Assembly (NCBI GenBank): GCA_026415695.1
Contig: JAOAGP010000119.1
Coordinates: forward strand, 1-48,256
Source of the DNA: Thermodesulfovibrionales bacterium
Lineage (GTDB): Bacteria > Nitrospirota > Thermodesulfovibrionia > Thermodesulfovibrionales > Dissulfurispiraceae
DNA length: 48,256 bases
Direction of reading: 5' to 3'
Part shown: in pieces, positions 1 through 48,256 of the stretch
How positions within the stretch are numbered: position 1 is the first letter of the stretch
How the letters are laid out: every line of letters starts with the position of its first letter
Program-made: the position numbers and the translations under genes
Notes under the pieces: model-generated
What the model was told of the DNA's origin: nothing
The model's input: the letters and a program-made list of their open reading frames with translations, nothing else
Database searches by the model: none

Positions 1-19
1 AGATGTGTATAAGAGACAG
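1..19. other. Tn5/Nextera mosaic-end adapter remnant
   Basis: The first 19 bases, AGATGTGTATAAGAGACAG, are identical to the Tn5 mosaic end used in transposase-based sequencing libraries. Being flush with the window edge, it is almost certainly adapter left in the assembly and not genomic DNA. Genomic sequence begins at base 20. Confidence 0.95.
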
Positions 20-131
20 CCCTAAAAGGTCCACCACAAAAATCCCTCAGTCTCTTAAAATGACAAAACTCATATCTATAACAACTCCTACACCTATCAT
101 CAGCCTCATCCTTATCATTATTAACTGACAT
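20..131 (-). CDS. Possible 5' end of a divergent Cys-rich protein (partial)
   Basis: On the minus strand an ATG at 131 opens 37 codons with no stop before the adapter at base 19. The translation is charged and Cys-rich: CRSC at residues 14-17, Cys23 and Cys32 (the last followed by Gly-Gly), a spacing that could bind zinc or an Fe-S cluster. I do not recognise the family. No Shine-Dalgarno is visible, and the inverted repeat at 127-144 overlaps the start. It would be transcribed divergently from the gene at 222, sharing the palindrome at 153-172. It could be chance: the piece is short and most of the gene would lie off the contig. Confidence 0.3.
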
Positions 132-144
132 AAATAATTATGTC
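127..144. repeat. Small inverted repeat, 7-bp arms
   Basis: gacataa and ttatgtc flank a 4-base spacer. It sits just left of the larger palindrome at 153-172 and over the possible divergent start at 131, so it may be a second, weaker operator site. It is AT-rich, so chance is possible. Confidence 0.4.
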
Positions 145-152
145 TAATCAAT

Positions 153-172
153 AATGACAACATGTTGTCATT
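153..172. promoter_or_regulatory. Perfect 20-bp palindrome, candidate operator
   Basis: The half-site aatgacaaca is followed directly by its exact reverse complement, with no spacer. The right half contains TTGTCA (165-170), which forms the -35 of the promoter for the gene at 222; by symmetry the left half offers the same hexamer to the minus strand. A homodimer bound here would block the -35. The obvious candidate is the WYL/HTH regulator at 1116-2126 in the same operon. That link is inferred. Confidence 0.7.
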
Positions 173-193
173 CTGTTTTGATTAAAATATAAT
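165..193 (+). promoter_or_regulatory. Sigma70-type promoter for the 222-2126 operon
   Basis: TTGTCA (165-170), a 17-base spacer, then TATAAT (188-193). The -10 is a perfect consensus and the -35 matches five of six bases. The start codon at 222 lies about 28 bases past the -10, with AGGAGG just upstream of it. The -35 lies inside the palindrome at 153-172. Confidence 0.75.
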
Positions 194-221
194 CATCAAA
201 ATAAGCAAGGAGGAATTTAAA

Positions 222-617
222 ATGAACACAGTAGAGATTTACAACCTAAAGCAATTAAAGGAAGCACTTAAGAAAGAACCAAAACCAGTATTAGAGATTA
301 AAGACCCAATGATTGCATCAGCAGTAAGCCTATACTTTAGACAAAGAAACACAGGATTTAGCACAATGTCTATTATAAGTGGTGGATGTTTAACTTTAAG
401 CCCTATACTTGAGGTCATAATAGTAATCTTAAGCATTGCAGGGATGATACTATTAGACAAATACTACATTCATCCAGAGGACAAGGACAGAAAGTGGTAT
501 GATGTCCTGAAAGACTTCTTTACTTTTAAATATCCATACATAGGGACACCACCATATCCACCATTTATGATGGAAAAAATGATACTCAAGCCAAAGCACA
601 CTCAAGAAGACAAATAG
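222..617 (+). CDS. Small hypothetical membrane protein
   Basis: I do not recognise this 131-residue protein. The start is well supported by an AGGAGG about 7 bases upstream. Residues 1-45 are charged and probably cytosolic. A long apolar stretch near residues 50-77 (SIISGG through AGMILL) predicts one or two membrane helices. The tail is charged and Pro-rich with a Tyr-Pro-Pro segment. It is first in a set with a DivIVA-like coiled coil (637) and a WYL regulator (1116), so it may be the membrane anchor of a small complex. No catalytic motif is visible, and the function is unknown. Confidence 0.7.
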   Translation: MNTVEIYNLKQLKEALKKEPKPVLEIKDPMIASAVSLYFRQRNTGFSTMSIISGGCLTLSPILEVIIVILSIAGMILLDKYYIHPEDKDRKWYDVLKDFFTFKYPYIGTPPYPPFMMEKMILKPKHTQEDK

Positions 618-636
618 TAAAAGGAAAACAAGGCAT

Positions 637-1119
637 ATGAAGATAAGTCCATATGACATACAAAACAAGCAATTTAGCACAGAGATATTCAATGGATTTA
701 ACAAGGATGAAGTATTAGCCTTTATGGAGGTGATACGACAGCAGATAGAAGAACTGATAAGAGAGAACGAGGGATTGAGGCAACAAAACCAAGCAAAAGA
801 CCAACAGTTGATAGAATACAGAAAGATAGATGCCTTAATGAGAGAGACTCTCCTTATTATGCAGAAGGTATCAGAGGAATACAAAGACAATGTAATAGCA
901 CAGGCAGAGGCAATACTTAAAGAGGCAGAGCAGAAGGCACAGAAAAGACTACATCAGACACAGCAAGAAATAGATAGACTAAAAGAAGAGATAAAACACC
1001 TCAAAATGATAAGGAGACACCTCAATGAAGAATTACATAGATACCTAATGAGCCAGATAAGTATTATTGAAAATGATGAAGAAGAGGCACAAAAAGATGA
1101 TATAATGATTGGGATATGA
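637..1119 (+). CDS. DivIVA-domain coiled-coil protein
   Basis: The N-terminus (residues 1-33: MKISPYDIQNKQF then FNGFNKDEVLAFMEVI) fits the DivIVA/GpsB membrane-binding domain, which begins with a short basic/aromatic segment and a GF/GY-x3-EV motif before a parallel coiled coil. Residues 30-145 are rich in Glu, Gln, Lys and Arg in heptad-like spacing. DivIVA proteins mark curved membrane and recruit partners. This is a short form with no extra domain. It follows the membrane protein at 222 by 19 bases and overlaps the WYL regulator by 4 bases (ATGA), so it is probably translationally coupled. The usual cell-division neighbours are absent, which suggests an accessory role. Confidence 0.75.
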   Translation: MKISPYDIQNKQFSTEIFNGFNKDEVLAFMEVIRQQIEELIRENEGLRQQNQAKDQQLIEYRKIDALMRETLLIMQKVSEEYKDNVIAQAEAILKEAEQKAQKRLHQTQQEIDRLKEEIKHLKMIRRHLNEELHRYLMSQISIIENDEEEAQKDDIMIGI

Positions 1120-2126
1120 GCATGAAGGGAAAACTTGACCCAAAAACGATAGGCAAGAGAAGAGACAAACCAGCAGGCATAGCAGAAAAGGTGATAAACC
1201 TGCTTAAGATAATAAACCTGATAGAGCAAGGAAACTGTCCATCACTAAAGAGGCTTGCGGAAGAGACAGAGGTAAGCGAGAGGTCAGTATATAGGTATCT
1301 AAATATCATAAACTTTATAGTTCCAATAGTCTTTGACAGACAAAAAGGTGGATACAGATTTCAGAGGCAAGATATCAAAAGGGTGATACCACTAAGCAAC
1401 AAAGAGATAGCATTACTGTCAGCACTATCAGACATAACAAGACAACTTGGAGAGCCATTACAGACAACATATCAAGGGATACTTACGAGACTAAACTCAA
1501 CGGTTAGAGAAGAGACAAAAGAACAAAGCCCCATTGACATAAAGATACCAACAGCAGTAACAAAAGGCAGTGAATACATCATAGAGATAATGGAGGCAAT
1601 AACGAGACAGAGACAGGTAGAGATGACCTATCACAGCATAAACACAGATGAGATAACAGAGAGGGTAGTTGACCCTTATAGACTGACCTTTCATGAGGGG
1701 GTATGGTTTATGTATGGGTATTGTCATTTAAGGGGAGATTACCAATGGTTTGCCCTTGATAGAATAAAGAACCTCAAGATACTTCACAGTAATTATCAAA
1801 AAGCAGATGAGCGAGAGATAGAAAAGAGGGTAAGACAGAGTTGGGGGATAAGGACTGGTGAAATAACAGAAGTAAGGGTAAGATTTAGCCAAGAGGTAGC
1901 AGAATTAATAAACCGGCGACCCTCATGGCATGAGAGTGAGCAAAGGGAGATACTCCCAAGTGGAGAGATTGAGTTGACATTTACGGTATCAGGCACTGAG
2001 GAGATAAAGTGGTGGATATACTCATGGATACCCTATGTAAAGGTAATAAAACCCGAGAGTCTCAAAGAGGAGATAAAAAAGGACATTACGAGGTTTATGG
2101 CAGAGATGACAGAGACAGTAGCATAG
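1116..2126 (+). CDS. WYL-domain HTH transcriptional regulator
   Basis: This 336-residue protein has an N-terminal helix-turn-helix (about residues 22-75; SLKRLAEETEVSERSVYRYL) of the DeoR/HTH_11 kind. A WYL-type ligand-binding region follows (about residues 150-240; VDPYRLTFHEGVWFMYGYC and WFALDRI), then a WCX-like C-terminal part. WYL regulators often control defence or DNA-damage genes and may bind nucleic acid or nucleotides. The start overlaps the previous stop (ATGA). The palindrome at 153-172 over the operon promoter is the natural candidate operator, giving autoregulation; this is inferred. Confidence 0.85.
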   Translation: MSMKGKLDPKTIGKRRDKPAGIAEKVINLLKIINLIEQGNCPSLKRLAEETEVSERSVYRYLNIINFIVPIVFDRQKGGYRFQRQDIKRVIPLSNKEIALLSALSDITRQLGEPLQTTYQGILTRLNSTVREETKEQSPIDIKIPTAVTKGSEYIIEIMEAITRQRQVEMTYHSINTDEITERVVDPYRLTFHEGVWFMYGYCHLRGDYQWFALDRIKNLKILHSNYQKADEREIEKRVRQSWGIRTGEITEVRVRFSQEVAELINRRPSWHESEQREILPSGEIELTFTVSGTEEIKWWIYSWIPYVKVIKPESLKEEIKKDITRFMAEMTETVA

Positions 2127-2258
2127 CAAATACAATACGGATTAGTGGATGCTATGCACTGGGAAGGGGTAATAATATCTTGACCAATGGTCGCCTTTAT
2201 AACATATCATCCTTTTATTTCTTTAGTAAAAGCATTTATAGTCATGTGTTATTTTATT

Positions 2259-2386
2259 CCCAAATCCAGCGATAAAGAGTATCATTCTATATGTGATGCG
2301 ATATTAGAACTATTTTAATTCTGGATTCCTGCTTTCGCAGGAATGACAAATATACTTGTTGCATAATAATTATCGCTGGATTTGGG
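2259..2386. mobile_element. MITE-like element with 17-bp terminal inverted repeats
   Basis: cccaaatccagcgataa at 2259-2275 is exactly repeated as its reverse complement at 2370-2386, enclosing a 128-bp non-coding unit. Its centre holds a second perfect hairpin (2325-2344; 8-bp arms attcctgc/gcaggaat, loop tttc). Long terminal repeats, small size and no gene fit a miniature inverted-repeat or REP-type element. No clear target-site duplication is visible beside the arms. Confidence 0.65.
2325..2344. repeat. REP-like hairpin (GGATTCCTGC...GCAGGAATGACA type)
   Basis: Perfect 8-bp arms with a 4-base loop; the flanks read ctgg on the left and gaca on the right. From memory, hairpins with this TGGATTCCTGC/GCAGGAATGACA core are scattered in many bacterial genomes as intergenic repeats. 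It lies inside the inverted-repeat unit 2259-2386. Confidence 0.6.
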
Positions 2387-2424
2387 TTATTGATAATTAA
2401 TTAATCCGTTAATGTAGGACTGTT

Positions 2425-2505
2425 ATGGAAGACTATACAGACTTTGCAAAACAAAATATCTTAATGACAACAACGGTCTCAAAATATTGGAAATCATTTC
2501 CTTGA
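2425..2505 (+). CDS. Doubtful 26-codon ORF
   Basis: An ATG opens 26 codons (MEDYTDFAKQN...). No good Shine-Dalgarno is visible and I recognise no family. It may be a remnant of a decayed gene together with the ORF at 2515. It is recorded because it lies in a 500-base stretch that is otherwise free of recognised genes apart from the repeat element. Confidence 0.12.
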   Translation: MEDYTDFAKQNILMTTTVSKYWKSFP

Positions 2506-2514
2506 GAGGCATCA

Positions 2515-2649
2515 ATGATAAACACTGAATATCTCTGCACCCCAAAAATTATATTAGATTCACACTCTATACAACACTTAGGATTTGTGGACTTTAAATT
2601 TAATGGATTTACAGATGAATCTTATGGTGAAATAATAAATGTTCTATGA
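2515..2649 (+). CDS. Small ORF overlapping the nucleotidyltransferase start
   Basis: 44 codons from ATG 2515, ending in a TGA at 2647-2649 that overlaps the start of the nucleotidyltransferase at 2639 by 11 bases. Overlap of this kind is usual in translationally coupled gene pairs. No family is recognised, and the upstream purine stretch gagaggc gives only a weak ribosome site. It could be the small first gene of the module or a truncated remnant. Confidence 0.3.
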   Translation: MINTEYLCTPKIILDSHSIQHLGFVDFKFNGFTDESYGEIINVL

Positions 2650-3124
2650 AAAAGTATTAAGAAAACTCCTTGAAAAGAAGGTGCGCTTTGCAGTTACAGG
2701 AGGGGTAGCCCTTGTTATGCATGGTGTTGTAAGGTTTACAGCAGATATTGACCTAATAGTTGATTTAAGGGTTGACAATCTTAAGATTCTTATATCAGCA
2801 ATTGAGGACTTAGGGTTCAAGCCAAGGATACCTGTTAATCTTTACGATTTACTTGATGATCAGAAGAGGTTTGCATGGATTAACGAAAAGAACATGATAG
2901 CCTTCACATTATACAACCCTGAGCATCAGATTGAAGAAATAGATATACTTATAAAAGAATTGATTCCATTTGAAGAGTTAGCCATAGAGATTGAATGGAT
3001 GAAAGTAAAAGATATGGCAATACCTGTGGTATCAAGGAATCACTTAAAAAGACTAAAAGTGCTTTCAGGAAGGGCGCAAGATATGGCTGATATCAAGGCG
3101 CTGGAGAGCCTTGAAGATGAATAA
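2639..3124 (+). CDS. Nucleotidyltransferase-fold protein (toxin-antitoxin-like)
   Basis: This 161-residue protein carries the minimal nucleotidyltransferase signature: GG at residues 21-22 in VTGGVALVMHG, then DID at about 36-38 (TADIDLIVD), with Asp in IEEIDILI as a likely third acidic residue. The size and fold resemble the AbiEii/MNT-like single-domain family, whose members act as toxins or as antitoxins that nucleotidylate a partner. A small gene at 3117 overlaps the 3' end by 8 bases, forming a two-gene module. No HEPN gene is present. The substrate is unknown, and which member is toxic cannot be told from the sequence. Confidence 0.75.
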   Translation: MFYEKVLRKLLEKKVRFAVTGGVALVMHGVVRFTADIDLIVDLRVDNLKILISAIEDLGFKPRIPVNLYDLLDDQKRFAWINEKNMIAFTLYNPEHQIEEIDILIKELIPFEELAIEIEWMKVKDMAIPVVSRNHLKRLKVLSGRAQDMADIKALESLEDE

Positions 3125-3314
3125 CAAAAACGATTACGGCTTTGAGCTAACCGCTGATAAGCTAAAGCTTTATAAGAAACTCTCACCTGAGGAGAGATTT
3201 CTATGGCTTGAAGAGGCATTTGAGTTTGTATCAAATGCTGTTTCATCAGATACTCTAACACGATGGAAGCAATATACAAAGGGCAAAAGTGGTGCGTCAG
3301 GTCAAGAAAGTTAG
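3117..3314 (+). CDS. Small partner of the nucleotidyltransferase
   Basis: A 65-residue helical, charged protein containing KLSPEERFLWLEEAFEFV at about residues 22-39. I recall similar short LSPEE-x-LxWLEEA proteins paired with nucleotidyltransferase genes in anaerobes, but cannot verify it here. I chose ATG 3117 over the in-frame TTG at 3111 because ggagag lies about 8 bases upstream. The overlap with the nucleotidyltransferase stop implies coupling and a stoichiometric partner, as in toxin-antitoxin pairs. Biochemical function is unknown. Confidence 0.65.
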   Translation: MNNKNDYGFELTADKLKLYKKLSPEERFLWLEEAFEFVSNAVSSDTLTRWKQYTKGKSGASGQES

Positions 3315-3875
3315 GCTAATCATGTAGGGCATGTCAAGTATCTTGTGTTAAAGCAATAAGCAGATTTTTTTTTGTTCTTAAGCAGAAGGTATTTCCTGAC
3401 TTTAATGACTTCTTTGCCTTTTTTATAATCTTTCCTGTTCCTCATGTCTACTACTTGTTATGTAGCCTTTACTTTACAAAACTTTAAAAATGCCTTAATC
3501 TGTATTCTGGACATCGGTTATCATTCTTTGGATTTGTTTTTGATAATAAATTTGTCCAATAAAAAGATAACAATTTCAATATTTATGTCTTTTTTCCATC
3601 AACTAAATGGGAGAATAACCAAAATCGTAAAAAAACCAAATCATAATCGGCAGGTTTTGGGCTCAAATCCAATGCTCGGCTCTTTTATTTTCAATGAGAT
3701 ACGCATGCTTTTTTTTTGCTTGCCTGTCAAATCAATTTACTCTGAGATTGTGTTTATTAGAAAATGGCTCATCAGAAATACCTCAATCGTATTAGTATGC
3801 TCTATTTGAAAGGGGTTTTTATTTTGACAAATACACAGGTATAATACTTTATCTTATAAAAACCCCAAATTCAAC
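3315..3875. other. 560-base AT-rich gap with no supported gene
   Basis: Long A/T runs (for example t-runs near 3365 and 3711) and no frame with convincing protein character. The open frame at 3444-3809 is a low-complexity translation without a ribosome site or recognisable motif. A T-arm-like piece near 3655-3680 lacks the rest of a tRNA. The right end holds the TTGACA noted at 3824. This may be decayed sequence between the accessory block and the conserved genes. Confidence 0.5.
3824..3852 (+). promoter_or_regulatory. Weak promoter candidate before the ABC permease
   Basis: TTGACA at 3824-3829 is a perfect -35, but the hexamer at 17-base spacing is CTTTAT (3847-3852). The good TATAAT at 3840-3845 is only 10 bases away. 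Either could serve the gene at 3876. Confidence 0.3.
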
Positions 3876-4844
3876 ATGCTAAACTACATCATAAAAAGGA
3901 TATTTCTGATGATACCCCTACTGATAGGTATCACTCTTGTTTCCTTCATTGTAATACATTTAGCCCCCGGTGACCCTGTTGAGATTGAGACAGAGATGTC
4001 TATGAAGACATCACAACAGGCAAGGGAAAACCTCAAAAAACTCTACGGACTTGACAAGCCTGTCCATGAACAATACATTGACTGGCTAAAACGGTTTGTC
4101 ACTTTAGACTTCGGTCGCTCCTTTTCTGATGGTAAGTTGGTGATTGATAAGATTAAAGAGAGGATACCCATCACACTTACAATAAACCTGCTATCAATGC
4201 TCTTGATAATTAGTATTGCAATACCAATAGGAGTTATATCAGCGGTCAAACAGTATTCGCTTTTTGACAGGCTGACTACTATCTTTGTCTTTTTGGGTTT
4301 TTCAACACCCACCTTTTGGCTTGCCCTTTTGTTGATGTTGTTTTTTGGTGTTTACTTGGGATTGCTTCCGATATCAGGGATTCAAAGTTTGGACACTTCG
4401 CATATGACCTTTTTTGAGAGGATACTTGATTGGTTACATCATCTAATCCTACCAGTAGGGATAAGTGCATTTGGCGGTATTGCAGGTTTTAGTCGTTATA
4501 GTAGATCAAGTATGCTTGAGGTAATTAGGCAAGACTTTATTAGGACTGCAAGGGCAAAGGGATTGTCAGAAAGGGATGTGATTATAAAACACGCCTTGAG
4601 GAATGCCCTACTTCCTGTGGTTACAATCTTGGGATTATCAGTGCCGGGATTAATCGGTGGAAGTGTAATATTTGAGACGATATTTTCAATACCGGGGATG
4701 GGACAACTCTTTTATGCATCTGCAATGGCAAGGGATTACCCAACGATAATGGGAATATTGGTAATTGGTGCCACTCTCACTTTGATTGGGAATCTAATAG
4801 CAGATGTTACTTATGCCCTTGTTGACCCACGGATTAGGGCATGA
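3876..4844 (+). CDS. DppB/OppB-type ABC transporter permease (orphan)
   Basis: 322 residues with the hallmarks of dipeptide/oligopeptide permease subunit 1: an N-terminal [20 protein letters not shown] helix, the HLAPGDP motif near residue 30, six predicted membrane helices, and the cytoplasmic loop [20 protein letters not shown] (about 230-249) that contacts the ATPase. The ending VDPRIR is typical of the family. In normal operons it is followed by DppC, ATPases and a binding protein. Here the next gene is exonuclease III, so partners must be elsewhere or lost. The substrate (peptides or nickel) cannot be told. Confidence 0.88.
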
Positions 4845-4882
4845 ATGCCCTTTTCATAAATAAAATTTACATGGAGTGTTAG

Positions 4883-5662
4883 ATGAAGATTGCTACTTAT
4901 AATGTAAACTCCATCAAATCAAGGATAGGACTTTTGATGGATTGGCTCAAAAGAAGGCAATATGATGTTGATGTCTTATGCCTACAGGAGTTAAAGGTGG
5001 TTGATAATCTTTTCCCTTATGATGAATTTTCAAAGGTCGGATATCAGTCCGCTGTTTTTGGTCAAAAGACATACAACGGGGTGGCAATATGCTCAAGGAG
5101 GGAGATGAGCAATGTAGTTAGAGGTTTTGGTGTAAGTGATTTTGATAACCAGAGCAGGTTTATCATGGCAGAGATTTCAGGATTAACGGTATGTTGCATC
5201 TACGCCCCACATGGAGATTTAAGAGGTACGAATAAATTTGAGTATAAGATGAAATGGTATGATGCCTTTAGAAATTTTATCAAAGACAGGCTGCAATTAA
5301 GTAAAACCCTTCTATGTGGTGATTTCAATGTTGCATTACAAGACATAGATGTCTATGATTCAGACATACTTAAAGACACTATTGGCACTATGCCAGAGGA
5401 AAGGCAGGCTCTACAAACAATAATCAATCTTGGTTTTGTAGATACAGTAAGAATGCTACATCCAAACGAGAAACTCTTTACATGGTGGGACTACACTGGT
5501 GGTGCTGTGTGGAAGAACGAAGGGATGAGGATTGACTACATCCTTTGTAGTGAGGATCTCAAAGGGGCTATTAAATCCGCTGATATAGACACTTGGCCAA
5601 GGAGAAGACACACACCTACCCCATCGGACCATACGCCAGTAATAATTGAATTGGATGTTTAG
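4883..5662 (+). CDS. xth: Exodeoxyribonuclease III (AP endonuclease)
   Basis: 259 residues, normal for the ExoIII/AP-endonuclease family, which cuts DNA at abasic sites and removes 3' blocking groups in base excision repair. Visible motifs are ATYNVNSIKSR (residues 3-13), LCLQELK (about 32-38, metal-binding Glu), YAPHGD (about 109), GDFNVA (about 149, Asp/Asn), the WWDYTGGAVWKNEGMRIDYIL block and the catalytic SDHTPV at the C-terminus. The ATG at 4883 has ggagtg about 10 bases upstream. It stands alone, followed by a hairpin terminator at 5745-5803. Confidence 0.93.
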   Translation: MKIATYNVNSIKSRIGLLMDWLKRRQYDVDVLCLQELKVVDNLFPYDEFSKVGYQSAVFGQKTYNGVAICSRREMSNVVRGFGVSDFDNQSRFIMAEISGLTVCCIYAPHGDLRGTNKFEYKMKWYDAFRNFIKDRLQLSKTLLCGDFNVALQDIDVYDSDILKDTIGTMPEERQALQTIINLGFVDTVRMLHPNEKLFTWWDYTGGAVWKNEGMRIDYILCSEDLKGAIKSADIDTWPRRRHTPTPSDHTPVIIELDV

Positions 5663-5744
5663 ATAATATCCAGTAATCTATCTGAAGATTGTTTACTTGA
5701 AGTAACGGACATCTAATAAGTATAATTAAGACCTCAAACTGACT

Positions 5745-5803
5745 AAAAAGCCATGAAGGCTGATTAACCCACGAAGGGTGCTCTCAAGCTTTCATGGCTT
5801 TTT
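5745..5803 (+). terminator. Long hairpin with inner stem-loop and T-run
   Basis: aaaaagccatgaa (5745-5757) pairs perfectly with ttcatggcttttt (5791-5803), and pairing continues with ggct/agct. A T-rich tail follows (to 5810). Inside, accc-acgaa-gggt (5767-5779) forms a second hairpin. It can act as an intrinsic terminator after xth. The ordered interior is more elaborate than a plain terminator, so a structured leader of the TonB operon is also possible. I see no cobalamin-riboswitch B12 box. Confidence 0.65.
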
Positions 5804-5907
5804 TTGTTTTTAAAGGAGGTGGTGCAAAAAGATAGCGAGACTCTGTTCAGTAAACTACAAATTTAGTCTTGAAAATGCCAAAAAATTTTATAAAAATGGA
5901 GGTCTGT

Positions 5908-7914
5908 ATGATTAAGATCTTTGTTGTTGTCTTTTCTTTGTTAATATCTGCATCCTTTACATTTGCCCAAGACAAAAAAGAAGTAACATTACAAGAAATG
6001 GTAGTCACAGAGACAAAACTGCCACAGACACCTAATGAGATTACCCACAAGATTGATGTTATTAGCAGAGACGAACTTGACAATATCAACCTTCCAAATC
6101 GAAACCTCTCTGAGGCATTCAGATACCTCCCCGGTGTGTTTATAAACCCACTGTCAAGAAACGATGCAAACTGGGGGACATATGGTGGTTTAGGTCCTAA
6201 ATACAACAGTTATCTCTTAGATGGTTTACCAATTGATTCTTTTGTTGACCCCATGAGCCTTGATGACATCTACATCCAAAGGGCAGAGGTTCATAGGGGA
6301 CCTGCAGCGGTGTTATATCCAAACTACATGACTATGGACTTTGCAGGCAATCAATCCGCACTTGCTGGCATCTCAAACCTAATTACAAAGGAACGGATTT
6401 CCTCACCACAATCAAGGATTACATTAGGTTATGGCTCTTTTAACACAGTTTATACAAGACTATATCACGAAGGCTTTAAGGGGGATTTTCATTACCTTTT
6501 AGGTGGTCTATACGAACAGTCCGATTATAAAAACTACGGCACCAATCCATCATGGCTAAATATGATTGATGACCCAGAGTATAAAAAGGCAAAACTTTTT
6601 TTCAAGACCACATACTTCATCTCTTCAGACTCAAAGATATCTCTCTTTGCACATCATACAGAACACAGGGGAGATACAGGACGACCAAACAGGCAGTATA
6701 GCCATCAATACGATATCGTAAATGCCATCTATGAAAATAAACTTTCGCCAGTAGTAAATCTTTCAGCAAAGGCTGGATTTAGATACTACAATCGTGGTTG
6801 GGATGAGGATAATTATCCAACAAACCTGTCATTAAGGGAAAAAGACGGTGTTAGACAAAGGATATTTCCTTTTGACATTGCACTAAATTACAAGCATCTT
6901 AATAACAGTGTCTTGACATTTGGTGCAGACGGTCAGTTTTCTGATTACACCACACATGCCGAGATAGGCGGTATCAAAACATACGGAAATGATGCAAAGG
7001 CTGATAACTACGGTATATATCTTCAAGAAAAACTAATCATTGATAAATGGGTATTAAGATTAGGTGGCAGATTTAATTACACAAAACATCACTACGACCT
7101 TATAGGTGGCGTTATCCCTGAGATTACCTCAAAGTCTTGGAGTAAAGTCCTTTGGACTGCAGGGGTTAGATACAATCTATCTGACACCATCGCTATATAC
7201 TCAAACGCTGGTTCAAGTTTTCTTGCACCGTCAGCAAAATCCATTGGTGGCACGATTAGATTAAGTGATAAGTTTGTAGCAGGCAGAAATGGTCAGTTAC
7301 CGAATCCTAATCTAAAACCTGAAAACGGCTATGGGTATGATTTAGGTCTTGAGTTGATACCACTTAAGGATATGCTCATAGGTTTTAGAGGGTTTTACAA
7401 TATCGTAGATGATGCCATTGTTGAAAATACCATCAGTAGAGACCCATCACAAACACAGTCTGTAAATGCTGGTAAGGCAAAGTCTTATGGTGTTGAGATG
7501 GAGTTACAGCACCAGTTAAACAAGAGTGTTTCATGGTTTACAAATGCTACCCTTACCACAACAAAGATAAAAAATCCGTACGATACCGACCAAGACAACA
7601 GCAATGTCCCATTTGCACCAAAGATGATAGCAAATTTGGGTGGCACCTTTAGATTGCCCTATGATTTTGTTATCTCCCCTTACCTACAGTATGTAGGGTC
7701 TTACTACGATAGCACCTCAAAGACTGGACGCAAGGAATTTGGCAAATACGCAACGATAAACGCAAACCTCCAAAAACCACTTATAAAGACCAGTCAATAC
7801 ATTGCAAATCTCATTGTAGAAGTGAATAATATTACCAATGAGAAATACGAGATGCCGTGGCAGTTTCAAGATGTAGGTTTTAATCTAATGGCAAGGATTG
7901 AGATGAGGTTTTAG
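5908..7914 (+). CDS. TonB-dependent outer-membrane receptor
   Basis: An outer-membrane gated porin that imports a metal chelate or corrinoid using TonB energy. I chose ATG 5908, not the in-frame ATG at 5869, because ggaggt lies 5 bases upstream and translation then begins with a classic signal peptide (IKIFVVVFSLLISASFTFAQ, cleavage after AQ). A TonB-box-like stretch EMVVTET follows, then a plug domain (about 35-150; LSEAFRYLPGVFI, YLLDGLPIDSF, IQRAEVHRGPAAVLYP) and a 22-strand-type barrel ending in aromatic MRF. At about 668 residues it is normal length. The next genes are a binding protein and a FecCD permease, so they share a substrate. Confidence 0.92.
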   Translation: MIKIFVVVFSLLISASFTFAQDKKEVTLQEMVVTETKLPQTPNEITHKIDVISRDELDNINLPNRNLSEAFRYLPGVFINPLSRNDANWGTYGGLGPKYNSYLLDGLPIDSFVDPMSLDDIYIQRAEVHRGPAAVLYPNYMTMDFAGNQSALAGISNLITKERISSPQSRITLGYGSFNTVYTRLYHEGFKGDFHYLLGGLYEQSDYKNYGTNPSWLNMIDDPEYKKAKLFFKTTYFISSDSKISLFAHHTEHRGDTGRPNRQYSHQYDIVNAIYENKLSPVVNLSAKAGFRYYNRGWDEDNYPTNLSLREKDGVRQRIFPFDIALNYKHLNNSVLTFGADGQFSDYTTHAEIGGIKTYGNDAKADNYGIYLQEKLIIDKWVLRLGGRFNYTKHHYDLIGGVIPEITSKSWSKVLWTAGVRYNLSDTIAIYSNAGSSFLAPSAKSIGGTIRLSDKFVAGRNGQLPNPNLKPENGYGYDLGLELIPLKDMLIGFRGFYNIVDDAIVENTISRDPSQTQSVNAGKAKSYGVEMELQHQLNKSVSWFTNATLTTTKIKNPYDTDQDNSNVPFAPKMIANLGGTFRLPYDFVISPYLQYVGSYYDSTSKTGRKEFGKYATINANLQKPLIKTSQYIANLIVEVNNITNEKYEMPWQFQDVGFNLMARIEMRF

Positions 7915-8952
7915 ATGACAAATAGCACAGTGATTCCCCTTCTTGGTCTAAAGAAGGGGAATCGCAGTATCGCAGTAATATTAGCGATAATCATCATCTT
8001 TATTACCCCTATATCCTCACATGCAAAAGATACACCTATAAAGGTTATTGACTTTAGGGGTAAGACACTTACATTTCAGAAACCTGTAAGTAGGATCGTC
8101 TGCCTCATTGAAAGTGCCTTAAGTGGTCTATACATGCTTAAGCAACATGATAGAATTGTTGCAATCCCAAAGGTAGTCTATGATGGTGAGGTCTTTAAAC
8201 ACTACGCTATGCTTGACAACAGGATTAAAAATAAGACTCTGCCTTCACCGGGAAATTGGGACTTTGTAAACATTGAATCAGTGATTGCGATTAAGCCAGA
8301 TTTAGTAATAATCTGGGCAAGTCAGAAAGAGGCAATCAAATCACTTGAGGACAGGGGAATCCCTGTTTACGGGGTTTTTCTTTCAAGCATTGACGATGTC
8401 TATAAAGAAATAACTGACTTTGGCATACTTACAAATAGCCAAAAGCGTGCAAAATGGCTCATTGATTACACAAAAGGTGAGGTATCAAAGATACAAAAGA
8501 GGTTAGTTTCTATGTCAATGCAGGATAGGAAAAGGGTCTATTTCATGTGGGCTCAAGGCACCCTTGAGACATCATGTGGTGGTAGCACAGTGGATGATCT
8601 GATAAGACTATCAGGTGCCAAGAATGCTTGCAATCTCCCAAATACCGAACACACAACGGTCAACCTTGAAACACTCATAAGGTGGAATCCTGATATCATC
8701 GTCATGTGGGTAAACAACAAGAAATCCCCTCAAGATGTCATAAAAGACCCTCAACTACAGTCCATCAAGGCTATAAAGACTAAGCAGGTTTATGAACTTC
8801 CGGAGGTCTTTTTATGTGATTTATGGACATTAAAGTTTGTCTATGCAGTAAAACTCCTTGCTAAGTGGTCATATCCTGATGTCTTTAAAGACATAGATCT
8901 AATTGAGCAAAAAGAAGCGATGATCAAAAACCTTTACGGTGTCAGTATCTGA
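7915..8952 (+). CDS. Periplasmic binding protein, BtuF/FepB-type (ABC uptake)
   Basis: 345 residues with a hydrophobic signal segment (about 20-38, ending SSHA-K), a core beginning VIDFRGKTLTFQKPVSRIV, and the class III signatures IESVIAIKPDLVIIW (about 121-135) and LIRWNPDIIVMWV (about 258). These are the two lobes of cluster-A8 binding proteins for iron-siderophore, heme or cobalamin. The ATG directly abuts the receptor's stop codon (TAGATG), so the genes are coupled. The protein would collect the ligand in the periplasm and pass it to the permease at 8939. The ligand cannot be read from sequence. Confidence 0.88.
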   Translation: MTNSTVIPLLGLKKGNRSIAVILAIIIIFITPISSHAKDTPIKVIDFRGKTLTFQKPVSRIVCLIESALSGLYMLKQHDRIVAIPKVVYDGEVFKHYAMLDNRIKNKTLPSPGNWDFVNIESVIAIKPDLVIIWASQKEAIKSLEDRGIPVYGVFLSSIDDVYKEITDFGILTNSQKRAKWLIDYTKGEVSKIQKRLVSMSMQDRKRVYFMWAQGTLETSCGGSTVDDLIRLSGAKNACNLPNTEHTTVNLETLIRWNPDIIVMWVNNKKSPQDVIKDPQLQSIKAIKTKQVYELPEVFLCDLWTLKFVYAVKLLAKWSYPDVFKDIDLIEQKEAMIKNLYGVSI

Positions 8953-9952
8953 TTTGATGAACAATAGACTATTTATTGCTTTGCTCTACATAATGCCGTT
9001 TCCACTTATATTAATCTCACTGTTTTTAGGCCCTACATCATCAATCGGCTATGAGGATGTCCTCAAATGCTTTTCATCTGCAAACATAGATGACACATGC
9101 CAACTAACAAGAGAGATAGTATTAAATGTTAGGCTACCGAGGATCCTGCTCACTTTTCTTATTGGTGCAGCACTTACGATTTCAGGAAACTCTCTTCAGA
9201 TGCTCTTTAAAAATCCCCTTGTCTCACCAGATATTTTGGGATTGAGTGCTGGAGCGGTTTTCGGTGCTGCACTGTCACTTGCATATGGTATTATTCCACT
9301 ACAATTATCTGCCTTTGTCTTTGGATTATTGGCTGTTTTTATGAGCTACCTAATCTCAAAAACAGGCAACACTGTTTCCACAATCACCTTAATACTTTCG
9401 GGGATAATTATAACTGGTATCTTTACAGCCTTTTTAAGCATAGTGCAATTTTTGACTGACCCGTTTAAATTACAAAGCATCGTGCATTGGACAATGGGTA
9501 ACCTTCATAATGCCAGCTGGGAAAAGTTACAGTCATCAATAATCCCAATCAGTGTATCCGTTACATTTCTAATAATAATGAGATGGAGACTAAATGTAAT
9601 TGCATTGGGTGATGAAGAAACAAAATCGGTAGGATTAAACCCACATAGACAAAAACTCTTAATAATTGTTCTTACCACGCTTGCCACATCATCATCGGTG
9701 GCAGTTTCTGGTATGGTTGTTATGGTAGGCTTGGTAGTGCCTCATATGGTTAGGATGCTTATTGGTCCTGACAACATAAAGGCTCAGCCGCTGATGGCAG
9801 TAGTAGGCGGTTCTTTTTTGCTCATAGTAGATAATCTTTGTAGGACTGTAAGTCAATATGAGATACCGATTAGTATCTTTACCACGCTGATAGGAGCACC
9901 TTTTTTCATTTATCTGATCAAGAAAGGAAAGGTCATTTTTAGAGAGATGTGA
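8939..9952 (+). CDS. FecCD/BtuC-family ABC transporter permease
   Basis: About 337 residues and roughly ten membrane helices. Family signatures include RLPRILLTFLIGAALTISGNSLQ split around residues 62-80, NPLVSPDILGLSAGA (about 91-105) and the C-terminal GLVVPHMVRMLIG. The GTG at 8939 overlaps the binding protein by 14 bases; ATG 8957 is an equally possible start, and neither has a clear ribosome site. It forms the inner-membrane channel for the substrate of the receptor and binding protein upstream. No ATP-binding subunit follows: the next 276 bases are non-coding. Confidence 0.9.
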   Translation: MSVSDLMNNRLFIALLYIMPFPLILISLFLGPTSSIGYEDVLKCFSSANIDDTCQLTREIVLNVRLPRILLTFLIGAALTISGNSLQMLFKNPLVSPDILGLSAGAVFGAALSLAYGIIPLQLSAFVFGLLAVFMSYLISKTGNTVSTITLILSGIIITGIFTAFLSIVQFLTDPFKLQSIVHWTMGNLHNASWEKLQSSIIPISVSVTFLIIMRWRLNVIALGDEETKSVGLNPHRQKLLIIVLTTLATSSSVAVSGMVVMVGLVVPHMVRMLIGPDNIKAQPLMAVVGGSFLLIVDNLCRTVSQYEIPISIFTTLIGAPFFIYLIKKGKVIFREM

Positions 9953-10228
9953 CACCACAGGTTACATAATAAAAATTCATATAAAAAGGATACATTAATA
10001 TTGGTTTGATTTGTTTATTGTCAAAAGGTTGACAAAATACCTTATAAATCATTAAATTAATAGACTTAACTTTTTGTTTTACAAGAAGTCATAATTAAGA
10101 CTTTAGTTCACAAAAACAGTAAAGGTGTCATCCCTATCCTTTATAAAACGAGGATAAAAGCAAGCAGGCATCTAAAAAGAAACCGATTATCATTATGAGT
10201 GGGGATGATGATTTAGAGGTAGCAACAG
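9953..10228. other. 276-base intergenic region, promoter candidate only
   Basis: No coding frame of note on either strand and no trace of an ABC ATPase. TTGACA at 10029-10034 with TTAAAT 17 bases later (10052-10057) is a possible promoter for the yceD-fabH operon. A short inverted repeat tatcct/aggata lies near 10135-10155. Confidence 0.4.
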
Positions 10229-10744
10229 GTGAAAAAGTTAATCGTATCAGAGATACCCATAGAGGGATTAGAATATGACTTGTCTGATTGGATTAAAAGT
10301 AAAGAGATAGAGTTTACAGGACCTATTAAAGGCTTTTTGAAGGTAATAAAATCAGACGACGAGGTCATAATTCAAGGTGCATTCAAAACATCCATAAATC
10401 TGCAATGTAGTAGATGTGCTGAGTCATTTGACTTTGCAATTAATACATTAGTGAACACGACATTTCATCCTGCAAAGACTTTGACAAGAGACGACAACTA
10501 CGAGTTGCACGACGAGGAACTTGATACAGAATTTTACAGCAACGATACCATTGATATGCTTGATTTTATTACCCAAGAGGTGATGTTAAACATCCCTATG
10601 AAGCCTCTTTGTAAAGATACTTGTAAAGGTATTTGTCCTAACTGTGGTGCTGATTTAAATAAGAATACCTGTCAGTGTCACAAAAGTCTTAATAAAGGAG
10701 TATTTGCAGATTTAGACAAGATAATCAGTAGAAAGGAGCGATAA
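10229..10744 (+). CDS. yceD: YceD/DUF177 family protein
   Basis: 171 residues. The family is needed for normal 23S rRNA accumulation in bacteria and plants and usually sits directly before rpmF, as here. Visible features are an N-terminal beta-rich part, the conserved LQCSRCAESF near residues 58-67, and a C-terminal Cys cluster CKDTCKGICPNCGADL that likely binds zinc, plus two more Cys in CQCH. Translation starts at GTG 10229, with gaggt about 8 bases upstream. It is first in yceD-rpmF-plsX-fabH, tying ribosome synthesis to lipid synthesis. Confidence 0.88.
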   Translation: MKKLIVSEIPIEGLEYDLSDWIKSKEIEFTGPIKGFLKVIKSDDEVIIQGAFKTSINLQCSRCAESFDFAINTLVNTTFHPAKTLTRDDNYELHDEELDTEFYSNDTIDMLDFITQEVMLNIPMKPLCKDTCKGICPNCGADLNKNTCQCHKSLNKGVFADLDKIISRKER

Positions 10745-10749
10745 ATAAT

Positions 10750-10932
10750 ATGGCAAATCCAACCTCAAGACACACAAGGTCAAGAAGAAACAAGAGACGG
10801 GCAAACTGGAAGGGTGTAAACCCAACACTATCTGCCTGCCCATCTTGTAATGAGATGAAGTTATCTCATCATGTATGCCCTAACTGTGGCACCTATGACA
10901 AAAAAAAGGTTATGTTAGTTGAAACCAAATAA
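10750..10932 (+). CDS. rpmF: Ribosomal protein bL32
   Basis: 60 residues, usual size. The basic N-terminus (MANPTSRHTRSRRNKRRANW) and the zinc ribbon CPSCNEMKLSHHVCPNCG (about residues 33-50) identify bL32 of the large subunit. This is the zinc-binding (C+) form with all four cysteines. It lies 5 bases after yceD and 2 bases before plsX. Confidence 0.97.
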   Translation: MANPTSRHTRSRRNKRRANWKGVNPTLSACPSCNEMKLSHHVCPNCGTYDKKKVMLVETK

Positions 10933-10934
10933 CA

Positions 10935-11924
10935 ATGAAGGTTGCCCTTGATGCAATGGGGGGTGATTATGCCCCCGATGTAACAGTTGCTGGCGCTATT
11001 GATGCCACAAAGGAGTTTGATTTAGAGGTAATACTCGTAGGCAATGAGACATTGATATCAAATGCCCTTAAGGATAAAAAGGGTGTAACATCTAAATTGT
11101 CCATTGTCCACTCCTCCGAAGTTGTTGACATGACCGAAAAGGCGTCTGTAGCTATCAGAAAAAAGAAGGACTCTTCCATAAGAAAAGCCATTGAACTTGT
11201 CAAGAAAGGGGAGGCAGATGCCGTTGTTAGCGCAGGACATTCTGGTGTTATGATGGCAACCTCTCTGTTTATACTTGGCAAATTACCAAATGTTGACAGA
11301 CCTGCAATCGCTACAATAATGCCATGTTTGACAGGTAGTTTCTTATTGATTGATGCAGGGGCAAATGTTGATTGCCAGCCGATACATCTTTTACAGTTTG
11401 GATACATGGGAGACGCTTACTACAGGGCTATTTTTAAAAAGGACAAACCTCGCATTGCCCTATTGAGCATTGGAGAAGAGGATACAAAAGGAAACGAACT
11501 AACACGAGATGCCTTCAAATTCATGAAGGATGCAAACTACAATTTTATCGGAAACATTGAAGGCAAAGACATGTTTACTGGTGTGGCAGATGTCATTGTT
11601 TGCGATGGATTTATTGGAAACATAGCACTAAAGGTCAGTGAGGGTTTAGCTGAAACAATACTAAAGATGCTAAAGATGGAGATAACAAACATAGCAACTG
11701 GCAAGTTAGGTTATCTGATGATAAAACCAGCGATAAGAAACTTCAAAAAAAGGACAGACTATGCTGAATATGGTGGCGCCCCCCTACTTGGCATTAATGG
11801 GACAAGTATTGTTAGTCATGGTAGATCCTCTGCAAAGGCAATAAAAAATGCTATTTGGGTAGCCTCTGAGATGGCTAAAAAAGGTGTTCACAATTCAATA
11901 GCAGAGAGTCTAAAGGCAATATAA
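10935..11924 (+). CDS. plsX: Phosphate acyltransferase PlsX
   Basis: 329 residues. PlsX makes acyl-phosphate from acyl-ACP for PlsY, the first step of phospholipid synthesis, and associates with the membrane. Recognisable features are the opening MKVALDAMGGDYAPDVTV, the central VSAGHSGVMMA and LIDAGANVDC, and ADVIVCDGFIGNIALK (about residues 216-231). The operon position between rpmF and fabH is the classical one. Confidence 0.97.
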   Translation: MKVALDAMGGDYAPDVTVAGAIDATKEFDLEVILVGNETLISNALKDKKGVTSKLSIVHSSEVVDMTEKASVAIRKKKDSSIRKAIELVKKGEADAVVSAGHSGVMMATSLFILGKLPNVDRPAIATIMPCLTGSFLLIDAGANVDCQPIHLLQFGYMGDAYYRAIFKKDKPRIALLSIGEEDTKGNELTRDAFKFMKDANYNFIGNIEGKDMFTGVADVIVCDGFIGNIALKVSEGLAETILKMLKMEITNIATGKLGYLMIKPAIRNFKKRTDYAEYGGAPLLGINGTSIVSHGRSSAKAIKNAIWVASEMAKKGVHNSIAESLKAI

Positions 11925-11926
11925 GA

Positions 11927-12907
11927 GTGTTACGGTCAAAGATAATCTCAACAGGTTCGTATCTTCCTACCAAGATATTAAACAACCAACAACTATCCAA
12001 GATGGTTGATACCTCTGATGAATGGATTACAGAGAGGACTGGTATAAAAGAACGAAGGATAGCAGACAGCAGTATTTCTACCTCCGATATAGCCCTTGAG
12101 GCATCTAAAAAGGCTATCAAGGATGCGGGTATTAAGGCATCAGAGATATCAATGATTATTGTTGGCACCATCACAGGTGATATGCCAATGCCCGCAACTG
12201 CATGTTTATTGCAAAAAAAACTTGGTATTAAAGACATACCAGCCTTTGATATAAATGCTGCGTGTTCAGGATTTTTATATGGTATTTCTATTGCTGATGG
12301 ATTTATCAAATCTAAATCCTGTAAATACATACTCGTTGTAGGTGCTGAGATGCTGTCACGATTTACCGACTGGAAAGATAGAACCACTTGTGTAATCTTT
12401 GGAGACGGTGCAGGGGCTGCACTTCTGACAGGGCATAATGGAAAGGACGGAATATTATCAACACACATACATGCAGATGGCAATTTTTCAGATTTGATAA
12501 AGATACCTGCAGGAGGCTCTCAAAAACCGACATCAGAGTTGACTGTTAGAGAGAGGATGCATTTCATAAAGATGAAAGGTAACGAGACATTTAAGATTGC
12601 AGTAAAGACCCTTGGCTCTCTCGTTGAGGATACTCTCAAACACAACGGTATAACAGCACAACAATTATCTTTACTCATTCCCCATCAAGCAAACAAGAGG
12701 ATAATCTCTGCAGTTGCAGAGAGATTGGGCATTTCAGAAGATAAGATTATGATGAATATTGAGAAATATGGAAATACATCGGCTGCATCTGTTCCTATTG
12801 CATTAGATGAGGCAGTAAGGTCTGGAAGGATCAAACCAAAAGACTACATCTTATTAGAGGCATTTGGAGCTGGGCTAACATGGGCCTCTGCACTGATTAG
12901 ATGGTAG
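11927..12907 (+). CDS. fabH: Beta-ketoacyl-ACP synthase III
   Basis: 326 residues. It condenses acetyl-CoA with malonyl-ACP to start fatty acid synthesis. The catalytic triad is visible: Cys113 in INAACSGF, His in LLIPHQAN (about 250) and Asn in KYGNTSAAS (about 282). Translation begins with GTG 11927, 2 bases after the plsX stop. The usual fabD-fabG-acpP genes do not follow; the cupin gene at 12901 overlaps its end by 7 bases instead. Confidence 0.96.
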   Translation: MLRSKIISTGSYLPTKILNNQQLSKMVDTSDEWITERTGIKERRIADSSISTSDIALEASKKAIKDAGIKASEISMIIVGTITGDMPMPATACLLQKKLGIKDIPAFDINAACSGFLYGISIADGFIKSKSCKYILVVGAEMLSRFTDWKDRTTCVIFGDGAGAALLTGHNGKDGILSTHIHADGNFSDLIKIPAGGSQKPTSELTVRERMHFIKMKGNETFKIAVKTLGSLVEDTLKHNGITAQQLSLLIPHQANKRIISAVAERLGISEDKIMMNIEKYGNTSAASVPIALDEAVRSGRIKPKDYILLEAFGAGLTWASALIRW

Positions 12908-13311
12908 TGCCATCAAATAGCAAGATCATCAGACACAGTGGACAATACAGATGGAGAGGTATCAAGAAAAAAAGGTATAAGATTGTAAACGGAGACTGGC
13001 TCAACATATCAAGGCATGTAATCGTTGGTGATAATGTTACTAATCCATCTATGCATCTGAGATACTTTGAGATACAAAAGGGTGGCAAGAGCAGTCTTGA
13101 ATACCACAGACATGAACACATCGTTGTCTGCATAAGGGGGCAAGGATTTATAAGATTAGGTAAAAAAAGATACCCTTTAAGGAATTTAGATGTTGTCTAT
13201 ATATCTCCAAAGACGATACACCAATTGACAAATCCATATGATGAGCCATTTGGGTTTCTTTGCATCGTAAAATCAAAGAGAGACAAACCAATACTTGTTA
13301 AGAATGGATAA
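12901..13311 (+). CDS. Cupin-domain protein
   Basis: 136 residues. The cupin barrel is shown by motif 1 GGKSSLEYHRHEHIVVCIRGQG (read as two pieces around residues 61-82, with metal-ligand His/His/Glu-like positions HRHEH) and motif 2 around LDVVYISPKTIHQLTNP (about 99-115). Single-domain cupins include sugar isomerases, dioxygenases and sensors, and the substrate is unknown here. The ATG overlaps the fabH stop region by 7 bases, and the next gene (13304) overlaps its end by 8 bases, so it is part of the operon. A role beside the nucleotide-sugar enzyme downstream is possible but unproven. Confidence 0.8.
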   Translation: MVVPSNSKIIRHSGQYRWRGIKKKRYKIVNGDWLNISRHVIVGDNVTNPSMHLRYFEIQKGGKSSLEYHRHEHIVVCIRGQGFIRLGKKRYPLRNLDVVYISPKTIHQLTNPYDEPFGFLCIVKSKRDKPILVKNG

Positions 13312-14437
13312 ATCAGCAAAGATACTTGTCACCGGAGGCTCTGGGATGGTAGGGAGTGCTATCATCAGATGCCTTCTTAAAAATGGTTACTCAAACATCG
13401 TTTCAACATACTTATCAAACAAGCCACCAATGTTTTCAAGCCCAGTAAGGTTTTACAAAATAGATCTTACAAACCAATTACAATCTGCAGGACTATTGGC
13501 ACAGGAAAGACCAGAATATGTCTTTGTTGCATCTGCAAGGGTTGGTGGCATAGAGGCAAACAGTAGGTTGAGAGGACAATTCATATACGAAAATCTACAG
13601 ATACAATGTAACACCATACACTATAGTTACCTTACAGGTGTAAAAAAATTGATATTCTTAGGCAGCAGTTGTATATACCCTAAACATTGTCCTCAACCCA
13701 TGAAAGAGGACTATTTACTTACATCCCCTCTTGAATATACAAACGAACCTTATGCCATTGCAAAGATTGCTGGTCTAAAGATGTGTGATGCTTATAACCT
13801 CCAATACGGCACGAATTTCATAAGTCTTATGCCTACAAACCTTTACGGAATAAATGATAACTTCAACCTTTTACATAGCCATGTGATACCTGCATTAATT
13901 AGAAAATTTCATCTTGCAAGGTGTTTACAAGATGAGGAATTTGATCTCATATATAAAGACATAGCATTCAGGGATTTAGGTTATGATATTAAAGATGATA
14001 TTCAGCAAACGCTTAAATCTGCAGGTATTACAAAAGACTATGTTGAGATCTGGGGCAGTGGCAATGCAAGAAGGGATTTTCTATATGTTGATGATCTTGC
14101 AGATGTCTGTTTGTTTGTGATGAATAATGTTGATTTTAAGGATCTAACAGTTGGTAAGGATGAGATCAAAAATACCCATATAAACATCGGCAGTGGGCAA
14201 GACATATCTATCAGTGATTTGGCAAACCTTATATCAGAAATAGTGGGGTTTAAAGGTGATTTGAGGTTTAATACCAATAAACCAGATGGCATGCCCGTGA
14301 AATTACTTGATAACACCCTAATTAACACACTTGGCTGGAAACCATCTGTTTGCCTCAAGGATGGATTGGTGAATACTTATGATTGGTATCTAAAGTCTAT
14401 AAATCAAGGATTTGACCTTGAACAAGGGATTAATTAA
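13304..14437 (+). CDS. fcl: GDP-L-fucose synthase-like NDP-sugar epimerase/reductase
   Basis: About 377 residues of the extended short-chain dehydrogenase fold. It has the NADP-binding GGSGMVGSAI, the family-specific FVASARVGGIEANS, the SSCIYP catalytic stretch and PYAIAKIAG with the Tyr-x3-Lys pair. These match GDP-4-keto-6-deoxymannose epimerase/reductase, which makes GDP-fucose for surface glycans. It is about 60 residues longer than typical Fcl because of an acidic insert near residues 205-255. GMD, which supplies its substrate, is not in the window. ATG 13304 is preferred to the upstream TTG 13295. Confidence 0.82.
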   Translation: MDKSAKILVTGGSGMVGSAIIRCLLKNGYSNIVSTYLSNKPPMFSSPVRFYKIDLTNQLQSAGLLAQERPEYVFVASARVGGIEANSRLRGQFIYENLQIQCNTIHYSYLTGVKKLIFLGSSCIYPKHCPQPMKEDYLLTSPLEYTNEPYAIAKIAGLKMCDAYNLQYGTNFISLMPTNLYGINDNFNLLHSHVIPALIRKFHLARCLQDEEFDLIYKDIAFRDLGYDIKDDIQQTLKSAGITKDYVEIWGSGNARRDFLYVDDLADVCLFVMNNVDFKDLTVGKDEIKNTHINIGSGQDISISDLANLISEIVGFKGDLRFNTNKPDGMPVKLLDNTLINTLGWKPSVCLKDGLVNTYDWYLKSINQGFDLEQGIN

Positions 14438-15380
14438 CTCCATTTCTTTAAAGAATGCATTGATAATAACTGCCATCTTGACGGTCATTGCTGTGTTACT
14501 AACCTGTCTTTTGTTTTATCAAAAAACTGTTATCAGCATTGAAACAATACTTCTATTTAGCATTGTGTTTTTTATAATCTCGTCTCTTATTACAACCTTA
14601 CGCCTGTATTTCTTCTTTGAAAAGCCGCTTCTAAAGGATAACAAGGACATTTCTCATCAATCCCCCCATATTAATGTATCAGAGGAATACTTGATTAACA
14701 CCGAGAAATTAGCCTCATTGGGCAAGATGGCTGCAGGGATTGTCCATGAGATTAACAGCCCTTTGACGGGCATTATTACCTTTTCACATCTTATCTTAAA
14801 GAGGATGCCAAAGGATAGGCTTGAAGACATTGAAGACCTAAAGATCATAATTAGTCAAGCCGAAAGATGCTCTCGCTTTGTAAGTGGGTTATTAAGTTTT
14901 TCAAGACAGGGGATGTCACAGAAGGATTATGTCAATATAAATAAGCTGATTGAGGACACAATATCCATACTAAAAAACCAGATGAGATTTCAAAACATAA
15001 ATTTCGTTGTAAAATACGACAACAATCTGCCTAACATACTTATTGATGAAAATCAGATACAACAGGTCTTTATAAACATCCTGTTAAATGCAGCAGATGC
15101 CGTGAATGAAAAGGGGACAATCACTATCACAACATCAACAAAGGAGATTGATAAAAAGAGGTATGTTGAGGCTTCATTCCAAGATACAGGATATGGTATT
15201 GAAAGACAACATTTAGATAAGATATTTGAACCATTTTTTACAACTAAACCAAAGGGACAGGGAACTGGGCTTGGCTTAGCTGTATGCAATAATATTGTTA
15301 GAAAACACGGTGGCTACATATCCATTAGAAGTGAACAAGGAGAAGGTGCAACCTTTTTTGTAGGGCTGCCTATTGTTTGA
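14412..15380 (+). CDS. Membrane sensor histidine kinase, NtrB-like core
   Basis: 322 residues. Two membrane helices (about 15-35 and 44-65) with only a few residues between them leave no real periplasmic sensor. They are followed by HisKA with the phospho-acceptor His112 in MAAGIVHEINSPLTG, then a HATPase domain with N box (NILLNAADAV), G1 (DTGYGI), F box (FEPFFTTKPKG) and G2 (GTGLGL). The TTG start at 14412 overlaps fcl by 26 bases; it is weak and the true start may be later. The receiver gene at 15395 follows within 15 bases and is the likely partner. The stimulus is probably intramembrane or cytosolic. Confidence 0.85.
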   Translation: MTLNKGLINSISLKNALIITAILTVIAVLLTCLLFYQKTVISIETILLFSIVFFIISSLITTLRLYFFFEKPLLKDNKDISHQSPHINVSEEYLINTEKLASLGKMAAGIVHEINSPLTGIITFSHLILKRMPKDRLEDIEDLKIIISQAERCSRFVSGLLSFSRQGMSQKDYVNINKLIEDTISILKNQMRFQNINFVVKYDNNLPNILIDENQIQQVFINILLNAADAVNEKGTITITTSTKEIDKKRYVEASFQDTGYGIERQHLDKIFEPFFTTKPKGQGTGLGLAVCNNIVRKHGGYISIRSEQGEGATFFVGLPIV

Positions 15381-15394
15381 TTTGGTAAAATACG

Positions 15395-15754
15395 ATGAAG
15401 AGGATATTGATAATAGACGATGAGCCTGTAATACTATTGGGGTGCAAAAAGTCATTGACAAACGAGGGATTCACTGTTGATTGTGCAGAATCAGGGAAGG
15501 AAGGCATTGAGTTGTTTGATAAGAACAGACATGATTTGGTTGTCGTTGATTCAAGGATGCCTGAGATGGACGGATTTGAGGTCTTAAAAAGGATTAAGTT
15601 GATATCACCTAAAACACCTGTGGTAGTGATGTCGGGTTATAACTACAGAGAACATGTAAAAGAGGCTATCACTTGTGGGGCTTGCGGATATCTGAGCAAA
15701 CCGTTTACCCCTGAGGATTTAATCTGTATGATTGTTGAAAGTCTAAATGGTTGA
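15395..15754 (+). CDS. Single-domain response regulator (receiver only)
   Basis: 119 residues, a complete CheY-like receiver with no output domain. The acidic pair is in LIIDDEP (Asp8, Asp9), the phospho-acceptor is Asp52 in VVDSRMPEMDG, the Thr/Ser position is in VVVMSGY, and Lys is in YLSKPF. It lies 14 bases after the kinase. With no DNA-binding domain it must act by protein contact, for example in a phosphorelay or on an enzyme. Confidence 0.88.
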   Translation: MKRILIIDDEPVILLGCKKSLTNEGFTVDCAESGKEGIELFDKNRHDLVVVDSRMPEMDGFEVLKRIKLISPKTPVVVMSGYNYREHVKEAITCGACGYLSKPFTPEDLICMIVESLNG

Positions 15755-15944
15755 CTGCTTTAAGTGTTTACATTTTTATATCACACATCAGGTTGGCTTT
15801 CCATACGGTTGTAAAAGGATGGGTTTTAAGTCAAAAATCCTTCCTGCAAGTGAGGTGTTTAAGGCATCTGGCAAGGAGTGTTTAGGTTTTGAAGAAAAAA
15901 AGCCCAAAAAAGACAAAAATTTGTCTGACAATAGCAGGGTTTGA
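15747..15944 (+). CDS. Small conserved Cys protein (CxxC-FPYGC type)
   Basis: 65 residues. The pattern CFKCLHFYITHQVGFPYGC (residues 4-22) and then GFKSK, LPASEVF and a further Cys in KECLGF is that of a small conserved family seen in anaerobic proteobacteria and Nitrospirota, as far as I recall. Four cysteines suggest a bound metal, perhaps zinc. It overlaps the receiver by 8 bases and thiD by 56, so the lysine-rich last 18 residues share DNA with the start of thiD. Function is unknown. Confidence 0.6.
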   Translation: MVDCFKCLHFYITHQVGFPYGCKRMGFKSKILPASEVFKASGKECLGFEEKKPKKDKNLSDNSRV

Positions 15945-16686
15945 CCCAAGTGGTGGTGCAGGAATACAATCTGATATAAAGGTCTTTAAAAGACTTGGCT
16001 GTTATGGATTATCAGTAGCCACCACACTTACAATACAAAATACTCAAGGTGTGTTTGTTGTCCATCCAATAAAAGGTGAAATCATTTATAGACAATTAAA
16101 ACATCTGATACAGGATATTAATATAGATGCGATAAAGATTGGGATGTTGTATTCATCAGATGTAGTCAATGCGGTTTCAGATTTTTTATCCGAATGCCAT
16201 GTCAAAATAGTTGTCCTTGATACACCGATAATATCTTCTTCAGGAATGCCTTTAATAAACAAGTCTGCTATCGGATTGCTTAAAAAACAACTCATGCCCA
16301 AGGCAACCGTCATTACGCCAAACATCCCAGAGGCGGAAATCCTAACAGGCATTGAGATTAACAACCTGCAAGATATGAAAGATTGTGCAAGTTGTCTTCA
16401 TGATTTAGGCGCTGAAAATGTAGTTATCAAGGGCGGACATTTCAAACACGCAGATAAAAAGACAATAGATGTTGTATTTGACGGTAGTAGTTTTGAGATG
16501 ATAAGAGGCAATCTATATGCTGGAGAGTATCATGGCACAGGGTGTGCTTATTCATCTGGTCTTACAGCCTATCTTTGTAAAGACATCCCAATATTTGATG
16601 CAGCAAGAAAGGCAAGACATCTTGTCGTCTCTGCCATAAAATCTCACATCAAGATTGGTTTAGGGATGGGCATCCTTGACATCTGA
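15889..16686 (+). CDS. thiD: Hydroxymethylpyrimidine/phosphomethylpyrimidine kinase
   Basis: 265 residues of the ribokinase-like fold. ThiD phosphorylates HMP and HMP-P in thiamine pyrophosphate synthesis. Family features are the opening CLTIAGFDPSGGAGIQSDIK, IKIGMLYS, VITPNIPEAEILTG, VVIKGGH and the anion-hole/catalytic HGTGCAYSSGL. Translation appears to start at TTG 15889 with aaggag about 10 bases upstream; no in-frame ATG precedes the conserved core. Its 3' end overlaps the convergent rimO by 27 bases. No other thi gene and no TPP riboswitch are nearby. Confidence 0.93.
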   Translation: MKKKSPKKTKICLTIAGFDPSGGAGIQSDIKVFKRLGCYGLSVATTLTIQNTQGVFVVHPIKGEIIYRQLKHLIQDINIDAIKIGMLYSSDVVNAVSDFLSECHVKIVVLDTPIISSSGMPLINKSAIGLLKKQLMPKATVITPNIPEAEILTGIEINNLQDMKDCASCLHDLGAENVVIKGGHFKHADKKTIDVVFDGSSFEMIRGNLYAGEYHGTGCAYSSGLTAYLCKDIPIFDAARKARHLVVSAIKSHIKIGLGMGILDI

Positions 16687-18000
16687 TTTAACTATGCTTG
16701 CCAATAGGTCATACTCATAACAATCCTTTATCTTAACCTTTATCCTACTACCAATTTGTATGTCAAAGGGCATAACCTCATTTCTCAAGTCAATGATTGT
16801 TGCACCGTCTATTTCAGGTGCCTGAGAATCTAATCTTGCCAAGATGGAGTTTTCATCAATGTCATCTACCACCGCATCATATATCCTGCCAATGTATTCC
16901 TTATTTTTTTCATAGGATATCTCTGCCTGCACACCCATCAAGGTATCATATCTCTCAACCTTGAGTCTCTTTGGAACCTGACCCTTTAGGTTGTAAGCCT
17001 TCGTGTTTTCTTGAGGAGAGAATTCAAAAGTCCCTACCCTATCAAATCTCACCTCCTCTATAAAATCTATCAGCGAGTTAAAATCCTCTTGGGTTTCGGT
17101 CGGAAAACCAACGATGAAGGTAGTCCTTAAAGTAACACCGGGTATCTTCTTCCTGATATTTCTGATGAGTTTTAGGTATTCCTTCCTTGACCCTCTCCTA
17201 CCCATAAGCCTTAAGAGTCTATCTTCAGAGTGTTGCATAGGTATATCTAAATACTTGATTATCTTATCATTTTTAGCAACAATATCAATCAAATTGTCAT
17301 CAATGCCTGTTGGATTTAGATACATAAGACGCAATCTAAAGTCTGCATCTATGGCTGTAATATCATTTAGAAGATCAACCAATCTGTAATTGTTCAGGTC
17401 CTTACCGTATTCTGTAATGTCTTGACCGATAAGGATTATCTCCTTTATCCCCTTTTCAAGTGCATCTAAGACCTTTTTTAATATCCTGTCTTTATGAATA
17501 CTTCTAAACCTCCCCCGTATAGACGGGATGACACAAAATGTGCATGCCCTATCACATCCGTCAGCTATCTTTATGTATTCATAAGACATCACTTTATTAG
17601 AAGGTAGAAAGATAGTTTTTTTAGGATTTGTATTTCGTGCAGATTGTTGTAGGTATTGTAAGATTTGTTCCCCTTCAGCCACACCAAAGATGGCATCAAT
17701 CTCGGGTATCTCATTTAATATCTCATCCCTGTATCTCTGTGTCAGACATCCAAATACAACCACCCTTTGATACGATTGCTTATTAATAACAGCAGATAAT
17801 ATCTCATTTATAGATTCCTCTTTTGCCTTATCAATAAAACAACAGGTGTTTATGAGTATAAAATCAGCATCGTTTATTTCAGTATGGATAAACCCCGATG
17901 ACTCAAGCAAGAGTTTAACATCGCCCGAGTCAACTGTATTCTTTGGACAACCTAAAGTGATGATATGAAATCTTGTCTGTGTCAAGATATTAAAAGGCAT
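16660..18000 (-). CDS. rimO: Ribosomal protein uS12 methylthiotransferase
   Basis: About 446 residues. RimO is a radical-SAM enzyme with two 4Fe-4S clusters that methylthiolates an Asp of ribosomal protein S12. Domains in order are UPF0004 (ITLGCPKNTVDS, then NTCCFI and GCLTQRY), radical SAM with CDRACTFC in DGCDRACTFCVIPSIRG, and a C-terminal TRAM domain. SIRGRFRS and the LMYLNP region favour RimO over MiaB. I prefer ATG 18000; a GTG at 18021 would add seven residues but lies inside the hairpin 18001-18030. It is the last gene of mdh-ndk-rimO. Confidence 0.94.
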   Translation of the reverse strand: MPFNILTQTRFHIITLGCPKNTVDSGDVKLLLESSGFIHTEINDADFILINTCCFIDKAKEESINEILSAVINKQSYQRVVVFGCLTQRYRDEILNEIPEIDAIFGVAEGEQILQYLQQSARNTNPKKTIFLPSNKVMSYEYIKIADGCDRACTFCVIPSIRGRFRSIHKDRILKKVLDALEKGIKEIILIGQDITEYGKDLNNYRLVDLLNDITAIDADFRLRLMYLNPTGIDDNLIDIVAKNDKIIKYLDIPMQHSEDRLLRLMGRRGSRKEYLKLIRNIRKKIPGVTLRTTFIVGFPTETQEDFNSLIDFIEEVRFDRVGTFEFSPQENTKAYNLKGQVPKRLKVERYDTLMGVQAEISYEKNKEYIGRIYDAVVDDIDENSILARLDSQAPEIDGATIIDLRNEVMPFDIQIGSRIKVKIKDCYEYDLLASIVKSDVKDAHP

Positions 18001-18030
18001 TAGTTCCCCATGAATTTTCACGGGGAACTA
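18001..18030 (-). promoter_or_regulatory. Hairpin immediately before rimO
   Basis: tagttcccc (18001-18009) and ggggaacta (18022-18030) form a perfect 9-bp stem with a 12-base loop. On the mRNA it ends at the base before the ATG at 18000, and its 3' arm holds the only Shine-Dalgarno-like purines (ggggaa). It could mask rimO translation or act as a weak attenuator between ndk and rimO. There is no T-run after it, so it is not a typical terminator. Confidence 0.5.
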
Positions 18031-18035
18031 ACAAA

Positions 18036-18449
18036 CTAAAGTATCTCTAACTCTGAAAAGAAAAATGCTATCTCTGTCTTAGCGGTCTCTGGAGAGTCAG
18101 AACCGTGAACGATGTTTCTCTCAACATCCTGAGCAAAATCCCTTCTGATAGTTCCCGGCAGGGCGTTTGCTGGATTTGTAGCGCCCATGATGTCACGATT
18201 TTTTATAATAGCATCCTCTCCCTCAAGCACCATTACAATGATAGGTCCTTCTGACATAAAATCCGTCAAACTGTCATAAAACGGTCTTTCCTTATGAACG
18301 ATGTAAAACCTCTTTGCATCCTCTTTTGATAAAAAGACCTTCTTAATCGCAGCAATGCGAAGTCCATTTTTTTCAAACCGTGAGATTATCTCACCTATTA
18401 TATTCTTCTTCACACCATCTGGTTTTATTATTGAAAGTGTCCTCTGCAT
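18036..18449 (-). CDS. ndk: Nucleoside diphosphate kinase
   Basis: 137 residues, normal length. Ndk passes the gamma-phosphate of NTPs to NDPs through a phospho-histidine. Seen here are the opening [15 protein letters not shown], the [14 protein letters not shown] loop, and His115 in [12 protein letters not shown]. It lies 5 bases after mdh in the same operon. Confidence 0.97.
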
Positions 18450-18454
18450 CCTGA

Positions 18455-19393
18455 TTATTTTGCCTCCATAGTCTCTAATTTTTGGACGAGATCCTTTACA
18501 GCATTAAACGACTTTTCAAAATCCTGCTTTTCCTGCTCATTTAATGGTAGTTCCACTATCTTTTCAACACCATTTTTCCCTAATACTACTGGCACACCAG
18601 CATAGTAGCCTTTTAATCCATACTCTCCATCAAGATATGCCGAACAGGGTAGAAGTCTCTTTTCATCAAGTATCACAGACTTGACCATCTGGAATGTTGA
18701 GGCAGCAGGCGCATAAAAAGCACTGCCTGTTTTTAGCAAGCCCACTATCTCTGCCCCTCCGTTCTTTGTTCTTTCAATGAGTTTGTCTATCTTCTCTTTT
18801 GAAAGGAGATGGATTATTGATATCCCTTTTGCTGTGGTGAATCTTGGCATAGGAACCATTTGGTCTCCGTGCCCACCCATGACTAATGCCTCTATATCCT
18901 CTGGTGCGATACCAAGTTCCCAAGCAACAAATGTCCTAAACCTTGCTGAATCAAGGATGCCACCCATACCGATTATCCTGTTTGGGTTAAATCCAGTAAC
19001 CTTAAGCGTCATCTGAGCCATAACATCCATAGGATTTGTAACTACAATATAGATAGCGTCCTTTGAGACACTACAGGTATTTTTTGCCACATCACCTACA
19101 ACCTTTGCATTTGCTGCTAAAAGATCATCCCTGCTCATACCCGGCTTCCTTGGGAAACCAGCAGTAATAACCACGACATCCGAGTCTGCGGTGTCCTTGT
19201 AGTCATTTGTTCCTATCACCTTTACAGAACTACCCCACAAAGGACAAGCCTCCGACAAGTCAAGAGCCTTGCCTTGTGGCACCCCTTCTACTATATCAAA
19301 CAAGACCACATCGGCAAGTCCGCTATGAACTACCAATTGGGCAAGTGAAGCCCCGACATTTCCTGCACCAATTATTGATACCTTCTTCTTCAC
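18455..19393 (-). CDS. mdh: Malate dehydrogenase (LDH-like type)
   Basis: 312 residues. It oxidises malate to oxaloacetate with NAD. The Rossmann motif is [10 protein letters not shown] (residues 9-18), the substrate loop is [13 protein letters not shown] with Arg82 and Arg88 (Arg at the discriminating position favours malate over lactate), and the catalytic His is in [11 protein letters not shown]. Translation starts at GTG 19393 with gaggagg about 8 bases upstream. With the citrate synthase-like gene at 21685 it may feed a partial TCA cycle. Confidence 0.95.
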
Positions 19394-19473
19394 TAAATCA
19401 GCCTCCTCATTTTAGATTGACTTGGTAACTACTTATAAATTCCCAAAGATTAGCCTATTGCCAAAACTATCGT

Positions 19474-19959
19474 TTATCCCTCTACTATAGATCTTTCTTC
19501 CCACATGAACCAGTTCCCAGTGTCCTTAAGGAAATTGTAGGTATTTGAAAACACCTTGAAATGCTCCTCTTCCTCTTGGGCAAGGGTCTTAAAAAGATTC
19601 TTTTCAGCATCAGTGTTGAGGCTATCCATGTGTTTGATGTAAAAGTTCTTCCCTTCAGCCTCCATCTCCATGGCTATCTTAAATGCCTCAAGGTCATCAT
19701 TTGACGCACTTATCCTCTGCATCATCTTGTCCTTCATATCCTCAAAAACTGTTTTTATGTTTTGCATTGGATGAGTATCGGCTATCTTTATTGATAATCC
19801 TTTAAGCAAGTCTGACAACATCTGGAGATGTCTTTTTTCATCCTCAACGATGCTTAAAAACATCTGCTTACCGACAGGATGGGATGTTTTCTCCGATGCC
19901 TCTTTGTAAAACTTTATAGCATCCGTTTCCATTTTTGTTGCAATCTCTATTGCACTCAT
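19474..19959 (-). CDS. Ferritin-like/rubrerythrin-type diiron protein
   Basis: 161 residues of a four-helix bundle. Paired ligand motifs are visible: Glu in TKMETDAIKFY, ExxH in VEDEKRHLQM (about 38-47), Glu in EMEAEGKNFY and ExxH in EEEEEHF (about 126-133). These are the carboxylate/His diiron site of rubrerythrin-like peroxidases. It lacks the rubredoxin tail, but a separate rubredoxin gene lies 12 bases upstream at 19972, so the electron donor is encoded as its own protein. The likely role is peroxide removal in an anaerobe. Confidence 0.85.
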   Translation of the reverse strand: MSAIEIATKMETDAIKFYKEASEKTSHPVGKQMFLSIVEDEKRHLQMLSDLLKGLSIKIADTHPMQNIKTVFEDMKDKMMQRISASNDDLEAFKIAMEMEAEGKNFYIKHMDSLNTDAEKNLFKTLAQEEEEHFKVFSNTYNFLKDTGNWFMWEERSIVEG

Positions 19960-19971
19960 TATCCCCTCCTC

Positions 19972-20130
19972 TTATATCTTGTCAAACATGTCTTTTGTAG
20001 CACCACATACCGGACAACTCCAATCATCAGGCAGATTCTCAAATGCCGTCCCTGCTGCCACACCATTGTCAGGATCTCCGTAAGCAGGATCATACACATA
20101 ACCACACACACTACATTTGTACTTGCTCAT
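19972..20130 (-). CDS. Rubredoxin
   Basis: 52 residues, standard size. Two CxxC knuckles, CSVCGY (about 6-11) and CPVCGA (about 39-44), bind one iron. [26 protein letters not shown] is split around the usual rubredoxin linker. ATG 20130 is chosen over the upstream frame start because cctcc (the complement of ggagg) lies 10 bases before it and rubredoxins begin at this Met. It transfers electrons, probably to the ferritin-like protein downstream. Confidence 0.95.
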
Positions 20131-20210
20131 CGTCTTTAACCTCCTTATTTGTTTTTTTGCTACATATAATTTAAACAATTATCAAACAATCTGTCCAAAT
20201 CCAAAAAAAA

Positions 20211-21530
20211 TCATGGCTGTGTCCCATCACTTGATTCTTGTTTTATGAGTTCTAATCTCACCTTTGATATCCTCTGCCCCACCATCTCTAACACCTTGAT
20301 GGTTTTGTCAGGTAGATTAATTACATCCCCAGTCTTTGGTATCCTCTGAAGATGTGTTACTATGAAACCACCCAATGTGTCATATTCATCAGAGGTTGGG
20401 ATTTCTATACCATAATCATCGTTTAGATCATTTACATTGATTGATGCATCTATTATAAATGAACCGTCTGATATTCTGATAACAGGGCTTTCAGTATCAT
20501 ACTCATCCCTAATCTCGCCAACAATCTCTTCAATCAGATCCTCAAGTGTTACAATCCCAGATACTGCGCCGTATTCATCTATAACTATTGCCATGTGCAT
20601 CCTCTTTTTTTGCATCTCCCTTAATAGATTACTTATCTTCATGGTCTCTGGGATAAAATAAGGGGATTTCAGTATTCTATGAAGGATTATAGGGACTCCC
20701 GGCGTATAAACATTGTAAAAGTCTTTGGCATAAAGTATGCCTCTTATGTCGTTAATATCCTTGCCAACCACAGGATACCGCGAAAACTTCTCCTCACTGA
20801 TTATCTGCTTTATCTCATCAGACGACATGTTGACATTGATCGTTACCATTTGAGTATTTGGCACCATTACCTCCTTCACAGAGGTATCAGCAAACTCAAA
20901 GACACTGTGTATCAACTCCTTTTCACCTGATTCAAAAACCCCTTGTTGACGCCCTTCTTCAAGAAGTATTTTGACTTCCTCTTCGGAAATATGACTCTTT
21001 TCATAACTGGTGGTCTTGCCAAAGGGCTTTAAGATAAAATTTGTTGAATTCGTTAAAGCCTTTATGAAAATACCAGCAATGCTTGAAAACCTTTCAATAA
21101 ATGGCGCAAAGAACAGACCAATCCCTTCTGGTCTGCTTAAGGCAATGGTTTTAGGTATCAATTCGCCAAAGATTAATGAAAAGTAGGTTATTAAAATAAC
21201 TACAAAACCTATTGCTATTGCCTCGCTTGCATGGGATATAAAAGGTATTGGTAACTCACTTAAGATAGGTTTAATCACCTCAACTGCTATTGCACCACCT
21301 ATAGCAGAGGCAATTGCCCCAGCAAGTGTTACCCCAATTTGAATGGTGGCAAGGAAATGCTCGGGATTTTCCCTTAATTTCTTTAATATTTTTGCATTTT
21401 CCTTTCCTTCTTCAACAAGTTGATTCAATCTTGAGCGTCTTATTGTGACTACTGCAATCTCTGCTGCAGCAAAAAAACCGTTAAAAAGTATGAAAATCCC
21501 TATGAGTAAGATATCAAACCACAAAGACAT
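20211..21530 (-). CDS. CNNM/CorC-like membrane protein (hemolysin family)
   Basis: 439 residues. The order is an N-terminal DUF21 membrane domain (about 1-190, three to four helices; FNGFFAAAEIAVVTIRRSRL), two CBS domains (about 205-330; VMVPNTQMVTI, then VIDEYGAVSGIVTLEDLIEEIVGEI) and a C-terminal CorC/HlyC domain (about 345-430). Proteins of this kind transport or regulate Mg2+ or Co2+; the hemolysin name is historic. It is a single gene, with an inverted repeat upstream at 21567-21587. Confidence 0.92.
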   Translation of the reverse strand: MSLWFDILLIGIFILFNGFFAAAEIAVVTIRRSRLNQLVEEGKENAKILKKLRENPEHFLATIQIGVTLAGAIASAIGGAIAVEVIKPILSELPIPFISHASEAIAIGFVVILITYFSLIFGELIPKTIALSRPEGIGLFFAPFIERFSSIAGIFIKALTNSTNFILKPFGKTTSYEKSHISEEEVKILLEEGRQQGVFESGEKELIHSVFEFADTSVKEVMVPNTQMVTINVNMSSDEIKQIISEEKFSRYPVVGKDINDIRGILYAKDFYNVYTPGVPIILHRILKSPYFIPETMKISNLLREMQKKRMHMAIVIDEYGAVSGIVTLEDLIEEIVGEIRDEYDTESPVIRISDGSFIIDASINVNDLNDDYGIEIPTSDEYDTLGGFIVTHLQRIPKTGDVINLPDKTIKVLEMVGQRISKVRLELIKQESSDGTQP

Positions 21531-21566
21531 GTTTTATAACCGATGGCAATTTATTGGGGTTTTTCG

Positions 21567-21587
21567 GAAAAAAGTGTAACTTTTTTC
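21567..21587. repeat. 9-bp inverted repeat upstream of the CNNM gene
   Basis: gaaaaaagt and acttttttc flank a 3-base loop. It is 37 bases before the CNNM start on the minus strand. On that strand the second arm ends in a run of Ts, so it could be a terminator for readthrough from 21685 or an operator. Confidence 0.4.
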
Positions 21588-21638
21588 GGTCTGTATCCAT
21601 GTTAATTAGATTATATCATATTAAAGGTTTGGTAAACA

Positions 21639-21675
21639 TTGGAGGTTTGAGAAATCTTCATTCTCAAACCTCCAA
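21639..21675 (-). terminator. Strong hairpin after the citrate synthase-like gene
   Basis: ttggaggtttgagaa (21639-21653) pairs perfectly with ttctcaaacctccaa (21661-21675) around a 7-base loop. It lies 10 bases past the stop of the gene ending at 21685. Only a short T-rich tail follows on the minus strand, but stem strength and position fit a transcription end. Confidence 0.7.
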
Positions 21676-21684
21676 ATTGTTATC

Positions 21685-22923
21685 TTAAGGATTTACTGTA
21701 AGTATCTTTCTAACTACTTCAGGATAGTGTGCAATGAACCTTAGTTCATCATCTGTGAGAGGTTTTTGTGTATGAAGGTTTGCAAACTGCACAAGCTCAA
21801 GGACATTTCTTGCCTCTGCATCGTCATGGAATTCTATTCCTAATTTACTGTAAACATGTCTAAAGCCTTTTATACCACCATATGCACCAGTGGTAATCAC
21901 CCTCCCTGTTTCAAGGAGGTCTGGCTCACCTCTACCAACATCTTCAGGATCGTAGAGTTCATAGTTTCTTCTGTCTTTTAATGCCCCGTCTGCATGTATG
22001 CCAGACTCGTGGGCAAATGCGTTTGCCCCCACACCCGGTTGTTTAATCGGTATAGGGATGCCAAAGGCATATGATGCGTATCTGGCTATCTTCCAAGCCT
22101 TTTTGAGATCAACATGCGGATCCAACTGTATCTTTTCTTTCAAACCATGAGAATACTTAAGGGCAAGTATTGTGGATACTAAATCACAGTTTCCAGCCCT
22201 TTCCCCCATTCCATTGATTGTTACATTGATATAAGAATCCACACCTGCCTCAATGGTTGCCTGTGCACCAGAAACAGACACTGCTTCTGCCATCCCTAAA
22301 TCATTGTGACAGTGCATTTCAATCGGGAACTTTGTTGCATATGCAATAGCCTTTATCCTCTCGTATATAGTAATCGGGTCGTCTGCACCTAATGTATCAC
22401 AATATCTGAATCTGTCTGCACCAGCCTCCTTACCCACAAGTATAAACTCTATGAGCTTGTCTAACTCAGTTCTTGATGCATCTTCAGCATTTACCCCAAT
22501 GGTCTCTATACCTAAATCCTTTGCAACGGTGATTGCCTCCTTCACAGTCCCCAATATCTCTTTCCACGATTTTTTCCCCTGAAATTTACCCTTCAACATG
22601 ATATCCGATGTTGACATTGAGACATTCATGTGTTTTAGGTCTGGACAGTTTTTTAGGCTCAATCTTACATCATCTGCTATTGCCCTACACCAACCTTCAA
22701 GATGGATTCTCTTCATTACCCCCATCTTTGCAAGTTCTAAATTTGCATTGATGTAATTTATCTCATGCTTGAGGGTCGGGAAACCCACCTCACTCTGATA
22801 TATCCCCATTTCATCAAGGTAGATGTTTATCATCGTTTTGGATAATTTGGGTAATAATATCCTTGATGTTTGCACCCCATCTCTATTTGTAACATCTACA
22901 AGATAAACCATATTATTTGCCAT
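21685..22923 (-). CDS. Homocitrate/isopropylmalate/Re-citrate synthase family
   Basis: 412 residues, a TIM-barrel acyl-CoA condensing enzyme. Metal and catalytic motifs are visible: VTNRDGVQTSR (residues 11-21) and EMHCHNDLGMAEA (about 205-217) with the His-x-His pair, NGMGERAGNCDL, and HESGIHADG near 320. It is shorter than LeuA and lacks the C-terminal LeuA allosteric domain. DVTNRDGVQTSR and YLDEMGIYQSEVGFPT resemble, from memory, clostridial-type Re-citrate synthases. The link to ilvBH (3 bases upstream) instead suggests isopropylmalate or citramalate synthesis. Sequence alone does not settle the substrate. Confidence 0.85.
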   Translation of the reverse strand: MANNMVYLVDVTNRDGVQTSRILLPKLSKTMINIYLDEMGIYQSEVGFPTLKHEINYINANLELAKMGVMKRIHLEGWCRAIADDVRLSLKNCPDLKHMNVSMSTSDIMLKGKFQGKKSWKEILGTVKEAITVAKDLGIETIGVNAEDASRTELDKLIEFILVGKEAGADRFRYCDTLGADDPITIYERIKAIAYATKFPIEMHCHNDLGMAEAVSVSGAQATIEAGVDSYINVTINGMGERAGNCDLVSTILALKYSHGLKEKIQLDPHVDLKKAWKIARYASYAFGIPIPIKQPGVGANAFAHESGIHADGALKDRRNYELYDPEDVGRGEPDLLETGRVITTGAYGGIKGFRHVYSKLGIEFHDDAEARNVLELVQFANLHTQKPLTDDELRFIAHYPEVVRKILTVNP

Positions 22924-22926
22924 TTT

Positions 22927-23424
22927 TTAACCTCCTGTCTTTTTCTTGGCTATCTCTCTTGCAATAGCCACTTTTCCTGTTCTTACAAACTCCTTTATAC
23001 CCATCGGTTTCATCAACTCAATGAATGCCTCAATCTTTTTGTTATCACCTGTTATCTCAATTGTATAAGTCGTTTGGCTTGAATCTACTACCCTGCCTCT
23101 AAAAATCTCTGCAATCCTTAAAACCTCCGATTTAGCCTCCTGCCTTGGTGCAACCTTTACAAGTATCATCTCCCTTTCAACATGGTCAAGTTCTGTGAGG
23201 TCAGTAACCTTGATTACATCAATCAACTTGTTGAGTTGTTTTGTTATCTGCTCTATTATCCAGTCATCCCCTGTAGTAACTATAGTCATCACTGATATCT
23301 GCGGATCAATAGTCTCCCCTACTGATAAACTCTCAATGTTATAACCTCTTCCACTAAAAAGACCTGCTACCCTTGATAAAACACCAAATTTATTCTCCAC
23401 AAGCACAGAAATTATGTGTCTCAC
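22927..23424 (-). CDS. ilvH: Acetolactate synthase small subunit
   Basis: 165 residues. The regulatory subunit binds valine through an N-terminal ACT domain ([21 protein letters not shown] opens it) followed by the ALS small-subunit C-terminal domain (about 85-160). It lies between ilvB and the citrate synthase-like gene, with gaggaggg before its ATG. It activates and confers feedback control on IlvB. Confidence 0.95.
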
Positions 23425-23458
23425 TTAGTATCCCTCCTCATTTATTTAGATACATTGA

Positions 23459-25192
23459 TTATTTAACAGCCCTTAATCTTTTGTCTTGTTTTTTCTCCTT
23501 TTCCTCAAACAACATGGTATCAAGTGTTGCACCAGCAGGAACCATTGGAAACACCTTTTCCTTCCAATCAACAACAAAATCCATCAATACTGGTTGCTTT
23601 ACCTTAAATGCCTCCCTTAAAACCGCATCCACCTCTGATGGTTTTTCTGCCCTCAAGCCAACCGCGTTGTATGCCTTTGCAAGCTCTACAAAATCGGGGA
23701 CTATGTCAAGATGCGTATGAGAATATCTTTCTTGGAAGAAGAGTTCTTGCCATTGTCTTACCATTCCAAGGTATCTGTTGTTTAGAATTGCGACCTTTAC
23801 TGGTAATTTATAAATAACCGCTGTAGCCAATTCCTGTATGTTCATCTGGATACTACCATCACCAGCAATGTCTATCACAAGACTATTTGGGTTTGCAATC
23901 TGTGCGCCAATTGCAGCAGGGAAACCATATCCCATAGTCCCCAAACCACCTGATGTTATCCACCTTCTTGGTTTGTTAAACTTGAAAAACTGTGCAGCCC
24001 ACATCTGATTTTGTCCCACCTCTGTGGTAATAATCGCATCTCCGCCTGTTATCTCATATATCCTTTCAACAACATACTGCGGTTTGATAACCTCATCTGT
24101 GTATGTATATGTGAGCGGTCTTTCATTTCTCCATTCTTGAATCTGTTTTAACCACGCCTTCCTTATCTCCTCCCACTGCTCAATCTTGTTTTCCTTCATA
24201 AGTTTGTTCATCTGAGAAAGCACCCGTTTTACATCCCCTACTATCGGGATATGGACATCAACATTCTTTCTTATGGATGTTGGGTCTATATCAATGTGAA
24301 TAATCTTTGCATTTGGTGCAAAACCCTCAATCTTTCCTGTCACACGGTCATCAAAACGCATACCAATTGCAATCAATAAATCCGCATTTTGAACACTTTT
24401 GTTTGCATAGTAAGTGCCGTGCATACCTAACATCCCTAAAGACAGCTCATGTGAACCGGGGAAACTGCCGAGCCCCATGAGGGTCATGGTGACAGGTATT
24501 TGTGTGTATTCTGCAAGCTCTTTTAACTCTTCTGATGCATTGGATGTTACACATCCACCACCGGCTATTATCACAGGCTTTTTTGATTTTGATATCTCAG
24601 CAATAGCCTTCTCTATCATCCACTTGTTACCTTCATAAGTGGGGTTGTAACTCCTTATGTGAACCTTATCTGGATAATGAAAATCTGCTTTGCTTGCAGT
24701 TACATCCTTTGGCAAGTCTATTAACACAGGACCGGGTCTTCCTGTTGTGGCTATGTAAAAGCCTTCCTTGATTGCCATTGCCAAATCTGAAACATTCTTT
24801 ACCAAGATATTGTATTTGGTGCATGGTCTTGTAATCCCAACAATATCTGCCTCCTGAAACGCATCATTTCCAATAAGAGAAGTAGGAACCTGTCCGGTAA
24901 AGACAAGTAGAGGGATTGAATCCATGTATGCAGTAGCAATACCTGTTACAGTATTTGTTGCACCAGGACCAGATGTTACAAGAACAACACCCGGTTTCCC
25001 AGATGACCTTGCATAACCGTCTGCTGCATGTGTGGCGCCTTGCTCATGTCTTGTTAGTATGAGTTTTAGATCCTTCTCATCATGTAAAAGGTCAAATATA
25101 TTGAGAATGACACCACCGGGATAACCAAAAATAACCTTCACTCCTTCTTTTTTAAGTGATTGCACAAAGATCTCAGCACCTGTTAATTTCAT
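23459..25192 (-). CDS. ilvB: Acetolactate synthase large subunit
   Basis: 577 residues. This TPP- and FAD-dependent enzyme condenses pyruvate for valine, leucine and isoleucine synthesis. Visible are [13 protein letters not shown], the cofactor Glu in [15 protein letters not shown], and the TPP/Mg motif [12 protein letters not shown] (about residues 445-456). ATG 25192 is preferred to the upstream in-frame Met at 25255 because MKLTGAE is the usual family start and gaggt lies 8 bases before it. It is the first gene of ilvB-ilvH-21685. Confidence 0.96.
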
Positions 25193-25302
25193 GTTTCTTA
25201 CCTCACAAGATTTTTTGAACTGAAATTTTATCATATGAAAATATTGTTTTTCCATAAAAAAAAATTATACCTTTTAAAAATAAGAAGTTTTTTACCTATC
25301 TG

Positions 25303-25331
25303 TTGCATCAAAAATAATTTCAATCTATAAT
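25303..25331 (+). promoter_or_regulatory. Promoter of the hemerythrin gene, near-leaderless
   Basis: TTGCAT (25303-25308), a 17-base spacer, and TATAAT (25326-25331). Transcription would start near 25338, one or two bases before the ATG at 25340, and no Shine-Dalgarno exists. This points to a leaderless mRNA. Confidence 0.65.
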
Positions 25332-25339
25332 AGTTGCTT

Positions 25340-25735
25340 ATGGACAAGGTCATTAAGTGGAAGAAAAAATACCTAACCGGTTGTACTGTAGTGGACTTAC
25401 AACACCAATACTTTGCCGATCTCATCAACAGGATAGTATGGGAGATAATTGATAGTAAAGATACAAAATACAATCAGTTGTTACTTGAAGAACTTGTACA
25501 TTATGCACAGTTTCATTTTATCAGTGAAGAAAATATGTTATATAAGACCAATCAGCAGGAACTAAAAAGACAACATAAACTCCACAGGGCGTTAATAGAA
25601 ACACTTAATCAAAAGATAAACACCCCTGATATAAATCAAAAACCCCTTGACCTAATCAATTTTCTTGTCAACTGGTTCGTAGAACATACAGTAAACGAAG
25701 ATGTAAGGAGTTTTAAGCATCTCAAGGATATTTAG
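25340..25735 (+). CDS. Bacteriohemerythrin
   Basis: About 131 residues. It is an O2-binding diiron four-helix protein. Ligand motifs in order are the N-terminal WKKKYLTGC with VDLQHQYF (His), HYAQFHFISEENML (His and Glu), QHKLHRAL (two His) and VEHTVNEDVRSF (His, Asp). ATG 25340 is taken over TTG 25334 given the promoter at 25303-25331. It stands alone and divergent from ilvB. Likely roles are O2 sensing, storage or delivery in a microaerobe or anaerobe. Confidence 0.92.
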   Translation: MDKVIKWKKKYLTGCTVVDLQHQYFADLINRIVWEIIDSKDTKYNQLLLEELVHYAQFHFISEENMLYKTNQQELKRQHKLHRALIETLNQKINTPDINQKPLDLINFLVNWFVEHTVNEDVRSFKHLKDI

Positions 25736-25916
25736 TTATACAACTTCCTTACCCAAAAAATGCCTCTTATCAACAACAAAAAGAACTTCATATCAACCTG
25801 AAATACAATACAAAATGATAACAATAGGAGGTTGGATCATCTAAAAAATCCCTTTCTAATGAAATGGTAGTATGAGATTGCTCATCTATCATACAAAAAG
25901 GTAGATGTAGTAATTG

Positions 25917-26774
25917 ATGACTGAAATTGCATTAAAGGGAAATAGCGTCAAAACAAATATGATAAGCATAATTACCGCAGTTTATAATCAACTAAATATA
26001 AACAAGTTATACTGGGAATATCTCAAAAGATACACAAATAGTGTCTTTGAGTTAATAGTTGTGGACAATGGTTCAACGGATGGTAGCCCAGAATTTTTTG
26101 ATTCTGTAGGTGCTACTGTCATAAGAAACGGGGCTAATTACTCGTATCCCTATTGCCAAAATAAGGGTCTTGAGATTGCAAAATATGACTACCTTGCCTT
26201 TTTCAACAATGATATAATCGTCTCTCCAGAATGGGATGTAAGATTAATCAGTAACATGAAACAAAATGACCTTGACATCGTTACTGCTTGCGGTATTGAA
26301 AACTTAGAAAATAGAAACGCAACAAGAAAACTTAAAAACCGTTGGAAGATTTACAGGAATCTACTAAAAATATTTGGGCATAGTCTATTTAATCTTAGAC
26401 TAACTCACAGACTCATGTATGGAGATTACGAAAGGTTTTGTAATAGACGCTTTGCCCTTTTTAAAGGCATGACAAAGGATGGCTTTGTGGGTTGTGCTAT
26501 ATTTATGAAACGACAAGCCATTGACAAGGTTGGTTTATGGGATGAAAGGATACAGCCTGCCGACTATGACCTTTATTTAAGAACAATAAAAAGGGCTATT
26601 GAAAAGTACGATATCAAACCAATGAAGATATGTTTAGATGTATTTGTGCATCATTACATCAGGATAACCCTGCACTCAAACCCTCCTGATTTTGCTGACA
26701 AGGGAAGATTAATCCCATTAGAACAAAAGTGGGACAAAGAGTTCCTGAAGTATTTAGAGCATATAGATGACTAA
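25917..26774 (+). CDS. Family 2 glycosyltransferase
   Basis: About 285 residues. The GT-A fold is shown by SIITAVYNQL (about 16-25), the nucleotide-binding VVDNGSTDGSPEFF (about 49-62) and a DXD-like FNNDIIVSPEW (about 97-107). FVGCAIFMKR and GLWDER further on are the acceptor-side motifs of rhamnosyl/glycosyl transferases. No membrane helix is predicted. It is isolated from other glycan genes, so donor and acceptor are unknown. ATG 25917 is used (TTG 25914 precedes it); no good ribosome site is visible. Confidence 0.85.
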   Translation: MTEIALKGNSVKTNMISIITAVYNQLNINKLYWEYLKRYTNSVFELIVVDNGSTDGSPEFFDSVGATVIRNGANYSYPYCQNKGLEIAKYDYLAFFNNDIIVSPEWDVRLISNMKQNDLDIVTACGIENLENRNATRKLKNRWKIYRNLLKIFGHSLFNLRLTHRLMYGDYERFCNRRFALFKGMTKDGFVGCAIFMKRQAIDKVGLWDERIQPADYDLYLRTIKRAIEKYDIKPMKICLDVFVHHYIRITLHSNPPDFADKGRLIPLEQKWDKEFLKYLEHIDD

Positions 26775-26845
26775 AGTTGTTTCTGGTTGTTTTTTTCACT
26801 AAACATTTACCTACATCTCTTCAAAAAACCCAAATAGTCATACCT

Positions 26846-28735
26846 CTACCATCCACCACCGCCTCCACCACCTCCACCACCGCCAGATGACCCTCCACCT
26901 GAAGATGATGCAGATGACGAGGATGAGGCTATCGCTACACCTAATGTTGAGCCAATTGAACTCAGTGAAGAGGTTGAAAAACTCGGCCCGTGATACCAAG
27001 TAAACCTTTGTACTTCCCTCTGTGTTTCATAAGTGGATGCCTTTATGACAGACTCAAATTGCTCAGCCCACTCATTCTCTACATCAAGTGCAATAGCGTA
27101 TGGGAGATACCTCTCAAATAACTCAGGGGTCTTACCTGCTGGATAAAACATCCTAAATCTTTCTTCCTCTGTGGTCTTAAGAAAGAGTTTAAAGCCTTCA
27201 ATCTTGTCCATGACTTGTCTGCCTCTTAATGTTGGAGCCTTTAGGAGATGATAGAACACATTATTTATCAGCCCAAGACAGACAAGGCAGATGGCAAACA
27301 GGGGGGATGTTGCTTGTATCAAAAGCCAGATGGCAAATATCTCCGCAACTACAAACGGGATGCTAAAGAGGGTTATAAAAACTGCCTTGAATGTATTTAT
27401 CCTACCCCGATGGCTCTGTCTGGCATTTTTCCATGCTAAAAAGCCTGCATACAGTAGAGTAACCACACCGATTGTCCATATCATTAGCCAAACACAGGTA
27501 AACACCGCATACATATGAGAATCAGACATGAAGGCACTAAAAACTGCCACTACTATTGAAATAGCAACGCCTATCATGAAAAAAGACCTGTTGGTGTTGA
27601 AATAAATCCTTTCATAACTACCTTTTAGTCTATTTCTAAACTCTGTCTTAACCCCTAAAAGTATTTTGTTATTTGACCTATCTAATCTTATAGAATCACC
27701 ACCCACAAAAAGCCTATCATAGATGACCTTTTCATCGGATGAAAGTTCGCCCTTTGGGTTTCTGCTTTTTACTATAGTAATATCATCACCTTGCTGATTA
27801 ATCATCAAAAAACCCTTTACTGCCATGTTGACTATTGCTGCTGATAGCGTCTTGTCATCAAAACCCATCTTGTAGATGTATCTCATTGATGCTGGAGAAT
27901 AACCCTTTGGTGGCTCAAATTGAGGTATGATGACACCCTTTTCAGGATCCTTACCAACTCTTATCCATGAAAGACTATAGTAGATGAAAACAACCAATAA
28001 TCCAGTTAAGGCAATGATTACACCAATGTTATCCTTTACAAAGTATTGAATCTTTTGTTGTTGGGTCGGTTCTTTCAGAATGCCTTTTGCAATGCTTATT
28101 AAGATGGTAAAGCCTTCTCTTAATTGCAGGTTCCTTGTGGTTTCAAAGTATGGTATATTGCCTTCTTCATAAATGAGTTTGAAGTCCTTGCCTCTTTCTC
28201 CAAGAAAACCAGTATAGGCATCTATAAATCTAATCCTTCCCCTTGCACCTTCAGGCAGATACACCCTTGCAGATGCCTTGTCAATAGGAAATGCCCAATA
28301 ATTACCTGTCACATTCCAGTATATCTCATCGTGGTCAGTAAAAAAACCAATCTGTCGGTTTGTAGAATAGGTAATGGTGTAAGTATAAACACCCTTCTTG
28401 AGAAAGACATTCTTATCACCGATGTAAATCCTTATTGAATTGGGTTGAGCATCTGTGTGATAAGGTTCTTGTTTGCCGTCTTTTAAAACCTTAAGTAGTT
28501 TGAAATCCACAATGTAGGGATTGCCATACAAATCCTTATATCTAATGGGGAAGTCTCTATAAATACCCCTCTTAATCTCAACACCCTCTGCCCTTACCTG
28601 AATAGTCTCCTCAACGATTAATGAACCATCTGTATTGACCACGATGTCTGAATGAAATCTTAGTATCCTCTCGTCTGACCAAACAGTAAAAGGTATGATT
28701 AAAAAGATGAGTAGAGACAAGAGGGTATTTCTCAT
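26846..28735 (-). CDS. DUF2207 membrane protein with poly-Gly tail
   Basis: 629 residues. A signal peptide (about 1-19) leads into the extracytoplasmic DUF2207 beta domain (about 20-210; ILRFHSDIVVNTDGSLIVEE is its usual start). Membrane helices follow near 235-255, 385-405, 410-430 and 445-490. The tail is Ser-rich then nearly pure Gly (last ~25 residues ending GGW), as in many members. Function is unknown; the family is regularly paired with LemA. It starts 1 base after lemA. Confidence 0.88.
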   Translation of the reverse strand: MRNTLLSLLIFLIIPFTVWSDERILRFHSDIVVNTDGSLIVEETIQVRAEGVEIKRGIYRDFPIRYKDLYGNPYIVDFKLLKVLKDGKQEPYHTDAQPNSIRIYIGDKNVFLKKGVYTYTITYSTNRQIGFFTDHDEIYWNVTGNYWAFPIDKASARVYLPEGARGRIRFIDAYTGFLGERGKDFKLIYEEGNIPYFETTRNLQLREGFTILISIAKGILKEPTQQQKIQYFVKDNIGVIIALTGLLVVFIYYSLSWIRVGKDPEKGVIIPQFEPPKGYSPASMRYIYKMGFDDKTLSAAIVNMAVKGFLMINQQGDDITIVKSRNPKGELSSDEKVIYDRLFVGGDSIRLDRSNNKILLGVKTEFRNRLKGSYERIYFNTNRSFFMIGVAISIVVAVFSAFMSDSHMYAVFTCVWLMIWTIGVVTLLYAGFLAWKNARQSHRGRINTFKAVFITLFSIPFVVAEIFAIWLLIQATSPLFAICLVCLGLINNVFYHLLKAPTLRGRQVMDKIEGFKLFLKTTEEERFRMFYPAGKTPELFERYLPYAIALDVENEWAEQFESVIKASTYETQREVQRFTWYHGPSFSTSSLSSIGSTLGVAIASSSSSASSSGGGSSGGGGGGGGGGGW

Positions 28736-28736
28736 A

Positions 28737-29291
28737 TTAGAACTCTATCTTTGGAACTTCTCTAACCGCTGTGTCTTCTACCTCGTAATACTCAAATGTC
28801 TTAAAGCCAAAAAACGACGCTATGATTGAACTTGGAAATGACTCAACAAGTATATTGTAGTCTCTTACTGTGCCGTTATAGTATCTGCGGGCTAACTGGA
28901 TCTGGTCTTCTAACTGTTGAAGATTGGACTGCAGGTCAAGAAAATTCTGATTTGCCTTCAGTTCAGGATATGCCTCTGCAACTGCAAAGAGGGTCTTAAG
29001 CATTGCAGATAGACCGTTTTCTAAATGTGCCTTATCCTTTATGTCTCCTGCACCGATTGACCTTGCCCTCATCTCTGCTATCTTTTCAAGGAGTTCTCGC
29101 TCATGTTTCATATAGCCCTTTACTGTGTTTAAGAGATTAGGGATCAGATCGTGTCTTCTCCTTAATTGAACATCAATCCCACTCCACGCCTCCTTGACAA
29201 GATTCTTCCTTTTGATAAACATGTTGTAAACAGTAATTACAAAGATCAAAATACCTAATATGAAACCAACAACCATAAGAAGTGCAATCAT
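28737..29291 (-). CDS. lemA: LemA family protein
   Basis: 184 residues. One N-terminal membrane helix (about 3-22) is followed by long antiparallel helices with the family motifs VKEAWSGIDVQLRRRHDLIP (about 34-53), NLLNTVKGY and RRYYNGTVRDYNILVESFPS. LemA proteins are membrane-anchored and of unclear role, often next to DUF2207 or a peptidase. It is paired with the DUF2207 gene downstream and follows fhs by 30 bases. Confidence 0.92.
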   Translation of the reverse strand: MIALLMVVGFILGILIFVITVYNMFIKRKNLVKEAWSGIDVQLRRRHDLIPNLLNTVKGYMKHERELLEKIAEMRARSIGAGDIKDKAHLENGLSAMLKTLFAVAEAYPELKANQNFLDLQSNLQQLEDQIQLARRYYNGTVRDYNILVESFPSSIIASFFGFKTFEYYEVEDTAVREVPKIEF

Positions 29292-29321
29292 GAGATATCT
29301 CCTTTTTTAAGGTCTTTTGAT

Positions 29322-31085
29322 TTAATACAAACCCTTTACCCTTCCTGTCTCAACATCAACATCTACCCTTCTAAATGCAGGGTCTGATGATGTCCCCGGC
29401 ATGAGTTTGATATCACCTGCTACAGGCACAATAAATCCTGCACCCTTGTAGATAAGTATGTCTCGTATAAAGAGTTTCCACCCCCTTGGAGCACCTTTAA
29501 GATTCGGATTATCAGACAAACTTAAATGGGTCTTGACCATACATGTAGCAAGGTTTTTATTAGTATCATCAGACTCTATCGTCTTTAGTTTTGTAAGTGC
29601 AGTAGGGGAATACTCAACGCCATCAGCCCCATAAACACTCCTTGAAATCAACTCAATCCTCTGTGAAATAGGGATGTCCATCTCATAGAGGAATCTAAAA
29701 TTGTTATTTTCATTACAGGCATCTAATACAGCATCGGCAAGTTCAAGGGCACCTTCCCCACCATACTGCCAGTGTCTTGATATAGCAACCCTTGCACCTG
29801 CTGATTCGGATAGCCTCTTGATAGTATTTATCTCGTCTTTACTGTCAGTGCTAAACACATTTATACACACAACAGGGCTTATACCAGACATCTTGACCGT
29901 CTCAATGTGTTTTAAAAGATTTGCACAACCATCCTCAACCCACTTGATGTTTTCTGTTTTATACTCCTCTGGTAACGGTCTACCCGGAATAGGCACTGGT
30001 GCGCCACCATGACATTTTAATGCCCTTACTGTTGTTACTATTACTGCTGCGTTTGGTTTTAAGCCGGAGTATCTACACTTGAGGTTCCAGAACTTTTCAA
30101 ATCCGATGTCTGCACCAAAGCCAGCCTCTGTGACTAAATAATCGGCAAGTTTTAGACCAACATAGTCAGCAATGATAGATGACTGCCCTATCGCAATGTT
30201 TGCAAATGGTCCTGCATGCACAAGGACAGGTTGCCCCTCTATTGTCTGAATGAGATTAGGCTTTATTGCCTCTGTCATCCATGCAGTCATTGCACCAGCA
30301 ACCTCTAAATCCGCTGTGGTGATAGGTCTTCCTGATTTGTCATATGCAACTACAATGTTTCCAATCCTCTCCCTCATGTCCTTTAGGTCTTTGCATATTG
30401 CAAGTATTGCCATTATCTCTGAGGATACAGCAATTGCAAAACCAGACTGCATCATAAAGCCACTGTTTTTCCCTCCAATCCCTATGATGATATCCCTTAA
30501 AGATTGGGCACAGAAATCCATCACCCATCTCATCTGAACATTGTGTGGGTCAATGTTTAGTCTCTTTAGCCCTCTTTTTGAAAGTTGTTCGTCACTGTAG
30601 TTAAATTCATGCTGGAGCCTTGAGGTAAGTGCAACCATTGCAAGATTGTGTGCGTTCATTATTGCGTTTATGTCTCCAGTGAGACCTAACGAAAATTGTG
30701 TAAGAGGAATACACTGTGATAGACCACCTCCTGCAGCTGAGCCCTTTATGTTCATTGTAGGTCCGCCTGATGGTTGTCTAATTGCCGCTGCCACCTTTAC
30801 ATTTCTTTTGCCTAACCCTTGAGTTAACCCAATTGTTGTGGTCGATTTTCCTTCACCCAAAGGTGTTGGGGTGATAGCAGTTACAATAATGTATTTCCCA
30901 TTTTGACGCCCTTCCAAACGATTAAGAACAGATTTGTAATCAACCTTGGCAATGTAGTGTCCGTAAGGAAGCACCTCTTGTTGTAATAAACCAAACTCAT
31001 TGGCAATAGTTATGATTGGTTTGATGCTTTTTTCAGCCTCTTCTGCTATTTGCCAATCTGAATGTTTGGTTGGATCTAATGGCAT
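29322..31085 (-). CDS. fhs: Formate-tetrahydrofolate ligase
   Basis: 587 residues, slightly longer than the usual ~560. Fhs makes 10-formyl-THF from formate, THF and ATP, the entry to the methyl branch of the Wood-Ljungdahl pathway. Visible are the P-loop TPTPLGEGKSTTTIGL (about 72-87), AAIRQPSGGPTMNIKGSAAG (split at the family's glycine motif) and EAGFGADIGFEKFWN. aggagg lies about 10 bases before the ATG. The folD, metF and metV genes are upstream on the same strand, separated from it by pilC. Confidence 0.97.
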   Translation of the reverse strand: MPLDPTKHSDWQIAEEAEKSIKPIITIANEFGLLQQEVLPYGHYIAKVDYKSVLNRLEGRQNGKYIIVTAITPTPLGEGKSTTTIGLTQGLGKRNVKVAAAIRQPSGGPTMNIKGSAAGGGLSQCIPLTQFSLGLTGDINAIMNAHNLAMVALTSRLQHEFNYSDEQLSKRGLKRLNIDPHNVQMRWVMDFCAQSLRDIIIGIGGKNSGFMMQSGFAIAVSSEIMAILAICKDLKDMRERIGNIVVAYDKSGRPITTADLEVAGAMTAWMTEAIKPNLIQTIEGQPVLVHAGPFANIAIGQSSIIADYVGLKLADYLVTEAGFGADIGFEKFWNLKCRYSGLKPNAAVIVTTVRALKCHGGAPVPIPGRPLPEEYKTENIKWVEDGCANLLKHIETVKMSGISPVVCINVFSTDSKDEINTIKRLSESAGARVAISRHWQYGGEGALELADAVLDACNENNNFRFLYEMDIPISQRIELISRSVYGADGVEYSPTALTKLKTIESDDTNKNLATCMVKTHLSLSDNPNLKGAPRGWKLFIRDILIYKGAGFIVPVAGDIKLMPGTSSDPAFRRVDVDVETGRVKGLY

Positions 31086-31157
31086 AAGATTAAGCCTCCT
31101 TTAAGTTTTATAAGAAATATAACCCCTCTGTCATAGGACAAAGGAGCATAAAAAGGA

Positions 31158-32384
31158 CTATTTACCCCCAATTACCTCACCCATCTTGAATATCGGCAGG
31201 TAAAGTGCCACAACAATATAACCAATGGTCGTTCCTAAAAATACCATCAGCATTGGCTCAAGCATGGTAGTGAGGTTAGCTACTGCATTGTCAACCTCAT
31301 CGTCATAAAAGTCTGCAATCTTGATAAGCATCTGGTCTAATGCTCCTGTGGATTCACCAACACTTATCATCTGAACTACCATAGATGGGAATATTTCGGA
31401 TTTTGAGAGCGGTTCTGCAACGGTCTTTCCAGCAGATACCTCCTTCTTGACATCGTAGATAGTTTCCTCAACTATCTTATTACCAGAGGATTTTGCACAC
31501 ACATCAAGCCCGTCAAGGATAGGCACACCACTGTTTAACAATGTTCCAAGCGTCCTTGTAAACCTTGCAATTGCAACCTTTCTTATGAGGTCTCCGACTA
31601 TCGGTAGTTTAAGAAACATCCTATCGGTGTTTTTCTTCCCTCCTTCAGTAGCCCTGTATCTTTTAAAAAGGAAGATAAACACCACAAAACCACCAAATAC
31701 CATCAATCCACCAATACCACCTAAGAAATTACTGAGCCATATAACAGACCGTGTTGGTGCTGGAAGCTGGGCTCCCATCTCAGTAAATATCTTTGCAAAT
31801 ATTGGTATGACGAAGATCATGATAATGGCAATGACCAAAACAGCAACCGATATAACAATAGCAGGATATATCATTGCCCCCTTGACCTTCTTTTTAAGCT
31901 TCATTGACTTTTCAATATACACTGCCAACCTCAAAAGCACTTCATCAAGCACACCACCAGCTTCACCTGCAGCAACGAGGTTTACATAGAGGTCATCAAA
32001 TATCTTTGGATGCTTCTTCATCGCATCAGCCAGAGTCATACCTGTTTCAACATCTGCCTTGACTTGAGCAACTATCTCAGCCATTGCCCTGTTTTCACTT
32101 TGTTTTGAAAGGATATCAAGACCTTGAACGATTGGTATTCCAGAATTAAACATCGTTGCAAACTGACGAGTAAATATCACAAGGTCTCTTTCGGTAATCT
32201 TTCCCTTCTTCTTTTTAAATAATCCAGCACCAGGTGTTGCATCAGAGATGTTTTTAGGTTCAATACGCATCCTTCTTAATGCCGCTACGACCTCTTCTTT
32301 AGTATTTGCGCTTAATTCCCCAGTTCTTTGACTTCCATCAGCGGCTACGCCTGTCCATTTAAATACCTTTTTAGCAGTTGCCAT
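31158..32384 (-). CDS. pilC: PilC/GspF-type inner-membrane platform protein
   Basis: 408 residues. There are two T2SSF domains (about 70-195 and 275-398), each with FTRQFATMFNSGIPIVQGLD or FTRTLGTLLNSGVPILDGLD signatures, and three membrane helices (about 172-198, 220-245, 375-400). PilC is the assembly platform of type IV pili and binds the PilB/PilT motors. A strong aggagg precedes the ATG by 7 bases. It is an orphan: pilB, pilT and pilin genes are absent, and its neighbours are folate enzymes. Confidence 0.94.
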   Translation of the reverse strand: MATAKKVFKWTGVAADGSQRTGELSANTKEEVVAALRRMRIEPKNISDATPGAGLFKKKKGKITERDLVIFTRQFATMFNSGIPIVQGLDILSKQSENRAMAEIVAQVKADVETGMTLADAMKKHPKIFDDLYVNLVAAGEAGGVLDEVLLRLAVYIEKSMKLKKKVKGAMIYPAIVISVAVLVIAIIMIFVIPIFAKIFTEMGAQLPAPTRSVIWLSNFLGGIGGLMVFGGFVVFIFLFKRYRATEGGKKNTDRMFLKLPIVGDLIRKVAIARFTRTLGTLLNSGVPILDGLDVCAKSSGNKIVEETIYDVKKEVSAGKTVAEPLSKSEIFPSMVVQMISVGESTGALDQMLIKIADFYDDEVDNAVANLTTMLEPMLMVFLGTTIGYIVVALYLPIFKMGEVIGGK

Positions 32385-32395
32385 CTCACTGCCTC

Positions 32396-33373
32396 CTAAC
32401 TATGAATTTTAGGTCTTGGATACAAACCACAGGTTTTTATGATATAGCCTACTACTTCTTCCCATGATATCGTCTGAAGGTGAATACCTCTTACACCATC
32501 AATTTCAAGAACCTGATGTATGAGTTCCATCGCTATCTTTAAGCCCTCTTGTTCTTGTCTCCTTTTGATTTCTTCTTTATCACTACCTGCAGATTCTTTT
32601 GCCTTCAACATCCTGTGAATAATTTTTTCCGGTATCGTGATACCGGGCACAGATGTAGCCATATACTTTAGCATATTGTAAGAACGCGGAACTATTATAC
32701 CAGCAAGTATTGCAGTTTTTTCATGTAAACCCATTGCCCTAATCGTTTGCATCTGTTGTTTGAATAGATCAATATCAAATATGCCTTGTGTTTGTATGAA
32801 GTCAGCACCTGATAAAACCTTCTTTTTCAGATTTATCGGTCTAAAGTCTAAAGGTTCTGCAGTAGGTGTCCATGATGCACCAATAAAAAGGCGTGGTGCA
32901 ACCTCTAACCTATCTCCACCTTGTTGAAGTCCATCATCTCGCATCCTTTTGATTATCCCTACCAACTGACATGTGTCAATATCATATACATTCTTTGCAC
33001 CTGGATGCCCCTTAAACCTTCCTAATCCACTAAACCTCTGATGATCACCTGCAATACACAGGCAGTTTCTGATTCCAAGAGCAGATGCACCTAATAAATC
33101 TGATTGTATTGCTATCCTATTTCTGTCTCTGCATGTCATCTGCATTACTGGTTCTAACCCTTCTTTCATCACTATCAACGAACCCGCAATGCTTGACATC
33201 CTCACTATTGCTGTCTGACAGTCAGTTATGTTAACTGCATCACAAAACCCTTTTAACAGATTAGCCTTTTTTATAAACCCTGTAGCATCGGCACTCATTG
33301 GTGGTCCTAACTCTACAGTTACAACAGGACTGCCGCTTAATATCACCTTCTCAAGATTACTTCCTACCTTCAT
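32396..33373 (-). CDS. metF: Methylenetetrahydrofolate reductase, MetF-type
   Basis: 325 residues of the MTHFR TIM barrel. Family features include VTVELGPP near residue 19, the AVNITDCQTA stretch, LQMTCRD-like QMTCRDRNR, LCIAGDH (flavin contact), and GADFIQTQGIFD. It reduces methylene-THF to methyl-THF in the Wood-Ljungdahl methyl branch. It overlaps metV by 4 bases, matching the MetVF heterodimer in which MetV supplies the Fe-S or zinc part. The hydride source is discussed with the gene at 34059. Confidence 0.93.
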   Translation of the reverse strand: MKVGSNLEKVILSGSPVVTVELGPPMSADATGFIKKANLLKGFCDAVNITDCQTAIVRMSSIAGSLIVMKEGLEPVMQMTCRDRNRIAIQSDLLGASALGIRNCLCIAGDHQRFSGLGRFKGHPGAKNVYDIDTCQLVGIIKRMRDDGLQQGGDRLEVAPRLFIGASWTPTAEPLDFRPINLKKKVLSGADFIQTQGIFDIDLFKQQMQTIRAMGLHEKTAILAGIIVPRSYNMLKYMATSVPGITIPEKIIHRMLKAKESAGSDKEEIKRRQEQEGLKIAMELIHQVLEIDGVRGIHLQTISWEEVVGYIIKTCGLYPRPKIHS

Positions 33374-34062
33374 TTGTTAGCATCTTCCCTTTTATTTAAC
33401 ATTACATGTGATACAAACATCCTTCTTGGTCCACCATGGAAGGATTTAGACCAGTCTCTTGGTGGTTGTATCTCTTCAAGCAAATGAAGTATGCCTAATG
33501 CCTTCATCCTTTGTATTATCAAATACCATGCACAATCAGTATCAACGCCGATCTCGCACTTGCCGTTGTTTGTGCCACCACATGGTCCATTCATTATAGA
33601 CTTCGGACAGCGAGCAATAGGACAAATACCCCCAGTAAGATGCAATATACAGTCTCCACATCCGACACACATCTCAGCAAATACACCTGCTTCCTCTACA
33701 GAACCGTAAAATGTGGTATTTAGACCCGGCAATACAGGTATTGAGCCAATCTTTTGTGATAAGAAATTGACACCCACACCACAGGCTAAAGACAGTATTG
33801 CTTCATAGGTCTGAAGATTATGTATAGCATCATCAATGTATTCGTTTTCACATTGTCTTACCAAACCCATATGATTGACCTCAATAGATGTGTCTGTTGA
33901 AGATGCCTTTATCTGTATCACCTCACTTAAAATATGAGCCTCTTTTTCTCCGCCTGAATGACACACAGCCACGCATGTATTACAACCAAGCACCAAAACC
34001 CTACGGTATTGCCTTATCATATTCCAAATCTCTTCAAAAGGTTTTTGCTCACCAACAATCAT
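33370..34062 (-). CDS. metV: MetV, Cys-rich partner of MetF
   Basis: 230 residues of the methylene-THF reductase C-terminal (MetV) family. Cys clusters are LGCNTCVAVCHSGG (about 25-38), MCVGCGDCILHLTGG and CPIARCPKSIMNGPCGG (about 145-180), then KCEIG and DCAW. In acetogens MetV binds zinc/Fe-S and partners MetF. The gene is coupled to both neighbours by 4-base overlaps (33370-33373 and 34059-34062), so it is made together with MetF and the oxidoreductase. Confidence 0.92.
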   Translation of the reverse strand: MIVGEQKPFEEIWNMIRQYRRVLVLGCNTCVAVCHSGGEKEAHILSEVIQIKASSTDTSIEVNHMGLVRQCENEYIDDAIHNLQTYEAILSLACGVGVNFLSQKIGSIPVLPGLNTTFYGSVEEAGVFAEMCVGCGDCILHLTGGICPIARCPKSIMNGPCGGTNNGKCEIGVDTDCAWYLIIQRMKALGILHLLEEIQPPRDWSKSFHGGPRRMFVSHVMLNKREDANK

Positions 34063-36137
34063 TGTAAACCCTCTTTGTGCCTTTGAATTAGAGCATTGAG
34101 AGAAGAATCGTTAATATTTTGAGACAATTCAGACTTGTTGTTAAAGATAATTTGGATACAATCCTGAGGAATTGACAAAGATGAAAGTATTTTCTTTGCA
34201 TGTAAGACCTTCATCTTTAGCCAATAATCAACGCCATGGTATTTACAATCATCATTACAAGGAAGCAACAAAACCCCTCTTATTGCATAATTAAATGGTG
34301 TAATGATGTCTAAAACATCAAGCCTTGATAGGCAATCTAAAGATACAACCTTAATATCCTGTGGTATTTCTGGATTAAGTCCTTGTGTAATGCATGTATA
34401 TAGCAAAAATGGTGGGGTTTGAATATTAGAGTTTTTTTCACTTAATAACCCTATTACATCCTTTCTAAACGATTCTACATCCATTCCTCTCATGGATATT
34501 GCCTTGCTTGGACAAGTAGATACACACAGTCCGCATGCCTGACAATACTCCTGCCTAATCCTTGAGTAAAAACTAACAACAGGTGCATCATAAGGGCATA
34601 TCCTCTTACATGTCATACAAGCCATACATTTCCTTATGTCCACCACTGCCCCACCGCCACACCCTCTACAGCGTTTGGCTTCTCTCAGAGCAGAAGCATC
34701 ATCATAGCCTATCTCAACAGGGATAAAGGTCTTTTTTCTAATGTTGGTGTCAAGGAGGCTGATACTAATCCTCGGTCTTGCCTTAATGACATTCCTTACT
34801 GTTTCAGGGATATCTCCTATTTTATCAATCTCTACAAAAGACAAATCTGTTTTTGAATCGTTTAATCTTTGGTGAATACTACTTGCAACCTTGTGACCAT
34901 GTGCTATCGCTGAAACAGCAGAACCGGGTCCTGTGACAATCTCACCTGAATAGAATATCTTTGGATGATTTGATAAGTAATCATGATTGTTAAAAACCAG
35001 TTTGCCCTGTTTATCGACAATCAAAGGACTATCATTTAGAAAGGTAGTATCTACGGTCTGACCGATTGAGACTATGACTGTATCTGCTGAGATAAAATCT
35101 GTAATGTGTTCGTCATATTCAGGATTAAATCTACCATTACTGTCAAATACCGATGTTACTCTTTTTACAACAAGTCCTTCTATAATACCGTCCTTTCTTA
35201 CTATCTCCTTCGGTGCCCATCTATGATTTATCTTGATATCCTCTTGGGTTGCCTCATCCACCTCCCATGACCATGCAGGCATCTCATCAGGTGCTTCAAG
35301 ACACACCATTTCAACATCGCTACCGAGTCTTTTAGCAGTCCTTGCAACATCAATCGCTACATTACCTCCACCAATGACAACCACCCTTTTACCAAGTTTA
35401 AATTCCCTATTATCATTGCTAAACACATCAATCAAAAATGGAATTGCTAATAAAACCCCTTGTCCATCAATACCGGGTATGTTTAGATTGCGACTTTTCA
35501 TAAGACCTGTGGCAACAACGACAGTATCGTATTTGGCAATCAAGTCTTTCAAACTAATATCCTTGCCTACCTCACAGTTCAATACAGTCTCTACCCCCTT
35601 TGCCAATATGTCATCAATGTCTTCTTTAAGAGCCTCTCTTGGTAGTCTGTATGTTGGTATTGCAAGGGCGAGGATACCTCCTAATTTACTGAATTTCTCG
35701 TAGATGGTCACCCCATAGCCTAAATCTGCCAAATCACTTGCAACAGTGAGTCCTGAAGGACCTGAACCAATAATCGCTACTTTTTTACCGTTTGTCTGTT
35801 TTGGACGGAGACGATTCTTTTTTCTATACTCTGTTGCCTTTTGAATCGCATATCTCTTAAGATGCCTAATGGCAAGAGGTGCATCTATCTTTCCTCTCCT
35901 ACAGGCATTTTCACAAGGATGATGACAGATGTATGAGCATGTAGAAGGTAGCGGATTTACAGACCTTATAGTTTCAAACGCCTCTTCATATTTAGCATTT
36001 GAGATTAGATGTATGTATCTTTGCACATCTGTGTGGATAGGACATTCATATCTACATGGTGAATATACGGGTTTGTCATTATCATCTGTTGTTATTTGAG
36101 ATGACATAAAGGGTTTATCAAGGATTTCTTTTGGCAT
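34059..36137 (-). CDS. GltD-like flavin/Fe-S oxidoreductase with MvhD-like tail
   Basis: 692 residues with several modules. An N-terminal GltD-type Fe-S region has CSYICHHPCENACRRG. FAD (VAIIGSGPSGLTVASDLADL, about 120-139) and NAD(P) (VVVIGGGNVAIDVA, about 257) sites follow. Two ferredoxin clusters come next (CMACMTCKRICP and CQACGLCVSTCP, about 520-560). The C-terminal MvhD-like domain has CLSRLD, CNDDCKYHG and KVLHAKKIL. MvhD normally links hydrogenase to heterodisulfide reductase. The 4-base overlap with metV argues that it delivers NAD(P)H electrons to MetVF. The fusion may allow flavin-based bifurcation, but this is inference. Confidence 0.87.
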   Translation of the reverse strand: MPKEILDKPFMSSQITTDDNDKPVYSPCRYECPIHTDVQRYIHLISNAKYEEAFETIRSVNPLPSTCSYICHHPCENACRRGKIDAPLAIRHLKRYAIQKATEYRKKNRLRPKQTNGKKVAIIGSGPSGLTVASDLADLGYGVTIYEKFSKLGGILALAIPTYRLPREALKEDIDDILAKGVETVLNCEVGKDISLKDLIAKYDTVVVATGLMKSRNLNIPGIDGQGVLLAIPFLIDVFSNDNREFKLGKRVVVIGGGNVAIDVARTAKRLGSDVEMVCLEAPDEMPAWSWEVDEATQEDIKINHRWAPKEIVRKDGIIEGLVVKRVTSVFDSNGRFNPEYDEHITDFISADTVIVSIGQTVDTTFLNDSPLIVDKQGKLVFNNHDYLSNHPKIFYSGEIVTGPGSAVSAIAHGHKVASSIHQRLNDSKTDLSFVEIDKIGDIPETVRNVIKARPRISISLLDTNIRKKTFIPVEIGYDDASALREAKRCRGCGGGAVVDIRKCMACMTCKRICPYDAPVVSFYSRIRQEYCQACGLCVSTCPSKAISMRGMDVESFRKDVIGLLSEKNSNIQTPPFLLYTCITQGLNPEIPQDIKVVSLDCLSRLDVLDIITPFNYAIRGVLLLPCNDDCKYHGVDYWLKMKVLHAKKILSSLSIPQDCIQIIFNNKSELSQNINDSSLNALIQRHKEGLQ

Positions 36138-37029
36138 GCATTAATGCAGATAGCAATGTGTTTTTCATCAGCATCGTTATCGTCATAGGACCCACACCAC
36201 CGGGAACAGGCGTAATTGCACCAGCAATGTCTTTAACTGCATCAAAGTCAACATCACCCTTTAGTATTGGCACAGGCTTACCTGTTTTTTCACTAATCCT
36301 CTCCCCTACCCTGTTTACCCCTACATCTATTACGCATGCACCGGGTTTCACCCAATCTGGTTTGACAAGATTTGGCACACCAGCAGCTACTATGAGTATA
36401 TCCGCCCTTTTGCAATGTGATGATAGGTCCTTTGTAGCAGTATGAACCACAGTAACTGTGGCATTGGCATTTTTGCCCTTCTGCATGAGCATAACTGCTA
36501 ATGGTTTACCAACTATATTTGACCTTCCAACAACAACCACCTCCGCACCTGATATGTTTATGTCTGACCGTATCATCAACTCCTGAATCCCTGCAGGGGT
36601 GCAGGGTTTAAATACTACATCATCACCACCAATCAACAATTTTCCCAAGTTTAGAGGGTGAAAGCAGTCAACATCCTTGTCAGGACTTATCGTATTTATT
36701 ATCTTATGTTCATCAATGTGTTTTGGTAAAGGAAGTTGGACTAATATGCCATGAATCCTTTGGTCTAAATTATATCTGTCAATCAAGTCTATTAGCCCTT
36801 TTTCAGAGATATCTTGAGGTAGATTCTCCTGAACTGAATAAAACCCTAACTCATGTGCTGTCTTTTGTTTTGCAGTAACATAACTAACAGACGCAGGATT
36901 GTTGCCTACAAGTATCGTAACAAGCCCCGGTGTAATGCCGCAATCCTGTTTTAGTCTTTGGGTCTCAACCTTTATCTCTTGTTTTATCTGGTCTGATATC
37001 TCACTACCTTTTATTATCCTTGCTGGCAA
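36118..37029 (-). CDS. folD: Methylene-THF dehydrogenase/cyclohydrolase
   Basis: 303 residues. This bifunctional enzyme converts 10-formyl-THF-derived methenyl-THF to methylene-THF with NAD(P)H. Visible are SVSYVTAKQKTAHELG (Tyr and catalytic Lys), GILVQLPLP (Gln/Leu/Pro motif), KDVDCFHPLNLGKL, the cofactor motif VVVGRSNIVGKPLA, and TPVPGGVGPMT near the end. The start appears to be TTG 37029 with a ggggg stretch about 10 bases upstream. It overlaps the oxidoreductase by 20 bases. Confidence 0.96.
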   Translation of the reverse strand: MPARIIKGSEISDQIKQEIKVETQRLKQDCGITPGLVTILVGNNPASVSYVTAKQKTAHELGFYSVQENLPQDISEKGLIDLIDRYNLDQRIHGILVQLPLPKHIDEHKIINTISPDKDVDCFHPLNLGKLLIGGDDVVFKPCTPAGIQELMIRSDINISGAEVVVVGRSNIVGKPLAVMLMQKGKNANATVTVVHTATKDLSSHCKRADILIVAAGVPNLVKPDWVKPGACVIDVGVNRVGERISEKTGKPVPILKGDVDFDAVKDIAGAITPVPGGVGPMTITMLMKNTLLSALMHAKRNP

Positions 37030-37054
37030 TGTTCTTTTCCCCCTTTGTTTTAAA

Positions 37055-37618
37055 TTACCTTGGCCTCAGTTTTATCAACTCAAGCATCTCTTCACGGGTC
37101 GTCTGTTTTGTCCTGAATATTCCCCTAACTGCAGATGTAGTTGTAATAGTCCCCGGTTTTTTGATACCCCTCATGCTCATGCAAAGGTGGTCTGCATCAA
37201 TTATAACCATACAGCCTTTAGGTTTCAGCCTCTGCATTATTAGATCGGCAAACTCCGCAGTAAGTCTTTCTTGAACCTGTGGTCTGCTTGCGAGGTATTC
37301 AATCGCCCTTGGAACATCACTCAACCCAACAATCCTACCGTCTGGTATGTATGCGATGTGAGCCTTTCCAAAAAATGGCAATAGGTGATGTTCACATATG
37401 GAATAAAATGGAATATCCTTGATTACCACCATCTCATCATGACTTTCCCCCTCAATCGGTTTTAGGAGGTCTTCTTCAGGCGGCATCATCCCCTTGAATA
37501 TCTCAAGACACATCTTTGATATCCTTTTTGGTGTGTCTTTTATCCCAGCACGAGATATATCCTCTCCAATACCCTCAAGTATGAGTAAAACCCCTTGCTC
37601 AATCTTCTCCTTATTCAT
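37055..37618 (-). CDS. folE: GTP cyclohydrolase I
   Basis: 187 residues. FolE opens GTP to dihydroneopterin triphosphate, the first step of folate (or queuosine) synthesis. The zinc ligands are in [10 protein letters not shown] (Cys, His) and DHLCMSMRG (Cys), with [19 protein letters not shown] typical. It lies 2 bases after the 5-formyl-THF cyclo-ligase gene and 25 bases before folD, so folate supply and folate-dependent carbon flow are in one transcript. Confidence 0.96.
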
Positions 37619-37620
37619 GT

Positions 37621-38211
37621 CTATACAATCACCCTCTTATCTGTGATAATCATGTCCATCTTTACATCATTATCAGTATAAGGAATTGCCTGTAAAACCT
37701 GCTCTTCGTAAGCAAGTCCAATGATAAAAAAACCATCACCCTTTTGGGTCTTGATAGGTTTAAGGAATCTGTCGTAATAACCCTTACCATACCCCAATCT
37801 ATTTTTCTGCTCATCAAAAACTACCCCCGGTGTGATACATACATCAACATCCATACCTTTCACATATCTTTTGCAGGTAAAGATTTTAGCATCTAAAGGC
37901 TCTAATATACCATAAAAACCTTTGCTTAACTCATTGAGGTCTTTGATGAGATAAGACCTTATCATCCCTGTTTCAACTATCACCTTTGGAACCAATACAT
38001 TTAAATCCAATCTTAAAAGATCTTCAATCATCTGCCTTGTATCAACCTCACTTCTAAACGATACATAAACCAACACATTCCTTGCTGTCAATCTGTTCAT
38101 TAAAGCCAAAAGGTTTTCCCTGATAATTTTGTCCTTTTGTGTTTTTTCATCAATTGGGATGCTATCTCTCAACAACAATATCCTTTTTCTTATAATGTCC
38201 TTGCTATCCAA
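37621..38211 (-). CDS. 5-formyltetrahydrofolate cyclo-ligase
   Basis: 196 residues. The enzyme returns 5-formyl-THF to methenyl-THF with ATP. Family features are [16 protein letters not shown] at the start, VLVPKV mid-protein, and the ATP/folate motif [22 protein letters not shown] (as GVVFDE then [13 protein letters not shown], about 131-152). The position in the folate/Wood-Ljungdahl operon fits its salvage role. Confidence 0.93.
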
Positions 38212-38274
38212 ATCTAATAAATGTAGTAGAAGTTTGGAGAAAATATCTCCCTCTTTACTTTTTTTAATGCATGT

Positions 38275-39060
38275 CTATCTTGATAAACCCTTTTGCTGAA
38301 GCATCCTTTCCTTTATCACCTGTATTTCTTTAACTATCTCTTTTGATGTCTCGCTTGCAGAAACACCCTTCATATCTGCATCAACCACTGATTCATGGTA
38401 ATGGATATAACCCAAAACATTTAAATTATTCATCTGTTTTTTGAGATACTGCAAATCGTCATCATTTCTTATTTTGTTTAATACAACAAAGACATTTTCT
38501 ACTCCTAAATTCCTTGCCATCTCACTAATGGATAATGCCGTTTGGATACTCCTCTTTCCCGGTTCAACTACAACAATGAATGCATCAACCCCTTCAGCAG
38601 TTCCCCTTGTCATGTGCTCAATGCCTGCCTCCATGTCAACGATTACTATCTCATCCCTTTCAGTGATTAGGTGTTTTAGGAGTCTCTTTAGCAAGATATT
38701 TTCGGGACAATAACAACCTGTGTTTGCCCCTTTTTGCTTACCAAGTGTAATGATTCTTATTCCACTGTATTCATACCCAAAGGAATCTGCAATGTCATCA
38801 ACCTTTGGATTTAGCCTAAAGAAACCACCACTTTGTCCCTTCTTTGCACCAGTCCTCTCTTCAATCAAATCTTGCATCTCGCTTATGGGCAATATCTTAT
38901 TTATCTCATCTTGTGGCACACCTAATGCTTGTGGAAGGTTTGCATCAGGGTCTGCATCAACAGCAATCACCTTTTTGCCTTCAGATGCAAAAAGATGTGC
39001 AAGCATCGCTGCTATGGTAGTCTTACCCACACCACCCTTGCCTGTTATTGCGATCTTCAT
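38275..39060 (-). CDS. cooC: CooC-like MinD-family ATPase (CODH nickel maturation)
   Basis: About 261 residues. A deviant Walker A, ITGKGGVGKTTIAAMLAHLF (residues 4-23), then VIAVDADPDANLPQALG and CYCPENILLKRLL (the Cys-x-Cys thought to bind metal in CooC), and the Walker B IVDMEAGIEHMTRGT. CooC uses ATP to insert nickel into carbon monoxide dehydrogenase. ATG 39060 is preferred to the TTG at 39066. No CODH/ACS genes are in the window, but this gene heads the Wood-Ljungdahl operon, which supports a CODH/ACS elsewhere. Confidence 0.92.
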   Translation of the reverse strand: MKIAITGKGGVGKTTIAAMLAHLFASEGKKVIAVDADPDANLPQALGVPQDEINKILPISEMQDLIEERTGAKKGQSGGFFRLNPKVDDIADSFGYEYSGIRIITLGKQKGANTGCYCPENILLKRLLKHLITERDEIVIVDMEAGIEHMTRGTAEGVDAFIVVVEPGKRSIQTALSISEMARNLGVENVFVVLNKIRNDDDLQYLKKQMNNLNVLGYIHYHESVVDADMKGVSASETSKEIVKEIQVIKERMLQQKGLSR

Positions 39061-39136
39061 GTTCAAGATTATAACAGATTGATATCTTAAAAACTAATCC
39101 GATGTAGGTAAGAAGTGTAGATTGCAGGCAGAAGGA

Positions 39137-39166
39137 TTGACACTTATATAAAATATTTTTTATATT
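39137..39166 (+). promoter_or_regulatory. Promoter of the ArsP-like permease with inverted repeat
   Basis: TTGACA (39137-39142), an 18-base spacer, and TATATT (39161-39166). An inverted repeat atataaaa/ttttatat at 39146-39165 covers the spacer and most of the -10. It is a candidate operator, perhaps for the ArsR encoded at 41377, though AT-rich symmetry may be chance. Confidence 0.55.
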
Positions 39167-39195
39167 TACTGATAAAATTTAAAATATGGTGAATT

Positions 39196-40146
39196 GTGTT
39201 TAAAGATATTGCAGTATACATCACATATGAGATACTTAAACTTGAAAAAGGCACCCATCTCGCAAATGCTGTTGAGTTCTTTATCTACGACACACAGAAG
39301 ATATTCTTTTTACTGACAACTGTTATCTTTGTAGTCTCAATCATAAGAAGTTACTTCCCTCCAGAAAGAACAAGGCAAATGCTTTCACATAAAAAATTAT
39401 TTATAGGTAATGTGTTTGCAGCATTACTTGGGGTAGTAACCCCTTTTTGTTCATGTTCTGCAGTGCCCTTGTTTATTGGCTTCATTGAGGCAGGTGTTCC
39501 GTTAGGAGTAACCTTTTCTTTCCTCATAGCCTCACCTATGGTCAACGAGATTGCGGTAGTATTACTCTGGGGGATGTTAGGATGGAAGGTTACTTTGCTT
39601 TATATTGCAACAGGTCTTGTAGTGGCTATCACAGCTGGCATAATCATTGGAAAAATGAGGTTAGAAAAATGGGTAGAGGACTATGTTTATGACATGAAGA
39701 CTGTTCAGTGTGTAAATCCCCAAATCCTCACCTTCAAAGAACGGATTGATTATGCAAAGTCATATGTCTTGGAGATACTTAAAAAGGTGTGGCTATACAT
39801 CATCATTGCAATTGGTATTGGTGGTTTCATTCATGGCTATGTGCCTCAAGACTTTGTGACAAGATACGCAGGACCTGATAATCCTTTTTCAGTGCCTGTA
39901 GCAGTATTGCTTGGTGTGCCACTTTATGCAAGTTGCGTTGGGATAATCCCCGTTGCCTCTGCCTTAATCAGTAAAGGCTTGGCTGTAGGCACGGTCTTGG
40001 CTTTTATGATGGCAGTTACCGCCCTTTCATTACCAGAGTTGATTATCTTAAGAAAGGTCATAAAATTACCTCTACTTGCCGTTTTTGTAATAATCATGAC
40101 AGTTGCAATAATCATGGTGGGGTATATGTTTAATGCAATCCTATAA
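39196..40146 (+). CDS. ArsP/DUF318-family permease
   Basis: 316 residues, about eight membrane helices in two inverted halves. The family signature VTPFCSCSAVPLFIGFIEAG (about 76-95) and SFLIASPMVNEIA (about 104-116) appears in the first half, and VPLYASCVGIIPVASALI in the second. Members include ArsP, which exports methylated or aromatic arsenicals, and others with unknown substrates. Translation starts at GTG 39196. Placed beside DUF2703, thioredoxin, arsR and acr3, a metalloid or thiol-related substrate is likely. Confidence 0.88.
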   Translation: MFKDIAVYITYEILKLEKGTHLANAVEFFIYDTQKIFFLLTTVIFVVSIIRSYFPPERTRQMLSHKKLFIGNVFAALLGVVTPFCSCSAVPLFIGFIEAGVPLGVTFSFLIASPMVNEIAVVLLWGMLGWKVTLLYIATGLVVAITAGIIIGKMRLEKWVEDYVYDMKTVQCVNPQILTFKERIDYAKSYVLEILKKVWLYIIIAIGIGGFIHGYVPQDFVTRYAGPDNPFSVPVAVLLGVPLYASCVGIIPVASALISKGLAVGTVLAFMMAVTALSLPELIILRKVIKLPLLAVFVIIMTVAIIMVGYMFNAIL

Positions 40147-40155
40147 TAACGAAGA

Positions 40156-40404
40156 TTATATAAACAAAAGGGTTAGCAAAAACCTTAACCGTTCTTTTGA
40201 TATGCCAGTCTTTTTAAGAATATTATTTAATGTGCCTTTTTTAAGAGATTTATTCTTGTGTATAGGGACAGGGACTGTAATACTACCTTCTTCCGTTATT
40301 TTCTGGTATATCCTATGTGCCCCTGTTTGTCTTACTAATTGGAAACCATCTTTTTCTAAAACCGAGCAAAGCTCTTTACCAGAAATAGATGGTATCTTAC
40401 CCAT
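40156..40404 (-). CDS. hicA: HicA-type toxin (mRNA interferase)
   Basis: 82 residues, normal. The dsRNA-binding-like fold with ISGKELCSVLEKDGFQLVRQ and the catalytic-His segment TGAHRIYQK (about 28-36), then the SLKKGTLNNILKKTGIS helix, is typical of HicA, which cuts mRNA. It overlaps hicB by 8 bases and lies downstream of it (antitoxin first). It is on the opposite strand to the arsenic genes, ending 9 bases from the permease stop. Confidence 0.92.
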   Translation of the reverse strand: MGKIPSISGKELCSVLEKDGFQLVRQTGAHRIYQKITEEGSITVPVPIHKNKSLKKGTLNNILKKTGISKERLRFLLTLLFI

Positions 40405-40624
40405 TTACTACCAGTTCAAGTTCTTTTTTTGTGGTTTCAGAAGAGAAATAAGGGATGTTTTCAATACCTACCACTTCAACATATCCAACAGCAGCGTCTT
40501 TCATCATCTCTATGGCTTCATCAATGGTATCGCCTTCAGTGGTAATATCAAGCTCGGGGCAATAGACTATATAACCACCTTCTTCAGCAGGTATAAGTTC
40601 AACAGTGATTTTTATTTTTCTCAT
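40397..40624 (-). CDS. hicB: HicB-type antitoxin (short form)
   Basis: 75 residues. The partial RNase H-like fold with GGYIVYCPELDITTEGDTID (about 16-35) followed by EAIEMMKDAAVGYVE is the HicB core. There is no C-terminal DNA-binding domain, so it is the short form that binds HicA, and autoregulation is not evident. A perfect aggagg lies before the ATG. The pair splits the permease from the rest of the arsenic genes. Confidence 0.92.
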   Translation of the reverse strand: MRKIKITVELIPAEEGGYIVYCPELDITTEGDTIDEAIEMMKDAAVGYVEVVGIENIPYFSSETTKKELELVVNG

Positions 40625-40671
40625 TGCTCACCTCCTAAATCTTTAATAGTATATCATTTGGATACAACTAA

Positions 40672-41115
40672 ATGTTAACACTTAACATAAAATGGCAGAG
40701 GCTTGTTGAATCAGGAGAGACCTGTCCGAGATGTAGCAACACAGAGGCAGAGGTTGAAAGGGCATTTGATTTACTATCAAAGGCACTTTCAGTCTTTGGC
40801 ATAAAGGTTGAGTTACAAAAATCGGAGATTACCCTTGAGGAATTCTTAACATCACCTCTTAACTCAAACCAGATAATAATAAACAACAAACCACTTGAAC
40901 AATGGTTAGATGCAAATGTAGGCAGTAGCAAATGCTGTAGTGTGTGTGGAGACAATGAGTGTAGAACTATTGAGATTGGCAGTGATAAGTATGAAACTAT
41001 TCCAGCAAACATGATCATAAAGGCAGGACTTAAGGCTGCAGCAGAAATGCTACCAATATCTGAAAACATAAAGTTCGTTAGTTTAAATCTAAATAGATTT
41101 AATACAAACAAGTGA
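40672..41115 (+). CDS. DUF2703 family protein
   Basis: 147 residues. The opening LTLNIKWQRLVESGETCPRC (residues 2-21) is the DUF2703 signature; CCSVCGDNECRT (about 87-98) holds further cysteines. From what I recall, the family is common beside arsenic genes in anaerobes, and its role is unknown; thiol or metalloid binding is a reasonable guess from the cysteines. It lies 22 bases before a small thioredoxin. There is no strong ribosome site before the ATG, and the hicB promoter region is only 47 bases away. Confidence 0.82.
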   Translation: MLTLNIKWQRLVESGETCPRCSNTEAEVERAFDLLSKALSVFGIKVELQKSEITLEEFLTSPLNSNQIIINNKPLEQWLDANVGSSKCCSVCGDNECRTIEIGSDKYETIPANMIIKAGLKAAAEMLPISENIKFVSLNLNRFNTNK

Positions 41116-41137
41116 TTAAATAAAAGGAGGGCAAAAG

Positions 41138-41380
41138 ATGGAGATTAAGGTGTTAGGTCCGGGTTGTGCAAACTGTGAAAAACTGGCTGAACTAACCAAA
41201 AAAGCGGTATCTGAATTAGGGATTGAGGCTACTGTCCAAAAGGTGACTGATATGAAAGAGATAATGAAGTTTACGATGTCAACTCCCGGTCTTGTCGTCA
41301 ATGGGAAACTAAAGCATTCAGGAAAGCCTTTGCCATCACTTGAAAAGGTCAAGGACTTGATAAAGACAGAGATGAAATGA
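41138..41380 (+). CDS. Small thioredoxin-like protein (CANC)
   Basis: 80 residues, of the TM0996/MTH895 minimal thioredoxin family. The active site is CANC at residues 10-13 in VLGPGCANCEKL, with the cis-Pro segment MSTPGLVVNGKL (about 47-58). It probably reduces a disulfide in a partner of the arsenic pathway. An aggagg lies before the ATG, and its end overlaps arsR by 4 bases. Confidence 0.92.
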   Translation: MEIKVLGPGCANCEKLAELTKKAVSELGIEATVQKVTDMKEIMKFTMSTPGLVVNGKLKHSGKPLPSLEKVKDLIKTEMK

Positions 41381-41748
41381 CTATTGACGACCTTTCATAT
41401 CTGTTTAAAGCCCTATCTGATACTACAAGGCTTAAGATACTCAAGATTCTTGAAGGTGGTGAATTATGTGTCTGCGATATTATTGCAGCACTTGACATTG
41501 TACAGCCAAAGGCATCCTTTCATCTCAAGGTCTTGAAGTCTGTTGGATTAATAAAAGACAGGAAGGTCGGCAAATGGATACACTATAGAATCAACGATAT
41601 GGATATTTTCAAAAGATTCATTGTGCTATCAGTAATACAGCAGATTGATAATACAGAGATGCAAGACTGCAGACAGAGGCTTGAGGACTTCATCACAAAC
41701 AAACCAAAGCCTTTTGATAAACAATCTTGTGGTTGTAGGAGGATTTAG
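41377..41748 (+). CDS. arsR: ArsR-family repressor
   Basis: 123 residues of winged HTH. The As(III) site ELCVCDI has Cys31 and Cys33; the recognition helix is VQPKASFHLKVLKSVGLI and the wing DRKVGKWIHYRI. A Cys-rich tail (SCGCRRI) could contribute a third thiolate. The classical repressor leaves DNA when As(III) binds. It is coupled to the thioredoxin gene (4-base overlap) and lies 2 bases before acr3. Confidence 0.94.
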   Translation: MTIDDLSYLFKALSDTTRLKILKILEGGELCVCDIIAALDIVQPKASFHLKVLKSVGLIKDRKVGKWIHYRINDMDIFKRFIVLSVIQQIDNTEMQDCRQRLEDFITNKPKPFDKQSCGCRRI

Positions 41749-41750
41749 TA

Positions 41751-42797
41751 ATGACTGAAAAAAAGATGAGTTTCTTTGACCGTTATCTCACAGTTTGGGT
41801 GGCATTGTGTATGATTGTTGGTATAGTAGTTGGTAAGATAGCCCCAGAACTAACCTCTACACTTAGAGGCCTTGAGTTTGGCAAGGGGTCTCAGATAAAC
41901 ATCCCTATTGCTGTTCTCATCTGGTTGATGATATATCCCATGATGTTAAAGGTTGATTTCGGTTCGGTCATAAATGTTGGGAAAAATCCAAAGGGTTTAT
42001 TCATCACACTCTTTGTGAATTGGGTAGTAAAGCCTTTTAGTATGGCTTTATTTGCATACATCTTCTTTAGATTCCTCTTTAGTCCGTGGATAAATCCCTC
42101 TGATGCAGACCAATACATTGCTGGTGCTATCATCCTTGCAGCTGCCCCTTGCACTGCAATGGTGTTTGTATGGAGCTACCTTACAGATGGTGACCCGGGT
42201 TACACATTAGTGCAGGTATCAGTCAATGACCTTTTGATGCTCATACTCTTTGCCCCAATCGTAAAGTTTCTTGTCTCTGGGGCAGCAAACCTTGTAGTGC
42301 CATTTAGCATCCTTTTTACCTCTGTAGTTGTCTTTATCGTGATACCTCTTTCAGCCGGTGTGATCACAAGGTCAGTGCTTTTAAAGACAAAGGGCAGGGA
42401 ATGGTTTGATAATGTCTTTCTGCCAAAACTTCATCCTATTGCAATCACTGCACTACTTGCAACATTGGTGTTTATCTTTGCCTTTCAGGCAGAAAACATC
42501 ACAGCCAAACTCTTCCATGTCCTTCTAATAGCAGTGCCGATAACACTACAGGTGTATTTCAACTCCTCCCTTGCATATGGACTCATGAAGATTTTTAGTG
42601 TCCCTCACAATGTAGCAGCACCCGGTGCACTCATTGGGGCAAGTAACTTCTTTGAATTGGCTGTGGCAGTGGCAATAACCCTCTTTGGACCTGAATCAGG
42701 TGCAGCATTGGCATGTGTAGTTGGGGTGTTGGTTGAGGTGCCTGTGATGCTTTCAGTAACAATGTTTTGTAACAAAACAAGACATTGGTTTAAATAG
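41751..42797 (+). CDS. acr3: Arsenite efflux permease ACR3
   Basis: 348 residues, ten predicted helices of the BART superfamily. Family features are the opening LTVWVALCMIVGIVVGKIAP, the conserved Cys segment AAPCTAMVFVWS (about 130-141) needed for As(III) transport, and LIGASNFFELAVAVAI near residue 290. It expels arsenite using the proton gradient. The arsenate reductase (arsC) is absent, so As(III) itself is probably met directly, as in anoxic water. Confidence 0.95.
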   Translation: MTEKKMSFFDRYLTVWVALCMIVGIVVGKIAPELTSTLRGLEFGKGSQINIPIAVLIWLMIYPMMLKVDFGSVINVGKNPKGLFITLFVNWVVKPFSMALFAYIFFRFLFSPWINPSDADQYIAGAIILAAAPCTAMVFVWSYLTDGDPGYTLVQVSVNDLLMLILFAPIVKFLVSGAANLVVPFSILFTSVVVFIVIPLSAGVITRSVLLKTKGREWFDNVFLPKLHPIAITALLATLVFIFAFQAENITAKLFHVLLIAVPITLQVYFNSSLAYGLMKIFSVPHNVAAPGALIGASNFFELAVAVAITLFGPESGAALACVVGVLVEVPVMLSVTMFCNKTRHWFK

Positions 42798-42802
42798 GGC
42801 AA

Positions 42803-42964
42803 ATGCAATCAAAGATAATCTGTTACTGTTTTAACCACACTGAACAAGACATAATTGAGGATGTTGTATCAAATCAAGGTATTTCAGTGATACTTCAAAA
42901 TATTACTGAACAAAAACGCAAGGGAGGTTGTAACTGCCAATGGCATCATCCAGAAGGTAGATGA
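42803..42964 (+). CDS. Small BFD-like [2Fe-2S] protein
   Basis: 53 residues. The ATG at 42803 opens MQSKIICYCFNHTEQDII with a CxC at residues 7 and 9, and a second CxC at 43 and 45 in KGGCNCQWHHPEG. Two such pairs around a short helical core are the BFD-like [2Fe-2S] fold (bacterioferritin-associated ferredoxin, NirB middle domain, CopZ N-terminus). It is 5 bases after the acr3 stop, so probably co-transcribed. It could be an electron carrier in the thiol/arsenic system or a metallochaperone-like protein. Confidence 0.75.
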   Translation: MQSKIICYCFNHTEQDIIEDVVSNQGISVILQNITEQKRKGGCNCQWHHPEGR

Positions 42965-43017
42965 TGTTTAGGAGATGTCCATCAGTTGGTGGATAAAATA
43001 AAAAGGGAGATTAGACT

Positions 43018-43734
43018 ATGAGGATTGCAGTATTTGGAGATATACACGGTAACATTGAGGCATTAAAATCGGCTTATGATGAGGCATTGAGACACAAACC
43101 CGACAAGATGTTTCACTTGGGAGATTTAGGCGGATATGCACCATTTGTAAATGAGGTCGTAGATTTTTTGATCGAACACAAGGTTGAGGGTGTGCAAGGC
43201 AACTATGATGAGACAGTTGCAAACGATAAGGAGCATTGTGGCTGTAAATATGAAGACCCCATTCAAGCAGAGATGTCAACACAGGGTTTTAATTGGACAA
43301 AGACACATGCCACATCTAAAAGTAAGGACTACATGAGGTCACTGCCATTTGAGATAAGATTTGATGCAGAGGACAAAAAGGTCATTATCTTTCATGCCAC
43401 CCCAAAGAAAAACAATCTCTACTGGTATGAAGACAGGGATGAAAAGTTTTTCAAAGAGATGTCTGAAAAAGTTGATGCAGATGTCTTTATCTATGGACAC
43501 ACACATAAACCATACAGAAGGGATTTATTCGGCAAGGTCTTCATAAATGCTGGTAGTGTGGGCAAACCAAAAGACGGTGATAATAGAACCTGTGTAACGA
43601 TTATTGATATAACAAAAAATGCCGTTAAGTCAGAATTCATAAGGATACCCTATGACATTGAAAAGGTTGCAAATGCAATAGTCTCAAGTGGTTTACCACC
43701 ATATTTTGCTAAAAAATTAAGGGAGGCAAGTTAA
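43018..43734 (+). CDS. Calcineurin-like metallophosphoesterase (YfcE/MJ0936 type)
   Basis: 238 residues. Metal and catalytic motifs in order are FGDIHGN (residues 6-12), HLGDLGG (about 36-42), GNYDE (about 61-65), HATPK (about 124) and YGHTHKP (about 160-166), the five blocks of the phosphodiesterase superfamily. The substrate is unknown. An aaagggag precedes the ATG by about 8 bases. It lies 53 bases after the BFD-like gene, so it may be in the arsenic operon or independent. Confidence 0.9.
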   Translation: MRIAVFGDIHGNIEALKSAYDEALRHKPDKMFHLGDLGGYAPFVNEVVDFLIEHKVEGVQGNYDETVANDKEHCGCKYEDPIQAEMSTQGFNWTKTHATSKSKDYMRSLPFEIRFDAEDKKVIIFHATPKKNNLYWYEDRDEKFFKEMSEKVDADVFIYGHTHKPYRRDLFGKVFINAGSVGKPKDGDNRTCVTIIDITKNAVKSEFIRIPYDIEKVANAIVSSGLPPYFAKKLREAS

Positions 43735-43798
43735 ACACTGAGTTTAAATACAATGCGATGAATCCTGTAGTTGAGCCTTCCTATTCTTTTTTGAGATA

Positions 43799-44461
43799 AT
43801 GATGCCAAAACAGGTATCAATCTATTACTGTAGTTTTTCACATGAATCTTTAGCAAAACATTTTAGCAGTTTGCTTGACAAACTACCCATTCCAATAAGG
43901 GATGACATTATCAAATACAAGGGAGAGGCTACAAGACATCAAAAACTTATAGCCCGTCTTCTTTTGGCTTACATTTTAAAAGACAATGCGTTAGAAACGA
44001 ATCTTTTAAACATCAAGCAAAACAAGTATGGAAGGCCTCTCTTAAATAACGGTTGTGATTTCAACATCTCACACTCTGGAAATGTTGTTGTGTGTGCATT
44101 TTCAAGACATCTAAAAGTTGGCATAGACATTGAGATTATAAGAAGTGTAAAAGTCCATTATTTTAAAAGACACATGACACAAGAGCAATGGGATGACATC
44201 ATCTCAAGCAATGAACCACTAAAAACATTCTTTCATTACTGGACACTCAAGGAGAGTGTCCTAAAGGCAAACGGTAACGGACTACGAGGAGACCTCTGTC
44301 AAATTCAGACTGATAGTTTAGGAATTGTCTTCTACGACAATCAAACTTGGCAAACCAGACCACTCTCAATCCATCATGATTACTACTGCCATCTTACATA
44401 TGAGTATTACAAACAAGTAGGTATCAACATGAAAAAGATCACCACAGATGATTTCAAATAA
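43799..44461 (+). CDS. 4'-phosphopantetheinyl transferase, Sfp type
   Basis: 220 residues. It transfers the phosphopantetheine arm from CoA to a carrier protein. Motifs are the FNISHSGNVVVCAF stretch (about 93-106), VGIDIEII with the metal-binding Asp/Glu (about 112-119) and WTLKESVLKANGNGL (about 153-167). Sfp-type enzymes usually serve polyketide/peptide synthases or, where AcpS is lacking, fatty acid synthesis. No carrier protein or synthase is nearby. The start could be 43799 or the next ATG at 43802. Confidence 0.88.
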   Translation: MMPKQVSIYYCSFSHESLAKHFSSLLDKLPIPIRDDIIKYKGEATRHQKLIARLLLAYILKDNALETNLLNIKQNKYGRPLLNNGCDFNISHSGNVVVCAFSRHLKVGIDIEIIRSVKVHYFKRHMTQEQWDDIISSNEPLKTFFHYWTLKESVLKANGNGLRGDLCQIQTDSLGIVFYDNQTWQTRPLSIHHDYYCHLTYEYYKQVGINMKKITTDDFK

Positions 44462-44678
44462 GCATATGTGTCTTACATTGAAAATATAGCCATGTAAGTT
44501 ACTGACTTAAAAGTTTTAAAAAAGACGCACAGCATTTTTTTGCTTGATTTTTTTTGATTGGATAATTTATTAGATGTCTTACCTTTTTAAGATGTGTTTT
44601 TATAACCACTTTTTTTAAAATATTGGATGTTTAATGACAAAAAATAGGTTCTAAAAATTAACTAAAACCATTCATGAA
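44462..44678. other. 217-base AT-rich leader before the RyR/TIR set
   Basis: No coding frame of note. Long T-runs occur (around 44535-44560). TTGCTT with TAATTT 17 bases later, near 44541-44569, is a possible but poor promoter. No clear ribosome site lies before ATG 44679. Transcription of the downstream operon must begin here or be read through from 43799. Confidence 0.4.
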
Positions 44679-46529
44679 ATGAAAGACAACGAATCGTTTT
44701 TTCACAAGCCAAGGCAGAACCTCAAAAACTACTGGTTCTGGATGTGTGTTATTTTGGCTTTCACATCATTTGTATCAGGCCTCATAGGTTTTCATCTTGG
44801 TTTTGCACACGATAATCAGAAGGATTTTGTGGATATTATTTATTATGCCTTACAGCTATTTACATTTCAATCATTACCTGATGGTTTGAGAGAAAATGGG
44901 TTTATTAAGTTTGCTAAACTATTTGCCCCTGTATCAATTGCCCTTTTTTCTTTTCAAGCATTTTACCTACTCTTGTCAGAGCACATTATGATGCTCAATC
45001 TTTCAACATACAAAAACCATGTCGTTATTTGTGGATTAGGGACAAAAGGGATGTTCTTCGTAAACAGGAGTTTATCAGAAGGTAAAAAAGTTGCTGTCAT
45101 TGAGAAATCCAATGAAAACATTGACATTACCGCATGCAAATCACAAAAGGTGCCCGTTATTATTGGAGACATATCAGAAGATGTGATATTAAACAGTATT
45201 AGGTATCAATATGCAAGCAGTATCTATATCCTTACTGGGAATGACATGATAAACATCTCAACAGCCCGAAAATTGAGAGACAATATCGTATGCAATCTAA
45301 AATCATCAGGGCATAAAAAGGTCTGCTACACACACATTAACAGCATTGATTTAAAAACATGTATTGAGGGTGATGACTGGATTACCACAGGAACTGAATG
45401 CTTTGAGCTACGGTTATTTAACATCTACGAAATGGTGTCAAGGTGTATTGTAAAAGACATCCCCATTGAGCCAAGTGGAAAGAGTGTCGTTAATGTTGAA
45501 AACCCTTCCGTCATTGTCATTGGCTTTAGTGCAATGGGAAACGCCCTTGTAAAACAGTTAATTAGAATGAAGGTATATCCAAATGATAAGAGACTGAAAA
45601 TAACCATCATTGACAAGGACGCATATCAACATCAAAAGATATTTCATTCAATCTATTCCTATTCTTCTGAAAACCCCAAACTGGTGTTTAAAAATGTTGA
45701 GATTGCCTTTGTTTCAATGGACATTTACACTATCCACGCCATAGACGACCTTAAATGCGATAAAAATGCAGACCTCCCTCACAATATTTACATTTGTATA
45801 GATGATGATGTTTTAACAGAGATACTAACAAACAAGATTAAAACCTCAATCCCACCAGACACCAAACATGAAATAAAAATAATCTCCTGCTACACTGGTC
45901 ATTCTGTCAAAACAGAGAAGTTTAATAATAATCCGAAGGTAGAAATATACAAAATCAATATCAAGGAAGAAGGTTGTAGGTCTTTAATTGATTTAGATAA
46001 GATAGACACCATCGCAAGGATGATACATTCTAATTTTTTTAATCAGACATTTCGTAATTATAACTCTGTTAGTGATGGGATAAAAAAGGATGTAGAAAAA
46101 CTGTTATGTGATACTGAAAAATCAGTCTTTGAAAAAGAGGCTGAAATCAGAAAAAAATATCCTGAAGAGGTCAACAAGATTGTTAAAGAGAAACCAAGCC
46201 GTAAACCATGGCATGAACTTAAGGAGGAGTTTAAAAACTCCAATAGACATCAGGCAGACCACATCATTGATAAGATTAGAGCCCTAAACCCAAACTTTAC
46301 TTTACGGACAAATCATTCAGAAATAGAAAAAGCAATAAACAAAGGCAACAATCTTGACCTCCTTGCAGAACTTGAATACAAACGATACTGGGCTGAAAAG
46401 CATGTATTAGGACAAAAGATTGACTTTAAACCTTTTGACAAAATTGAAGAAAATGAAAAAGACTTGAACAGAGAAATCATAAGATCAATCCCTAAACTCA
46501 TACGAGACTATCAAAAGAGGGGGATGTAA
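44679..46529 (+). CDS. Channel-like TM protein with two RCK/TrkA-N domains and RyR-like tail
   Basis: 616 residues. Two membrane helices (about 19-42 and 76-101) enclose a pore-loop-like segment (IIYYALQLFTFQ, 53-64), the layout of two-TM potassium channels, but no TVGYG filter is present. Then come two Rossmann units: HVVICGLGTKGMFFV (114-128; GLGTKG) and VIVIGFSAMGNALVKQ (278-293; GFSAMG), like tandem RCK/TrkA-N domains that gate channels on nucleotide or ion binding. The last 56 residues (LLAELEYKRYWAEK, then NREIIRSIPKLI) resemble a degenerate RyR domain. The stand-alone RyR gene begins 1 base after its stop codon. It could be a nucleotide-gated channel effector; whether it conducts ions is unknown. 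Confidence 0.82.
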   Translation: MKDNESFFHKPRQNLKNYWFWMCVILAFTSFVSGLIGFHLGFAHDNQKDFVDIIYYALQLFTFQSLPDGLRENGFIKFAKLFAPVSIALFSFQAFYLLLSEHIMMLNLSTYKNHVVICGLGTKGMFFVNRSLSEGKKVAVIEKSNENIDITACKSQKVPVIIGDISEDVILNSIRYQYASSIYILTGNDMINISTARKLRDNIVCNLKSSGHKKVCYTHINSIDLKTCIEGDDWITTGTECFELRLFNIYEMVSRCIVKDIPIEPSGKSVVNVENPSVIVIGFSAMGNALVKQLIRMKVYPNDKRLKITIIDKDAYQHQKIFHSIYSYSSENPKLVFKNVEIAFVSMDIYTIHAIDDLKCDKNADLPHNIYICIDDDVLTEILTNKIKTSIPPDTKHEIKIISCYTGHSVKTEKFNNNPKVEIYKINIKEEGCRSLIDLDKIDTIARMIHSNFFNQTFRNYNSVSDGIKKDVEKLLCDTEKSVFEKEAEIRKKYPEEVNKIVKEKPSRKPWHELKEEFKNSNRHQADHIIDKIRALNPNFTLRTNHSEIEKAINKGNNLDLLAELEYKRYWAEKHVLGQKIDFKPFDKIEENEKDLNREIIRSIPKLIRDYQKRGM

Positions 46530-46530
46530 A

Positions 46531-46782
46531 ATGAGTGAAGATTTTATTTTAGATGAACAAACACTTGAAAAACTTGCTGCAATAGCCCATCAGGTGTGGA
46601 TGGAGGGCAAGATAAGGGACGGTTGGAGGCAAGGCGATGTCATAGACAAAGTAAATAAGATACACACATGCCTTGTCCCTTACGAACAACTAAGCGAGGC
46701 AGATAAGGAATCAGACAGAGACATGGTAAGGGGAATCCCCAGAATATTAGATATGGCTGGATATAAGATTGTAAAGAAGTAG
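46531..46782 (+). CDS. Stand-alone RyR-domain protein
   Basis: 83 residues, essentially one RyR domain (the repeat of ryanodine receptors, PF02026-like). Matching positions are LEKLAAIAHQVWMEGK (residues 12-27), GWRQGD (31-36), IHTCLVPYEQLSEADKESDR (44-63) and VRGIPRILDMAGY (66-78). The family pattern is LA-x2-H-x2-W, GW-x-G, then HP-x-LVPY. It begins 1 base after the previous stop, with aaaaga before the ATG. It may bind a nucleotide ligand and dock on the channel-like protein, whose tail has the same fold; both points are inferred. Confidence 0.85.
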   Translation: MSEDFILDEQTLEKLAAIAHQVWMEGKIRDGWRQGDVIDKVNKIHTCLVPYEQLSEADKESDRDMVRGIPRILDMAGYKIVKK

Positions 46783-46820
46783 ATACAACTATACCTTTAA
46801 ATTCTAAAAGAGGATTTATT

Positions 46821-48256
46821 ATGCAATGTTCATCATGTAATTCTTTGATGACAAAGGGTAGGAGGTTTTGGTTTTGTGAAGAATGTGGTAACAAGGTAGA
46901 AATCTCTAAAGAGACTATCACCACACCTAAAAGACTTAAGATATTTCTCAGCTACGGACACGATAAAAATGAGCCACTTGTCATGAAGATTAAGCATGAC
47001 ATAGAAGCCCTTGGTCATGATGTCTGGATTGATAAAAGTGAGATTAAATTCACCGACGACTGGAGACTTGCCATCTCTGAAGGCATTATGAGTTCTGACT
47101 GGTTCTTTTCATTCCTCTCAAAACACTCTACACGAGACCCCGGTGTATGTCTTGATGAAATAGGCGTAGCAATTTCTGTAAAGGGCGCAAACCTTGCGAC
47201 TATCCTTGTAGAAAGTGAAAAAGAGGTAAAACCACCAACCACTATTTCACATATTCAATGGCTTGATATGCATGACTGGTCTGAAAAAGGCGGATTTGAT
47301 AGCAAAGAGTTTAAAGAATGGTATGAGGAGAAATTTACAGAGATTAGGAAAGTATTAGAGAGTGAAACCACACAGCGATTTGCTGGAGAGATTGAAAAAC
47401 TCAAACAATTGCTGTTACCTATACCGATTGATGCCTTTACAGCGAGTCTATTGAAACAGGGGTTTACTGGTAGGCAGTGGCTTTTTGAGGAAATCAGACA
47501 ATGGGCAGAAGATATAAATAGTGAAAGGGCTATTATACTTACAGGTGAACCGGGTGTAGGTAAGACTGCTTTTATGGCATGGCTTTCACATTTCAACAAG
47601 GCTAATGTCCTTGCATCATTTTTCATAAGAAACAAACAGCCCCAATACTCTGACACCCTTCGTATAATCAAGACCCTTGCCTTTCAGATTGCAACAAGAC
47701 TACCTGATTACAGGAAGTTTCTATTAAAACTGCCCGAGATAAATGATCTAAGAGCAAAAAATGAGCACGAGCTCTTTACCTATCTCATTACAGAGCCTCT
47801 ACACATTTGTATTGATGGTGGAAGACAAACAGGATTAATCCTCATAGATGCCCTTGATGAGGCAGATGACAGTGGTAAAAGTATTTCAAATTTGCTTGTG
47901 AAGTATATACCAGAGTTGCCAAAATGGGTAAAACTACTTGCTACTACAAGACCTGAGCCAAAGATCATGCCAATACTTTCTGGCTTACACCCTCGTAAGA
48001 TTGACAGTGGTGATGAAAGAAACAGGAGGGATATATTCATTTACCTAAAAGACAGGCTCAAATCAAAGGACCCTTCAGATGAGACAATCACAGCCATTGT
48101 TAAAAAAAGTGAGGGAATCTTTCTCTATGCCAGATATGTTGCTGATGAGGTGCTAAGTAACAATCTATCTCTTGATAGGATTGATGAGTTTCCATTAGGA
48201 CTTGGTGGTATCTACAGCCAGTATTTTAATAGGCAGTTTCCTGACATTGAAAGTTA
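46821..48256 (+). CDS. Zinc ribbon-TIR-STAND NTPase (partial at right edge)
   Basis: 478 residues before the window ends, no stop. An N-terminal zinc ribbon (Cys3, 6, 19, 22) precedes a TIR domain (about 39-131; LKIFLSYGHDKNEPLVMKI), WIDKSEIKFTDDWRLAISEG, and CLDEIGVA with Glu113 as the likely NADase catalytic acid. A STAND/NACHT NTPase follows: FTGRQWLFEEI (215-225), Walker A GEPGVGKT (242-249), Walker B LILIDALDEAD (339-349) and LLATTRPEP (372-380). The order resembles TIR-NACHT immune receptors and eukaryotic NPHP3/TANC-like STAND proteins. A sensor repeat region would be expected beyond the edge. It lies 38 bases after the RyR gene, so all three are probably one operon. Confidence 0.9.
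   Translation, partial: MQCSSCNSLMTKGRRFWFCEECGNKVEISKETITTPKRLKIFLSYGHDKNEPLVMKIKHDIEALGHDVWIDKSEIKFTDDWRLAISEGIMSSDWFFSFLSKHSTRDPGVCLDEIGVAISVKGANLATILVESEKEVKPPTTISHIQWLDMHDWSEKGGFDSKEFKEWYEEKFTEIRKVLESETTQRFAGEIEKLKQLLLPIPIDAFTASLLKQGFTGRQWLFEEIRQWAEDINSERAIILTGEPGVGKTAFMAWLSHFNKANVLASFFIRNKQPQYSDTLRIIKTLAFQIATRLPDYRKFLLKLPEINDLRAKNEHELFTYLITEPLHICIDGGRQTGLILIDALDEADDSGKSISNLLVKYIPELPKWVKLLATTRPEPKIMPILSGLHPRKIDSGDERNRRDIFIYLKDRLKSKDPSDETITAIVKKSEGIFLYARYVADEVLSNNLSLDRIDEFPLGLGGIYSQYFNRQFPDIES

Follow-up and report, generated by a model that had tools for sequence, protein, structure and literature searches.

The window analysed here, a stretch of 48,256 nucleotides that makes up the entire contig C46, contains at positions 46531-46782 a real gene encoding a complete RyR domain. 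The product of this gene, the stand-alone RyR protein P0001, probably belongs to an unrecognised bacterial alarm system resembling the supposed regulation of animal RyR channels. More specifically, we see an even chance that P0001 is the receptor subunit for an NAD-derived signal in a defence module leading from a TIR protein to a channel. In such a module, the TIR-NACHT protein would sense an invader and make a signal from NAD+, most probably one of the cyclic ADP-ribose isomers 2'cADPR and 3'cADPR. P0001, dimeric or paired with the RyR repeats of the channel, would hold the signal between residues H20, W23, H45, and D62, and the binding would be passed on to channel opening. The channel, a membrane protein that combines an RCK gating ring with two RyR repeats, would be the effector; its opening would arrest the growth of the infected cell or kill it.

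A broader claim, which we put forward tentatively and with less confidence, is that a widespread bacterial system exists in which a TIR-made cyclic ADP-ribose isomer binds RyR repeats and opens an RCK-type pore, these repeats being located partly in a small, separate RyR subunit and partly in the channel, as an R12-like tandem. Direct action of cADPR on animal RyR channels, and its site, have been disputed for decades, and such a system would be the bacterial counterpart of this control. Bacterial operons of this kind, with RyR, channel, and TIR genes together, would then be a compact system in which to test how an NAD-derived signal controls RyRs. They would also extend the TIR defence systems (which were reportedly surveyed by Yirmiya et al. 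2025) by an effector of the channel type, and help explain why many phages carry signal-binding RyR-domain proteins. No description of a cellular RyR-channel-TIR module was found in the literature searched, an earlier description being possible, and the RyR-cADPR link itself has already been published for phages (PMC13232231).

The RyR gene and its neighbours

The locus contains the following features.

44679-46529, plus strand: gene for an RCK-type channel of 616 aa with C-terminal RyR repeats (Pfam TrkA_N, profiles, AF2)
44679-45008, plus strand: two TM helices and a pore-loop-like segment, YYALQLFTFQSLPDG, with no GYG filter (alignment, AF2 model)
46005-46301, plus strand: RyR-a, the first RyR repeat of the channel, residues 443-541, divergent (hhalign)
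46329-46517, plus strand: RyR-b, the second RyR repeat of the channel, residues 551-613 (hhalign)
46531-46782, plus strand: gene for the stand-alone RyR protein P0001, 83 aa (ORF, Pfam, AF2, Foldseek)
46555-46773, plus strand: RyR core of P0001, residues 9-81 (Pfam PF02026)
46821-48256 (contig end), plus strand: gene for a protein with a Zn-ribbon-like N-terminus, a TIR domain, and a NACHT/NPHP3 ATPase (Pfam)
46941-47285, plus strand: TIR domain (Pfam TIR_2)
47157-47159, plus strand: candidate catalytic Glu, E113, in GVCLDEIG (TIR alignment)

The P0001 ORF starts with ATG and stops with TAG, and the opposite strand of the same interval has stops throughout. Pfam PF02026 matched P0001 over the whole domain with 65.8 bits (E = 4e-18, curated cut-off 27.4), and AF2 predicted the RyR fold with high confidence (mean pLDDT 92.7); both bear out the original prediction of an 83-residue protein made almost wholly of a RyR domain. 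A search of PDB sequences with P0001 gave 61 matches (E ≤ 1), almost all being RyR entries from animals and Bacteroides thetaiotaomicron. P0001 shares 68-76% identity with RyRs of other bacteria, indicating a conserved gene rather than a chance ORF. The best fold match was the putative ryanodine receptor of B. thetaiotaomicron (6ug5/3nrt, E = 3e-6, TM ~0.74), and the human RyR3 Repeat12 (R12) domain was also among the matches, both with a Foldseek probability of 1.00. The B. thetaiotaomicron protein (3nrt, 4n05, 6uag, 6ug5) is a single bacterial RyR protein like P0001, to which it is ~34% identical, and it has been crystallised as open and closed dimers. No ligand or function for it was reported in the literature searched.

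P0001 starts 1 nt past the channel stop codon and ends 38 nt before the TIR gene, all on one strand, which confirms its predicted position between a channel-like gene and a TIR gene and gives the locus an operon-like layout. However, P0001 is not the only RyR domain at the locus, since the adjacent channel has two divergent C-terminal RyR repeats. Across the genome (2.2 Mb, 99.7% complete), only one RyR match exceeded the Pfam cut-off and only one TIR_2 match was found; the two are neighbours at this locus, and we estimate the chance of the sole RyR adjoining the sole TIR at ~0.1% for ~2,000 genes. The relatives searched, from the genus and family of this genome, lacked a RyR, and their channel matches were partial, weak, and RCK-type, with no full-length channel, so the module is accessory. 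Upstream of the channel are housekeeping genes for a phosphopantetheinyl transferase and a phosphoesterase (Pfam). Promoter and terminator scans gave no more matches than shuffled sequences. Elsewhere in the window, two ORFs of 75 and 82 aa (40156-40624, minus strand) resemble, on visual inspection, a HicB/HicA toxin-antitoxin pair and adjoin arsenic-type genes.

The channel gene contains a TrkA_N domain (Pfam, E = 1e-13), and the profile of its family matched GsuK (4gx0/4gx5) and MthK from about residue 26, including the TM part. The AF2 model of the channel (pLDDT 79) had GsuK as its top Foldseek match and showed helices at residues 6-44, 50-60, and 74-109, with pLDDT below 50 at residues 1-15 and 62-68. 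In a VIA comparison the model matched RCK gating rings with Z of 18-20; this comparison of the full model is dominated by the RCK domains, and the RyR tail was assessed by profiles. The window channel thus shares with GsuK and MthK, by profile and fold match, two TM helices and an RCK gating ring, but it differs from them in having extra C-terminal RyR repeats, a TIR gene nearby, and no GYG selectivity filter. A pore-loop alignment of seven homologs showed LQLF-type motifs in place of GYG. Because the filter is missing, we can only infer ion flow, and this counts against the receptor-subunit reading.

The RyR tail comprises the C-terminal 170 residues of the channel and consists of two repeats. 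RyR-a aligned with stand-alone RyRs with an hhalign probability of 96.9 (E = 1.9e-10), RyR-b of the channel family did so with a probability of 99.8 (E = 5e-28), and the channel-family profile found human RyR3 R12 chains (E = 6e-8). The arrangement of RyR-a and RyR-b resembles the R12 region of animal RyRs, where RyR repeats occur in tandem within a channel, and P0001 corresponds to one repeat. Unlike the animal receptors, the window channel is a two-TM RCK protein of ~600 aa without the animal RyR pore or giant cytosolic assembly, and its first repeat is divergent.

On the other side of P0001, the TIR domain was well supported (TIR_2, E = 2e-18), and the match to the Zn-ribbon-like N-terminus was weak. 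The Glu at the candidate catalytic position was invariant in the TIR alignment and aligned with the Glu of the AbTIR/AaTIR/PdTIR segment; the nearest solved relatives of the TIR profile were PdTIR, AaTIR, AbTIR, and Cat1. At L045, in a genome from Verrucomicrobia, a stand-alone RyR is accompanied by a TIR domain 64% identical to this one. The 3' end of the TIR gene is cut by the assembly, and no continuation was found on other contigs of the genome. As in Thoeris, which combines the TIR protein ThsB with an effector, the TIR gene sits beside a predicted receptor/effector, and its predicted product would be a cADPR-type signal. However, unlike in Thoeris, the protein here combines its TIR domain with a Zn ribbon and a NACHT ATPase, and no Thoeris effector of the ThsA type (SIR2/SLOG, TM-Macro, caspase) was detected by Pfam or PADLOC among the neighbouring genes of a contig that ends within the TIR gene. 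PADLOC recognised no defence system here.

Contact residues and candidate ligands

Phage RyR proteins have been shown to bind 2'/3'cADPR. Six of eight homologs tested did so, with nanomolar Kd in both of those measured, and one phage protein, RyDEP, hydrolyses 2'/3'cADPR; H75, W78, H100, and D117 are named as its contacts (PMC13232231, preprint of 2026-05-29). Much of the question of what bacterial RyR domains bind, which the original prediction treated as untouched, has therefore been answered by this phage work. All four RyDEP contact residues are kept in P0001 with the same spacing (alignment; roles from PMC13232231).

46588-46590, plus strand: H20, equivalent to RyDEP H75 (catalytic, terminal ribose)
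46597-46599, plus strand: W23, equivalent to RyDEP W78 (stacks on adenine)
46663-46665, plus strand: H45, equivalent to RyDEP H100 (phosphate contact)
46714-46716, plus strand: D62, equivalent to RyDEP D117 (second residue of the catalytic dyad)

These residues were almost invariant among stand-alone RyRs (n = 77; H 76/76, W 76/76, H 71/77, D 76/76) and among viral RyRs (n = 80; kept in 80, 79, 79, and 78, respectively). The RyR-b repeats of the channel family (n = 52) kept them in 51, 46, 44, and 45 cases. In the window channel, the four positions of RyR-b read Y, Y, gap, and N, so that all four residues are lost. This loss suggests that ligand binding here has passed to the small protein; P0001 would then be the main signal-binding part at this locus.

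The original prediction that the ligand is NAD-derived is thus well supported by the binding properties of the phage proteins and by the four retained contact positions. A possible alternative is that P0001 binds an ordinary adenine nucleotide, or NAD(H)/ADP-ribose, instead of a TIR-specific isomer, and that the module senses energy or NAD+ collapse. The R12 repeat pair of human RyR3 holds AMP-PCP/ADP in its cleft (PMC12627627, 2025), with a Trp stacked on the adenine, as for the RyDEP equivalent of W23; GsuK, the nearest solved relative of the channel, was crystallised with NAD and ADP; and TIR proteins can simply deplete NAD+. However, each of the four named contact positions in P0001 agrees with the phage proteins that bind cADPR, and the surroundings of stand-alone RyRs are enriched in TIR genes (see below); we consider an ordinary nucleotide improbable as the ligand.

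The role of P0001 is less constrained than its ligand class. A small stand-alone sensor had been predicted, but a buffer or a hydrolase would fit the sequence equally well. In particular, P0001 may be an off-switch that removes the TIR signal by sequestration or hydrolysis, so that the channel stays quiet below a threshold, for which ring nucleases in type III CRISPR offer a comparison alongside the RyDEP sponge/glycosidase. The RyDEP fold and the H/D catalytic dyad are present in P0001, and a single RyR domain suffices for hydrolysis or sequestration in phages (PMC13232231). Moreover, the RyR repeats of most channels in this family retain the contact residues, and such channels could sense alone and might need no separate receptor. 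It should be noted, however, that the other tested phage homologs at most bind and do not cleave the signal despite their conserved residues (PMC13232231), and that the loss of contacts from RyR-b of the window channel leaves no other obvious receptor. We therefore regard an off-switch as unlikely, although clearly better placed than an ordinary-nucleotide sensor. Since hydrolysing and binding-only phage RyRs share the same residues, channel opening, buffering, and degradation cannot be told apart by sequence. No binding, enzyme, or phage test of a cellular RyR protein was found in the literature searched.

Relation to phage RyR proteins

Phages frequently encode RyR proteins (247 records), and these counteract Thoeris (PMC13232231). 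Like P0001, members of the RyDEP family are small PF02026 proteins with the four named residues at equivalent positions. However, RyDEP is phage-encoded and anti-immune, whereas P0001 is bacterial and has an operon-like layout with TIR and channel genes. In a FastTree phylogeny of 241 tips, to be read loosely as it was built from ~73 columns, RyDEP and 66 viral sequences formed their own clade (local support 0.97), apart from the P0001 clade (0.93). The closest sequences to P0001 were a Desulfobulbus RyR and a broken RyR from a member of the same order (L014). In the latter, the RyR (8150-8308) directly follows a channel gene and is broken by a frame change, and the channel gene and the TIR-NACHT gene, which has a Zn-ribbon, are intact.

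This tree disfavours a phage origin of P0001. Although the P0001 clade includes a sequence from one viral contig, none of the genes around P0001 was recognised as a phage gene, those upstream are housekeeping genes, and the channel linkage recurs across phyla. It is thus very improbable that P0001 is a captured phage anti-Thoeris gene or a prophage remnant that came to lie beside the TIR gene by chance. The viral member (L104:3001-3231) comes from an uncultured viral contig, is 61% identical to P0001, and lies beside a coat-like gene; it may be a sponge that a phage has copied from hosts of this family.

Genomic neighbourhoods of stand-alone RyR genes

A scan of 84,980 species with the stand-alone RyR as query gave 80 loci, in which 75 stand-alone RyR ORFs were counted, including that of the window; many of these loci are from Bacteroidales and are not independent. 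The channel family was found within 5 kb of 37 of the 75, on the same strand in 35 of these 37. The two genes were directly adjacent in 22 cases, with several 4-nt overlaps and both gene orders. The linkage was seen in Bacteroidota, Bacillota, Verrucomicrobiota, and Nitrospirota, and in divergent orientation in Planctomycetota. A cultured relative, Cytobacillus gottheilii (L067), has all three genes of the module, for the stand-alone RyR, the channel, and the TIR protein. Channel density was 104/Mb at 0-2 kb and 16-24/Mb at 2-10 kb. The other 38 stand-alone RyRs, some of them at contig ends, had no channel within 5 kb.

TIR genes were found within 5 kb of 32 of the 75 stand-alone RyRs, and genes for DUF4062 proteins, recently shown to be TIR-like NADases (PMC13174449), flanked some others (six of the 75). 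TIR density was 48-82/Mb and flat over 10 kb, and the whole genomes of the hosts mostly contained 0-11 TIR genes (median ~2; one 9-Mb genome has 30). Because the enrichment shows no decay with distance, we rejected a close partnership between TIR and stand-alone RyR; TIR is generally a partner at the level of the island and merely happens to be adjacent here. Clustering of defence islands alone could yield such an enrichment. The channel is thus the tight partner of the stand-alone RyR, and the TIR link is real but looser. For the RyR and channel proteins of this locus and its relatives, PADLOC and NCBIfam named no system, and PHROGs gave families of unknown function only.

A single natural fusion joins a channel to a RyR of the stand-alone type (L084), although this sequence comes from one MAG and may reflect misassembly. 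Other fusion partners of RyR domains are RelA/SpoT-SLOG, kinase, AAA, and SLATT-type proteins, a pattern also shown by sensor domains. Such fusions to effectors and enzymes, together with that of L084, suggest a direct sensing part, which argues for P0001 as a receptor subunit and against an off-switch.

Upstream of the stand-alone RyR, channel, and TIR genes, Bacteroidales have a two-gene arrangement: a sigma-factor-like gene (~185-190 aa) and, after it, a gene for a protein of 310-320 aa with a C-terminal RyR (L034:824-2315, L031, L035, L054, L062, L070, L075, L077, L082). From its appearance, this pair would place transcription under the control of a RyR ligand. Proteins with a kinase-like N-terminus (PfkB-like by eye), an AAA ATPase, and a C-terminal RyR were found at L020:375-3098, L021:7511-10321, L041:360-3062, and L045:1240-4062, and a kinase-like/AAA protein without the C-terminal RyR at L012:12650-14734. 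Their genes adjoin stand-alone RyRs of the P0001 clade or lie near TIR/DUF4062 NADase genes.

RelA/SpoT-type synthetases with SLOG/TPR and a C-terminal RyR occur at L011:8420-16676 (on a contig shared with L042), L013, L041, and L091, with Nudix and SLATT membrane genes alongside, as if the RyR were a sensor in a second nucleotide system. Further RyR fusions involve a Ser/Thr protein kinase in Planctomycetes (L076:4466-5809) and a SLATT-type 2TM effector (L080:853-3105). In a Scalindua genome, highly similar RyR starts lie at two contig ends (L018:2-211 and L020:2-211), suggesting several copies that break the assembly.
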